Shown: piece after piece, positions 1 through 48,437 of the stretch
Position numbering within the stretch: position 1 is the first letter of the stretch
Layout: each line of letters opens with the position of its first letter
DNA from: Chthoniobacter flavus
GTDB taxonomy: Bacteria; Verrucomicrobiota; Verrucomicrobiia; Chthoniobacterales; Chthoniobacteraceae
Assembly (NCBI GenBank): GCA_945861435.1
Contig: CAMAUX010000041.1
Coordinates: forward strand, 1 to 48,437
Length of the DNA stretch: 48,437 nt
Direction: 5' to 3'
The notes under the pieces: generated by a model
Databases searched by the model: none
Seen by the model: the letters and a program-made list of their open reading frames with translations, nothing else
Told to the model about the DNA's origin: nothing
Program-made: the position numbers and the translations under genes

Positions 1-148
1 GGGCTCTACGCGATGAACCAAGCGACCACTGGCCGGGCCGTATAAGCGAACCGACTAAAGAATATTCGGAAAGCCGTGTGCGGGAAAACCGCCTGCACGG
101 TTTGATGAGAGGGGGCGCTGCGATAACACGCGGCGCCCCCTACTCTAC
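1..148 (+). mobile_element. Group II intron, 3' end only (domains V and VI)
   Basis: Bases 71-103 fold as a group II intron domain V: the 5' strand carries the AGC triad in AAGCCG, the hairpin is capped by a GAAA tetraloop, and the 3' strand has a two-base bulge before GCACGG. Bases 111-140 form a second hairpin (GGGGGCGC with GCGCCCCC) in the place of domain VI, and the intron probably ends at CTAC near 148. Bases 1-45 read without interruption to a TAA and may be the tail of the intron-encoded reverse transcriptase, but that piece is too short to prove it. The rest of the intron lies left of the window. Domain V is the most conserved part of these ribozymes, so the call rests on fold and motif. 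Confidence 0.8.
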
Positions 149-514
149 ATCATCTCAGTTGTTCGCGGAACTCGGCGTACGAGCCGTTGGTACGTTGCCA
201 GAGAGGCGATTTGCGAGGCTTGCGGACGGGGTAGATTTGCATGCGACTCCCATGCACCGAACCGAGTGGAGGGGCTTGGCCACGGGACTGTTCATGCGCC
301 GCAATGACTCCTCATGCGCCGCCCAAAGAGACCCTGCGCGGTGACTCAGTTTCATCTCTTCAGACCCGGAGGGATGCCGTGTGGTGGTCCGCAGTATTAC
401 TTCGACAAAGGCAGCCAACATCGATCAGACGTGCCTTCGGAGATCGGAGTGGATCCGTCCCAGTGGGGATTTGCACGTTTTTAGTCCCATCCGGTCACCG
501 CCACCCAACGCCTC
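149..514. other. Gene-free stretch downstream of the intron
   Basis: No convincing gene was found. The short open frames here have no recognisable protein signature and overlap on both strands. This would be the 3' exon side of the intron insertion, so it may hold remains of the interrupted locus. No promoter or terminator could be supported. Confidence 0.4.
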
Positions 515-1903
515 ATGAAACACCCCAAACGATTTCTCTTCGAAGGCCTGCTGGCAATTCGCCTCGTTGCGATCGCCTGCTTCGCTGCCGAACCCGCCGC
601 AGGCGACGGCAACGCGCGCATCGTCTTCATTGGCGACAGCATCACCGGTCAGGGGGGAGGCTGGTTGGGGGCGGGTTACGTGTTCAAGATGCGCGAGGCT
701 TTGAGCGCGGTGTATCCCGAGGCGAAGCACGAACTCGTGCCATTGGGTGGCAGTGGCATGGGCGTCAATGCGTGGCTGGCTCTGGCCAAGAACGAGACAA
801 AGCAGAAGCAGGATTTGGATGTGAAAGGTGTGGAGGTCGCCGCCGCGCTGTCGAAGCCGGCTGATGTGATGGTGGTGATGCTGGGTATGAACGATGTGCT
901 CGCCCCCTACGTGAACGACACGGATGCCAGCCTCGATCAATGGATCGCGAACTACCGCGAGTTGACCAGCGTGTTGAGTGCGAGGCTCAAGCCGAAGGTG
1001 ATCGCCCTAGCGACGATCACGCCGCAGACCGAGGATCCCGCGACGCCCGTGAACCGTGTGTTGGCGCGCATGAATCAACGCATAACGACTCTCGCCGCTG
1101 AGTTGAAAGCGAACGTGGTGCCGACCCATGCGACGTATTGGGACGTGCTCGCGGAGGGCCGCAAAATCCAGAGCGACTTCACCCTCGCGGGTGATCGGAT
1201 TCATCCGAATGCGCCCGGCCATGTCGCCGTCGCGATGGCGATGTTCAAGGGATTGAGCGAAGACAAAGCTGCCGCATGGTTGCGTGAAGAGCGTCTGGCC
1301 AAGGCGCTCTCCAGCCTGAAGCCCGGTGCCGTGCGCACCGCTCCGCCGCTCTGGCTGGTGGCGTCCGGCGTTGTCCTGAGGCCATGGAATGAAAAGCCCT
1401 CCGATGCTGATCTCGCGCCCAATCCCATCGACCTCGCCATCGAGCGCGGCGAAGATTTCACCAAAGCTGCCGCCAAGGAAGGTGGCGCACCGCTGGCGTG
1501 GCGCTCGTTCCAATCCAGCATCAACCTCACCGACGGAGCGAATCCGGGCAGTGTCGATTTCGCGGGCATCACCTTCTTTCAAAACTTCGAGGCGGGATAC
1601 GGTGCGCGCTGGATCCACAGCGGCACCGCGCGGCGGCTGAATCTGGAACTCAAGACCTCGGGCGTTGGTTCCGTGATCCGTCTCACTGCGTGGCTCAACG
1701 GTGGGCGGATCTATTCTGACTTCATCGATAAAGAGCCGAAGCGGCAGACCTCCCGCGAAGTCGATCTGCGCGCGGGCTGGAACGTGCTTGTTTTCAAGAG
1801 CTGCCACCGGACATGGCAATGGCAGCAGGCTCTCAATTTCACTGAGCTGGATGGTTCGATGCCGCAGGGGCTTGAGTACCGCGCGGCGGCTCCCTCGCAT
1901 TGA
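515..1903 (+). CDS. Secreted SGNH/GDSL hydrolase with C-terminal beta-sandwich-like domain
   Basis: The protein has 462 residues and begins with a basic, hydrophobic signal-like segment (about residues 1-29). The SGNH blocks are clear: GDSI with nucleophile Ser42, a Gly-rich block II near residues 78-83, GMND with Asn126, and DRIH with Asp227 and His230 as the rest of the triad. Such enzymes are esterases or lipases, often removing acetyl groups from polysaccharides; the substrate cannot be read here. The final 190 or so residues are not part of the catalytic fold. They contain a segment resembling the accessory beta-sandwich domains of sugar-acting enzymes (LNGG followed by a Trp-rich stretch near the end). 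It stands alone, with repeats downstream. Function is confident at the superfamily level only. Confidence 0.85.
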   Translation: MKHPKRFLFEGLLAIRLVAIACFAAEPAAGDGNARIVFIGDSITGQGGGWLGAGYVFKMREALSAVYPEAKHELVPLGGSGMGVNAWLALAKNETKQKQDLDVKGVEVAAALSKPADVMVVMLGMNDVLAPYVNDTDASLDQWIANYRELTSVLSARLKPKVIALATITPQTEDPATPVNRVLARMNQRITTLAAELKANVVPTHATYWDVLAEGRKIQSDFTLAGDRIHPNAPGHVAVAMAMFKGLSEDKAAAWLREERLAKALSSLKPGAVRTAPPLWLVASGVVLRPWNEKPSDADLAPNPIDLAIERGEDFTKAAAKEGGAPLAWRSFQSSINLTDGANPGSVDFAGITFFQNFEAGYGARWIHSGTARRLNLELKTSGVGSVIRLTAWLNGGRIYSDFIDKEPKRQTSREVDLRAGWNVLVFKSCHRTWQWQQALNFTELDGSMPQGLEYRAAAPSH

Positions 1904-2235
1904 CCTTCTACTGAAGGTTCGGAGGTGCCTCAGACTCCGCTCGAAAGGCGTTTTCGTGCGGCCGTGCGATTTCATTCTTCGTGCGCGGGGGGATGTGTGG
2001 ATCGAGTCTTTTGGGCGCGGTGTTGGGGAGATGGGAATTTGTGTTCCGGCTTCCCAAGGGCGGGCGGTAGTGCCCTGGATGTTGATCCGGTCATACAATA
2101 CGAGGGGTCGAGCGGCTCGACTTGGTTGCGTTTGGTCAGTGCGCGTTGGCGTCATCCCTCTCGCGCCGGACGCATGCAGGTGACATCCCCATTTCCACTC
2201 TTCATCTTCCTTCTCGCGCACCTGCCGGTGCGCAT
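1904..2235. other. Gene-free stretch before the first repeat cluster
   Basis: No gene with a recognisable signature was found. Several frames stay open on both strands because of high GC, without a signal peptide or domain. It leads directly into the repeat modules that begin at 2236. Confidence 0.4.
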
Positions 2236-2332
2236 CGCGTGGGAAACGCCATCCGGTGGTTCCCGCCATCCGCTTTGCGGATTGCGTTCACCAACCGGCT
2301 ATGGGCTTCCATGCCTCCGGCATGCTGAAGTT
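2236..2332 (+). repeat. Dispersed extragenic repeat B, copy 1
   Basis: This roughly 97 bp module recurs at 39991-40084 in the same orientation and at 40176-40278 inverted. Shared landmarks are CGCGTGGG, CCGGTGGTTCCC, a small palindrome around CCGCTTTGCGG, an ACCGGCTA block, and the palindrome CATGCCTCCGGCATG near the right end. The palindromes suggest a REP-like structured element. No coding potential is conserved between copies. Confidence 0.75.
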
Positions 2333-2345
2333 GGGGGGCCTGCTC

Positions 2346-2492
2346 ATTAATCCGGCCACAAAACACCAGCGATCGCGCGGGTCGATTTGGTTACGTTTTG
2401 GCAGTGCACATGAGCTTCATCCCTCGCTTGCCGGGCATCGAGACACTGCGTGCGGCGCATAATAACCGCGGGTATTTAATGGCCGGATTATT
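2346..2492 (+). repeat. Repeat A, copy 1: 147 bp element with terminal inverted repeats
   Basis: The left end reads ATTAATCCGGCCA and the right end is its near-perfect inverse (TGGCCGGATTATT). The interior matches 40403-40549 almost base for base when that copy is inverted, including the central TCGATTTGGTTACG block. The small size, terminal inverted repeats and lack of coding capacity resemble a MITE-like element. The transposase that would move it is not in the window. Confidence 0.8.
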
Positions 2493-2573
2493 GGGCGTCG
2501 TACATTACGGTGACACCCGGAAGGCCCATTCTCTGGGCGCGGCGCGGTCACCCTATTTCGCGATCCTCAATAA
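2493..2573 (+). repeat. Dispersed repeat C, copy 1
   Basis: The module starts GGGCGTCGTACATTACGG and ends TTCGCGATCCTCAATA. The same sequence, with scattered substitutions, lies inverted at 39777-39860. Here it sits directly between two repeat A copies, so A-C-A forms a compact array. Confidence 0.75.
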
Positions 2574-2618
2574 TAGTATTTCGGAACCCTCGACGGTGCG
2601 TGACCGGGCGCCCTTGTT

Positions 2619-2766
2619 ATTCATCCGGCCATGAAACCCCATCGGCATTGCCAGCCGATTTTGCAGCGCTTGAGGATTGCGCATTCGCCTCACCTTTTGC
2701 TGACCAAGGATTCAGGCGCCGCGTGGACTGCATCAGTATGGATAGTTAATCAATGGCCGGATTAAT
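2619..2766 (+). repeat. Repeat A, copy 3 (diverged)
   Basis: The ends are ATTCATCCGGCCA and TGGCCGGATTAAT, so the terminal inverted repeats match the other A copies. The length, 148 bp, is also almost identical. The interior is only loosely similar, which suggests an older copy or a different subfamily. The right end contains the stop codon of the DUF2851 gene on the minus strand. Confidence 0.65.
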
Positions 2767-4567
2767 CAGCATCCTGGGGTGATGGATTGGAAGGTGGGTG
2801 GGGTGGGGTTTGTGGGGATTCTTCACGCCAGCGGGCGAGTTGTTCGGGGAGTGGGCAATGGGCGCAGTCGCTATTATCGCGGAGGCAGAAGTCCTCGTAG
2901 ACTTGGAGCAGGCCTTGTTGCAGGGCGGCATGGCTGGTCCATGCCGCGGATGCAGACGGCTCCGGGCCCGTGCCGAAGAGACGCTGGCAGGCAGTAAGCA
3001 CACGACGGTTGACGCCCGCTGCGCGCAGGCGGGTGAAGTCCTCCCAAAGCGCCGGATTGCGGACGCAGGCGAGGGGGTAGAAGACGTTGGCCAGCATCGC
3101 GTTGGCGCGTGCGTCGCCGACGAGGGCCACGGGCTTGCGGCTGCGCTTGGAGTGGAGGGTGAAGTGGTGTTCCCAGAAGGGATGACGCAGCCGGCCCAGA
3201 AAGTCCGCGAGGGCGTGGAGTTCGCCGCGTTTGCGCCAGCGCCGGAGTTGATGCCAGTGGGTGATAAGTTGTGCCAGCGCAGCCAGTCTCCGCTGTGGAT
3301 GATTGGCGGGACGTTGTCCGCTGAGGACCCACCACGCGCGAGGGATGTCGAGCCGCTCGTACTCCGCGCGCCGCGGCCACCATGCATCCCAGAGCTTGCG
3401 GACATAATCACGGGATTCTGCGGATGGGGTTGAATGGGCGCGGGTGGAGGGGCCATGCGCGGATGGCCGGCCTTCGGTTCCCGTGAGAAACCCGGCGGCG
3501 CCAAAGAGCAGGCCTTCGGCGGCAGGCCCCGCGTTGAGCAGGGTGCGCAAGGGGATCCTTTGGGCGAGAAGGGTGAAGGGCAGTTTGTTGGCGCTGTAAC
3601 CGAGCGTGGCGGCGAGTGATTGGAAGAGCGCCTCCTCTTCGCCGTGGATCTGCTGGAGGGTCGCAAGCGCTGCGGCTTTGCGCAGGAGCCTGTGCCGGGC
3701 GGCGCTCAGAAGGATGGCGCGCACTTTTTCCTCAGGTAACGCGCGCAGAGGGCCGAGGCAGCGCCCCGGGCGTGCTTCTGGAACGGGACCGAGCGGTTTG
3801 CCATCGACTGCCGCGGGGTCGAGCCGGACCTGTGGGACGCCGCGATGGGCGAGGGTCCGGGTGAAGAAACGGTCCGGGCCTGTTCTGCAAAAGAGGTGGA
3901 GGACGACGTGCTCGTAGTCCGGATTGGCGGCGTGACCGTGCTGCTCCCAATCGCGGACATCGGTGTCCAACTCGATCGTACCGCGCACGGGTGGGCCGCC
4001 GCCGAAGGATACCGCAGCTTCGGCGAAGTCCGGTCCGGCCTGCCGGTTCCAGACGCCGAACTGGACTATTTCGGCGGGAACGCCGTCGGTGGTGAGGAAA
4101 GTACGGCCAAAGTCTCCGGCGAACCAGTGAGCTTGGAGTTCGTGTTCGGAGAATGTGCGAGGGACGGGGAGGAGGAGGGTTTCGTTGAGGCGAGCGGGGC
4201 GGAGTGCGAGGAGGCGGGAGTAGGCGTTGGGGTTGGGGTTGGCGGGCCATTCGGTGGGTCGGCCTGTGGTGGCGTTGCGGTGACGGTAGGGGGGTATGGA
4301 GGGAGGTGGGGAGAGAGGTGGGGAGAGAGGTGGGGAGAGAGGTGGGGAGAGAGGTGGGAGGGCGCGAGGCGATGCGGTGCTAGCACGCGTGGACGGTTCG
4401 GCTTTGGGGGCAGGGTTCTGGTTCATGAACAGCCCGATGCGCTGGGTTTCGGGATGGTCGTCGGGACGCTCCACGGGAGGGGCTGCGGAACGGTCCACGG
4501 GAGTTTGCGTGCTCTTCATGGGGATGCGGCTGACGCCTTTCCTTGCTGATTGAGCGTTGGAATCCAT
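2762..4567 (-). CDS. DUF2851 family protein
   Basis: The longest frame gives 601 residues. Residues about 125-600 match the pattern of the DUF2851 family: an EHELQAHWFAGDF segment, the ELDTDVRDWEQHGHAANPDYEHVVLHLF core, and a C-terminal Cys cluster (CLRDNSDCAHC). The function of this family is unknown. The first 120 residues are low complexity, rich in Pro and Ser, and contain four tandem PLSP units encoded by a 12 bp DNA repeat. An internal Met at about residue 48 (codon at 4424-4426) is an alternative start. The stop codon lies inside the terminal inverted repeat of repeat A copy 3. Repeats flank the gene on both sides, and it has no operon partner. Confidence 0.8.
   Translation of the reverse strand: MDSNAQSARKGVSRIPMKSTQTPVDRSAAPPVERPDDHPETQRIGLFMNQNPAPKAEPSTRASTASPRALPPLSPPLSPPLSPPLSPPPSIPPYRHRNATTGRPTEWPANPNPNAYSRLLALRPARLNETLLLPVPRTFSEHELQAHWFAGDFGRTFLTTDGVPAEIVQFGVWNRQAGPDFAEAAVSFGGGPPVRGTIELDTDVRDWEQHGHAANPDYEHVVLHLFCRTGPDRFFTRTLAHRGVPQVRLDPAAVDGKPLGPVPEARPGRCLGPLRALPEEKVRAILLSAARHRLLRKAAALATLQQIHGEEEALFQSLAATLGYSANKLPFTLLAQRIPLRTLLNAGPAAEGLLFGAAGFLTGTEGRPSAHGPSTRAHSTPSAESRDYVRKLWDAWWPRRAEYERLDIPRAWWVLSGQRPANHPQRRLAALAQLITHWHQLRRWRKRGELHALADFLGRLRHPFWEHHFTLHSKRSRKPVALVGDARANAMLANVFYPLACVRNPALWEDFTRLRAAGVNRRVLTACQRLFGTGPEPSASAAWTSHAALQQGLLQVYEDFCLRDNSDCAHCPLPEQLARWREESPQTPPHPPSNPSPQDAD
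4301..4358. repeat. 12 bp tandem repeat inside the DUF2851 N-terminal coding region
   Basis: About four copies of GGTGGGGAGAGA lie in the coding strand's complement and encode repeated PLSP in the protein. The unit is a multiple of three, so changes in copy number would keep the reading frame. Confidence 0.85.
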
Positions 4568-4893
4568 GCGGCTGAGAGGGGCAGCATGCGGCGCTGTTTC
4601 GGTTTGTCTCTGCGTTTCACGTGAGTGGGATGCGGTTTCTCGTGGTGGGTTCCTCGTTCTTGGTTATGGGCGGTGCTGTGGCCGCTGACACACACCGCGC
4701 TGCGCATTGAATACGCGGTACGCGGCCTGCACTTTGGGCGCACGTGGTCTGGTTAGCGGTGCCTACTCAGAAATCGCGGGCGCTAGGGGGGACGGACGTG
4801 GGGCGCGTGGGAGCCGGGTGGAGGGCGGTTCTCAAAGCGGGGGTGTTCGAGACGAAACCTGGCCTCGCCCTTGTTGCGCTTCTCGCCTTTCTT
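4568..4893. other. Gene-free stretch upstream of the DUF2851 gene
   Basis: No supported gene. It must hold the promoter of the minus-strand DUF2851 gene if that gene begins at 4567, but no convincing -35/-10 pair was recognised. The right end passes into repeat D. Confidence 0.4.
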
Positions 4894-5020
4894 GCGCCCC
4901 ATGCCGGGGCGCGAGAAGGGCGCTGATCCGAGAAAGTGTTGCCGGTCCCTATCGGCTCCACTCATTGCACCCGTGTGCCTGCCCGCGCCGCCCCCAAATA
5001 CCACGCCGAAGCGCCTTATA
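4894..5020 (+). repeat. Dispersed repeat D, copy 1
   Basis: It begins at a GC palindrome (GCGCCCCATGCCGGGGCGCG) and ends near CAAATACCACGCCGAAGC. The same module lies inverted at 39863-39990, and a partial form lies at 40276-40360. Shared blocks are the GGCGCGAGAAGG junction, the CAAATACCAC block and, with the partial copy, ATCGGCTCCACT. It is non-coding and evidently belongs to the same repeat set as A, B and C. Confidence 0.65.
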
Positions 5021-5057
5021 TCGGTGCTATTCCGGCCTGTCCCTATCGGTTTTCAAT

Positions 5058-5326
5058 GGCCCACGGAACGCACGGAATGCACGGAAGATGGAACAGACTC
5101 TCAGCCTTCTCATTCCTGATAATCCCTTCCGTGTCGTCCGTGTATTTCGCGGGCCAACCTTCATTTGTGGTTTCGCTTCATCAATGAGCAAGGGGCCCAC
5201 GGAACGCACGGAATGCACGGAAGATGAAACAGACTCTCAGCTTTCTCATTCCTCATAATCCCTTCCGTGTCGTCCGTGTGTTCCGTGGGCCAACCTTCAT
5301 CCGTGGTTCCTGCTCAATAATGAGCA
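5058..5326. repeat. Tandem pair of 133 bp hairpin repeats (CACGGAA type, repeat E)
   Basis: Unit 1 (5058-5190) and unit 2 (5194-5326) are nearly identical direct repeats. Each begins GGCCCACGGAACGCACGGAA and ends with the approximate reverse complement (CTTCCGTGTCGTCCGTG, then TTCCGTGGGCC in unit 2). Each unit could therefore fold into a long stem of about 28 bp around a 40-base loop. A degenerate relative lies at 35492-35588. No protein is conserved. Confidence 0.85.
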
Positions 5327-5494
5327 GACGTGTGGGCTTGGCGGGGGTTGGATGCAGGGCGTGCGCATTGTTCTCCGTGCCGGTGGTTTACCTCGTTCCG
5401 GGCTGAATAATGCCGTTGACTAGTGAACTCCGTGGAAGGGAGGGTTGTGATATTACCCCCCTCCCGCGCGGATTCCCCCCTCGCGCGCACTGCC

Positions 5495-7978
5495 ATGAAG
5501 ATTACAGTCCTCCTCCTCGGGATTTTGTCGGCCGTTACGGCCGTGGCGGCTTCTCCCCTTCAGCCCTTTGTGGAGAAGCATTGTGTGGAGTGTCACGGGG
5601 AGGACAAGCATAAGGCGGGGCTGCGTTTGGACACTCAGGGCGCGGATTTCCGCAATGAAAAGGCGGCGGGGACGTGGGCGCGTGTGTTCGACAGAATCGT
5701 GTCCGGCGAGATGCCGCCGCCGAAAAGCGAGCGCCCGCCCGAGGAGGATCGGCGTGCGGTTGCTGAGTTCCTTGGGGGGCAGTTGCATGCGGCGTCGCTG
5801 GAGAAACAGACGAAGCAGGGGCGGGTCCTCTTGCGCCGTCTCAACGGAGTGGAGTACGAGAACACGCTGCACGATCTGCTGGGCATCCACATTCCGCTTC
5901 GGGAGATGCTTCCGGAGGACAGCACGACTGCGGGGTTCGATAATGTGAGCACCGGGCTCGACCTATCGGCGACGCACTTCCTGCTTTATCAGGAGGCGGC
6001 GGCGAAGGCGGTGCGGTCCGTGGTGCCGATGCATCCGTCGCTCCCCTTTAGCGACACGCGCACGGCGGAGGTTTTCGTGAAGAAGGGGCCCAATTTTCAG
6101 CAGACGATGGGCCGGAGCGCGAAGATGCAGGGCGATGCGCTGGTGTTTTACAGCAAGCTTCCGCGCTACGGTCTCTGCGCCACCGCGGCGGTGCCGACAG
6201 CGGGACGTTATCGTGTGCAGTTGAAGGCGTGCGCGGTGGGGGCCGAGGCGAAGCCCATCCCGGTGGGTTTTATGACGGTGATGGAGAGCGGGCGTGAGTC
6301 GCCGGTGTTGCGGGATGTGCGCGACATCCCGCACGGGGAACCGCAGGTGATCGAGTTCGAGTTCGATCTGGAGCGGCGCCAGGCCTTTGTCGTGAACCTT
6401 CTCACGACATGGGACATCCGGATTTTCAAAAAGCCCATCGACGAATACACGGGGCCCGGCTTGCTCGTGGAGTCGATCCATATCGAGGGGCCGCTCGATG
6501 TGTTTCCTCCGCGCAGTTATGAAACGCTTTTCGCGGGCGTGCCCCTGAAGGCGCGTTCCGTTGCGCGGGCGGAGATGGCGGGGGCGAAGCCGCCGGTGGT
6601 TGCGCCGAACCGGTCGGAATCGGTGTGGTTGAACGACCCGCTCGTCCCGGATTCCGCCACACCCCGGGAGGATGCGGAGCGGTTGATGCGCGCGTTTCTG
6701 CCGCGCGCGTTTCGGCGGCCCGTGAGCGAGGAGGTGCAGCGGCACTTCGTCCAGCGGGTCCTCGCGAAGCTGGATGAGAAGTCCCCGTTTTTTGATGCGA
6801 TGAGTTTCGGCTACAAGCTGATCCTCTCTTCGCCGGACTTTCTTTTTCTCACGGGCGCTCCGGCTGCGGAGGTGGGCGTCAACGCGGCGGGAGACCTTGC
6901 GTCGCCGAAGCTGGACGATTACTCGCTTGCGGAGCGGCTTTCGTACTTTCTGTGGTCGTCGATGCCGGACGACGAGCTGCTTGCGGTGGCTGGCAGGAGC
7001 GAGTTGAGCAAGCCTGCGGTGCTGCATGCGCAGGTGGAGCGGATGCTGAAATCGCCGCGTGCGCACCGATTCACCGACCATTTCGCCGGGCAGTGGCTGG
7101 ACCTGCGCAAGCTCGACTTCACCATTCCGGATCCTCAGCTCTACGGCGACTTCGACCAGCTGCTGCTGTGGGCGATGCCGCGTGAGACGCAGTTGTTTTT
7201 TGAGGAGGTCCTGCGCAGCGACATGAGCCTCCTCAACTTCGTCGACTCCGACTGGACGATGCTGAATGAAAGGCTCGCCGCCCTGTACGGAATCCCCGGT
7301 GTGAGCGGCAGCGGTTTTCGCCGGGTGAATCTCGCGCCGGAGAGTCATCGGGGTGGAGTGATGACGCAGGCCAGTATTTTGAAGGTGACCGCCGATGGTA
7401 CGCGCACATCGCCGGTGCTGCGCGGGAAGTGGATCTTGGAGCGCATCGTGGGCAAGCCTCCATCGCCTCCTCCGCCGGACGTGCCTGCGATCGAGCCGGA
7501 TATCCGCGGTGCCACCACGATTCGGCAGCAGCTCGACAAGCATCGCAACACCCCGGCGTGCGCCACCTGCCACGTCCACATCGACCCACCGGGCTTTGCC
7601 CTGGAGAACTTCGACCCCATCGGCAATTGGCGCGAATTTTATCGCGGCACCGAGCGCACGAAGGCGTATCCGATGCCGCTGTTTCCGACGAGTGGTCGCG
7701 GGGTTTACCGGGGGTCGGATGTGGAGCAGGGTGGGGTTACGCCGGAGGGGAAGGCGTTCAAGGACATCGCCGATTACAAGAAGCTGCTCCTTGAGGACAA
7801 GGATCAGTTGGCTCGCAGCCTGACGAGGAAGCTCATGATTTACGCGACGGGCGCGGACATTGAGTTTGCGGACCGGGAGGTGGTCGAGCAGGTCGTCGCA
7901 AACATCCGCGCTAAGAATTACGGGTTCCGCACGCTCGTGCATGAAGTCGTCCAGAGTCGTGTATTCCTGAACAGATAA
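5495..7978 (+). CDS. PSD-type cytochrome-like protein (DUF1587/1595/1592/1588/1585)
   Basis: From the ATG at 5495 the product has 827 residues. This start gives a clean signal peptide (MKITVLLLGILSAVTAVAA), unlike the longer open frame. A c-type haem motif CVECH (Cys30, Cys33, His34) opens the mature protein. The planctomycete-type domains follow in order: a PSD3 block near RLNGVEYENTLHDLLG, a PSD5 segment near FLPRAFRRPVSEEV, PSD4, a PSCyt3 block with GGVMTQASILKVTADGTRTS, and C-terminal PSD2 (YATGADIEF). A CATCH motif in the PSCyt3-PSD2 linker is a possible second haem site. The family is periplasmic and probably redox active, but its reaction is unknown. It is followed after 29 bases by a DUF1552 gene, the usual partner. 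Confidence 0.9.
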   Translation: MKITVLLLGILSAVTAVAASPLQPFVEKHCVECHGEDKHKAGLRLDTQGADFRNEKAAGTWARVFDRIVSGEMPPPKSERPPEEDRRAVAEFLGGQLHAASLEKQTKQGRVLLRRLNGVEYENTLHDLLGIHIPLREMLPEDSTTAGFDNVSTGLDLSATHFLLYQEAAAKAVRSVVPMHPSLPFSDTRTAEVFVKKGPNFQQTMGRSAKMQGDALVFYSKLPRYGLCATAAVPTAGRYRVQLKACAVGAEAKPIPVGFMTVMESGRESPVLRDVRDIPHGEPQVIEFEFDLERRQAFVVNLLTTWDIRIFKKPIDEYTGPGLLVESIHIEGPLDVFPPRSYETLFAGVPLKARSVARAEMAGAKPPVVAPNRSESVWLNDPLVPDSATPREDAERLMRAFLPRAFRRPVSEEVQRHFVQRVLAKLDEKSPFFDAMSFGYKLILSSPDFLFLTGAPAAEVGVNAAGDLASPKLDDYSLAERLSYFLWSSMPDDELLAVAGRSELSKPAVLHAQVERMLKSPRAHRFTDHFAGQWLDLRKLDFTIPDPQLYGDFDQLLLWAMPRETQLFFEEVLRSDMSLLNFVDSDWTMLNERLAALYGIPGVSGSGFRRVNLAPESHRGGVMTQASILKVTADGTRTSPVLRGKWILERIVGKPPSPPPPDVPAIEPDIRGATTIRQQLDKHRNTPACATCHVHIDPPGFALENFDPIGNWREFYRGTERTKAYPMPLFPTSGRGVYRGSDVEQGGVTPEGKAFKDIADYKKLLLEDKDQLARSLTRKLMIYATGADIEFADREVVEQVVANIRAKNYGFRTLVHEVVQSRVFLNR

Positions 7979-8007
7979 CTCGCCGGGTTTCTCAGCCTTC
8001 TCCCCCC

Positions 8008-9267
8008 ATGCTACTCCCACCCATCAGCCGCCGCTCCTTTCTCCGCGCCTCGGGCGTGGCCATCGGACTTCCCTTCCTCGACGCGATGCTTCCCGCCCGT
8101 GCTGCGGACGCGAAGAAGGCGATGGAGCAACAGCGCCGCATGGTGCTCATCGGCCAGCCGCTCGGGATGTACGGGCCGAATTTTTTCCCGGAGAACACCG
8201 GGCGCGCTTACGAGCCGAGTCGGTATTTGGGGAAGCTGCAGGCGCTGCGCGAACACTTCACGGTCTTCTCCGGAATGTCGCACCGTTATGCGGCGGGGCA
8301 CTTTGCCGAGGTGGGGATTTTCACGGGGGTGGCGCCGGAATTTATTCGGGACAAGGACATCAAGAACGGCATCTCTCTCGATCAGGAGGCGGCTGCGCAC
8401 GTGGGGGGGCAGACGCGTTATCCCTCGCTGATCCTTGGCGGGGGCGATGTGGCGTGGAATCGGCGTGGTGTGCGGATTCCCTCTGAGCAACGGGCGACGC
8501 AGGTGTTCCGCAGGCTTTTCATTGCAGGCACGGCCGAGGAGGAGGCGCGCGAGGTTCAGCGAGTGAAGGACGGGCAGAGCATCTTGGACGATGTGGGCGG
8601 CCAGATCCGGGCGCTGAACCGCCGGGTGGGGCGGAACGATCGCGAGCGGCTCGATCTTTTCCTGACATCCGTGCGCGAGGCCGAGCAGAAGCTGCAGCAG
8701 GAGGAGCACTGGAGCACCTCGCCGAAGCCGCGGGTGGATGTTCCGACGCCGACCGTGGATTACGCGGGTCCGCAGCTTTTGGAGCGTTCGCGGCAGTGGT
8801 ATCAGATCGTGCACTTGGCGCTGCAGACGGATTCGACCCGGGTGATTTCGCTCTGGCTTGGGACGCAGGAGAGGCCGGACATTGAAGGGGTGACGATCGG
8901 CCACCACGACGCATCGCATCATGGGCAGGACCCGGCAAAGCTGGAGCAACTCGCGCTCATCGAGGAGGCGGAGATCCGGGTGCTCGGGGAGTTCATCGAG
9001 AAGATGAGGGGCGCTGTGGAAGGTGAGCACACGCTGCTGGATCAGACTGCGGTTCTTTACACGAGCAATCTCGGCAACTCGTCTTCGCACGATAACAACA
9101 ACCTGCCGATCCTGCTTGCTGGTGGAGGATTCAAGCACGGCGGCCACGTCGGGTTTGACCGGAAGAACAACGCGCTCCTTTCCAACCTCTACGTGCGGAT
9201 GCTGCATCACATGGGCATCGAGGCGAAGGCGTTCGGCGCCAGCACGGGGGTTGTCAGCGAGGTGTAG
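8008..9267 (+). CDS. DUF1552 (HXXSHH) family protein with Tat signal
   Basis: The product has 419 residues. A twin-arginine signal is visible at the N terminus (SRRSFLRAS, then a hydrophobic stretch ending AARAAD-like), so it should be exported folded. The family signature HxxSHH is present in GHHDASHHGQ. DUF1552 proteins resemble sulfatase and alkaline phosphatase-fold enzymes and are almost always encoded beside PSD cytochrome proteins, as here; the gene starts 29 bases after the PSD stop and is probably co-transcribed. The biochemical role is unknown; a partnership in periplasmic oxidation or hydrolysis is inferred. No truncation is seen. Confidence 0.9.
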   Translation: MLLPPISRRSFLRASGVAIGLPFLDAMLPARAADAKKAMEQQRRMVLIGQPLGMYGPNFFPENTGRAYEPSRYLGKLQALREHFTVFSGMSHRYAAGHFAEVGIFTGVAPEFIRDKDIKNGISLDQEAAAHVGGQTRYPSLILGGGDVAWNRRGVRIPSEQRATQVFRRLFIAGTAEEEAREVQRVKDGQSILDDVGGQIRALNRRVGRNDRERLDLFLTSVREAEQKLQQEEHWSTSPKPRVDVPTPTVDYAGPQLLERSRQWYQIVHLALQTDSTRVISLWLGTQERPDIEGVTIGHHDASHHGQDPAKLEQLALIEEAEIRVLGEFIEKMRGAVEGEHTLLDQTAVLYTSNLGNSSSHDNNNLPILLAGGGFKHGGHVGFDRKNNALLSNLYVRMLHHMGIEAKAFGASTGVVSEV

Positions 9268-9649
9268 GCGCAGGGAGGTTTGGTGGGCCCCCGGGAACCG
9301 CGGCGCACCTTCGGGAAATCCCGCGGTGCGGAGTCAGATCTGGCAGATGAGACAGCCATTGTCCCACCCCCTGTGCGAGGATATCGGCATGTCTTCACCC
9401 GGCACCTGCGGTCTCGGCAGTCTCGGCAGACTTTGCAGGAAGTGACGTAAACGACCGCTTCGGAGGCGTGAAAGAACGGAGGCTTTTGGTTTCCGGTCAC
9501 ACGGCTCTTTTCAGAAAAAAACGAAAAACTGGCCGTCGCGGCCTTCTCTGGAAACGGAGGGGGTTGGTTGCGGCAGGCAGAACCTCCCGGACTCCACGCG
9601 ATACGACGACTGCACATCCCACTCCAACCGCAGAGACCACACCCCAATC
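9268..9649. other. Intergenic stretch, nothing recognised
   Basis: No gene, strong hairpin terminator or repeat shared with other parts of the window was found in these 382 bases. Confidence 0.4.
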
Positions 9650-10381
9650 ATGAGCGAAAATCCGAATCCCTTCGAATCCTCCGAGCATCCCGCATCCGCT
9701 GCTTTCCGGGCGGTGTGTGCGCACCTCGATGAGCAGCGGATTGAGTACAGGAGCAAGCCGGAGCTGGCCCGGCTTCAGTTTCGTGTGACGGAGAAGGGGG
9801 CGGTGATGCGCACCAGTTGCGCTTTCAGCCGATGCGGGGGCCTTCTCCGGGTGCAGGTGAGTTATCCGGTGCTGGCGCCCAAACCTTTGTGGGCCTCCAC
9901 CGCCGAGTTGGTTGCGCGCGCGAACTTCGGCCTCCCGGCTGGCAACTTCGAGCTCGATTTGAGGGACGGGGAAATCCTCTTCCGGTATTCCCTCATGATT
10001 GAGGGTGGTGTCGTGAGTGATGAAATCCTGGGGCGTGTTTTTTCCACGAGCTTCGGCACCGCGGGCCGTTATTTTCCGGCCTTCATGGGGCATTTTTACG
10101 GGGGCATGACTGCGGAGGACGCGGTGTTCCTTGTGGAGGCTTTGAGCTTTGACGGTACGGAGCCTGAGCTGCAGGGGCCTGAGCCGCAGGATGCGTTACG
10201 GCAGCAGGTTGCGAGAAATATTTCGCGTCGTCCCGCCGGTTCCAGCCCGGTGCCTCCTCAGAAGGCGCCATCGGATGGGCCGAAGCACCGTAAGCCGAGG
10301 AAAGCCCGGGGTGCGCAGTCGGGTGACAATGCAGAGCGGCCGCCGGAGGAGTCTGGGGGGTCGGATCGGAAGGCTGCATAG
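9650..10381 (+). CDS. YbjN-like domain protein
   Basis: The product has 243 residues and no signal peptide. Residues about 10-165 follow the YbjN pattern: a short alpha segment, a beta strand with RLQFRV, a hydrophobic strand pair around LRVQVSYPVLAP, then NFELDLRDGEILFRYSL and a final helix with MTAEDAVFLVEAL. YbjN-type domains resemble type III secretion chaperones in fold and may assist folding or sensing of proteins; no precise role is known. The last 70 residues are charged, Pro-rich and probably disordered. The gene seems to be monocistronic or to lead into the thioredoxin-like gene. Confidence 0.7.
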   Translation: MSENPNPFESSEHPASAAFRAVCAHLDEQRIEYRSKPELARLQFRVTEKGAVMRTSCAFSRCGGLLRVQVSYPVLAPKPLWASTAELVARANFGLPAGNFELDLRDGEILFRYSLMIEGGVVSDEILGRVFSTSFGTAGRYFPAFMGHFYGGMTAEDAVFLVEALSFDGTEPELQGPEPQDALRQQVARNISRRPAGSSPVPPQKAPSDGPKHRKPRKARGAQSGDNAERPPEESGGSDRKAA

Positions 10382-10488
10382 AGGCGGGATCGGCGGAGGA
10401 GCATGTGCTGTGGCTCCCCCTTTTCATGGGGGGGAATGCTGCGGGGAAAAGGCTTGTCGGGTGGGGGTGGGTGGTGGAGCGTCGACAG

Positions 10489-11466
10489 ATGTTCATCTCC
10501 CATTCCCCCCTTGCGCGTGGCGTTTTCGCCCTCTTCACCTCCACTGTTCTCTGTGCTTCGGCGATTGCGGGAGGCGAGGGCTGGCTCGACAACTTTGAGC
10601 AGGCGAAGAAGACGGCGGCCGCCGAAGGCAAGGATCTGCTGATCGACTTCACGGGGAGCGACTGGTGCGGATGGTGCATCAAGTTGAACGAGGAGGTGTT
10701 CAGCAAGGCGGAGTTCAAGGCCGCAGGGCCGAAGAAGTTCGTGCTCGTGGAGCTCGATTTTCCGCAGAAGAAGAAGCTCGCGGACGATGTGAAGGCACAG
10801 AATGAGAAGCTCCAGAAGGAGTTCTCCGTGCGCGGATTCCCGACCATTTTTCTGGCGGACGCGAGTGGTCGTCCGTACGCGCAGACGGGCTATCAGCAGG
10901 GTGGGCCGGAAGCTTATCTCAAGCATCTTGCGGAACTGCAGGAAGGGCGGGTGAAGCGCGATGCCGCGTGGAAGGACGCGCAGGGTGCCCAGGGGGTCGC
11001 CAAGGCGCAGTTGCTCGCCACTGGTCTCAAGACCATGGACGAAGATTTTGCGGCGAAGTTTTACAAGACGGTCGTCGACGAAATCATCGCGCTCGATCCG
11101 AAGGATGAGACCGGCGTGGTGAGCGCGTTTGGGTTCAAGTCGGACATGGCTGCCTTGCAGCAAAGCCTCGGAGAGGCTGGAGGCAAGGGGGACGCTTCGG
11201 CGCTGCGTCCTGTGGTCGACAAGTTCCTCGCGGATCATCCCAAGGCGACCGCCGAGCAGAAGCAGACCGCGCTCATGGGGATCTTGAGCTTCTGCCAGCC
11301 ACCGAAGGACAATCTTCTCGTGAAGAACCTGATGGCTGAGGTGGAAAAGATCGATGCCAAGACCGAGATGGGCCAGCGCGCCGGCCAGATCCTGAAGCGC
11401 GTCGAGCAGATGATCACGGAAGAGGCTGCCAAAGGGTCCAAGGCGAAGGGCGACGACAGGAAGTAA
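10489..11466 (+). CDS. Secreted thioredoxin-like protein (CGWC)
   Basis: From the ATG at 10489 the product has 325 residues with a signal peptide (about residues 1-28). The open frame extends 28 codons further upstream, but that part does not look like a protein start. The thioredoxin fold covers residues about 35-150, with redox motif CGWC at Cys60 and Cys63 after FTGSDW, and a cis-Pro type segment in RGFPTIFLAD. The C-terminal half is a helical, Lys-rich region of unknown function. The protein is expected to reduce or rearrange disulfides in the periplasm, perhaps in haem-protein maturation; that link is inferred from the many CxxCH proteins nearby. Confidence 0.85.
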   Translation: MFISHSPLARGVFALFTSTVLCASAIAGGEGWLDNFEQAKKTAAAEGKDLLIDFTGSDWCGWCIKLNEEVFSKAEFKAAGPKKFVLVELDFPQKKKLADDVKAQNEKLQKEFSVRGFPTIFLADASGRPYAQTGYQQGGPEAYLKHLAELQEGRVKRDAAWKDAQGAQGVAKAQLLATGLKTMDEDFAAKFYKTVVDEIIALDPKDETGVVSAFGFKSDMAALQQSLGEAGGKGDASALRPVVDKFLADHPKATAEQKQTALMGILSFCQPPKDNLLVKNLMAEVEKIDAKTEMGQRAGQILKRVEQMITEEAAKGSKAKGDDRK

Positions 11467-11690
11467 GGTGGCCGCCGGGTGTCTGCGTCTTTCTTCCGGC
11501 ATGATGTGAGCGCGGTTCGGGTGGTCTCTGGCGATGGGGACCGCCGCCAGGTACGGCGCTGATAGGACGCTTTATCAGGGTCTGGAAACTCTCGGCCTTC
11601 CGCGCCGACAGCGCTTCCAGTCGTCGCTGGATTGGGCGTGAGGACCCACGTCCCCTGCACTCTGGTCTTCCCATTCCCAAGGGCTTTCCA

Positions 11691-12530
11691 GTGAAGCAAC
11701 TGTCTCTGCTGTTGTGCCTCGCCGTGTCGGCCGCAGCGGACGAGTCTGCGCTTTGGCGTCAATTCCGGGATGCCACCGACCGCGCGCCCTCCACCGTCCT
11801 TCCCGACTTTTCGTATGCCGGTTACCGGCACGGAGAGGAGGCGATTCCCGACGTGCAGGGGCCTTTGTTCAATGTGCGCGATTTTGGGGCCGTGCCGGAT
11901 GACGCTGGATCGGACGAGGAAGCCATCCGAGGCGCGATCGCGGCGGCGGAGGCTGCGGGGGGCGGGGTGGTGTGTTTTCCCGGGGGCACGTATCTGCTTT
12001 GGACCGACCGGCTGCGCATCCGGCCGCTGACGGTGGGGCGTTCGGGAATCGTGCTGCGCGGAGCTGGATCCAGCGAGCGCGGGAAGGTGCTGCATTTCGT
12101 GCACCATGGGCTGACGGCCGGAGATTATCATGTGCCGAAGAGCGGCGCCGACTTTCAGGCGTTACGCTATTTCGTGCACGTGGAAGCTCCGGAGCCCGCG
12201 GTCAAGGAGCCCGAGGTGCGAGTCACGGAGGAGACAGCACGTGGATCTTTCCGGCTGAGTGTCGCGGATGCGAAAGGGTTTCGGCCCGGCCAGTGGGTGA
12301 GCCTGAGCTGTGGTGGCGCGACACTTTCGGAGGAGTTGCTGGCGGGCCAGACGGCGCCGGAAGCCTGGAAGCGTGCACGTGCGGGGGTGGTTGTTTTCGA
12401 GCACCACCAGATTCGCGTAGTCGATCGGGCAGGAACCGTATTCGGCTGCGGCTCAGAGCTCTTTGGTCCGAAGTCCGGCGGCTGCTTCGTTTCGAGTTTT
12501 TGCGCTCACTTCGGTGTGGATGCCGGGTGA
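11691..12530 (+). pseudogene. Truncated pectate-lyase-superfamily (DUF4955-like) protein
   Basis: The 279-residue frame starts with a signal peptide and then shows the opening of a right-handed beta-helix polysaccharide lyase: LPDFSYAGYRHGE, FNVRDFGAVPDDAGSDEEAI, and GGGVVCFPGGTYLL. Family members are usually about twice this length, with the whole beta-helix following. Here the similarity fades near residue 245 and the frame stops at 12530, followed by a tRNA gene. This looks like loss of the 3' half by deletion or rearrangement, with unrelated residues read at the end. A short functional product cannot be excluded. The intact family would act on pectin-like or rhamnogalacturonan substrates. 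Confidence 0.65.
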
Positions 12531-12595
12531 GACTGACTTTTGGCGCAACGCCCCCTGTTCGGGCATGCGCAGGATGGAGCGCAGAGAAAAAAGGC

Positions 12596-12623
12596 TTGAG
12601 ACTGCGATGTGGGTCGCTACATT
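12596..12623 (+). promoter_or_regulatory. Possible sigma-70 promoter for tRNA-Lys
   Basis: TTGAGA (12596-12601) and TACATT (12618-12623) are separated by 16 bases and lie about 57 bases before the tRNA. Spacing and match are reasonable for a housekeeping promoter. The call is by eye only. Confidence 0.4.
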
Positions 12624-12680
12624 CCGCGGTCCTTCCGGTGGTTTGCGCTCCGGCGTCTGCGGCCTCCGGGCTGGGCGAAC

Positions 12681-12753
12681 GGATGAGTAGCTCAATTGGC
12701 AGAGCAAGCGACTCTTAATCGCTAGGTTGCGGGTTCGATTCCCGCCTCATCCA
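12681..12753 (+). tRNA. tRNA-Lys (anticodon CTT)
   Basis: The full cloverleaf can be drawn. The acceptor strand GGATGAG (12681-12687) pairs with CTCATCC (12746-12752), followed by discriminator A. The D arm is GCTC/GAGC. The anticodon stem AGCGA/TCGCT encloses loop CTCTTAA, giving anticodon CTT for lysine codon AAG. The T arm GCGGG/CCCGC encloses TTCGATT. CCA is not encoded. A T-rich run (CCTTTTTTTCG) starts about 10 bases downstream and may end transcription, but no hairpin precedes it. Confidence 0.95.
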
Positions 12754-12928
12754 CTCCCGGCCTTTTTTTCGAAGGGATGTTTTTGGTTGGATAGAAGTGG
12801 GGTCTAGAAGTGGAGGCTGGGAGAGGTTCCGAGACATTAGGATGTGCCCAATGCGAGCTGTTGGCGTGCTTGCCGGAGCGCTTGTGTTCGGGATGGAGCT
12901 TCGTGTTCTCGCTAGTTAGGTTTGGCTA

Positions 12929-14209
12929 ATGAGCGCCCCCCGTTTGCTGGTTCTTCTCAGTGCCATGAACATCCTTCATTCCCTTGTTGCAGTCGCCGCG
13001 GATTCGCTGCCGGAGCCGAAGGCATTGCCGGAGGTTCCGGGTGTGCCTGCGGTGCTGACTGCTTTTGATGGTTCTGAGGTGCGTACGCGCGAGCAATGGT
13101 TGCAGGCGCGGGCGCCTGAGCTGAGGCGGTTGTTCACGCACTACGAGTACGGGATGCAGCCTCCGCGTCCGGCTCGTGTGCAGGGACGGTTGCTGCACCG
13201 GGATCCGGCGGCTTTTGGGGGGCGTGCGACGCTGCGCGAGGTGGAGGTGAGCATGGAGAATCCCTCCGCGAGGGTGAAGCTGCTGCTGGTCACACCCAAC
13301 GGTGCGAGCGGTCCGGTGCCGTGTTTCCTCGGGATGAATTTCAAGGGCAACCACACGCTCGTGGATGACCCCGGGGTGGCGCTCGCGCAGGTTCCTCCGG
13401 GTGGCAAGGAGGGGGTGCGCGGCAGCGAAGCGCAGGCGTGGTCGATAGAGCGGGTGGTTTCGCGGGGGTATGCCGTGGCGTCGTTTTACAACAGCGAGGT
13501 GGTGCCGGATCACGCGGGTCTTGCACCGGAGCGGCTCAGGGAACTGGCGGGGAAGGGTGCTGATCCCGAGGCGCTGGGAACCGTCGCTGCATGGGCGTGG
13601 AGCCTGAGTCGGATGGTGGATTTTCTGGAGGCCGATGCGGCCGTGGATGCGAAGAGGATTGCGGTGGTGGGGCACTCGCGCAACGGGAAGACGGCGCTGC
13701 TGGCTGCTGCGATGGATGAGCGCATCGCGATGGTGATTCCCAGCCAGGCGGGGTGTGGTGGGACGGCTCCGTGCCGTGTGCCGGCGGAGTTGCTGGGGCC
13801 TGTGGGTGGGCGCCCTGTGGCGGAGACGGTGGCGGTGATCAACCGTTCGTTTCCTCACTGGTTCTGCGGGAACTTCAAGGCGTTCGGCGAGGCGCCACAA
13901 AGGCTGCCTTTCGACCAGCATGCGCTGATTGCGTTGTGTGCGCCGCGACCGGTGCTGGTGTCTAATGCGACAGAGGATCGGTGGGCTAATCCCGCCGGGC
14001 AGTTTGCGATGGTGCTGGCTGCGGAGCCGGTCTACCGGTTGCTGTGCGGGGAGGGGTGCGATGTCCGCGCGATGCCGGAGGAGGGGCGTTTGGTGGCGAG
14101 TCGGCTGGGGTACTTCATCCGGCCCGGAAAGCACTCCATGGATGCTGTGGACTGGGCGGCGTGGCTCGATTACGCGGATCGCTGGCTGAAGGCGTCCGGG
14201 GGGCGGTGA
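12929..14209 (+). CDS. Secreted CE15-like glucuronoyl esterase (alpha/beta hydrolase)
   Basis: The product has 426 residues with an N-terminal hydrophobic signal segment (cleavage likely near VAVAADS). The alpha/beta hydrolase nucleophile elbow is GHSRNGK with Ser250, the form seen in bacterial carbohydrate esterase family 15. An acidic residue in NATEDRWANP and a late His in GKHSMDAVDW supply the probable triad. CE15 enzymes cleave esters between glucuronic acid on xylan and lignin alcohols; whether this one does is inferred from family. It fits the polysaccharide-degrading theme of the region (SGNH hydrolase, lyase remnant, sulfatase). It appears monocistronic, between the tRNA and a convergent DNA-binding-protein gene. 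Confidence 0.8.
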   Translation: MSAPRLLVLLSAMNILHSLVAVAADSLPEPKALPEVPGVPAVLTAFDGSEVRTREQWLQARAPELRRLFTHYEYGMQPPRPARVQGRLLHRDPAAFGGRATLREVEVSMENPSARVKLLLVTPNGASGPVPCFLGMNFKGNHTLVDDPGVALAQVPPGGKEGVRGSEAQAWSIERVVSRGYAVASFYNSEVVPDHAGLAPERLRELAGKGADPEALGTVAAWAWSLSRMVDFLEADAAVDAKRIAVVGHSRNGKTALLAAAMDERIAMVIPSQAGCGGTAPCRVPAELLGPVGGRPVAETVAVINRSFPHWFCGNFKAFGEAPQRLPFDQHALIALCAPRPVLVSNATEDRWANPAGQFAMVLAAEPVYRLLCGEGCDVRAMPEEGRLVASRLGYFIRPGKHSMDAVDWAAWLDYADRWLKASGGR

Positions 14210-14287
14210 GGCTCGCGCGATACGCGCGATGCGCAGGCTGGCTGTGAAACCGTGCGAGGTTGCTCGCGTTGGTGGCCGGGGAGGTTG

Positions 14288-14605
14288 CTAGGAAGCGCCG
14301 CGTTTAAGGACGGCCGCGAGTTCGGAGACTTTCTGGCGCATCACCTTTCCGGCCTTGAACTTGACGGTGGCGCGCTCGGGGATGACGAAGCTGCTTCCGG
14401 GTTGGTTGGGGTTGCGGCCCACGCGGGGTTTGGTGAGACGGACTTCGAGGATGCCGAAGTTACGCAGTTCGACGGAGTCGCCCCTGGCAAGGGCGGCGGT
14501 GATATGGTCGAGGGTGCGCTGGATGACATCGAATACCTGATGTTGAACCAAATCGGTTTCGCTGCTGATGCGCACGACGAGTTCACGTTTCGTAAGGGTG
14601 GCCAT
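14288..14605 (-). CDS. HU/IHF family DNA-bending protein
   Basis: The product has 105 residues from the ATG at 14605; an ATG three codons upstream is possible. The pattern is that of integration host factor and HU: LTKRELV at the N terminus, RGDSVELRNFGILEVR, then the DNA-binding arm with GRNPNQPG and KFKAGKVM. The RNase HIII gene ends 13 bases before this start, so the two genes are probably one transcript. It is a second HU-family protein in the window, distinct from the shorter HU at 20110, and its ELRNFGIL core looks more IHF-like. The role is nucleoid architecture and assisting recombination or transcription; specific targets are unknown. Confidence 0.9.
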   Translation of the reverse strand: MATLTKRELVVRISSETDLVQHQVFDVIQRTLDHITAALARGDSVELRNFGILEVRLTKPRVGRNPNQPGSSFVIPERATVKFKAGKVMRQKVSELAAVLKRGAS

Positions 14606-14618
14606 ATAGCGCACTTAG

Positions 14619-15599
14619 TTAAACGGAATTATCCCTGACGGGCAAGTCAGGTTTTGCAAAATTTTGCGGTGCCACCTCGGCCGCTGTCTTGAAGTGCACC
14701 TTGGCCAGACGCCGCAGGACGTCCGCGCCCTGGGCCTCCACGAGTGCGGTGGCGGCGGATTTGACGGCCGCCGAGGCCCCCCGCGGCAGTTCCCTCTGGA
14801 GTTGGTGCGAGTGTTCCTGCATCCAGTCGATGAAAGCCTCGCGGGCGAGGATGGAGGCTGCGGCGACAGCGGGGTCGCTCTCGGCCTTGGTGCGTTGCTC
14901 GAGGGTGATGCCTCGTCCGCGTTCAAGGAGGGCGCGTTGGATGAGGCTGGGGTTGGCGAACTGGTCGCTGAGTGCGCGCGGGCATTCAGGACGCATCTCG
15001 AGGAGGTTTTCGATGACGCGTGCGTGGCCCCAAGCGAGGAGGCGGTTGAGGTTGCCGAATTTTGCGTAGAGGGAGTTGTAGCGTTCCGGGCCGATGAGGA
15101 CGAGGGAGTGGGTGGCGCCCGGGGTCTGTCGGATGAGGCGTGCCAGATCGCGGATGCGGCGGTCGCTGCCGATGCGTTTGCTGTCCTGAATTCCGGCGCT
15201 GCGGAAGGATCGGGCGATGTCTGGGTCCACGTAGGCGCCGGCGATCACGAGGGGGCCGAAGAAATCGCCCTTGCCGCTTTCGTCGATGCCGAAGTGGGGG
15301 CTGAACATCTCCGGGTGGTGGACCTCCTCGTAGCCGAGTTGTGCCTCGCCGAGGATTTCGGGTTCGAGGGTGAACTGGACGAAGTCGGCCGTGCCCTTTC
15401 CCTGGAGGACAAGCTTTGGGCCCTTGATGTAGACGGCCGCGGTGAGTTTGTCGTGCTGCGCGAAGTAGAGGGTGTACGGGCGTGTTTCAAAACTCCACCC
15501 GCGGTCCTGAAGGAGTTGGCGGAGTTTCTCTGCCTGTTCGCTGGAAAGTGGGCACGTGTGAAGTGTCTTGGCCGGGGATGGGTTCGCAGGATCAGCCAT
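14619..15599 (-). CDS. rnhC: Ribonuclease HIII
   Basis: The product has 326 residues from the ATG at 15599; the frame is open further upstream but would overlap the divergent mutY region. It degrades the RNA strand of RNA-DNA hybrids. Residues about 1-100 form the TBP-like N-terminal substrate-binding domain of RNase HIII. The catalytic domain begins with GIDESGKGDFFGP, where the Asp-Glu pair and the GKGDFFGP loop distinguish HIII from HII. Later acidic sites are in IQDSKRI and QRTKAESDPAVAAAS. Length and domain order are normal. It is transcribed toward the IHF-like gene and divergently from mutY, with about 100 bases between starts. Confidence 0.92.
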   Translation of the reverse strand: MADPANPSPAKTLHTCPLSSEQAEKLRQLLQDRGWSFETRPYTLYFAQHDKLTAAVYIKGPKLVLQGKGTADFVQFTLEPEILGEAQLGYEEVHHPEMFSPHFGIDESGKGDFFGPLVIAGAYVDPDIARSFRSAGIQDSKRIGSDRRIRDLARLIRQTPGATHSLVLIGPERYNSLYAKFGNLNRLLAWGHARVIENLLEMRPECPRALSDQFANPSLIQRALLERGRGITLEQRTKAESDPAVAAASILAREAFIDWMQEHSHQLQRELPRGASAAVKSAATALVEAQGADVLRRLAKVHFKTAAEVAPQNFAKPDLPVRDNSV

Positions 15600-15705
15600 G
15601 GTGGGTGGCGCATCCTTTCGCGCGACTGCGATGCCGCCAAGTTTTCTCGCGTGTGCGAACGGGTTTTCCATTGATGGGGGCGAGGGCAGGGCGCAGAAGG
15701 GGTGG

Positions 15706-16737
15706 GTGAATGCGACGGCTCTCCGGGACAAGCTTGCGGATTGGTTTCTCGCCTGCGGGCGGGATCTGCCGTGGCGCGGGACGCGGGATCCGTACGCGGT
15801 GCTGGTATCGGAGATGATGCTGCAGCAGACGCAGGTGGCGGCGGTGGTGCCGTATTTTGTGCGGTGGATGCAGCGGTTTCCTACGGTGGCGAAGCTGGCT
15901 GCAGCGGGTGAGGAGGAGGTTTTGGGCGCATGGGCGGGGCTTGGGTATTATGCGAGGGCCCGCAGTTTGCATCGTGCGGCGAAGTTGGTGTTGGAGCAGC
16001 ACGGAGGGGGGATTCCCGGGGAAAGGGAGGCGGTGGAGGCGCTCCCTGGTGTTGGGCGTTACACTGCTGGGGCGGTGCTGAGCTTTGCGTTTGACCAGCC
16101 TGTGGCGGCGGTTGATGCGAATATTGCGCGGGTGTTGGCGCGGCTCTTCAATGTGCGTATGGCGGTGGATTCGGCCCGCGGTCAGGCCAGGATCTGGAGT
16201 CTGGCGGAGGATCTGCTGCCAGGGGACGGGGGGCGTTTGCACAACTCGGCGTTAATGGAATTGGGGGCGCTGGTGTGCCTGCCCAGGCAGCCCCGTTGCG
16301 AGGAGTGTCCGGTGCGTGCGCACTGCGCGGCGCCGGATCCCCAGAAGCTTCCGATCAAGAAACCGCGCCGCAAGGTGGTGGAGATGGAGGAGAACTGTGT
16401 CTGGGACTTCAACCGGAGGGGGGTGATGCTGGAGCTTCAGGAAGGGCGGCGGTGGAAGGGGATGTGGAAGCTCCCGATGCTGGAGCGGCGGGGGGCAGGG
16501 GCGCCTGTTTTGGAGGATGAGTACCCGTTCACGCACCACCGGGTGAAGCTGCGGGTCTATGCGCAGCGGTGTGCCGGGGGTGGTGGGGCGAGGAGGATTT
16601 CCCTGGCCCGGTTGGCCGTGCTGCCGATGGTTGCTGCGCACGGGCGGGCGGTGCATCGCCTGCTCAGCGTGGCGGGGCGAGGAGGGGGTGGGCGCGGAGC
16701 TGCGGCCGAGGCCCTGCGCGGGGCGGCGACGGTTTAG
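15706..16737 (+). CDS. mutY: A/G-specific adenine glycosylase MutY
   Basis: The product removes adenine mispaired with 8-oxoguanine. From the GTG at 15706 it has 343 residues; AAGGGG lies just upstream, and the longer frame would overlap rnhC. The order is DLPWRGTRDPY; catalytic Glu in SEMMLQQTQVAAV; helix-hairpin-helix VEALPGVGRYTAGAV; catalytic Asp in AAVDANIARVLARL; iron-sulfur cluster ligands in the C-x6-C-x2-C-x5-C pattern at CLPRQPRCEECPVRAHC; and a C-terminal NUDIX-like lesion-recognition domain with THHRVKLRVYA. The last 20 residues are a Gly/Arg/Ala tail. The stop codon overlaps the convergent DUF151 stop by two bases. Confidence 0.93.
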   Translation: MNATALRDKLADWFLACGRDLPWRGTRDPYAVLVSEMMLQQTQVAAVVPYFVRWMQRFPTVAKLAAAGEEEVLGAWAGLGYYARARSLHRAAKLVLEQHGGGIPGEREAVEALPGVGRYTAGAVLSFAFDQPVAAVDANIARVLARLFNVRMAVDSARGQARIWSLAEDLLPGDGGRLHNSALMELGALVCLPRQPRCEECPVRAHCAAPDPQKLPIKKPRRKVVEMEENCVWDFNRRGVMLELQEGRRWKGMWKLPMLERRGAGAPVLEDEYPFTHHRVKLRVYAQRCAGGGGARRISLARLAVLPMVAAHGRAVHRLLSVAGRGGGGRGAAAEALRGAATV

Positions 16738-17201
16738 ATTTCGCCGGGCTGGATGCCGCCGCCACCTTCCTCGAGGTTGCGGAGGACGTCGCTGCGGTCC
16801 TCGACTTCGTCCCAGACTTCGCGGCTGACGTAGATGGGGGCGCGTTGCTGGAGCGCGAGTGCGAGGCTGTCGCTGGGGCGCGCATCGAGTTCGAGGATCT
16901 TTTTTTCGAAGAGTTCGTTTTCGGCGCTGATGATGAGGCGTGCGAAGTAGGTGTCGCTCTTGAGGTCGTTGATGATGACGCGGTCGACCTTGGCGCCGAG
17001 GCCCGCCATGAGGTGGCCGATGAGATCGTGGGTGAGCGGGCGTTCCTTGGGGGTGCCGCTCATGAACATGGAGATGGCGGCGCCGACGCTTTCATCGACA
17101 TAGATGACGAACACTTTTTGTTCGTTGCCGAGGAAGACCGCGCGGCCGGAGTTGAACGGCAGGACGGAGCGGATCTGGACGGGAATCACCGATTTGCTCA
17201 T
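16734..17201 (-). CDS. Bifunctional nuclease family (DUF151/BFN) protein
   Basis: The product has 155 residues, no signal peptide, and the BFN domain throughout: KVFVIYVDESVGAAI, a PLTHDLIGHLMAGLGAKV helix, LKSDTYFARLII, and the family hallmark LDARPSDSLALAL. Plant and bacterial members have been reported to act on DNA and RNA, but many bacterial homologues are only annotated by domain. The C terminus is acidic and Gly-rich. It is convergent with mutY, with overlapping stop codons, and divergent from speA, with about 170 bases between starts that should hold both promoters. Confidence 0.88.
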   Translation of the reverse strand: MSKSVIPVQIRSVLPFNSGRAVFLGNEQKVFVIYVDESVGAAISMFMSGTPKERPLTHDLIGHLMAGLGAKVDRVIINDLKSDTYFARLIISAENELFEKKILELDARPSDSLALALQQRAPIYVSREVWDEVEDRSDVLRNLEEGGGGIQPGEI

Positions 17202-17374
17202 GGGGAGGGAACGCTAGTGGGCTTCGGGCTGGTTGACAAGGTGCGCGGGCCCCTGTGAGGGCGGGTGGGGAGGGGGGTGGTGGTGTGGCTTGCGCTGCGC
17301 TGTGGAGTGGGGGAATGGAATTTTGTGGTTCTCCACGCTGGACACAATCCCCGCACTCTTCTATTCCGCGCGCC

Positions 17375-19315
17375 ATGCAGCAATCTTGGGACATCCCCGC
17401 CGCCACCTCGCTTTACAACATTGACCGTTGGGGATTGGGATATTTCTCGATCAACTCGAAGGGGAATGTCCAGGTTTGTCCGACGCAGGATCCGTCGACG
17501 CCGATCGACTTGATGGAGGTGATTCAAGAGGCGCGGAGCGAGTACGGGCTGGGCTTTCCGTTGGTGGTGCGATTTCAGGATTTGCTGAGGCACCGTGTGC
17601 AGACGATCAACAAGGCGTTTCAGGCGGCCATTGCCGAGGCGAACTATGGGAATGCGTACCGTGGGGTTTTTCCGATCAAGGTGAACCAGTTGCGGGAGGT
17701 GGTGGAGGAGATCATGGAGGCGGGGCAACCGTTCCACTTTGGGATTGAGGCGGGGAGTAAGCCGGAGCTGCTCGCGGCGCTGGCGGTGCACCGGGATCCG
17801 GAGTCGTTGATCATCTGCAACGGGTACAAGGATTCGCTCTTCGTGCAGAACGCGCTGCTGGGCTGCAAGCTGGGCAAGCGGGTGATCCTTGTGGTGGAGA
17901 AACTGGAGGAATTGCATCAGATCCTTGCGGTCTCGAAGGAGGTGGGGGTGGAGCCGATGATCGGCGTGCGGGTGCGTCTTGCGGCGAAGGGTGCGGGGAA
18001 ATGGGCGACCAGCGGCGGCGAGAACGCGAAGTTCGGGTTGAGCACGGTGGAGCTTGTTTCAGCGAGTCAGACGTTGAAGGAGGCGGGCTTGGCGCATTGT
18101 TTGAAGCTGGTGCATTTTCATGTGGGTTCGCAGGTGCCGGACATTGGGACGATCAAGCGGGCGGTGCGTGAGGCGACGCGCTTCTACGCGAAGCTGGCGC
18201 GGATGGGGCACGCGCTCGAGTATCTGGATGTGGGCGGCGGGCTCGGCGTGGATTACGACGGGTCGCGGACGACGTTTGAGAGTTCGGCGAACTACTCGCT
18301 GCAGGAGTACGCGAGGGACATTGTTTGGAACATCATGGAGGTGTGCGATTCGGAGCGGGTGGCGCATCCGTGTATTGTGAGTGAAAGCGGCCGGGCGATT
18401 GTGGCGCACCATTCCATCCTGCTGGTGGAGGCGTTTGGATCCATCGAGAAGGACCGTGGTGCCCTGCCTGTGGCGCCTGCGGCCGGCGATCCGAAGCTGC
18501 TTTCGGACATCCTCGATTTGCAGCGCAACCTGACGGAGCAGAACCGGATGGAGTCCCTGCACGACGCGCAGCAGATCAAGGAGCAGGTGCAGAGCATGTT
18601 CGACCTCGGGCTCATCGAGTTGGAGAGCAAGGCGAAGATCGAGACCATCTTCTGGCAGGTGGCGCATGCCGTGGTGGGATACTACCGCGGGATGCAGTAC
18701 GTGCCCGATGAGGTGAAGGAGATGGAGACAACGCTTTGCGACCAGTACGTGTGCAATTTCTCCGTGTTCCAGTCGCTGCTGGACCACTGGGCGCTGGGGC
18801 AGTTGTTCCCGGTGATGCCGATTCACCGGCTGGGGGAGCGGCCGGAGCGCAATGCGACGCTGGTGGATATCACGTGCGATTCGGATGGGAAGGTGGGGAA
18901 GTTCATCGACCTGAACGATGTGAGGGAGACGCTGGCGCTGCATGAGCTGAAGCCTTCGGAACCCTACTATCTGGGGTTCTTCATCATGGGCGCTTATCAG
19001 GACATCATGGGCGACCTGCACAACCTCTTTGGAAGGGTGAACGAGGCGCATGTGTTTTTGGATGAGGACGAGGAGAGCGGCTGGTACATCGAGGAGACGA
19101 TCGAGGGGGCGTCGATTGCGGAGGTGCTCGGGATGATCCAGTGGGACAAGAACGAGCTCAGCCGGCAGATGAAGGCGCAGGTGGATGCGGCCATCAAGAG
19201 CGACCGCCTCAAGCCCAACGAGGCGATGAAGCTGCTGGCGAACTACGAGCGCGCGCTGAAGGGATACACCTACCTTCAGTTCAATGGTCACACGCAGGCG
19301 CAGCCGCAGAAGTAG
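17375..19315 (+). CDS. speA: Biosynthetic arginine decarboxylase
   Basis: This PLP enzyme converts arginine to agmatine for polyamine synthesis. From the ATG at 17375 it has 646 residues, normal for SpeA; a longer open frame upstream lacks family similarity. The start matches the family (WDIPAATSLYNIDRWG). The PLP lysine is in GVFPIKVNQ, HVGSQ and YLDVGGGLGVDYDG line the cofactor site, GENAKFGL follows the family, and the C-terminal barrel carries the active-site Cys in ITCDSDG. All expected blocks are present, with no frameshift. It is transcribed toward the convergent gamma carbonic anhydrase gene; no other polyamine genes are in the window. Confidence 0.95.
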   Translation: MQQSWDIPAATSLYNIDRWGLGYFSINSKGNVQVCPTQDPSTPIDLMEVIQEARSEYGLGFPLVVRFQDLLRHRVQTINKAFQAAIAEANYGNAYRGVFPIKVNQLREVVEEIMEAGQPFHFGIEAGSKPELLAALAVHRDPESLIICNGYKDSLFVQNALLGCKLGKRVILVVEKLEELHQILAVSKEVGVEPMIGVRVRLAAKGAGKWATSGGENAKFGLSTVELVSASQTLKEAGLAHCLKLVHFHVGSQVPDIGTIKRAVREATRFYAKLARMGHALEYLDVGGGLGVDYDGSRTTFESSANYSLQEYARDIVWNIMEVCDSERVAHPCIVSESGRAIVAHHSILLVEAFGSIEKDRGALPVAPAAGDPKLLSDILDLQRNLTEQNRMESLHDAQQIKEQVQSMFDLGLIELESKAKIETIFWQVAHAVVGYYRGMQYVPDEVKEMETTLCDQYVCNFSVFQSLLDHWALGQLFPVMPIHRLGERPERNATLVDITCDSDGKVGKFIDLNDVRETLALHELKPSEPYYLGFFIMGAYQDIMGDLHNLFGRVNEAHVFLDEDEESGWYIEETIEGASIAEVLGMIQWDKNELSRQMKAQVDAAIKSDRLKPNEAMKLLANYERALKGYTYLQFNGHTQAQPQK

Positions 19316-19363
19316 GATGGGGCGGTGTGAGCCGCGGCGGGAGGCGCCTGCTCGGTGCTGGTG

Positions 19364-19930
19364 CTACGGCTGCGGTGTGCTGCTCTGATTGCTGCCGCCT
19401 GCTTGGAGGCCGCGTGCGAGGTAGGCGCGGCTGAGAGCCACGTACTTCAGGGCCCAGGTCTTGATGTCCTGCTGCTCATCGAGCGGGAGCGTGCGCACGA
19501 CCCGCGCGGGCGAGCCAAGGATGAGGGAGCCGGGTGGGAACTTCTTCCCGCCGGTGACGAGTGCGCCGGCGCCGATGATGGAGCGCGCGCCGATTTCCGC
19601 GCCATCGAGGACGACAGCGTTCATGCCGACGAGTACTTCGCTTTGAATGGAGCATGCGTGGAGGACGGCCTTGTGGCCGACGGTGACGAGTTCGCCGAGG
19701 ACGGTGGGCAGTGAATCGGAGAGGTGTACGACGCAGCCGTCCTGGATGTTGGAGCGTGGGCCGACGTGGATGCGGTTGAGGTCGGCGCGCAGCACGCAGT
19801 GGTGCCAGATGCTGGCCTCGGCCTCGACGTGCACGTTGCCGAGGAGGGTGGCGTTGGGTGCGATGAAGGCGCTGGGATCGATGAAAGGTTGCCGGTCGAG
19901 GTGTGTGGCGAGTTGCTCGTGGAGGTTCAT
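19364..19930 (-). CDS. Gamma carbonic anhydrase family protein
   Basis: The product has 188 residues from the ATG at 19930. It is a left-handed beta-helix hexapeptide-repeat protein. The zinc-site pattern is complete: RIHVGPRSNIQDGCVVHL, then VTVGHKAVLHACSI, giving three histidines in the usual spacing. Hexapeptide turns continue through VGMNAVVLDGAEIGARSIIGAGALVTGGKKFPPGSLILGSPA. Members hydrate CO2 or act as inactive homologues; activity cannot be read from sequence alone. It is divergent from the HU gene, and the 180 bases between them should contain both promoters. Confidence 0.92.
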   Translation of the reverse strand: MNLHEQLATHLDRQPFIDPSAFIAPNATLLGNVHVEAEASIWHHCVLRADLNRIHVGPRSNIQDGCVVHLSDSLPTVLGELVTVGHKAVLHACSIQSEVLVGMNAVVLDGAEIGARSIIGAGALVTGGKKFPPGSLILGSPARVVRTLPLDEQQDIKTWALKYVALSRAYLARGLQAGGSNQSSTPQP

Positions 19931-20109
19931 CGGGCTTGATTCGGAGAAGGGCGGTTTGGGCCGGGAAGTGGCTTGATTGCTGGGTTCGGGGGCTCCGATT
20001 CCTCGGAGGAATTTGTTGACTTGGAAAAAACGCGCTGTCAGAAAAGCGCCCGGTTGCCTCATCAGGCAGCTAATCAACACACACCACCTCTAGTACAAAA
20101 TCACACCTC

Positions 20110-20397
20110 ATGAACAAGGCAGAACTCGTTGAAGCAGTAAAGAAAGCCCTCGGCAAAGAAACCAGCAAGGCTCAGGCAGAGCGCGCTGTGGAAGCCGTTG
20201 TGGAAAGCATCAAGGGCGGCCTGAAGAAGGGCGCTCCGGTGCAGCTCGTGGGCTTCGGCACCTTCAAGATCACCAGCCGCAAAGCGCGCAAGGGCATCAA
20301 TCCCAAGACCCAGCAGCCGATCAAGATCAAGGCTTCCAAGAACGTGAAGTTCTCTGCTGGCAAGGACCTGAAGTCCAAGCTCGGCCGGGCTTCTTAA
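20110..20397 (+). CDS. HU family DNA-binding protein
   Basis: The product has 95 residues: MNKAELVEAVKK, the dimer helix QAERAVEAVVESI, VGFGTFKITSRKARKGINPKT with the DNA-binding arm, and KFSAGKDLKSKL at the end. It is a nucleoid protein that bends DNA without strong sequence preference. Codon choice is more biased than in its neighbours (many AAG, CTG-type codons), suggesting high expression. A weak TTGACT at 20016-20021 upstream might be a -35, without a clear -10. A strong terminator follows at 20442-20473. Confidence 0.95.
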   Translation: MNKAELVEAVKKALGKETSKAQAERAVEAVVESIKGGLKKGAPVQLVGFGTFKITSRKARKGINPKTQQPIKIKASKNVKFSAGKDLKSKLGRAS

Positions 20398-20441
20398 AAG
20401 ACTGTTCAGGGTCGAAAACGGTTTTCACCCATCTTTAGAAG

Positions 20442-20473
20442 GACCCCGTTTCGTGTTGCGAAACGGGGTCTTT
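20442..20473 (+). terminator. Rho-independent terminator after the HU gene
   Basis: A perfect 12 bp stem, GACCCCGTTTCG with CGAAACGGGGTC, surrounds a five-base loop and is followed by TTTCATTT. It lies 45 bases after the HU stop codon. Confidence 0.9.
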
Positions 20474-20482
20474 CATTTCCCT

Positions 20483-20497
20483 GAGGACGTTGCATTG
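20483..20497 (+). promoter_or_regulatory. Ribosome binding site fixing a TTG start for the histidine kinase
   Basis: GAGGA at 20483-20487 lies seven bases before TTG at 20495. Starting there removes the part of the frame that would run through the HU terminator, and leaves a short cytoplasmic tail before the first membrane helix. Confidence 0.6.
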
Positions 20498-23400
20498 AAG
20501 TATCCGAGTGAAAAACCGTTGATCGTCGGTCTGGTCTTTGCCGGCATGTTGCTTTTTTTTGAGGGGGCGTTGTGCTGGCGTTTTTTCGGGTGGCAGGAGG
20601 AAGAGCAGTTGGGCATGGCCGATGCGCAGCGGTGGCAGGTGCGCATGGAGCGTGCTTACTCCGCGTGGGCGGAGATGGAGGCAGCGGCTGTTGCGGTGGC
20701 AGCGGGGAATGGCGGTGAGTTCCGGGACTTTGAGGGCGCGCGGCATCGGATGGAGCAGGGGGTGAAGGCTGTTTTGGAGGCGGGGTTTCCCGCGCCGCAA
20801 CAGTCGGCGTCCGATGGGGCGGAGGGGCTTATTGCTGGTGGAGTGAGGACGATTTGCAAGGAGGCGACTGGGCGCGGAGAGCAGTTGCGGGGAGTGCTCG
20901 CGGTGAAACGCGAGGCCGGTGATTTTCCCGAGGGGGTTCGGGACGCTGAGTTTGTGGAAGGTCTGCGTGGGCGGTTTTCTGAGTTGCAGGGGGATCTGAG
21001 GGCGGTGCTGGTTCGCCGGGAGGAGGAGGGGCGGCGTACGCGGAGGCGTTTCATGGAGAGCATCTCTGCGGGTGCGGTCCTGGCGGTGGCGAGCCTTGTG
21101 GGTGTGGTGCTGCTGGGATTGCGGCAGTCGCGCGCGGCGCGGCGTAGAGAAGGCGATGCCGCGCGTTTCCAGGCGCTTTGCGAGTCGCTTCTGGAGACTT
21201 CAGCAGACTGTGTGCACGTGTTGGATGCGCATGGGCGGGTGGTTCGGGCGAACAAGGCCGCTGCGGAATATTTTCCCATCGGGGCGACGGGTGGGGGACG
21301 GGAGTGGGTGGAGGGTTGGCCGGAGGAAATTCGAGGGCAGGCGGTCGATGCGCTGGCCCGTGCGCGTGCAGGGCACACGGGACGGTTTTTCTCTTCGGCG
21401 GTCGAGCATTGCGAGTGGGAAGTGAGAGTGAGCGCGGCTGGGGAGGCGGGGGAGATTGTGGTGGTGAGTCGCAACCGGACTGAGCAGCGTGCGGCTGAGA
21501 GGAGGTTTAACGCGCTTTTCGATCATGCGGCAGCGGCGCAGTTGGTTCTTGGTGCGGACGGGGTGCTGGAGGTGAACCGTGCGGCAGCGCAGCAGCTGGG
21601 AGCAGCGAGCAAGGCGGTGCTGCTGGGGTATGCATTGCGGGAGTTTTGCGCGGAGCATCAACCTGACGGCAGCGCTTCAGCTGATTTGCTGGAAGAAGTG
21701 CTGCGCAATGCTGCGCAAGTCGGGGAGGTGGTGTGTGAGCTGGAGTTGCGGCGTTTGGACGGGACGCGGTTTGATGCGGAGGTGCGTGTGGCGAGGATCG
21801 GGCTTGAGGAGAGGGGGCATTTTCTTGTGGGGTGGCAGGATGTGAGCGGGCATCGGCGTGCGCAGGCTGCGTTGGAGGCGAGCGAGGAGCGGTTTCAGGC
21901 GTTCATGGACCACAGTCCGGCGGTGGCCTTCATCAAGGACCAGGCGGGTCGGTATCTGTACGTCAACAAGCCCTTTCAGCGGGAGTTTGGCGTGAATTTC
22001 CGGCAGGTGCTGGAGGGGCAAACGGATGCCAGCTGGCTTCCTGAAGAGGCGGCGCGTTTAATGGCGGCCAACGACAACAAGGTGCTGCGCACCGGGCGGC
22101 CGACGCAGATCCGGCAGGTGGTGCCCGGGCGAGGCGGGGTGGAGACGGAGTGGCTTGTGCTCAAGTTTCCGATTCGCACGCCGCAAGGGGACGTGTTGAT
22201 CGGCGGTGTGGGGACAGACGTCACGCGGCAGAGGCAGGCGGAGCTGGCGGTGCAGCGTGCCCGGGATGTGGCTCTGGAGGCTTCGCGGCTGAAGTCAGAG
22301 TTCCTTGCGAACATGAGCCATGAGATCCGCACGCCGATGAACGGAATCATCGGGATGTCGGGGTTGCTGTTGGAGACGCAGCTCGACGCGTTGCAGAGGG
22401 AGTTTGCGCAGACGATTGCGAGCAGTGCCGACGCGCTGCTTGCGATCATCAACGATGTGCTGGATTTCTCGAAGATCGAGGCCGGGATGCTGCGCTTTGA
22501 GGAGGTCGACTTTGATGTGTGCGGGGTGGTGGAGAGCGTGCTGGATCTGCTTGCCGAGCGCGCTTTGAAAAAGCGCATCGCACTGGCCGGGCGGGTGCGG
22601 CGGGACGTGCCGCGTGAATTGTGCGGCGATCCGGGCAGGTTGCGGCAGGTGCTCATGAACCTCGTGGGCAATGCGTTGAAGTTCACCGAACACGGCGAGG
22701 TGACGGTGGATGTGAGCCTTGATGTGGTCGCAGAGGAGGGTGTCACCCTGCGATTGGAAGTAGGCGACACGGGTATTGGTATTTCTCCCAAGCAGCAGAA
22801 GGGTCTGTTTCAAGCCTTTGTACAGGCCGATGGATCCACCACGCGGAAATATGGTGGGACGGGTCTGGGGCTGGCCATCTCCCGTCAGCTCGTTGAGCAC
22901 ATGAACGGGGAGATAGGTTTGCGCAGCGAGGCGGGGCTGGGATCCACCTTTTGGTTCACGGCACGGTTTGGGAGGCGGTCCGGGGTGGCGGCCCCTGTGC
23001 AAGCTGGGTTTTCAGGGCTTCGTGCGCTGGTGGTGGTTGCCGGCAGAGCTGTGCGGGAGTTTTTGCGTGATGGGCTTGAGGCGCTGGGCATGGGGGTGGA
23101 GGAGGCCGGCGATGGTCCGGAAGCGCTGCGTTTGCGGCAGTCCGGGGGAAGATGGGATTTTGTGTTGGTGGACGAGGCGTTGCCGTGTGGGGCGGTGTTG
23201 AAGCTGGCGAGGGATCTGGGGAGGGGCGACGGAGGGGGAAAGGCGGGCGTGATCCTGCTCGCGGATCTCGATTTTCATGAGGCACCCGAGGTTCTGGATG
23301 CGTGGGGTGTGGATGCCACGCTCACCAAGCCGGTGAAGAACTGGCTGTTGCGGGACACGTTGCAGCGCATCGCCGGCGGTGGTGGCGCTGGCGATTCGAC

Positions 23401-24226
23401 GGGAGGTGTTTCTCGCGGAGGAGAGTTGCCTGCCGCGGAGCCTGTCGCAGTCGGCCGGGACTTGCGGGTGCTGGTGGTGGAAGACTCGCCGGTCAATCTG
23501 ACCGTGGCCCTGCATTTACTCAGCAAGCTGGGGTGCTCCGCGGAGACTGCGGAGAACGGCCGCCTTGCATTGGAGGCTTTCCAGAGGGGTTTCTACGACG
23601 TGGTGTTCATGGACTGCCAGATGCCTGAGTTGGACGGTTACGAAGCCTGCGAGTTGCTGCGTAAGATGGAGGCTGGCGAGCGGCGGACATGGGTGATCGC
23701 GATGACGGCCAATTCGATGGCGGGGGACCGGGAGCGTTGTCTCGCAGCGGGCATGGACGACTATCTCAGCAAGCCCGTGAAGTTGGAGGCGGTGCGTGCA
23801 GCCCTGCTTCGCGCGGCACCCCGGCGTCCGGAGGAGGCTGAGGTCCCGCTTTTTGATCAGGCGCTTGTCTCGATGTTCCGGGGTTTGGAGTCGAAGGCGG
23901 CTGCTCAGAATGCTGATGAGTGCGGGGTTTGGGACAAGTTGGTTGGGCTGTTCCTTGAGAGCACGCCGCCGCTGCTGGAGGAGGCGCGGCGTGGCTGCTT
24001 GGATCTGGATCGCGAGGCGGTGGGCCGTGCGATGCATGCAATGCGTGGGAGTTGCACCAATTTCGGCGCGGAACGCCTGAGCCGTGCATGCCTGAAGTTG
24101 GAGCGCTGGATGGGGGCGGGGCCGGAGGGTGAGGTTCTGCTTGCGGAGGTGGAGCGGGAGTTCGAGAGTCTGAGCGCTGCGCTCCTCGCCGAGCGTGGGC
24201 GTGCGCATGAAGATCCTGCTTGTTGA
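20495..24226 (+). CDS. Hybrid sensor histidine kinase with two receivers and HPt domain
   Basis: The product has 1243 residues counted from the TTG at 20495. In order: membrane helix about 8-27, a periplasmic helical sensor of about 165 residues, a second helix (GAVLAVASLVGVVLLGL), then three PAS-like domains (NKAAAEYF, FDHAAAAQLVLGADG, HSPAVAFIKDQAGRYLYVN). HisKA follows with His609 in NMSHEIRTPMNG, and HATPase with DTGIGIS and YGGTGLGLAI. A degenerate receiver (about 845-965) lacks the N-terminal acidic pair. A complete receiver has phospho-acceptor Asp1040 in VFMDCQMPELDGYE and late Lys in LSKPVK. The HPt domain has His1181 in MHAMRGSCTNFGA. This is a full internal phosphorelay. The next gene, a response regulator, overlaps its end by 20 bases. 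The signal and output are unknown. Confidence 0.92.
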   Translation: MKYPSEKPLIVGLVFAGMLLFFEGALCWRFFGWQEEEQLGMADAQRWQVRMERAYSAWAEMEAAAVAVAAGNGGEFRDFEGARHRMEQGVKAVLEAGFPAPQQSASDGAEGLIAGGVRTICKEATGRGEQLRGVLAVKREAGDFPEGVRDAEFVEGLRGRFSELQGDLRAVLVRREEEGRRTRRRFMESISAGAVLAVASLVGVVLLGLRQSRAARRREGDAARFQALCESLLETSADCVHVLDAHGRVVRANKAAAEYFPIGATGGGREWVEGWPEEIRGQAVDALARARAGHTGRFFSSAVEHCEWEVRVSAAGEAGEIVVVSRNRTEQRAAERRFNALFDHAAAAQLVLGADGVLEVNRAAAQQLGAASKAVLLGYALREFCAEHQPDGSASADLLEEVLRNAAQVGEVVCELELRRLDGTRFDAEVRVARIGLEERGHFLVGWQDVSGHRRAQAALEASEERFQAFMDHSPAVAFIKDQAGRYLYVNKPFQREFGVNFRQVLEGQTDASWLPEEAARLMAANDNKVLRTGRPTQIRQVVPGRGGVETEWLVLKFPIRTPQGDVLIGGVGTDVTRQRQAELAVQRARDVALEASRLKSEFLANMSHEIRTPMNGIIGMSGLLLETQLDALQREFAQTIASSADALLAIINDVLDFSKIEAGMLRFEEVDFDVCGVVESVLDLLAERALKKRIALAGRVRRDVPRELCGDPGRLRQVLMNLVGNALKFTEHGEVTVDVSLDVVAEEGVTLRLEVGDTGIGISPKQQKGLFQAFVQADGSTTRKYGGTGLGLAISRQLVEHMNGEIGLRSEAGLGSTFWFTARFGRRSGVAAPVQAGFSGLRALVVVAGRAVREFLRDGLEALGMGVEEAGDGPEALRLRQSGGRWDFVLVDEALPCGAVLKLARDLGRGDGGGKAGVILLADLDFHEAPEVLDAWGVDATLTKPVKNWLLRDTLQRIAGGGGAGDSTGGVSRGGELPAAEPVAVGRDLRVLVVEDSPVNLTVALHLLSKLGCSAETAENGRLALEAFQRGFYDVVFMDCQMPELDGYEACELLRKMEAGERRTWVIAMTANSMAGDRERCLAAGMDDYLSKPVKLEAVRAALLRAAPRRPEEAEVPLFDQALVSMFRGLESKAAAQNADECGVWDKLVGLFLESTPPLLEEARRGCLDLDREAVGRAMHAMRGSCTNFGAERLSRACLKLERWMGAGPEGEVLLAEVEREFESLSAALLAERGRAHEDPAC

Positions 24227-24824
24227 AGACGATCCGGTCTCGCTGAAGATCCTGCAATTGACGCTGCAGCAATTCGGTCACGAGGTGGTGACGGCGACTG
24301 ACGGCGCCATGGCGTGGGAAGCCTTTGATCGGGAGCCGGTGCGGGTGGTGATCAGCGACTGGATGATGCCGCAAATCGGCGGGCTGGAGCTCTGCCAGCG
24401 CATCCGCAACCGACCACGGACCGAGTATACTTATTTCATCCTCGTCACGGCCATCAACACGGGGCGCGACAATCTGCGTCAGGCGATGGATGCGGGGATC
24501 GACGACTTTCTTGCCAAGCCGCTGGACCGGGAGGCTGTGATGATGCGGCTGCGTGTGGCGGAGCGGATTCTGGAGTTCACCACGCAGATTCGTGTGCTGA
24601 AGGAACTGCTTCCGATGTGCATGTACTGCAAGCGGGTGCGCGCTGACCGGGACTTCTGGTCCCGGGTGGAGAGTTACATCCATGCGCAGACGGGCAGCCA
24701 TGTCAGCCATGGGATCTGTCCGGAATGTTTCACGCAGCAGGTGAGCGAATTGACCGCGCTCCCGCCACCCTCTGGGAGGGCGGGGATTTCGAGCACACTC
24801 AGCCGGCCGCCGGAGCGGGATTGA
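24207..24824 (+). CDS. Response regulator with Cys-rich C-terminal module
   Basis: The product has 205 residues from the ATG at 24207, which overlaps the kinase gene by 20 bases and implies translational coupling. Residues 1-120 form a normal receiver: ILLVEDDP, phospho-acceptor Asp51 in VISDWMMPQIGG, and Lys in FLAKPLD. There is no DNA-binding domain. Instead, LKELLPMCMYCKRVR is followed 30-40 residues later by SHGICPECF, giving two CxxC pairs and a conserved-looking His that could bind a metal. Such tails occur in other signalling proteins, where the CxxC-to-SHGICPEC unit follows a sensory or receiver domain; its function is not known to me. It is probably the partner of the HPt domain. Confidence 0.85.
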   Translation: MKILLVEDDPVSLKILQLTLQQFGHEVVTATDGAMAWEAFDREPVRVVISDWMMPQIGGLELCQRIRNRPRTEYTYFILVTAINTGRDNLRQAMDAGIDDFLAKPLDREAVMMRLRVAERILEFTTQIRVLKELLPMCMYCKRVRADRDFWSRVESYIHAQTGSHVSHGICPECFTQQVSELTALPPPSGRAGISSTLSRPPERD

Positions 24825-24866
24825 GGATGGTTGCTAAGAAAGGCGGGGCGTTGCGGTATCCCCTGC

Positions 24867-27800
24867 ATGATGCCGTCTGTTTCCCTCCGTCTCGCTGCGG
24901 GTGTGCTTGCCTGTGTTACTGTGTCCGCGAAGGCGGATCCTTCTTGGATCTGGGGGCGTGAGCCCGCCAAGCCCACCGAGCACCTCGTTTTCCGCAAACG
25001 CTTTGAACTGGGCGCTCCGGCCGGGAAGGCGACGCTGCGCCTGAGCTGCGACAACGCGGCGGAGGCTCGGGTGAATGGGAAGCCCGTGGGGCAGTGCAGC
25101 GAGTGGTCGCAGCCGGTGGTTCTCGACATCACCAAGGAGCTTCAACAGGGAACCAACGTGCTGCAGATCGACGGGCGCAACATGGGCGGCTCCGCGGGCC
25201 TGCTGGCGCTCGTTGAGATCGAGTCTGCGGCGGATAAGAAGACGGTCGTTTTTGAAACTGGCGAGGACTGGGAGGTGTCCCTTCCCGGGGCGGATGGGTT
25301 CAAGCCCGCGCGGGTGGTGGGCAAGTACGGGCAGGCGCCGTGGGGGACGGTTTTTGCGAAGGGGTTTCGGAAATCGGGTGGTGGTGGGGGTGCTGCCTCA
25401 GCGGCCATTGAGGTGGCGGCGATCCAGACGCCGCCTGGCTTCAAGGTGGAGCTCCTCTACACCGTGCCCAAGGCTGAGCAGGGCTCGTGGGTGGCGCTGG
25501 CTGAAGACGACCGTGGCAGGTTGCTGGCGGCGGACCAGTACGGCGATCTTTACCGGGTGACGGTGCCCTCCCTTGGCACGAGCACGGGCACGAAGGTGGA
25601 GAAGATGCAGTTGCCCAATGGGAACGACAGTCATCCGCTGGGTGGGTTCCATGGGCTGCTGTATGCGTCGGGAAGCCTCTACGCGATGGTGAACGAGCAG
25701 ACCGGGACCAAGGCCGCGGCCAAGAGCAAGCAGACCGACCGGGGCCTGTGGCGGATACAGGACACGGATGGGGATGACGTTTTTGACAAGGCGCAGCTTC
25801 TCGTGCCGCTGGACGGCTCCGGGGAGCACGGGCCGCACGGTCTGGCGCTGGGGCCGGATGGGAAGTCGGTGTATTTTGCGGCGGGCAACCACACGAAGCT
25901 GCCGACGAAGCTCGACCATGCGAGGCCCGTGGCGATGGGCGAGGACCATCTGATCACGCGCCTGTGGGATGCGAACGGGCATGCAAAGGGGATTCTCGCC
26001 CCGGGCGGTTATGTGGGGAAAACGGATCTTGAGGGGCGTCGCGTGGAGTTTTTTGCGGGAGGGTTCCGCAACCAGTACGACATTGCGTTTGATGCCAACG
26101 GCGAGTTGTTCACGTACGACTCGGACATGGAGTGGGACATGGGTTCGCCGTGGTACATGCCCACGCGCATCAACCACATCGTCGCCGGTGGCGACTACGG
26201 TTGGCGCTCGGGAGCCGGCCGCTGGCCTAGCTATTATGCGGATTCGCTGCCTGCGGCCGTCGACATCGGACCCGGCTCGCCGACGGGGACGGTTTTCGGG
26301 ACGGGGGCGAAGTTTCCCGCCAAGTACCAGCGGGCGTTTTATGCGCTCGACTGGACCTACGGCACGATGTGGGCCATTCATTTGAAGCCGAACGGTGCGA
26401 GTTTTGTGGCGGAGAAGGAGGAGTTCGTCGCCGGCAAGCCGATGCCTTTCACGGACGCGCTCATCCGTCGCGCGGATGGGGCCATGTACTTCACCCTCGG
26501 CGGGCGTCGCAGTCAGGGCGCACTGTATCGGGTGACGTACGCCGGCGCCGAATCGACCTTGTCCGCCCTGCCCGAGCCTGTGACGGCCGAAGCGAAGCTG
26601 CGGCACGAGTTGGAGGCGCTGCAGGAGCCGGGGGTGGGGCCGGAGGCGGTGTCCAAGGCGTGGCCGCATCTGAGGCATGCGGATCGATTCGTGCGGTTCG
26701 CGGCGCGTGCGGCCATCGAGCGGCAGCCGGCCGGGCAATGGGCGGAGAGGGCGTTGGGGGAGAAGGATCCGCGGGCGGCCGTGGAGGCTCTCATCGCGCT
26801 TGCGAGGGTGGGTGAAAAGGCGCTGCAGCCGCGTCTTTTTGAGGCGCTTGGTCGCATCGACTTTCAGGCGCAGGGGGGGGCGCTGCAGTTGCCGCTCCTG
26901 CGTGCGTGGGAACTGGCGCTTACGCGGATGGAAAAGCCGTCGCCTGAAGCGTGTGCCGAGGTGCTCAAGCGGCTCGACCCGCTGTTTCCCGCGGCGGATC
27001 CGATGGTGAACAGGGAGTTGGTCTCGCTGCTGGTGGCGCTGGGGTCGCCGAGCGTGGTGGCCAAGGCTGTGTCGTTGATGGGGACCGCAGCCGATGGCGA
27101 TCAGACTTTGGCGAGCGATGCAGTGCTGGCGCGCAACGACGGGTATTCGCGTGCGGTGGCCGGGGTGCATGGCAGTCGGCCGAATCGGCAGGCCATTGCC
27201 TATGCGTATTCCCTGCGCGAGGCGCGTGCGGGTTGGAGCCCGGCGCTGCGCAAGGCGTTCTTCGGGTGGTTCCCCGAGACGCGGCGGTGGAAGGGCGGCA
27301 ACAGCTTTACGAAGTTTCTTGAGAACATTCGGCAGGAAGCGCTGCGCAACTGCGTGGTGGAGGACGGGGAGCGGCTGGCGCTCGATACGCATTCCAAGCA
27401 AGAGCCGCCGGCGCCTCCGGTCAATCTTGTGCAACCGCAGGGGCCGGGCAGGAATTACACAGTGGATGATGTGGTGAAGCTCGCGGGCGCGGGGCTTAAG
27501 GGGCGCGACTTTGCGCGGGGAAAGGCGATGTTTGCATCGACGCTCTGCATCAACTGCCACCACTTTGGCGGTGAGGGCGGGAATGTGGGGCCGGACCTGA
27601 CGGGCTCTGGGAGTCGGTACACGCTGCGCGATCTTGCCGAGAACATCCTCGAGCCATCGAAGGTGATCAGCGACCAGTACGGGAGCGAACAGGTGGAGCT
27701 CAAGGACGGCTCGCTGGTGGTGGGCCGCGTGGTGGTGGAGGAAAACGGGAAGCTCTTTGTGATGACCAGCGCGCTGGCTCCGGATGCACTCACGCCGGTG

Positions 27801-27950
27801 AGCGAGGGGGATGTGAAGGCGCGTCGCCCGTTTAATGTTTCGATGATGCCACCGGGCTTGGTGAACAGTCTCAACGGCGAGGAATTGCTCGATCTGCTGG
27901 CCTACCTGCAGTCTGCGGGGAAGCCTGAGGACAAGGCCTTCCGGCGTTGA
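24867..27950 (+). CDS. PVC-type haem-binding protein with beta-propeller and HEAT-like region
   Basis: From the Met at 24867 the product has about 1027 residues with a signal peptide. Residues about 25-140 resemble a galactose-binding-like beta-sandwich (SWIWG, ARVNGKPVG, GTNVLQIDGRN). A sorbosone-dehydrogenase-like beta-propeller follows (about 180-560, with DRGRLLAADQYGDLYRV, DGSGEHGPHGLALGPDGKSVYF, GGFRNQYDIAFDANGELFTYDSD). Helical HEAT-like repeats come next, and then the C-terminal cytochrome module with CINCH near residue 894 and VGPDLTGSGSRYT. This architecture is a hallmark of Planctomycetes and Verrucomicrobia. It is thought to oxidise sugars or related compounds in the periplasm; the substrate is unknown. 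A strong terminator follows at 28046. Confidence 0.9.
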   Translation: MMPSVSLRLAAGVLACVTVSAKADPSWIWGREPAKPTEHLVFRKRFELGAPAGKATLRLSCDNAAEARVNGKPVGQCSEWSQPVVLDITKELQQGTNVLQIDGRNMGGSAGLLALVEIESAADKKTVVFETGEDWEVSLPGADGFKPARVVGKYGQAPWGTVFAKGFRKSGGGGGAASAAIEVAAIQTPPGFKVELLYTVPKAEQGSWVALAEDDRGRLLAADQYGDLYRVTVPSLGTSTGTKVEKMQLPNGNDSHPLGGFHGLLYASGSLYAMVNEQTGTKAAAKSKQTDRGLWRIQDTDGDDVFDKAQLLVPLDGSGEHGPHGLALGPDGKSVYFAAGNHTKLPTKLDHARPVAMGEDHLITRLWDANGHAKGILAPGGYVGKTDLEGRRVEFFAGGFRNQYDIAFDANGELFTYDSDMEWDMGSPWYMPTRINHIVAGGDYGWRSGAGRWPSYYADSLPAAVDIGPGSPTGTVFGTGAKFPAKYQRAFYALDWTYGTMWAIHLKPNGASFVAEKEEFVAGKPMPFTDALIRRADGAMYFTLGGRRSQGALYRVTYAGAESTLSALPEPVTAEAKLRHELEALQEPGVGPEAVSKAWPHLRHADRFVRFAARAAIERQPAGQWAERALGEKDPRAAVEALIALARVGEKALQPRLFEALGRIDFQAQGGALQLPLLRAWELALTRMEKPSPEACAEVLKRLDPLFPAADPMVNRELVSLLVALGSPSVVAKAVSLMGTAADGDQTLASDAVLARNDGYSRAVAGVHGSRPNRQAIAYAYSLREARAGWSPALRKAFFGWFPETRRWKGGNSFTKFLENIRQEALRNCVVEDGERLALDTHSKQEPPAPPVNLVQPQGPGRNYTVDDVVKLAGAGLKGRDFARGKAMFASTLCINCHHFGGEGGNVGPDLTGSGSRYTLRDLAENILEPSKVISDQYGSEQVELKDGSLVVGRVVVEENGKLFVMTSALAPDALTPVSEGDVKARRPFNVSMMPPGLVNSLNGEELLDLLAYLQSAGKPEDKAFRR

Positions 27951-28045
27951 GGTCTGCTCTGCGATGCGATGAAGGAGTGGAAAAATCTGCCCCTTGATCC
28001 CAGCTGTTTCCTGCGTAGGTTGCCTTCTGTTCTGGGGGGAACAGC

Positions 28046-28090
28046 GCGGGTGTCAAAGTCGGTTCCGGCTTTCACCCGCGTATTTTTTTC
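28046..28090 (+). terminator. Rho-independent terminator after the PVC haem protein gene
   Basis: CGCGGGTG (28046-28053) pairs with CACCCGCG (28074-28081), with an inner AAAG/CTTT extension of the stem, and is followed by TATTTTTTT. Confidence 0.85.
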
Positions 28091-28307
28091 GGAGATCAGT
28101 GTTTGGGCGGTGAGTGTTTTGGAGGGAACTCACGTGTTTTCCACCGGCCGGCTCTTGGGTTGATGGTGGTCCGCCTGAGAGAAAAGGTGGCGGTGCCCCC
28201 GCGTTATCAATGACGATCCAACTCCGATCCAAAAAGGATGGATCAGAAACGCGGCGTTCTCGACCCGCGATCTCCAGCGGGTGGCGCGTCGCTTTCCCTG
28301 AAAGACT
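28091..28307. other. Intergenic stretch between converging genes
   Basis: No gene or shared repeat was found. The minus-strand FecR-LamG gene ends at 28308, and no convincing terminator for it was seen here. Confidence 0.35.
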
Positions 28308-30005
28308 TCAGCGTTTGTTCGAAGAAACGAACTTAGGCGCTTCGGTGGGGCGTCCGATGTCGAAAATCTGGCTCACTTCCTCGGGCTCCAATGGCACGGA
28401 GAGAACGGCGAACTCATCGATGCGGCCTTGGAAGGCGCGGGGTGAATTTTCAGGGGCGGACAGGCCGGCTTCAGCCCATCGCGGGTCGCCATCGCGGAGG
28501 GCGCAGTTGCCGACTTCGAAGGTGTCGAGCCTGAGCGGAGTGGGGGATTCGATGGGCGAGGCGGCTACGGGGCGTCCGTTGAGGTAGTGGGTGATTCTGC
28601 CGCGAGCGCTGTCGTAAACGGTGGCCAGCATGATCCAAGAGCCGAGCAGGGAGGGTTGGATGATGGGTTTCGAGCGCGCCATCGCCCACTGGCTGCGTTC
28701 GCCGGAAGGCACCCGGATGCCGAGGCTGATGCAGCCCGCCTCATCCAGTGTCCAGTGGATCTCGCCCGGTTGCAGGCTTTCGGTGGCTAACAGCGCCTGA
28801 CGGCTCGTGGGGAGTTGATCGATGCGCACCCATGCGGCCAGCGAGAGGGATTCAAAGAGGCCCGGGACGTTCAGGCGCACCCGGTCGTCGGAACGTTTAA
28901 ACTCGAGGGCACCCTTGTGCGGCCAGCGTCCCGTGGTCCATTCGCAGCCGATGATGGTGGCGTTGTCTTCCATCATGGCGCGGCGGGCCCGGTTGGGCAG
29001 GACGCGCTGCCATGCGTCTTCGGCTTCAAAGTCGAAATGCAGCAGGGTGGCCGGGTGGCGGCTCAGCAACCGGTCTTCCTTGCGCCATGTTTCCAGACGG
29101 CTTTGGGCTGAGGCCAGTTCGCGGTGGGCAAATTCTGCGTCGTCGAGGAATTCGCCGGGTCGCGCGGGGATTTCGCTGAGTTTGCCAGCGTCCACGATGA
29201 GTGCTTCGGATTGCTGCAACCGTCGGCCGACCTCTGGTTTCTTGGGCACTTCGAAGGCGACCTGTCCGTTGAACACATGCACTTCCGACGGGCCGCTGGA
29301 TGGCATGCTGCATCCGAACTCGGTTCCCAGATCCGTCAGGCTGAACTCACGGGTGCGCACCAGAAATCCGTGGGCTGGTTCCGGAACAAACGCCCGGATC
29401 TTTCCGGTCCGCAGTTCGCCTTCGTTATCGGAGAGGATCTGGAATTCTGCGGGGCCCTCAAGGATCACGCGTGCGCCCTTGGTGAATTCGATCTGGACGG
29501 CGCCTTGGGCGAGCTTGAGCCATCCCGGGCGGAGGGTTTCTCCGGGGGAGTGCACGCCGGATTGTTCCGACCAGACCGCGTCACAGGCGCGTGCGAGCAC
29601 TGCCACGGTCGGCTGTTCCTTGGTGGATGCGGTCTTGGGTTTTGGAGGGGAGGAAACGGGAGCTTTGCTGATCCAAAAGAGCGCGAGGATGGTGGCCGCT
29701 GCAGCCAAGGTGGGCGCCACCAGTCGAGTGAGGAAATGAATGGGGGCCTTGATCGGGGATGCCGGACGCACTTTTCCGGTGCTTTTTGAGGGAAGCACCC
29801 GGAGGGGAGCCGGTGCATTGTCCATCCGGCCCCATTCGGCCTCGCCCCACTGGCGGATGAGCGCATTCCAGCGGGCTTGGGCCCAGAATTCCCTGCGTGC
29901 GTGAGGGGAGGCCAGCAGCATCACCGAGAGTTCACTGCGTTCCTCGGCTGTGAGGACTTGGTCGAAGTGCCGCTGGATCAGAAGATGAAGCCGGGCGTCG
30001 TCCAT
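28308..30005 (-). CDS. FecR-type membrane regulator with LamG domain
   Basis: From the ATG at 30005 the product has 565 residues; it begins 2 bases after the sigma gene stop, so the two are translationally coupled. Residues about 1-75 are a cytoplasmic anti-sigma-like region (LIQRHFDQVLTAEERSEL). A single membrane helix follows at about 90-112 (LVAPTLAAAATILALFWI). A FecR-like periplasmic segment comes next, with GAVQIEFTKGARVILEGPAEF and FSLTDLGTEFGCSM. From about residue 330 a concanavalin/LamG-type lectin fold reads LHFDFEAEDAW, LSLAAWVRID and FQGRIDEFAVLSVPL. This domain set is typical of Verrucomicrobiota and Planctomycetes. It probably controls the ECF sigma factor in response to an extracellular ligand, perhaps a glycan; that is inferred. 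Confidence 0.88.
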   Translation of the reverse strand: MDDARLHLLIQRHFDQVLTAEERSELSVMLLASPHARREFWAQARWNALIRQWGEAEWGRMDNAPAPLRVLPSKSTGKVRPASPIKAPIHFLTRLVAPTLAAAATILALFWISKAPVSSPPKPKTASTKEQPTVAVLARACDAVWSEQSGVHSPGETLRPGWLKLAQGAVQIEFTKGARVILEGPAEFQILSDNEGELRTGKIRAFVPEPAHGFLVRTREFSLTDLGTEFGCSMPSSGPSEVHVFNGQVAFEVPKKPEVGRRLQQSEALIVDAGKLSEIPARPGEFLDDAEFAHRELASAQSRLETWRKEDRLLSRHPATLLHFDFEAEDAWQRVLPNRARRAMMEDNATIIGCEWTTGRWPHKGALEFKRSDDRVRLNVPGLFESLSLAAWVRIDQLPTSRQALLATESLQPGEIHWTLDEAGCISLGIRVPSGERSQWAMARSKPIIQPSLLGSWIMLATVYDSARGRITHYLNGRPVAASPIESPTPLRLDTFEVGNCALRDGDPRWAEAGLSAPENSPRAFQGRIDEFAVLSVPLEPEEVSQIFDIGRPTEAPKFVSSNKR

Positions 30006-30007
30006 GG

Positions 30008-30541
30008 TCAGCGGGCTTCCAGAGTCATTCGTTCCGAGACGCAATCGCGCAGGAACACCCGGGCGCGTGAGAGGGCGACGTGGACGGAGTCAACCGACCA
30101 GCCCATGAGGCGGGCGATTTCCTGCGGTTTGTGGGCCTGCTGGTAGCGCAGTTCCACCACCTCGCGTGCCTTGGGGGCGAGAGTCCCGATGCAATGGGTG
30201 AGATGGCGCATCTGGGCCTCCGTGTGCCACTGCTCCGCGTCCTCCTGCGCGCACAGAGCCGCGAGGACTTCTGGAGAAAACCGGTCTTCTGCAGGGACGG
30301 CCTTTTCGAGGGCCTGAAGGGCTTTGTAGCGGGCGATTGTCCATGCCCATGCCCTGAAGTTTGAGCCGATTTGGAAATCGCCGGCCTTGGCGTTGACGGT
30401 GAGAAAGGTTTCCTGGACGACGTCGTCGACGAGGCTGAAATCGCTCACGATGGACAGCAGAAAGCCGCGCAGGGCGGGGAGATGCTGCACAAACAGGCCC
30501 TGAACCAGGCTGGTTTGGTCGTTGGAACTTTCAGTCGGCAT
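30008..30541 (-). CDS. ECF RNA polymerase sigma factor
   Basis: The product has 177 residues. Region 2 covers about 20-85 (LVDDVVQETFLTVNAKAGDF, FRAWAWTIARYKAL), and region 4 about 115-165 (LAPKAREVVELRYQQAHKPQEIARLMGWSVDSVHVALSRAR), a helix-turn-helix for the -35 element. It matches the sigma factors that in this bacterial group travel with FecR-LamG proteins and PSCyt genes. The FecR gene follows at once. The sigma gene is divergent from the DUF1501 gene, with 229 bases between starts, so the shared upstream region is a likely place for self and target promoters. Confidence 0.92.
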   Translation of the reverse strand: MPTESSNDQTSLVQGLFVQHLPALRGFLLSIVSDFSLVDDVVQETFLTVNAKAGDFQIGSNFRAWAWTIARYKALQALEKAVPAEDRFSPEVLAALCAQEDAEQWHTEAQMRHLTHCIGTLAPKAREVVELRYQQAHKPQEIARLMGWSVDSVHVALSRARVFLRDCVSERMTLEAR

Positions 30542-30770
30542 CAGTGTGGTATCCCTCAGGGGTGCCCAGACTTAGCAAAGGTCCGTCTTCGCCGCGAGGG
30601 GCGTGTGGGTCGGCATGTGAGGTTTGCCGCCCCTATCCCCGGACAGGGGGGTCACCTTAATTTGCTGTTTTTTTTCTGAGATTTGCTAAGTAACCGCCAT
30701 TCGTGCCGATGCAAGGGGAGAAATCCGCAACATCTTCACGAACAACCCAACCCTCCAAATCCCTCAATCT
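30542..30770. other. Divergent upstream region of sigma factor and DUF1501 genes
   Basis: These 229 bases must hold promoters for both directions. A T-rich run (TTGCTGTTTTTTTTCTGAG) lies near 30660, followed by GCTAAGTAACC. No ECF consensus could be confirmed by eye. Confidence 0.45.
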
Positions 30771-32210
30771 ATGAACCAGAAACACCGCACCTTCTCGAAA
30801 GAAAAGTACATTGCCGAACACACCGCGACCATGGCCGACATTCCCGCCACGCGTCGTGAGTTCCTCCTGCGTTCAGGGATGGGATTCGGCGCACTGAGCG
30901 TTGCCTCGATCTTCGGGATGAACCCGTACGATGCCGCTGCTGCCGCGACGCCTGCTTCAGCCTCCCCTCTGGCGCCCAAGGCTCCTCTGCATTTCCCCAA
31001 GGCGAAGGCAAAGGCTGTCATTCATCTCTTCGCTTCGGGCGGCCCTTCCCACGTGGACACCTGGGATCCAAAGCCGGCTCTCAACAAGTACGACGGCACC
31101 AAGTTGCCCGGGATGGAAGGTCTGGCCTTCGGTACGCCTTACAAGTTCACCCCCTCCGGTAAGTCCGGCGTGGAGACCAGTGAAGTCTTCCCGAATCTTT
31201 CGAAGTCCATCGATGATATCGCGGTGGTGCGCTCCCTCTGGACGGATGTGCCGGCTCATGATGTCGGTGCTCGTTTGATGCACACCGGGTCCCTCCAGCT
31301 TCCCAAGCCCTCGTTTGGTTCGTGGGTTGTGTACGGCCTCGGCACGGAGAACCAGAACATGCCCGGGTTCATCACCATCGGTGGTGCGCCGGAATGGCGG
31401 CAGTCCTCCTTCCTTCCCGGGATGTACCAGGGGTGCAACGTCAACTATTCGACCCGGATGGATCTCGATGACGTGATCATGAACATCCGCAGCCAGTTCA
31501 ACCCGCCGGATCGTCAGCGTCGTGAGCTCGACTACGTCAAGCAGCTCAATCAGCTGCACATGGCGAACCTGCAGAAGGATTCCCAGTTCGAGGCCCGTAT
31601 TCAGGCCTTCGAGATGGCGTTCAAGATGCAGACTGAGGCCACGGATGCGTTCGACATCACCAAGGAGCCCCAGGCTGTGCGCGACATGTACGGGACGGAC
31701 GACGCGGGCAGCAAGCTGCTCGTTGCCCGTCGCCTCGTGGAGCGCGGCGTGCGCTTCGTGCAGGTGGAAGTGGGTGGATGGGATCACCACGCCAACCTCG
31801 AGACCGCTCTCCGTGCGACCGCTTCCCGCGTCGACATCGCGGCTGGCGCACTCATCAACGATCTGCGTCAGCGCGGCATGCTCGACAGCACCCTCATCAT
31901 CTGGGGTGGCGAGTTCGGCCGTACCGTCACCCGTGGCGGTGGCGCTGGAGCCGGCGGTGGTCGTGACCACAACGGTCGCGCCATGGTGGCGTGGATGGCG
32001 GGCGGCGGCGTCAAGGGCGGTACCGCTTATGGCTCCACCGATGAATTCGGTTCCCGTGCGGTGGAGAACAAGGTGCACATCCATGACTTGCACGCTACCT
32101 TCATGGCGCTGCTTGGATTCGACCACACCAAGTTCACGTACCGTTACAACGGCCGCGACTTCCGCCTCACTGACAACTTCGGCAACATCGTCAAGGAACT
32201 CATCGCCTGA
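30771..32210 (+). CDS. DUF1501 family protein with internal Tat-like signal
   Basis: The product has 479 residues. A twin-arginine motif appears about 28 residues in (ATRREFLLRSGMGFGALS), so the N-terminal extension is longer than usual, and the protein should be exported by Tat. The DUF1501 pattern follows: AVIHLFASGGPSHVDTWDPKP, a long helical region, GTDDAGSKLLVARRLVERGVRFVQVEVGGWDHHANL, and IIWGGEFGRTVTRGGG with GRDHNGRAM. The fold is related to sulfatases and phosphatases; the substrate is unknown. It is co-transcribed with the PSCyt1/DUF1549/DUF1553 gene that begins 22 bases after its stop. In many genomes the order of this pair is reversed. Confidence 0.92.
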   Translation: MNQKHRTFSKEKYIAEHTATMADIPATRREFLLRSGMGFGALSVASIFGMNPYDAAAAATPASASPLAPKAPLHFPKAKAKAVIHLFASGGPSHVDTWDPKPALNKYDGTKLPGMEGLAFGTPYKFTPSGKSGVETSEVFPNLSKSIDDIAVVRSLWTDVPAHDVGARLMHTGSLQLPKPSFGSWVVYGLGTENQNMPGFITIGGAPEWRQSSFLPGMYQGCNVNYSTRMDLDDVIMNIRSQFNPPDRQRRELDYVKQLNQLHMANLQKDSQFEARIQAFEMAFKMQTEATDAFDITKEPQAVRDMYGTDDAGSKLLVARRLVERGVRFVQVEVGGWDHHANLETALRATASRVDIAAGALINDLRQRGMLDSTLIIWGGEFGRTVTRGGGAGAGGGRDHNGRAMVAWMAGGGVKGGTAYGSTDEFGSRAVENKVHIHDLHATFMALLGFDHTKFTYRYNGRDFRLTDNFGNIVKELIA

Positions 32211-32232
32211 TCCGTAGGAAGATCCATTCCCC

Positions 32233-35200
32233 ATGAAGATCCAATCTGCAGTCGTCCTCTCCGGACTGATTGCCGCGGTGCCTTTGCGTGCTGCGGAAAT
32301 TCCCCAGGAGCAGGTGGATTTCTTCGAGAAGAAGATTCGCCCGGTCCTCGTCGAGAATTGTTACAAGTGTCATAGTGTTGCCGAGGGGAAATCCCGCGGC
32401 GGCCTGACGCTGGACAGCAAGGAAGGCTGGGTGAAGGGCGGCGAGAATGGATCGCCCATCAAGCCTGGTGATCCGGCCAACAGTTCTCTGATCTCGTCCG
32501 TGAAGGGCGAGGATGAGGACTCGATGATGCCTCCGAAAAAGGAGAACAAGCGTCTCACGGCCGAGCAGATCAACGACTTGACGGAATGGGTCAAGATGGG
32601 AGCTCCGGATCCTCGCACGGGCGCGGCGAAGAAGCTCACTGGATTGAGCGCTGCGGCTCGCGCGCACTGGGCATATCAGGCTGTGCAGAAGCCGGCGGTG
32701 CCGAAGGTGAACAATGCGGCGTGGCCGTATACGCCGGTCGACAACTTTGTCATGGCGAAGTTGGACGAGAAGAAGATGATGCCCACGCTCAATTCCGACC
32801 CGGAGGCTCTCCTGCGTCGTGCGTACTTCGATCTCATCGGACTGCCGCCTGGCGTTGAGGAGATCAGGAAGTTCGCGCTCGATTGCACGAAGGATCCGCG
32901 GCTGGCCTTCGCGAAGGTGGTGGATCAACTGTTGGAGTCGCCCCAGTACGGAGAGCGCTGGGGGCGTTACTGGCTGAACACGGCCCGCTATTCCGACACC
33001 ACGGGAGACCGGGGTGGACGGCGCGAGGGTTACAAGATGGGTTCTTGGACGTACCGCGACTACGTGGTCCGTAGCTTGAACGAGGACAAGCCGTACGACC
33101 GCTTCATCATCGAGCAGCTCGCGGGTGACCAGCTCGCCGATATGCGCGATCCGCGGACGGTTGCGGGATTGGGCTTCCTGACCGTCGGACAGAGGACAGG
33201 GGGTGCGGATGACATCATCGACGATCGCATCGACACGGTGACCAAGGGGTTCCTCGCGATGACGGTGTCGTGTGCGCGCTGCCATGACCACAAGTTCGAC
33301 CCGATCCCGACCACCGACTATTACTCGATGCACGGGATTTTCAGCAGCATCACGGAGCCAGAGCGTGAGAAGCTGCCGGTCATCTCCCAGTCGACGAAAG
33401 AGAAGGAGAAGGACTTTGCGACGAAGTTCGCGGAGATGGAGAAAGCGAGCCGCGAGTTCTATTACAAGCTTCTGGGCGAGCAGAACTCGGGTTTCCGTCA
33501 GAAAGCTGGGGCCTATGTCATGGTCGCAGCCCTTGGCGGACGGATGAGTTCCGCGGAGAACCAGAAGACAGTGGACGAAATTGTGGAGAAGGCTGGCATC
33601 AACAGGCAGGGGTCCGTTTCCCGGGCCATTGGTGGTGCCCTGCGTCGCCATGCGTCCATCTTCGGGCCTGCTTTGGCGATGGCCAACAGTGGCTCTGCCA
33701 AGGGTGGCGGAACCGTGCATCCGGTGGTCGCTTCGGCGCTTGCTGATCTGCAGCCGAAGACCATCGACGACATGATCAAGGTGTACGACCGCGTGTTTGC
33801 CAACCTCGACACGAAGGCTGCGGAGTTCATCCGCTACCGTCGTGCGGCGACGACTGACAAGGACGAGGTGCCGCTCGACAAGGACACGGCGGAACTTGTT
33901 CAGGTTCCGATGTCCATCAGCCCCGGCTTCAAGCTCACGGCGGCTGGATTGCGGCAGGAGGTCAATGGGTTCCCCCAAGGTCTCGACGCACGCAACGGTG
34001 GCTGGAAATTCGCGGCGATCGAGCGTCTCGAGCTGACCCATCCCGGGGCTCCCGGGAAGGCGATGATCGTGATGGACAAAACCAAACCCATGGATTCCCC
34101 AGTCTATGTTCGGGGTCTGAAAGAGAGCCCGGGGGATAAAGTTCCGCGTCGCTTCTTGGAAGTGCTTTCTGGCGGCGATCCGAAGCCGTTCAAGATTGGC
34201 AGCGGCCGTCTGGAACTGGCGAAGGCGATTGCGGACAAGAAGAATCCGCTCACGGCCCGCGTGATGGTGAACAGGGTCTGGATGTATCACTTCGGCGAGG
34301 GCTTCGTGCGCACACCGGACGATCTCGGGACGATGGCGGAACCCCCCTCACACCCTGAACTGCTGGATTATCTCTCCAGCTACTTCATGGACCAGGGATG
34401 GTCGTTCAAGAAGTTGCACAAGCTCATCATGCTTTCCCGTGTGTACCAGACCAGCAGTCGCATGGAGCCTGCCATGAAGGTGGAATGGGCGAAGAATCAG
34501 GAGATCGACCCGTACAACCGCCTCCTCTGGCGCGCGAATGTGCGTCGCCTCGACTTCGAGTCGTTCCGCGACTCCCTGCTGACGATGTCGGGACAGTTGG
34601 AGAAAACGGTGGGTGGACCGGCGGTGAACATCACCGACGAACCCTACAGTTACCGTCGCAGCGTGTATGGTTATGTGGACCGGGGAAATCTCCCCGAACT
34701 GATGGCGGCCTTCGACTTCAGTAATCCGCAGGCGCCCAACTCGAAGCGGAGCACCACGATCGTGCCTCAGCAGGCGCTTTTCCTGATGAACAGCGCCATG
34801 TCGGTGGACGTTGCGCGGAAAATTCTGGCGCGGCCCGAGGTGAAGACGACAAAGGCGGGCGAAGTCATGTCACCCGCTTATCAACTCATCCGCAACGTGT
34901 ACTGGACGGTGCTTCAGCGCTCGCCCAGGGCCGACGAGTATCAGCTGGCTGAGAAGTTCATCGTGGCAGAAACCAAGATGAAGGCTCAGACCGAAGCCGC
35001 TGCGAAACCCTTGCTGGAGAGAGCTGAGAAGAAAGAAAACGCACGCCGTGCGGCGCTGCAAAGGAAGATCAGTGAAGGGACCGATCGGGAAACCGACGTG
35101 ATTCCAGAAACCACCTTTGATCCAGAAAAAGGTGAATTGCTGAGGCCTTCCGTTCCCCGCAAGGAGACGCTGACTCCGTGGGAGACCTTCGTGCACGCGC

Positions 35201-35235
35201 TCCTCATGTCCAATGAGGCGGTGTACGTGAACTGA
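32233..35235 (+). CDS. PSCyt1-DUF1549-DUF1553 cytochrome-like protein
   Basis: The product has 1000 residues. A short signal peptide (about 1-21) precedes the haem motif CYKCH at Cys43, Cys46, His47 in the planctomycete cytochrome domain (GGLTLDSKEGWVKGG). DUF1549 follows (about 165-370), with RRAYFDLIGLPP, RWGRYWLNTARYSDT and a second CxxCH-like CARCHDHKFDPIP at Cys347-His351. DUF1553 covers the last 370 residues (NRVWMYHFGEGFVRTPDDLG, ANVRRLDFESFRDSLL, FDFSNPQAPNSKRSTTIVPQQALFLMNS). Length is normal. GTAGGAAG upstream is the likely ribosome site. Members are periplasmic and common in Planctomycetes and Verrucomicrobia, with unproven roles in carbohydrate turnover. A terminator lies 27 bases downstream. 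Confidence 0.92.
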   Translation: MKIQSAVVLSGLIAAVPLRAAEIPQEQVDFFEKKIRPVLVENCYKCHSVAEGKSRGGLTLDSKEGWVKGGENGSPIKPGDPANSSLISSVKGEDEDSMMPPKKENKRLTAEQINDLTEWVKMGAPDPRTGAAKKLTGLSAAARAHWAYQAVQKPAVPKVNNAAWPYTPVDNFVMAKLDEKKMMPTLNSDPEALLRRAYFDLIGLPPGVEEIRKFALDCTKDPRLAFAKVVDQLLESPQYGERWGRYWLNTARYSDTTGDRGGRREGYKMGSWTYRDYVVRSLNEDKPYDRFIIEQLAGDQLADMRDPRTVAGLGFLTVGQRTGGADDIIDDRIDTVTKGFLAMTVSCARCHDHKFDPIPTTDYYSMHGIFSSITEPEREKLPVISQSTKEKEKDFATKFAEMEKASREFYYKLLGEQNSGFRQKAGAYVMVAALGGRMSSAENQKTVDEIVEKAGINRQGSVSRAIGGALRRHASIFGPALAMANSGSAKGGGTVHPVVASALADLQPKTIDDMIKVYDRVFANLDTKAAEFIRYRRAATTDKDEVPLDKDTAELVQVPMSISPGFKLTAAGLRQEVNGFPQGLDARNGGWKFAAIERLELTHPGAPGKAMIVMDKTKPMDSPVYVRGLKESPGDKVPRRFLEVLSGGDPKPFKIGSGRLELAKAIADKKNPLTARVMVNRVWMYHFGEGFVRTPDDLGTMAEPPSHPELLDYLSSYFMDQGWSFKKLHKLIMLSRVYQTSSRMEPAMKVEWAKNQEIDPYNRLLWRANVRRLDFESFRDSLLTMSGQLEKTVGGPAVNITDEPYSYRRSVYGYVDRGNLPELMAAFDFSNPQAPNSKRSTTIVPQQALFLMNSAMSVDVARKILARPEVKTTKAGEVMSPAYQLIRNVYWTVLQRSPRADEYQLAEKFIVAETKMKAQTEAAAKPLLERAEKKENARRAALQRKISEGTDRETDVIPETTFDPEKGELLRPSVPRKETLTPWETFVHALLMSNEAVYVN

Positions 35236-35261
35236 CGCTCTTCCGAAAGACCACTCTGCAA

Positions 35262-35290
35262 AGGGGCACCCGCCATTGGTGGGTGCCCCT
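35262..35290 (+). terminator. Rho-independent terminator after the PSCyt gene
   Basis: AGGGGCACCC (35262-35271) pairs perfectly with GGGTGCCCCT (35281-35290) around a nine-base loop, followed by a T/C-rich run. Confidence 0.85.
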
Positions 35291-35388
35291 TCTGCTTTCC
35301 ACGCGCCGCCCCGGTTTTTTTCGTTCAGGGCCTGTTCGGAGTGGCACAGAGAAAGGGGGGAGCGTCTGGCGTTTGAGGGCGAGACACA

Positions 35389-35489
35389 AGGGCGATGGGA
35401 CGAGGGCGATGGGACGAGGGCGATGGGACGAGGGCGATGGGACGAGGGGACGATGGGACGATGGGACGATGGGACGATGGGACGATGGG
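35389..35489. repeat. Tandem repeat tract (14 bp units merging into 8 bp units)
   Basis: About four copies of GGGCGATGGGACGA are followed by one transition unit and about five copies of GGGACGAT. The switch from 14 to 8 bp units within one tract suggests growth by slippage. The 8 bp part is not a multiple of three, and the tract is non-coding. Confidence 0.9.
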
Positions 35490-35491
35490 TG

Positions 35492-35588
35492 GCTCACGGA
35501 ATACGCGGACGCCACGGAGAAAATGAGGGGAATGAGGGCAGTGAGCATGTGTTTCATGGTCCGTGCATTCAGTGGGTTCCGTGGGCCA
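35492..35588. repeat. Degenerate CACGGAA hairpin repeat (repeat E relative)
   Basis: The left side reads CTCACGGAATACGCGGACGCCACGGA, and the right side CCGTGCATTCAGTGGGTTCCGTGGGCC. They are imperfectly complementary, as in the two units at 5058-5326, but the interior differs. Confidence 0.5.
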
Positions 35589-35680
35589 CGACGCCGTGCT
35601 TGGCTCCGAAGTTCATGAGTGGACCGTGCGAGGGACGGGGCGTTGTGAGGGGCGGGTTTGTCGTGTATAGCGCATGTGCT

Positions 35681-36577
35681 ATGCGTCTCTTGCCTCTTCT
35701 CCTTCTACTCGTCTGTGGCGGTTGGTTCCGGACACCTGTGCACGCGGAAGGCAGGCCGCTGCTGTGGCGGGTCGGTGGAAAGGACGGAGGTTATGTGTTC
35801 GGGACCATCCATCTTTCAGGTCCGCGGGAAACGACGCTCCCGGCCTGTGTGGATAGTGCGTTTGCGGACGCGGGTGAGGTGTACTGCGAGATCCCGCTGG
35901 ATGCAGCGAGCCAGATGAAGGTGGCGGCGGGCATGCTTTCAGGCTCTGGGAACCTGAAGGAAACACTGCCTGCGGAGCTTTACGCGCGGGTGGAGGCGAG
36001 GCTCAAACAGATCAACGCCGCGCTGACGCTCGAACCGTTCCAGAAGATGCCGGTGTGGGCGCTCGCGGTGACCCTCGCGCTGCTGGAGGAGCAGCTCAAG
36101 AATCCGCTGGGCAAGCCTCTGGATGCCCAGCTTTATGAGCGCGCAGAACGAGCAGGTAAGAAGGTCGGAGGGATCGAAACATTGGATGAGCAGCTTGCGG
36201 TGCTTGGAGGTCTGTCTCCTGCCGATCAGCTCTCGATGCTGCGTTCCACGCTTGAGAGCACAGACAAGGAGAAGAAGGAGGGGCGCTCCGCCATTGAAGA
36301 ACTGCGCGAGGCTTATCTCTCAGGCGATCTCGCGCGTTTGGAAGCCACGATGCAAAGCCAGATGGGGGAGATGGAGCCGGAACTCGCCAAGCGCATCGAG
36401 GAGGCGCTGCTCACCGTGCGCAACCGCCGCATGGCAGATCGGATCGCGGCGATGCTCAAGAAGCCCGGAGCTGGTCCTCGCTTCTTCGCGATCGGGGCGG
36501 GCCACCTTTACGGTGAGACGGGCGTGATGCGGTTGCTGCAGGACGCGGGCTTGGCGGTCGAGCGGGTGGAGCGTTGA
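35681..36577 (+). CDS. TraB/GumN family protein
   Basis: From the ATG at 35681 the product has 298 residues with a signal peptide (MRLLPLLLLLVCGGWFRTPVHA). The TraB/GumN pattern is complete: VFGTIHLS near the mature N terminus, the helical middle with MPVWALAVTLALL and VGGIETLDEQLAVL, and FFAIGAGHLYGETGVMRLL at the C terminus. The GTIH and GAGH histidines are the presumed metal ligands of this putative metalloprotease-like family. The real function in bacteria is unclear. It stands alone, downstream of a repeat tract and convergent with the sulfatase gene. Confidence 0.88.
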   Translation: MRLLPLLLLLVCGGWFRTPVHAEGRPLLWRVGGKDGGYVFGTIHLSGPRETTLPACVDSAFADAGEVYCEIPLDAASQMKVAAGMLSGSGNLKETLPAELYARVEARLKQINAALTLEPFQKMPVWALAVTLALLEEQLKNPLGKPLDAQLYERAERAGKKVGGIETLDEQLAVLGGLSPADQLSMLRSTLESTDKEKKEGRSAIEELREAYLSGDLARLEATMQSQMGEMEPELAKRIEEALLTVRNRRMADRIAAMLKKPGAGPRFFAIGAGHLYGETGVMRLLQDAGLAVERVER

Positions 36578-36598
36578 ACTCACTCTCGCCCCTGATCC

Positions 36599-37981
36599 TC
36601 ACGGGTGGAAGCCTGCGAGGTCCTTGGGCAGCTCGTTGACGTCCCCGCGGCTCACCTCCTCGAGTAGCGCACTCATCTGCTGGAGCCGTTCGGGTTCCGT
36701 GGTTGCGAGGTCCTTCGTTTCCGAGGGGTCGTCCCGCACATGGTAAAGCTCCTGTCGTGGTGCGGCGTCTTTGCGGGCCTTGTAGGCGATGAGCTTCCAG
36801 CCGTCATGGAGCAGCACGGAGCCGGAGGGGTGTTTGATATAGATGGGCCGCGGAGCCGCTTCAGCGCTGGATCCGGTGAGCAGGGGCCAGATGTTCATTC
36901 CGTCGAAGCGCGGGGGCTCCGAGGGTTTCCATCCCGCAAGTGCGGTGAACGTGGGCATCCAGTCGGCGGCGTGGACTGAGGTGGTGAGCTTGGAGGGTTG
37001 GAGTGTGCCGGGCCAGTTGGCAAAGGCGCAGACGCGGATGCCGCCCTCGTGGAGTTGGTTTTTTTGGCCGCGCAGAGGGAGGTTGCTGCTGAGGGCCGGC
37101 GAGGACGGGGTGTTGCCAACGTAAGGATTGGAGCCGCTGGAGAGGCCGCCGTTGTCGCTGGTGAAGACGACGAGGGTGTTGCGGCGCTGGCTGGTTTGTT
37201 CGAGGGCGGAGATCATTTCACCGATCTTGGCGTCGAGCTGGCTGACGAAAGCGGCAAAGCGGTGGAGCGATTCGTCCTTGGCCGGATCGTCGTGGAAACG
37301 CACTCCCTCATAGAGGCGTTTGTAGTCCTCGGGTGCATCCACCGGGATGTGCACGGCGAAGAAGGGAACGTAGAGGAACCACGGGCCCTTGAGGGAACGG
37401 ATCTGGCTGCATGCTTCCGAGACGACGAGTTCGGTGGCGTTGCCCTCTTCGCGCAGGAACTGTCCATCGCGATGCCATGTGTCCACGTACTCACCGGCCC
37501 TGTACTTGTGCGTCCATGGATCCACGGCACCAGTGAGCGCGCCGTAGCTGTGGTCGAATCCGTATGCGTTGGGGCCCCATTCCTTGCGGGAGCCGAGGTG
37601 CCATTTTCCGGAGATGGCGGTTTGGTAGCCTGCTTCGCGGAGTGCACCGGCGAGGGTGATGGTGCCTGGAAGAAAGGCGCGCAGGTTCGACGGGGTGAGG
37701 GTTTGCGGGCCGAAGCGGCTGTTCCATCGGCCGGAGAGCAGGGAGGAGCGGGTGGGAGTGCACACGGGCTGCACGTAATGGCGGTCCAGTTCGACGCCCT
37801 CGCGTACGAGGCGATCCATGTGCGGGGTTTTGAATCGACCGCCGTGCCAGCCTACATCGGCCCAGCCGAGATCGTCGGCAACGATGAGAAGGATGTTGGG
37901 GCGCTCCTCGGCGAAGACATGGAACTGTGCGGTCGCGGCGAGGAGGAGCACGAGCAGGGGGAGGCGTGGAAGGGAGGTCAT
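36599..37981 (-). CDS. Secreted sulfatase (type I, formylglycine)
   Basis: From the ATG at 37981 the product has 460 residues with a signal peptide (about 1-24); a start 11 codons earlier is possible. The calcium-site opening (RPNILLIVADDLGWADVG), the maturation motif CTPTR with Cys74, SGKWHLG, and the second metal site VVFTSDNGG are all in place. The Cys in CTPTR is converted to formylglycine by a separate enzyme not present in the window. The protein resembles arylsulfatase-like enzymes that remove sulfate from glycans. The substrate is unknown, but marine or host-derived sulfated polysaccharides are typical for Verrucomicrobiota. It is divergent from the lysyl oxidase gene. Confidence 0.92.
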   Translation of the reverse strand: MTSLPRLPLLVLLLAATAQFHVFAEERPNILLIVADDLGWADVGWHGGRFKTPHMDRLVREGVELDRHYVQPVCTPTRSSLLSGRWNSRFGPQTLTPSNLRAFLPGTITLAGALREAGYQTAISGKWHLGSRKEWGPNAYGFDHSYGALTGAVDPWTHKYRAGEYVDTWHRDGQFLREEGNATELVVSEACSQIRSLKGPWFLYVPFFAVHIPVDAPEDYKRLYEGVRFHDDPAKDESLHRFAAFVSQLDAKIGEMISALEQTSQRRNTLVVFTSDNGGLSSGSNPYVGNTPSSPALSSNLPLRGQKNQLHEGGIRVCAFANWPGTLQPSKLTTSVHAADWMPTFTALAGWKPSEPPRFDGMNIWPLLTGSSAEAAPRPIYIKHPSGSVLLHDGWKLIAYKARKDAAPRQELYHVRDDPSETKDLATTEPERLQQMSALLEEVSRGDVNELPKDLAGFHP

Positions 37982-38120
37982 GGCGGGGTGAGAGGGGATG
38001 TTTAGGGCATCCAACCCCGGGGCGGAATGCGTGGGGAATGATGCTGCGGATACGGAGGGTGATCACCTCCATGGCGCAGCAGCAACCTCTTCCTACATTG
38101 CGGGCATCAGCGGTATTCCT

Positions 38121-39674
38121 ATGAAAAACAGCAAAGTGGCCGGAACAATTCCGGCATGGCAGGGGAGAGTGGGGAGGTGGATGCGGTCTCTGAGCGCTGC
38201 AGCGCTGGGGGTTTTGGGTTCGTCGGCATGGGCCGTGACGGAGCTGCCCAAGGTGGTGCAGGTCAACGTTCCGCTCACCAGTGTCCGTGGCGAATCGTCC
38301 TCTGAAACGGTGTACAAGTGCGCGGTGCCGGAGGGCGCATTCAACCTGCGTTTCACAGCGACGGGTGGCACGGGTGATAGCGATCTGTTCGTGCGCTATG
38401 GGGCGCATCCCACCGTGGAGCGGTTCGATGAGGCAAGCCGCTCGGTGGGCAGCAAGGAGTTGATCGTGCTGGCAGCGCCCACATCCGGGGTTTGGTACAT
38501 GATGCTCTATGGGTTCAGCGCCTATACGGGGGTCACGGTGACGATGCGCTATGACCTCCCGGTGGGCAAACCCGCTACGCCGCTGCTCAGTCCAGGGCCG
38601 GGGAGCTTCATGGGGCCTGCATCGGTCACGATGACTTCCACGCGGGCGGCGAAGATCTATTACACTCTCGACGGTTCGGAGCCGACGGCTCTCTCGACCC
38701 TCTACACAAAACCCGTGGTCGTGTCGGCGAGCGCGACATTGAAGGCGCGGGCCTATCTCGGCGTGGTGGCGGGCGGCGTGATGGAGGGGGGGTACGACAT
38801 CAGCGCAGTGTGGCCTCCTGTGGAGCTGCAGAACGGGGTCGCGTCTTATCCGCGCTGCGGCAACCGGGCCACGACGAGCTACTTCAAAGTCAGTGTGCCC
38901 GCGGGCCAGAAGTATCTGCGGATCCTGACCAGTGGGGGCTCCGGGGATAGTGCGTTTTACCTGAGGCACAGCTACTCGCTCACCTCAGTCGCCTCCTACT
39001 ACAACAGCACCGGCAACTGGGCTACCGTGACGATCGCCAATCCCTTGGAAGGGGACTGGGTCATCGGTCTTCGCGGGTTGTCCGACTTCACAGGGGTGAG
39101 TCTCCTCGCTCAATACGGAGGGCTCCAGGGGGACCTGATGGTATGGCCCGAAAGCATGCGTCCCTACGCAACAACGGAAAGTTTCCTGCCCGGGGATTGC
39201 GTGGTTCAAGAGGGGACGGTTGCGGCGGGAGCGCGGAGGTTGCTGCGGTTCACAACGGAGACGCGCAATATCGGCTCTGCGGATATCGTGTTGGGGAACC
39301 CTGTGGGCGACTCGCGATTCATCTTCTTCGAGTGCCATGGCCACTATCACTTCAACGGGTTCGCGGCCTATCGGCTGCTGAATCTGGATGGGGAGCTGGT
39401 TGCGGTAGGCAAGAAGGCGAGCTTCTGCATCGAGGATGTGCGCGCATGGGATCCGAAGGCGCCGGTGCGCCGCACGGTGTTTACTTGCGACTATCAGGGG
39501 CTGCACATGGGCTGGGCGGACATCTACGACAGCGGACTGCCGGGGCAGTGGGTGGATATCACCGGAGTGCCTCCGGGTGAGTACGTCCTCGAGGTGATCG
39601 TGAACTCCGAAGGCTTTATTCCCGAAGCCAACTACGAGAACAACGCCACCCGGGTCCGGGTCCGCATCAATTAG
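38121..39674 (+). CDS. Secreted multidomain protein with C-terminal lysyl oxidase domain
   Basis: From the ATG at 38121 the product has 517 residues with a signal peptide (cleavage near SSAWA). Two PPC-like beta-sandwich domains (about 45-145 and 240-335) flank a chitobiase C-terminal-type domain (about 150-230, IYYTLDGSEPT). From about residue 350 the sequence follows lysyl oxidase. The copper site is His406, His408, His410 in FFECHGHYHF. Lys432 in GKKASFC and Tyr469 in ADIYDSGLPGQWVDIT align with the Lys and Tyr that form the lysyl-tyrosyl-quinone cofactor of animal enzymes. PPGEYVLEVIVN and PEANYENN complete the fold. Predicted activity is oxidative deamination of lysine or another primary amine outside the cell. 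The natural substrate is unknown. Confidence 0.85.
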   Translation: MKNSKVAGTIPAWQGRVGRWMRSLSAAALGVLGSSAWAVTELPKVVQVNVPLTSVRGESSSETVYKCAVPEGAFNLRFTATGGTGDSDLFVRYGAHPTVERFDEASRSVGSKELIVLAAPTSGVWYMMLYGFSAYTGVTVTMRYDLPVGKPATPLLSPGPGSFMGPASVTMTSTRAAKIYYTLDGSEPTALSTLYTKPVVVSASATLKARAYLGVVAGGVMEGGYDISAVWPPVELQNGVASYPRCGNRATTSYFKVSVPAGQKYLRILTSGGSGDSAFYLRHSYSLTSVASYYNSTGNWATVTIANPLEGDWVIGLRGLSDFTGVSLLAQYGGLQGDLMVWPESMRPYATTESFLPGDCVVQEGTVAAGARRLLRFTTETRNIGSADIVLGNPVGDSRFIFFECHGHYHFNGFAAYRLLNLDGELVAVGKKASFCIEDVRAWDPKAPVRRTVFTCDYQGLHMGWADIYDSGLPGQWVDITGVPPGEYVLEVIVNSEGFIPEANYENNATRVRVRIN

Positions 39675-39766
39675 CGGCGGACGCAGGAAAGACGAAGCAA
39701 TGGGGGGGAAAGGTCCGGAGCCGGTGCACACGCTGCGCCGGCTCCGGCGCCTTTTGGGATGAGAGG
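39675..39766. other. Short spacer after the lysyl oxidase gene
   Basis: A GC-rich imperfect palindrome (AGCCGGTGCACACGCTGCGCCGGCTCCGGCGCC followed by TTTT) lies around 39718-39754 and may act as a terminator for the lysyl oxidase gene. Confidence 0.45.
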
Positions 39767-39776
39767 CGAATGGCAC

Positions 39777-39860
39777 TTATTGAGGATCGCGAAGTAGGGT
39801 GACCGAGCAGCGTCCAGAGGATGGGCATTCCGGGTGTCACCGTAATGTAAGACGCCCAAT
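39777..39860 (-). repeat. Dispersed repeat C, copy 2 (inverted)
   Basis: It is the reverse complement of 2493-2573 with few differences. Shared blocks are TACATTACGGTGACACCCGGAA and TTCGCGATCCTCAATA, read on the minus strand. Confidence 0.75.
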
Positions 39861-39862
39861 AG

Positions 39863-39990
39863 AAGGGGCTTCGCCGTGGTATTTGAGGGGGCCGACGCCG
39901 GCAGGCAGACGCCTGCAAACAGTGGCGTCGATGAGGACAAGCAAGGTTTCCTCGATAGTCGTCCTTCTCGCGCCCCAGCCCGGGGCGCGT
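39863..39990 (-). repeat. Dispersed repeat D, copy 2 (inverted)
   Basis: Read on the minus strand it runs from a CGCGCCCCGGG palindrome through GGCGCGAGAAGG to CAAATACCACGGCGAAGC, matching 4894-5020. Confidence 0.6.
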
Positions 39991-40084
39991 CGCGTGGGGA
40001 AACGGGTTCCGGTGGTTCCCGCAATCCGCTTTGCGGATTGCGTTCACCGACCGGCTAATTGCTTTCATGCCTCCGGCATGCTGA
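39991..40084 (+). repeat. Dispersed repeat B, copy 2
   Basis: Same orientation as 2236-2332, with the CCGGTGGTTCCCGC and CATGCCTCCGGCATGCTGA blocks kept. Confidence 0.75.
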
Positions 40085-40175
40085 CGGTGAGATCGCCTGA
40101 TTCGTGGCCGAGCTACCCCATCGAGGCATCGGTCGTGCCTTGTTGAGGGAGCCCGAGCAGGCAAATGGCACTCGC

Positions 40176-40278
40176 AACTTCAGCATGCCGGAGGCATGGG
40201 AGCCCATAGCCGGTCGGTGACCGCAGTTCGCATCGCGAACGCAGGGAACCACCGGATCGCCGGCTCCCACGCAACGCG
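40176..40278 (-). repeat. Dispersed repeat B, copy 3 (inverted)
   Basis: It is the reverse complement of copies 1 and 2, with CATGCTGAAGTT at the 3' end on the minus strand. Copies 2 and 3 form a long inverted pair separated by 91 bases, able to fold back on itself. Confidence 0.75.
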
Positions 40279-40360
40279 CCCCGGCAGCGGGCGCGAGCAT
40301 GGCGATGATAAGAGAATGTTTTTTCCGTCCCGATCGGCTCCACTTCTCGCACTCACCTGC
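40276..40360 (+). repeat. Partial dispersed repeat D, copy 3
   Basis: It starts at a GCGCCCCGGCAGCGGGCGCGA palindrome and shares the CGATCGGCTCCACT block with copy 1, then diverges. Confidence 0.5.
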
Positions 40361-40402
40361 GCGCCATCGTCGTCCCAAAAAGCGCGGTGAAGCCCTTTCA
40401 CT

Positions 40403-40549
40403 ATTAATCCGGCCATTGAATACCCGCGGTAATGATGCGCCGCACCCAGTGTCTCGATGCCCGGCGAGCGAGGGATGAAGCTCATGTGCACTGCCAAAGC
40501 GTAACCAAATCGACCCGCACGATCGCTGGTGTTTTGTGGCCGGATTAAT
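40403..40549 (-). repeat. Repeat A, copy 2: 147 bp with perfect 13 bp terminal inverted repeats
   Basis: The ends are ATTAATCCGGCCA and TGGCCGGATTAAT, an exact inverse pair. The interior is the reverse complement of 2346-2492 with only scattered substitutions, and the length is identical at 147 bp. Confidence 0.85.
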
Positions 40550-40561
40550 AAGTGCCATTCG

Positions 40562-40892
40562 GGACAGAGGCATGGGGCCATAGGGCCGCGCAAACCTCCT
40601 GCGAATCAGCCGCCGTCGACCACCGAGACGATGCGGACGCGTTGCGCAGATGGGGGCGCCCGGTGCGGTGGGTGGAGGATCGTTTCTGTGTCTTCAGGGC
40701 GCTGGAGTGCAGTTCTCATGCATCCGGAGGGTGTGTGGGTGACGTTCTGGAGGAGGGTGGGAGTTTCCCTCCCATGTTCCCCCTGCCTCGGAGGATTGTT
40801 TTTGAAGTTTTGAGCGGCAGTTCGTGATGTTAATAATCAGTGGTCATTCCGCCCCCCCTCGTTTCGCCCATGCCTGTTGCGAATCCCGTTTC
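40562..40892. other. Gene-free stretch upstream of the envelope cassette
   Basis: No supported gene. It should contain the promoter of the cassette starting at 40893. A candidate AT-richer patch (TGATGTTAATAATCAGTGG, near 40826-40844) is the only contrast to the GC-rich background. Confidence 0.4.
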
Positions 40893-41852
40893 ATGAAAGC
40901 AATTCAATCCATCCTGCTGCTGGTGCCTGTCCTGCTGCTTCTCGTCCAAGCGGCTGGGAGTGCTGCGGTGAAGCCCTCCGACGAGGCGGTGCCGGCTCTC
41001 GCCCCCATTTGGGCTGCTGTGTCGGCCGGTGAGCGACTCAAGGCCGTGCGCGCGGCTGAACTGGACGCCGATCGTCTGCTGGCGGAGAGGATTTACGGAG
41101 CGCAGGTGGATGCAGGAACGAGGGTCGTGGATTTGGCTCTCGAGCAGGACGAGGTGAGGGTGGCTCTTCAGGCAACCCTCAAGGGCGCCGTCACCACCGA
41201 GGGGCCCGAGTTCAAGGAAGACGGCCAGGTGCAGGTGGTGCGCGGGTTGAAGATCGAGGAGGTCGTGCAGACGCTGACCCGCGTGGTCAAGGGACGGCGG
41301 ATCGAGGTGGGAGATTTCAAGCCCCTCTCCGACCAAACGGATACCAAGCGTGAAGTGAGACAGAAGCTCATCGACGTGACAGGCAACTCGGCGATCTCCG
41401 GTTCGCCTGGTCATGACAAGATTCTCTCCAAGCGGGCGGCGGAGGCCGATGCATACAGGCGCCTTGCCGCCCGGATGGCGGGGGTCAAGATCACCGGGAC
41501 GACGACGGTGCGCGACCTGTGCCTGAGGGACGATCGGATCATGGCGGCACTCAGCCACGTGCTGAAGGCGGCGGTTCCCATCGCGGTCCGCTATCTGGGG
41601 ACGGACGGGTGCGAGGTGACCATGGAACTAAAGGTCGAGGATGTGGTCCGCACCACGATGCACTTTGCCGACGGCGATATCCGCAAAGCGGTGATCAAGG
41701 ATTCGCTCGAGACGAAGTCCTTCACTGAGACGGGTTCGGGCGCTGTGCGTGCGCGAGTATCGGTTCCGCCGCCGGACGAACCGGTGGGAGGAGAGTCGGA
41801 GACGCAGATGATTCTGAAGGAAGTCATCCGCTCGGAACCGCTGGTTCAGTGA
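40893..41852 (+). CDS. Exported protein with two LPP20-like domains (FlgP-like)
   Basis: From the ATG at 40893 the product has 319 residues and a signal peptide (MKAIQSILLLVPVLLLLVQAAGSAA). It contains two copies of one domain. Copy 1 (about 45-150) starts at AAELDADRLLAERIYGAQV, and copy 2 (about 190-290) at RAAEADAYRRLAARMAGVKI. Each is followed by a DLxLxxDxxxxAL segment and a strand ending in KxExVV. This is the LPP20-type pattern shared with FlgP, an outer-membrane flagellar accessory protein. No lipobox Cys was seen. The gene opens a tight four-gene cluster; the lipoprotein gene starts 8 bases after its stop. Homology to FlgP is at superfamily level only. Confidence 0.65.
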   Translation: MKAIQSILLLVPVLLLLVQAAGSAAVKPSDEAVPALAPIWAAVSAGERLKAVRAAELDADRLLAERIYGAQVDAGTRVVDLALEQDEVRVALQATLKGAVTTEGPEFKEDGQVQVVRGLKIEEVVQTLTRVVKGRRIEVGDFKPLSDQTDTKREVRQKLIDVTGNSAISGSPGHDKILSKRAAEADAYRRLAARMAGVKITGTTTVRDLCLRDDRIMAALSHVLKAAVPIAVRYLGTDGCEVTMELKVEDVVRTTMHFADGDIRKAVIKDSLETKSFTETGSGAVRARVSVPPPDEPVGGESETQMILKEVIRSEPLVQ

Positions 41853-41860
41853 GGATCGCC

Positions 41861-42547
41861 ATGAAACGCATCATTCTCTGCATCGCGCTGGGGCTGGCTG
41901 GTTGCGCCCAGCATTCCAAGCACAAGGGGTCCGAGGCGGGGATCGATCTGATCTCGCAGGAGGATGGGCCGGGACAGGCGATTCACGCTGCCGCTGCGAC
42001 TGCGCCCTCCGGAGCCGCACCTCGCGGTGTGGTCGGCCGCAATTCGGCACTGATCTGGATTACCGGCGGGGAGGGCACTGCGACCGCGCGGACCGCTCCG
42101 GAGGCGCAGCCAGGGAAGGGGGCGGCGACCGACGCGGGGCGGAAGCCGGTTTCTGCTCAGGCTCAGCCGACCAAGACGCAGGAGAAGTCGTCTGAACGCG
42201 GCGCCGTCTCCAAGCCTGTGGTGGAAGAAAAGGAGAAGAGCGATGAGCCGCAATGGATGCGGTTTGTCGACAAGCCCGGGGCCGGAGCGAAGCAACCGGA
42301 GTCTTCAGCCAGTGCGACGAGTCCCAAGACGCCGCCAAAGAAGCCCGCTTCAGCGGGGGGTGACGCTGCGAAGGCGGGAAAATCCAAGGGCTCCAAGGCG
42401 CCTTCCAAGGGGCCTTCGAAAAAGACGGGGCCGAAGGGTGAGCCTGTGAAGGGAGATCGTGTCAATGAGATGCAGTCTTCCACGACTGAACGGGTGATTG
42501 AGTCCCGGCCGATGGTTGGGACGGATGCGGAGTTGAAGACGCGGTGA
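41861..42547 (+). CDS. Putative lipoprotein, Lys/Pro/Ser-rich
   Basis: The product has 228 residues from the ATG at 41861. GAGGA sits just upstream as ribosome site. The signal ends in a lipobox (LGLAGC), so the protein should be lipid-anchored. The mature part is low complexity, with Ala/Pro/Lys/Ser runs and a highly basic stretch (KAGKSKGSKAPSKGPSKK), and is probably unfolded. One short segment (GVVGRNSALIWITGG) looks structured. No family was recognised. Its position between the LPP20-like and CsgG/FlgO-like genes suggests it is part of the same envelope complex, perhaps a linker through the periplasm. Confidence 0.65.
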   Translation: MKRIILCIALGLAGCAQHSKHKGSEAGIDLISQEDGPGQAIHAAAATAPSGAAPRGVVGRNSALIWITGGEGTATARTAPEAQPGKGAATDAGRKPVSAQAQPTKTQEKSSERGAVSKPVVEEKEKSDEPQWMRFVDKPGAGAKQPESSASATSPKTPPKKPASAGGDAAKAGKSKGSKAPSKGPSKKTGPKGEPVKGDRVNEMQSSTTERVIESRPMVGTDAELKTR

Positions 42548-42553
42548 ACTATT

Positions 42554-43750
42554 ATGCTGATGGGGTTGTGGAGGGGGGGAGTGGGGATGCTGCTGGGGGC
42601 CGTGCTGGCGGTGCATGGCGGGCTGTGCGGGGCTCAACCGATCGCGGTGAAGGGTGGGGGCGTGGCCAAGGTCAAGGCGACCGACCCCGTCCGTCGGTCG
42701 ACTCCTCCCGCTCGAGGAGAGAGTGCCGATCCTTTTGCAGCTTTCGCGGAAGAACTGGCCGCGGGCTTGGACACAGGGAAGGACGGCACGGTGAACGTGG
42801 GTGTGGGGAATTTCACGTTTGAGAACACGGATTTGCTCTCCCCGTTCTCCTCGCTGCTGCGCGAGGAGATGGAGATTGCGCTCGGGAAGACCGGGCGACT
42901 CCGTGTGGTGACTCGGGACCGCATCGCAGACCTGCAGCTGGAGGGCAGGTTTCAGAACAAGGAGATCCTCGAGCCCGGCACGGGTGTGGAAAAGGTGAGC
43001 GTGCAGGGAGTGAAGGGGATTGTGCGCGGCCGCTTCTTCATCAGTGCCAGCCAGATCACGGTGTTTGCGGAGTTGGTGTGGCTGGAGGGCGGGGCGGTGC
43101 AGAAGGCGCGCCTTGCGATTCCGACCACACAGGTGAGGGCGAAGCTCTGGCCGGATCCTGTGAGGGCCGCGCTCGGAGACGTGGCGCAGGTCGCCAAGCC
43201 AAGCAACATCGAACGCAGTCTGGCCAACGTGCAGGAGATGGCAGGCGGGCGTCTGGCGCAGGTGCCAAAAGATTTCGATGTGCAGGTCTTCACCGTGGAT
43301 GGCAAACGCGCATACGCGGCTGGTGAAACGGTCGGTTTCCGGGTGCGCGCGGCGCGAGAGTGTCACGTGGCGGTGCTCTGCCACTCGAGCGATGGGACGA
43401 GTGTCGTTCTCTTTCCAAACCGGTGGGCCGACAACACGCTGATCCCTGCCGGCGAGACCATCGAAGTTCCTGGCGCGCGCGCGAGCGGGTTTCAGATTCA
43501 GATCGGCGCACCCTTCGGCTCGGACGTGGTGGAGGTGATCGCCTGCTCGCAGCCTTCCGAACTGCACAGGGCGCTTTCCCGTGCTGCGATGACGCCCGAT
43601 CCCGGCGGACGCAACTTTTCATCGATGCCCCGTGGGATGTTGATCAAGGGGCTCAGCGCAGCGCTTGTGCAGCCTGCATCTGCCACCGATGGCGTCCCGC
43701 TCCAGTGGGGGCGGGATTCGATGGTGGTGAGCACGTTTCCCAAACCGTGA
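42554..43750 (+). CDS. Exported CsgG/FlgO-like protein with C-terminal DUF4384
   Basis: The product has 398 residues with a signal peptide (about 1-27). The N-terminal domain (about 75-215) shows the CsgG/FlgO/LpoB pattern: VNVGVGNFTFENTDLLSPFSSLLREEMEIAL, a GRLRVVTRDRI strand, then VKGIVRGRFFISASQITVFAELVWL. The C-terminal DUF4384 domain (about 260-350) is clear, with VFTVDGKRAYAAGETVGFRVRA, VVLFPNRWADNTLIPAGETIEVP and GSDVVEVIACSQP. Both domains occur in outer-membrane or periplasmic accessory proteins. It starts six bases after the preceding stop and is probably translated from the same message. The function is unknown; an envelope assembly role is inferred. Confidence 0.75.
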   Translation: MLMGLWRGGVGMLLGAVLAVHGGLCGAQPIAVKGGGVAKVKATDPVRRSTPPARGESADPFAAFAEELAAGLDTGKDGTVNVGVGNFTFENTDLLSPFSSLLREEMEIALGKTGRLRVVTRDRIADLQLEGRFQNKEILEPGTGVEKVSVQGVKGIVRGRFFISASQITVFAELVWLEGGAVQKARLAIPTTQVRAKLWPDPVRAALGDVAQVAKPSNIERSLANVQEMAGGRLAQVPKDFDVQVFTVDGKRAYAAGETVGFRVRAARECHVAVLCHSSDGTSVVLFPNRWADNTLIPAGETIEVPGARASGFQIQIGAPFGSDVVEVIACSQPSELHRALSRAAMTPDPGGRNFSSMPRGMLIKGLSAALVQPASATDGVPLQWGRDSMVVSTFPKP

Positions 43751-43793
43751 TTCCCGCGGTGTGAATCATTTCCGCAGTCGGCCCTTTGATCTT

Positions 43794-45125
43794 ATGGAGA
43801 TTTGCACGTGTTCAATTCTGAGAGCTGTGGTGTGTCTGTCCGCGGCCATCTTGCTGGGTGCGGCGCCCGCACTGCGTGCCGTGGAGGTGGAGGCCGATGG
43901 GCGTGCGGCCGGGGATCAGCCCAATGCGCGCGAGCAGGCGCTGGCGGATGCCCTGCGCGAGGCCGTGCGGATGGGCGTGGGCGAGGACGTGCGCAGCTCC
44001 ACTGGAGTGAAGGATTTCGCCCTCGATTTCGACCGGATCCTGAGCAGTGCGTTTGGCCATGTGAAGACGCACCGAGTGCTCAGTTCCGGACTCGCCAAGG
44101 ACGGGTTTTACCACGTGAAAGTGAAGGCGGACGTTGAGAAGGGCACTCCCGCCGCCGGCAACATCCTCGCCTTGCGTCAGCTTGTGCAAATCAAGGGTGC
44201 GCCCCGCGTGGCGATCGCCGTGCAGGATCACATCCACGGCATTGCGGGATCCACTTCCACGGCGGATCCGACGCATTACGCGCAAGCTATTCTCGAGAAG
44301 GTGGCGCGTGACCTGCAGATCAGCCTTGTGGACACTGGCACCGCGCACGCGTCGGAAAACCGGATGGCGGCGCGCGACGAGATCCTCGGCAATGAGCGGG
44401 CGGCCCGATTGCGCAGCGCCGGTGTCACGCAGCAGAGCGACTTCCTGATCGAGGGAAATGTGACGGTGCACTCCATGGGCCGGCAGTCCGCGGGTCCGGG
44501 CGATCTGCAGGCTCCGTACAAGTCGGATCCCACCCATGTGTTCTCGGTGGGCGGCGAACTGAAGGTCTTGGTGCCGGACACGGGTGAGCTCGTGGTCTCA
44601 GTGGTGCTGCAGGGCAACGAGAGCATCGAGAGCGAACTGGTGTCCGCGGAGATGGCGGCACGCGACGTGATCCAGAAGGTGCTTTCCGGTGCGAGGGAGA
44701 AGGGGCAGTCGCCCTTGTTCTCCAAACTGCTGGCGCGCTGGGTTGCTGACAACGATCTCGGCTCGGTGAAGCGTCTCGAGTTTGAGGCAATCACCAGCCC
44801 GCAGTACCAGCATCTGCGGGGCTTGCTGGGTGTGGCGGAGAAGGTGAGCGCAGTGTGGCCCCGCCAGTTCGATGCGCAAGGCCTCAGCGTGATTGACGTG
44901 GAGACGCGTCTGGACGCAGGCGCGCTCGGAGTTCTCCTCGGTGAGATGAGCCGCGGGCAGATCAGCGTGAACCGGGCAACGCAGCATCTGGTTTCCTGCA
45001 GGGTGTTGGCGCCAGTGGCATCCGAGGCAGTTCCTCCCGAGGCATCGGCCGTTCCTCCAGCGACCGGGACGCCTGTTCCGCAGAGTGCGGTTGTGGCGCC
45101 GAGGAAGTGGTGGTGGCCTTTCTAA
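43794..45125 (+). CDS. Exported FlgT-like protein
   Basis: From the ATG at 43794 the product has 443 residues with a signal peptide ending near ALRAVEVEA; a GTG 11 codons earlier is possible. The N-terminal domain (about 25-115) has the FlgT-N pattern AREQALADALREAVRMGVGEDVRSSTG, with FYHVKVKADV at its end. The middle domain (about 135-280) is CsgG-like (RVAIAVQDHIHGI, QSDFLIEGNVTVHSM, SVGGELKVLVPDTGELV). The C-terminal third is not recognised and ends in a Pro-rich tail and RKWWWPF. It is the last gene of the cassette. Its 3' part is copied twice downstream, see the pseudogene entries. Confidence 0.7.
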   Translation: MEICTCSILRAVVCLSAAILLGAAPALRAVEVEADGRAAGDQPNAREQALADALREAVRMGVGEDVRSSTGVKDFALDFDRILSSAFGHVKTHRVLSSGLAKDGFYHVKVKADVEKGTPAAGNILALRQLVQIKGAPRVAIAVQDHIHGIAGSTSTADPTHYAQAILEKVARDLQISLVDTGTAHASENRMAARDEILGNERAARLRSAGVTQQSDFLIEGNVTVHSMGRQSAGPGDLQAPYKSDPTHVFSVGGELKVLVPDTGELVVSVVLQGNESIESELVSAEMAARDVIQKVLSGAREKGQSPLFSKLLARWVADNDLGSVKRLEFEAITSPQYQHLRGLLGVAEKVSAVWPRQFDAQGLSVIDVETRLDAGALGVLLGEMSRGQISVNRATQHLVSCRVLAPVASEAVPPEASAVPPATGTPVPQSAVVAPRKWWWPF

Positions 45126-45160
45126 GGGGGAATGGGCGGGGTGCGTCGTCCGTGCCTTTT

Positions 45161-45259
45161 ACTCCTACTCCTACTCTTACCCCTTACTTTTACTCCCTCT
45201 TCCGGAGCATCGCCGGCAGGTGGGCGGGAGTAAAAGTACGAGTAGGAGTAAGGAGTAAG
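45161..45259. repeat. Inverted repeat of CTCCTACTC type, copy 1
   Basis: The left arm (45161-45196, CTCCTACTCCTACTC...TTTTACTCCC) is approximately complementary to the right arm (45226-45259, GGGAGTAAAAGTACGAGTAGGAG). The core ACTTTTACTCCC/GGGAGTAAAAGT pairs perfectly. Copy 2 lies at 45541-45631. It could be a strong hairpin or terminator after the FlgT-like gene. Confidence 0.75.
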
Positions 45260-45269
45260 AAGTGCGGAG

Positions 45270-45503
45270 ATGGACGTGGAGACGCGTCTGGCCGCAGGCG
45301 CGCTCGGAGTTCTCCTCGGTGAGATGAGCCGGGGGCAGATCAGCGTGAGCCGGGCCACGCAGCATCTGGTTTCCTGCAGGGTGTTGGCGCCAGTGGCATC
45401 CGAGGCAGTTCCTCCCGAGGCATCGGCCGTTCCTCCAGCGACCGGGACGCCTGCTCCGCAGAGTGCGGTTGTGGCGCCGAGGAAGTGGTGGTGGCCTTTC
45501 TAA
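45270..45503 (+). pseudogene. Duplicated 3' end of the FlgT-like gene
   Basis: Bases 45273-45503 repeat 44895-45125 over the same 231 bases with only scattered substitutions and no gaps, including the RKWWWPF tail and stop codon. A 77-codon frame (ATG at 45270) remains open, but there is no ribosome site and the fragment encodes no complete domain. It is a relic of tandem duplication. Confidence 0.8.
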
Positions 45504-45540
45504 TGGGGGGGCGCGTGGGGCGCTTCATCCGTGCCTTTTC

Positions 45541-45631
45541 CTCCTACTCCTACTCTTACCCCTTACTTTTACTCCCTCTCCCGGAGCATCGATGCCATGT
45601 GGGCGGGAGTAAAAGTACGAGTAGGAGTAAG
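45541..45631. repeat. Inverted repeat of CTCCTACTC type, copy 2
   Basis: Nearly identical to copy 1, with the same arms (45541-45575 and 45604-45631). It follows the duplicated gene fragment at the same distance as copy 1 follows the intact gene, so the hairpin was part of the duplicated unit. Confidence 0.75.
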
Positions 45632-45679
45632 CGGTGCGAAAAGAACGGGCGTGCCCGGGACGCAATCCGGCGCGCCGCG

Positions 45680-45784
45680 TTTGAGGCAAGCACCAACCCG
45701 CAGCACCAGCATCCACGCTGGTTGCTGGCTGAGGCGGAAAAGGTGAGCGCAGTGTGGTCCCGCCAGTTCGATGCGCAGGGCCTC
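45680..45784 (+). pseudogene. Second fragment of the FlgT-like gene
   Basis: These 105 bases match 44781-44885, again without gaps. In the intact gene this part lies just before the part copied at 45273, but here the order is reversed: 3' end copy, hairpin, then this piece. The fragment is more diverged and has no open frame of interest. Confidence 0.75.
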
Positions 45785-46284
45785 TGGTGCGGCTTGTGCG
45801 AGGATTACTCCCCAGCATCCGCTTGAGGGGCTGCGCTCCTGATCAGCTCACACCTCCCATTCCGCCGACGTGACGGCGAGGTCGGCCAATGGATCGGTTG
45901 CATTGCGAACGGGTGGCGGCGGGGTTGCCTTCTCGCTGAATTGGCCGTGGCCGTGCCGAAAGACGCTCGCTTCAGACCGGAATATTGCCAGAGACGCGTC
46001 CTGTTGGTGACGGGCTGCGGGCTGCTGCGTCGGGACGGTTCGGAATATGGCGCTGCGGCTTCAAATAAGGCGCTTTGCGGGCTGCGTTTCGGGACGGCGA
46101 ATGCTCGCCGAATAGCATGGGTGCTGGATTTGGAGCCGGGTCAACGCGTTGGAGTCCCGTCGCTTTTCCGTCACTGATTGTTTGCCTTGATGAGCTTCGG
46201 CCCGGGGGTTGTGGAATGTAATGACGGCTCGGTCTGGGGAGAACCCAGAGTCCCGTTCCAGTGCCGCACCCTATCCATCACACC
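45785..46284. other. Gene-free stretch before the surface-protein gene
   Basis: A 78-codon frame (45941-46177) has no recognisable features and was not accepted. The stretch should hold the promoter of the gene at 46285, but no clear motif was seen. Confidence 0.4.
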
Positions 46285-48437
46285 ATGAAGACCACCTCGT
46301 TCACGAAGTTCCTGTTTTCCATGTTAACGGTGTTCGCGGCGTTGTTCGCTGGGCCCTCGGAGAGTTCCGCGCAAACGACACTGGCGGCGGGCGACATCTC
46401 GTTCACGGCGTTCAATTCGAACACGCCCGACAACTTCGCTTTTGTGACGTGGGTGCCGATCCAGGCCGGGACGTATATCAAGTTCACGGATGGCGGTTAC
46501 AATGCGGCGGCTTCTGCGACTCAGGCTGCCAATGCGCGTGGATCGGAGAACTTCGTGATCTGGCAGAACAACACGGGCTCCACGCTGGCTGCCGGAACGG
46601 TGGTGAAGATCGAGGGGTTGACGGCTTCTGCGGGCGTATGCACCGCGGGGTCCGCGTCCGGCCTCAGCAGCATCTCTGCAACAGGCGACCAGATCTTTGC
46701 GTACCAAGGCTCTGCGACATCCGGGACGACGCCCGACTATTCAGGCGCCACGACTACTGCGACCTTCACCGGCACCATTCTTTTTGGTCTGAACTTTCCC
46801 TCCGCATGGATCACGACTGGGAGTGCAAGTTCAAACACCTCTTACCTGCCAACTGAACTGAACGTATCCAATGGCAACATCGCCATTGCGACGGCCAGCG
46901 CAACGAGCGCGCAGTACTCGGGTTCGCGTTCCAATCAGGCGAGCCTTTCAGCCTACAGAGCACTGGTGAACAATCCGGTCAACTGGACCGTGGTGACCAC
47001 CACCGCGCTTACCACCATCGACACCACCGCGTTTGTTTTGTCGGGTCCCTCTCCCACACTCGAAGCGACGGGCACTCTGAGCGCCTTCACCACGATTTAT
47101 GGGACGGCTTCGGCTGCGCAGACGGTGGCGGTGAGCGGCACAAACCTCACGGCGAACATCACGGCGACGGCCCCGACAGGGTTCGAGGTTTCGAGCGATG
47201 GGGCGGTCTACGGCTCCACGGCGACTTTTGTGCAGAGTGGTGGTGCGGCATCCGGCACTCTGTCTGTGCGTCTTGCAGCGACGGCCGCGGTGTCCGGGAG
47301 TTACAACGCGCAGAACATTGCGCTCACGAGCACGGGCGCCACTGCGGTGAACTTGGGCACGGCGGCGAGCGGCAATGCGGTGGCGGCCAAGGGGCTGACG
47401 ATCACGGGCGTGATGGCTTCCAACAAGAGCTACGACGGCGGCAGCACGGCCGCGCTCTCCGGCACCGCGGCCTACGGTGGGCTCGCAAACGGGGAGAGCT
47501 TCAGCGTGACGGGCAACCCATCCGCGGTGTTCGCCAGCGCCGCCGTGGCCACGGGCGTGGCGGTGACGGTCACGGGCTACACCGATCCCTCCGCCAACTA
47601 CACCTTGACCCAACCCACCGGGCTCACAGCGAACATCACCGCGGCCGCCCTGACGGTAACCGCGACCAGCCAGTCGAAGGCTGAGGGGGCAACGCTCACC
47701 GGTGGTGCCGGTTCCACGGCGTTCACGAGCAGCGGTCTGGTGAACGGGGAGACGATCGGCTCGGTTACCCTGAGCTACGGAAGCGGTGCGTTGGCAGGAG
47801 ATCCTGCCGGGGTCTATGCGGGATCCATCACGCCCTCGGCGGCGACGGGCGGTACTTTCACGGCTTCCAATTACAGCATCAGCTATGTGGCCGGGACATT
47901 GACGGTGATGAGCGGTCCCGCGCTCAGTGCGGCGGGCACGCTGTCGGCTCTCGACACGACATACGGCACGGCGACACCAACGCCCGGGAGCCTCACTGTT
48001 TCCGGAGGGAACCTGACCGCGAATATCACGGTGACCGCGCCCACGGGCTTCGAGGTGTCCACCACCGCGGGTGCGGGCTACGGGTCGAGTGTGACGCTGA
48101 CGCCGAGCGGTGGTTCGGTGGCGAGCACGACGGTTTACGTGCGGCTGGCTGCGGCGACCAACGCAGGGACTTTCTCGGGGAACGTGGTGGTGGCGAGCAG
48201 CGGTGCGGAGTCGCAGAATATCGCGACCGCTGCCAGCACGGTGAGTCCCAAGGGGCTGACAATCACGGGCCTGAGCGGGGTGAGCCGCGAGTATGATGGC
48301 GGCACGACGGCCACGCTCAGCGGCACCGCGGCGTACGCGGGTCTTGCCAATGGGGAAAGCTTCTCGGTCACCGGCACGCCCGTCGCGAGCTTCGCAACGA
48401 AGACGGTGGGGACGGCGAAAGCGGTGACGGTGACGGG
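46285..48437 (+). CDS. Large secreted protein with MBG/YDG repeats, 3' end outside window
   Basis: The frame from the ATG at 46285 stays open for 717 codons to the window edge; no stop was found reading through it. A signal peptide (about 1-30) ends in SSAQTT. Residues about 31-245 form an N-terminal domain resembling the lamin-tail-like start of some surface proteins (FTAFNSNTPDNFAFVTWVPI). Repeats then alternate: a beta-sandwich unit (GTLSAFTTIYGTASAAQTVAVSG, about residue 260 and again near 550), YDG-type units (GLTITGVMASNKSYDGG and GLTITGLSGVSREYDGG), and an MBG-type unit (ALTVTATSQSKAEGATL). Such proteins are usually very large adhesins or autotransporters. The C-terminal anchor is not visible. 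Confidence 0.85.
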   Translation, partial: MKTTSFTKFLFSMLTVFAALFAGPSESSAQTTLAAGDISFTAFNSNTPDNFAFVTWVPIQAGTYIKFTDGGYNAAASATQAANARGSENFVIWQNNTGSTLAAGTVVKIEGLTASAGVCTAGSASGLSSISATGDQIFAYQGSATSGTTPDYSGATTTATFTGTILFGLNFPSAWITTGSASSNTSYLPTELNVSNGNIAIATASATSAQYSGSRSNQASLSAYRALVNNPVNWTVVTTTALTTIDTTAFVLSGPSPTLEATGTLSAFTTIYGTASAAQTVAVSGTNLTANITATAPTGFEVSSDGAVYGSTATFVQSGGAASGTLSVRLAATAAVSGSYNAQNIALTSTGATAVNLGTAASGNAVAAKGLTITGVMASNKSYDGGSTAALSGTAAYGGLANGESFSVTGNPSAVFASAAVATGVAVTVTGYTDPSANYTLTQPTGLTANITAAALTVTATSQSKAEGATLTGGAGSTAFTSSGLVNGETIGSVTLSYGSGALAGDPAGVYAGSITPSAATGGTFTASNYSISYVAGTLTVMSGPALSAAGTLSALDTTYGTATPTPGSLTVSGGNLTANITVTAPTGFEVSTTAGAGYGSSVTLTPSGGSVASTTVYVRLAAATNAGTFSGNVVVASSGAESQNIATAASTVSPKGLTITGLSGVSREYDGGTTATLSGTAAYAGLANGESFSVTGTPVASFATKTVGTAKAVTVT

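Follow-up and report, generated by a model that had tools for sequence, protein, structure and literature searches.

A FlgP/FlgT-type envelope gene cassette of Verrucomicrobiota, present also in genomes without an FlhA match and in several relatives close to caspase-family protease genes

We analysed a window of 48,437 nucleotides, the complete contig C41 of a Chthoniobacter flavus genome (G000; 5.35 Mb in 105 contigs), and found that it contains a four-gene operon for exported proteins, P1 to P4, built from FlgP-, LpoB- and FlgT-type domains (Table 1). As the initial annotation had described, the four genes follow one another in this order with tight spacing; all four open reading frames are confirmed on the forward strand, and the gaps between them are 8, 6 and 10 nt. 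The products probably form a stand-alone periplasmic complex that is not a flagellar part. With slightly less than even confidence, we favour a fuller reading, in which they build an outer-membrane-tethered periplasmic scaffold of H-ring-type parts that works with secreted caspase-family proteases. FlgP- and FlgT-type proteins form rings around some bacterial flagella.

Table 1. Genes of the cassette and the degenerate copies downstream of it (positions in the window)
Feature	Position	Strand	Length	Description
P1	40893..41852	+	319 aa	secreted; two tandem FlgP/LPP20 domains, C-terminal linker; signal peptide, no lipobox
P2	41861..42547	+	228 aa	lipoprotein, lipobox LAGC; long Pro/Lys/Ala-rich linker, C-terminal motif
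P3	42554..43750	+	398 aa	signal peptide; LpoB/TolB-N/FlgO-type domain, DUF4384, conserved C-terminal ..VVSTFPKP
P4	43761..45125	+	454 aa (GTG start)	secreted; FlgT-like, three domains
Degenerate copy of P4 3' end, with downstream hairpin repeat	45269..45631	+	363 bp	copies 44891-45252, 94% identity
Second degenerate P4 fragment	45676..45784	+	109 bp	copies 44777-44885, 87% identity

P1, P3 and P4 all begin with export-type signal sequences, and none of the three has a lipobox. When P1 was searched as a single sequence, Pfam LPP20 was reached below the cutoff (E=6e-4, 20.6 versus 25.9 bits). A family profile made from six relatives matched solved FlgP chains with E=2e-8 to 1e-7, among them 8z5n_2 from the LPHT ring (E=2e-8), and it also matched another lipoprotein chain (E=1.8e-11). 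Comparison of the two halves of P1 by hhalign gave E=4e-22 and 35% identity over 89 columns; P1 is therefore a tandem of two FlgP domains, and its description as a FlgP-type protein with a duplicated domain holds. The lipoprotein anchor of the FlgP type is absent from the FlgP-like chain itself, as we saw no lipobox near the start of the window protein and one chance-like match in a relative. A PF02169 search of the same genome gave nothing at threshold and is uninformative, because no control genome gave a match either. P2 is the lipoprotein it was taken to be: its N terminus, MKRIILCIALGLAGC, contains the lipobox. In the relatives examined, a small lipobox-bearing reading frame likewise lies between P1 and P3; its sequence and length vary, but the lipobox, a low-complexity linker and a short C-terminal motif are kept, the latter (of the type ETV..KPVIG.D.EL) being common to the gene in this position in several relatives.

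P4 as a single sequence matched Pfam FlgT_N just under the cutoff (E=1.6e-5, 25.8 versus 28.8 bits). With the P4 model, which is of middling confidence (pLDDT 65), the top two Foldseek matches were the LPHT ring chain 8z5n_0 (E=2e-10) and FlgT (3w1e, E=1e-9), both spanning more than 400 columns, and CsgG came next. P4 is made up of a FlgT_N-like domain at residues 43-125, a CsgG/TolB-N-like middle domain at about 132-332 and a ferredoxin-like C-terminal domain at about 332-416, and so has the N-terminal and middle domains of FlgT in the same order. VIA-align gave the middle domain these limits and placed the ferredoxin-like one at 332-409, where the similarity is to HMA domains (Z 8.4, rmsd 2.2, 73 aligned). 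The FlgT-like character proposed for P4 is thus borne out by the fold of the model. Residues 50-237 also match the NCBIfam model of Leptospira LipL46 (E=2e-7), but far below the cutoff of that model (29.9 versus 400 bits), and P4 does not have a lipobox. Profile searches with P3 and P4 against the sequences of solved structures returned nothing credible. Since single-sequence Pfam searches missed or under-scored the relations to FlgP, FlgT and LpoB, family profiles and models were needed to see them.

P3 was initially read as a CsgG/FlgO-like protein fused to DUF4384. The second half of this claim is secure, as DUF4384 (residues 254-334) was found well above the Pfam cutoff (E=1.6e-17, 63.8 versus 27 bits). 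The N-terminal domain, at about residues 58-205, has no Pfam match, and the FlgO family did not match P3 in Pfam up to E=10 or in NCBIfam up to E=1. The AlphaFold2 model of P3 is poor overall (pLDDT 49); in this low-confidence model the N-terminal domain is most similar to LpoB (Z 10.9, rmsd 3.0, 116 aligned), followed by TolB-N (Z 8.6) and PelC (Z 7.6), with CsgG lower at Z 6.6. The likeness of P3 to CsgG and FlgO, therefore, exists only at the level of the fold superfamily. The likeness to LpoB raises the possibility that P3 regulates a class A PBP as LpoB does, with P1 and P4 as periplasmic partners that sense envelope spacing, and with LprI-domain proteins, of the lysozyme-inhibitor family, protecting the wall; genes for the latter lie beside the cassette in L023, L026 and L027. 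However, the LpoB-type fold does not show function, because TolB, PelC and CsgG have the same fold. LpoB has a lipobox; P3 shares the fold of LpoB, TolB-N and PelC, but is without a lipobox and is fused to DUF4384. In addition, no PBP gene was seen beside the cassette in the neighbourhoods annotated, and we consider peptidoglycan-synthase regulation unlikely.

With P4, P3 and P1 as queries, we recovered the cassette from Spartobacteria, Akkermansiaceae, rumen Akkermansia and other Verrucomicrobiota, with relatives 35-51% (P1), 33-57% (P3) and 33-55% (P4) identical to the window proteins. The order P1-lipoprotein-P3-P4, whose conservation the initial annotation had proposed to check, recurs in distant members of the phylum (L026, Spartobacteria KT_bin-1681; L023, Akkermansiaceae; L050, from G216). 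The order P1-lipoprotein-P3 is seen in L027 and L048, with inserted genes and then P4 in L027; L028, L029 and L049 have P4-P1-lipoprotein-P3 with small changes, and in G040 the cassette is split in two parts on two contigs. Among 388 genomes drawn evenly from the phylum, 6 have P3, 14 have P1 and 31 have P4, and every genome with P1 (14/14) or P3 (6/6) also had P4 (hypergeometric p=2e-17 and 2e-7, respectively). The rumen Akkermansia cassettes have protein kinase genes and a small helix-turn-helix-like gene nearby, and that of L029 also a dynamin-like GTPase gene (L028 7831-9099; L029 5387-6883 and 13957-15960).

Pairwise distances of P1, P3 and P4 are strongly correlated among nine cassettes (Mantel r 0.83-0.88). 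In the P1, P3 and P4 trees alike, the window clusters with G040, which belongs to another family of the order, and with L023 of Akkermansiaceae (bootstrap 88, 67 and 100), while G020 and G024, from the window's own family, stand apart from it. Together with the patchy distribution, these trees suggest that the cassette moves as a unit; such transfer seems the simplest reading, with weak support in the P3 tree. We also considered a foreign-composition island. The GC3 of the cassette (0.72-0.77) is in the same range as that of the remaining window, so that transfer is indicated by the gene trees and not by composition. In more distant members (L089-L103), P4 occurs together with FlgP-like proteins that are shorter and with groups of small lipoproteins, indicating that P4 has other partners too. 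The gene set of L090-L103, in which the small lipoproteins carry repeated SPSTTPIT-type motifs, is without P3.

We saw no flagellar gene among the window genes scanned, in agreement with the initial annotation. As a statement on the organism, 'without flagellar genes' does not hold: contig C38 of the same genome has a flagellar locus, with FlhA (E=4e-253) and neighbours that, from their N-terminal sequences and gene order, read as FliD, FliG, FliI, FlgE, FliL, FliM, FliP-R and FlhB. The cassette could therefore encode a flagellar accessory whose genes are separate from the main flagellar locus and whose products surround the motor as an H-ring or basal disk, as the homology to FlgP and FlgT, the locus in its own genome and the presence of FlhA in 10 of the 17 genomes with P4 or the cassette would allow. 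However, five genomes with the full cassette (G216, G337, G440, G442 and G443) gave no FlhA match, which argues that the cassette does not need a flagellum and favours the stand-alone role suggested at the outset. A flagellar locus that uses these genes had also been allowed for; the locus on C38 exists, but no relatives of P1, P3 or P4 were found in that region, and FlhA and the cassette are on different contigs in G000, G020, G024 and G040. The cassette is thus neither encoded with a flagellum nor dependent on one in the way of an H-ring. Given also the protease genes near the cassette in relatives, we regard a flagellar accessory as distinctly unlikely. Membership of the flagellar locus itself is ruled out by position (C38 versus C41) and by the carriers without FlhA. 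The initial annotation had also proposed an export channel; one of the CsgG type that secretes a polypeptide or fibre is highly improbable. P4 (middle domain) and P3 (N-terminal domain) share the CsgG core fold, but the P3 domain, at about 130 residues near LpoB and much shorter than the CsgG chains compared, seems too small to accommodate transmembrane hairpins like those of CsgG, and the low-confidence P3 model is clearly closer to LpoB than to CsgG. A lipobox is absent from both P3 and P4 of the window, and no curli-like substrate gene was noticed nearby.

The preferred reading, a scaffold working with secreted proteases, draws on the genes that surround the cassette. In relatives it adjoins genes for caspase-family (PF00656), TPR-CHAT (PF12770) and LprI-domain proteins. 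In the nine genomes with a full cassette, we counted 8 caspase domains no more than 10 kb away from it, versus 0.22 expected from the caspase number and size of each genome (Poisson p=1e-10, with kinship ignored), and a caspase gene is found within this distance in 5 of the 9. G441 was excluded from this count, as its search returned no caspase although its locus L024 has a caspase gene (E=1.3e-18). G024 has both of its caspases next to the cassette, and G337 and G442 each have their three (3/3) on the cassette contig (that of G442 matched via the L028 coordinates). G040 has just a TPR-CHAT gene next to P4, and no protease genes were found near the cassette in G216 or G443, or in the window, which extends only 3.3 kb to the right of the cassette. 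Most of the neighbouring proteases have signal-peptide-like N termini; the CHAT proteins keep their His and Cys motifs, and most caspases keep the D-x-C motif.

Four caspase domains and one CHAT domain are encoded in the window's own genome, all elsewhere than in the window. Only two DUF4384 domains are found there; the second, at C62:24037, is encoded next to genes for two secreted caspase/FGE-sulfatase-domain proteins and an OmpA-domain protein, which ties DUF4384 to secreted caspases within this genome. The DUF4384 protein of this cluster (L037 7099-14475) has 768 aa and a CxxCH-like motif at its N terminus. DUF4384 is also known from a report on cyanobacterial orthocaspases (PMC7475262), in which it is associated with the caspase domain in one chain; here, in contrast, it is carried by P3, and the caspases of the relatives are encoded by separate neighbouring genes. 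Gene neighbourhood thus suggests a link between the cassette and secreted proteases. It is also possible that their co-location could reflect shared genomic islands instead of function.

If the cassette does encode such a scaffold, it would lie under the outer membrane and consist of the same kinds of parts as the flagellar H-ring or basal disk. By analogy with FlgP and FlgT, subunits of P1 with their double FlgP domain, together with P4 as a FlgT-like organiser, may assemble into a ring or disk, which the lipoprotein P2 would tether to the outer membrane. The LpoB/TolB-N-type domain of P3 would dock on the scaffold or on the cell wall, and its DUF4384 would most likely recruit or regulate secreted caspase- and CHAT-family proteases. 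In this genome the proteases would act from the caspase-OmpA-DUF4384 cluster on C62 or from genes beyond the contig end. The task of the complex would probably be controlled proteolysis in the envelope, or envelope surveillance. A bolder version, in which a horizontally moving, flagellum-independent H-ring-like platform of Verrucomicrobiota positions secreted caspase and CHAT proteases under the outer membrane as a periplasmic surveillance or killing machine, assembled from components so far known chiefly as flagellar rings, is somewhat unlikely.

FlgO, FlgP and FlgT have so far been treated as flagellar parts of certain motors, as in studies of the H-ring (PMC6375700, PMC5758724). The cassette resembles the Vibrio-type H-ring, or LPHT ring, in that P1 matches FlgP chains and the top fold match of P4 is a ring chain. 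Several points set it apart: the FlgP domain is doubled in P1, which has no lipobox; P3 contains DUF4384 and did not match a FlgO profile; and the genes are found away from the flagellar locus, as well as in genomes that lack FlhA. For proteins of this type with no clear part in the flagellum, the closest known case is the Helicobacter pylori HP1454-HP1456 (Lpp20) operon, which likewise encodes a secreted three-domain protein together with the Lpp20 lipoprotein. Mutants deleted for hp1456 did not differ in flagellar number or in soft-agar motility, although HP1456 and HP1454 bind FlgP and FapH (PMC11756786). Unlike for the cassette, no DUF4384 protein or protease link is reported there. In a limited search of the open-access literature, we found no description of a FlgP-LpoB/DUF4384-FlgT cassette or of its caspase link. 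A conserved and mobile cassette of this kind in non-flagellated bacteria would mean that a ring-forming module also exists independently of the flagellum, and might shed light on the origin of motor accessory rings; the link to secreted caspase and CHAT proteins, if true, would extend prokaryotic caspase biology to the periplasm.

Upstream of P1, at about 55-85 nt, there is one weak promoter-like site, and directly after P4 there are terminator-like stems, neither clearly above chance. Just upstream of the cassette region, 37998-39674 encodes a secreted protein with PPC, chitobiase-C-like and lysyl-oxidase domains. It is followed by an imperfect palindrome of 250 bp (40008-40256, 73% self-complementary), which is probably an interspersed repeat, because its minus-strand translation resembles that of L012 13665-14159 on contig C38. 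At the other side, 46261-48437 encodes a large secreted YDG/MBG-repeat protein that is cut off by the contig end. A hairpin repeat of the ACTCCTACTC type follows both P4 and the first copy of its 3' end. G040 shows a duplication of this 3' part of P4, likewise downstream of the gene (L054 7720-7961; 92%, 242 bp), with PIN-like and small antitoxin-like genes between the copies; among 14 loci checked, the window and G040 are the two with this duplication.
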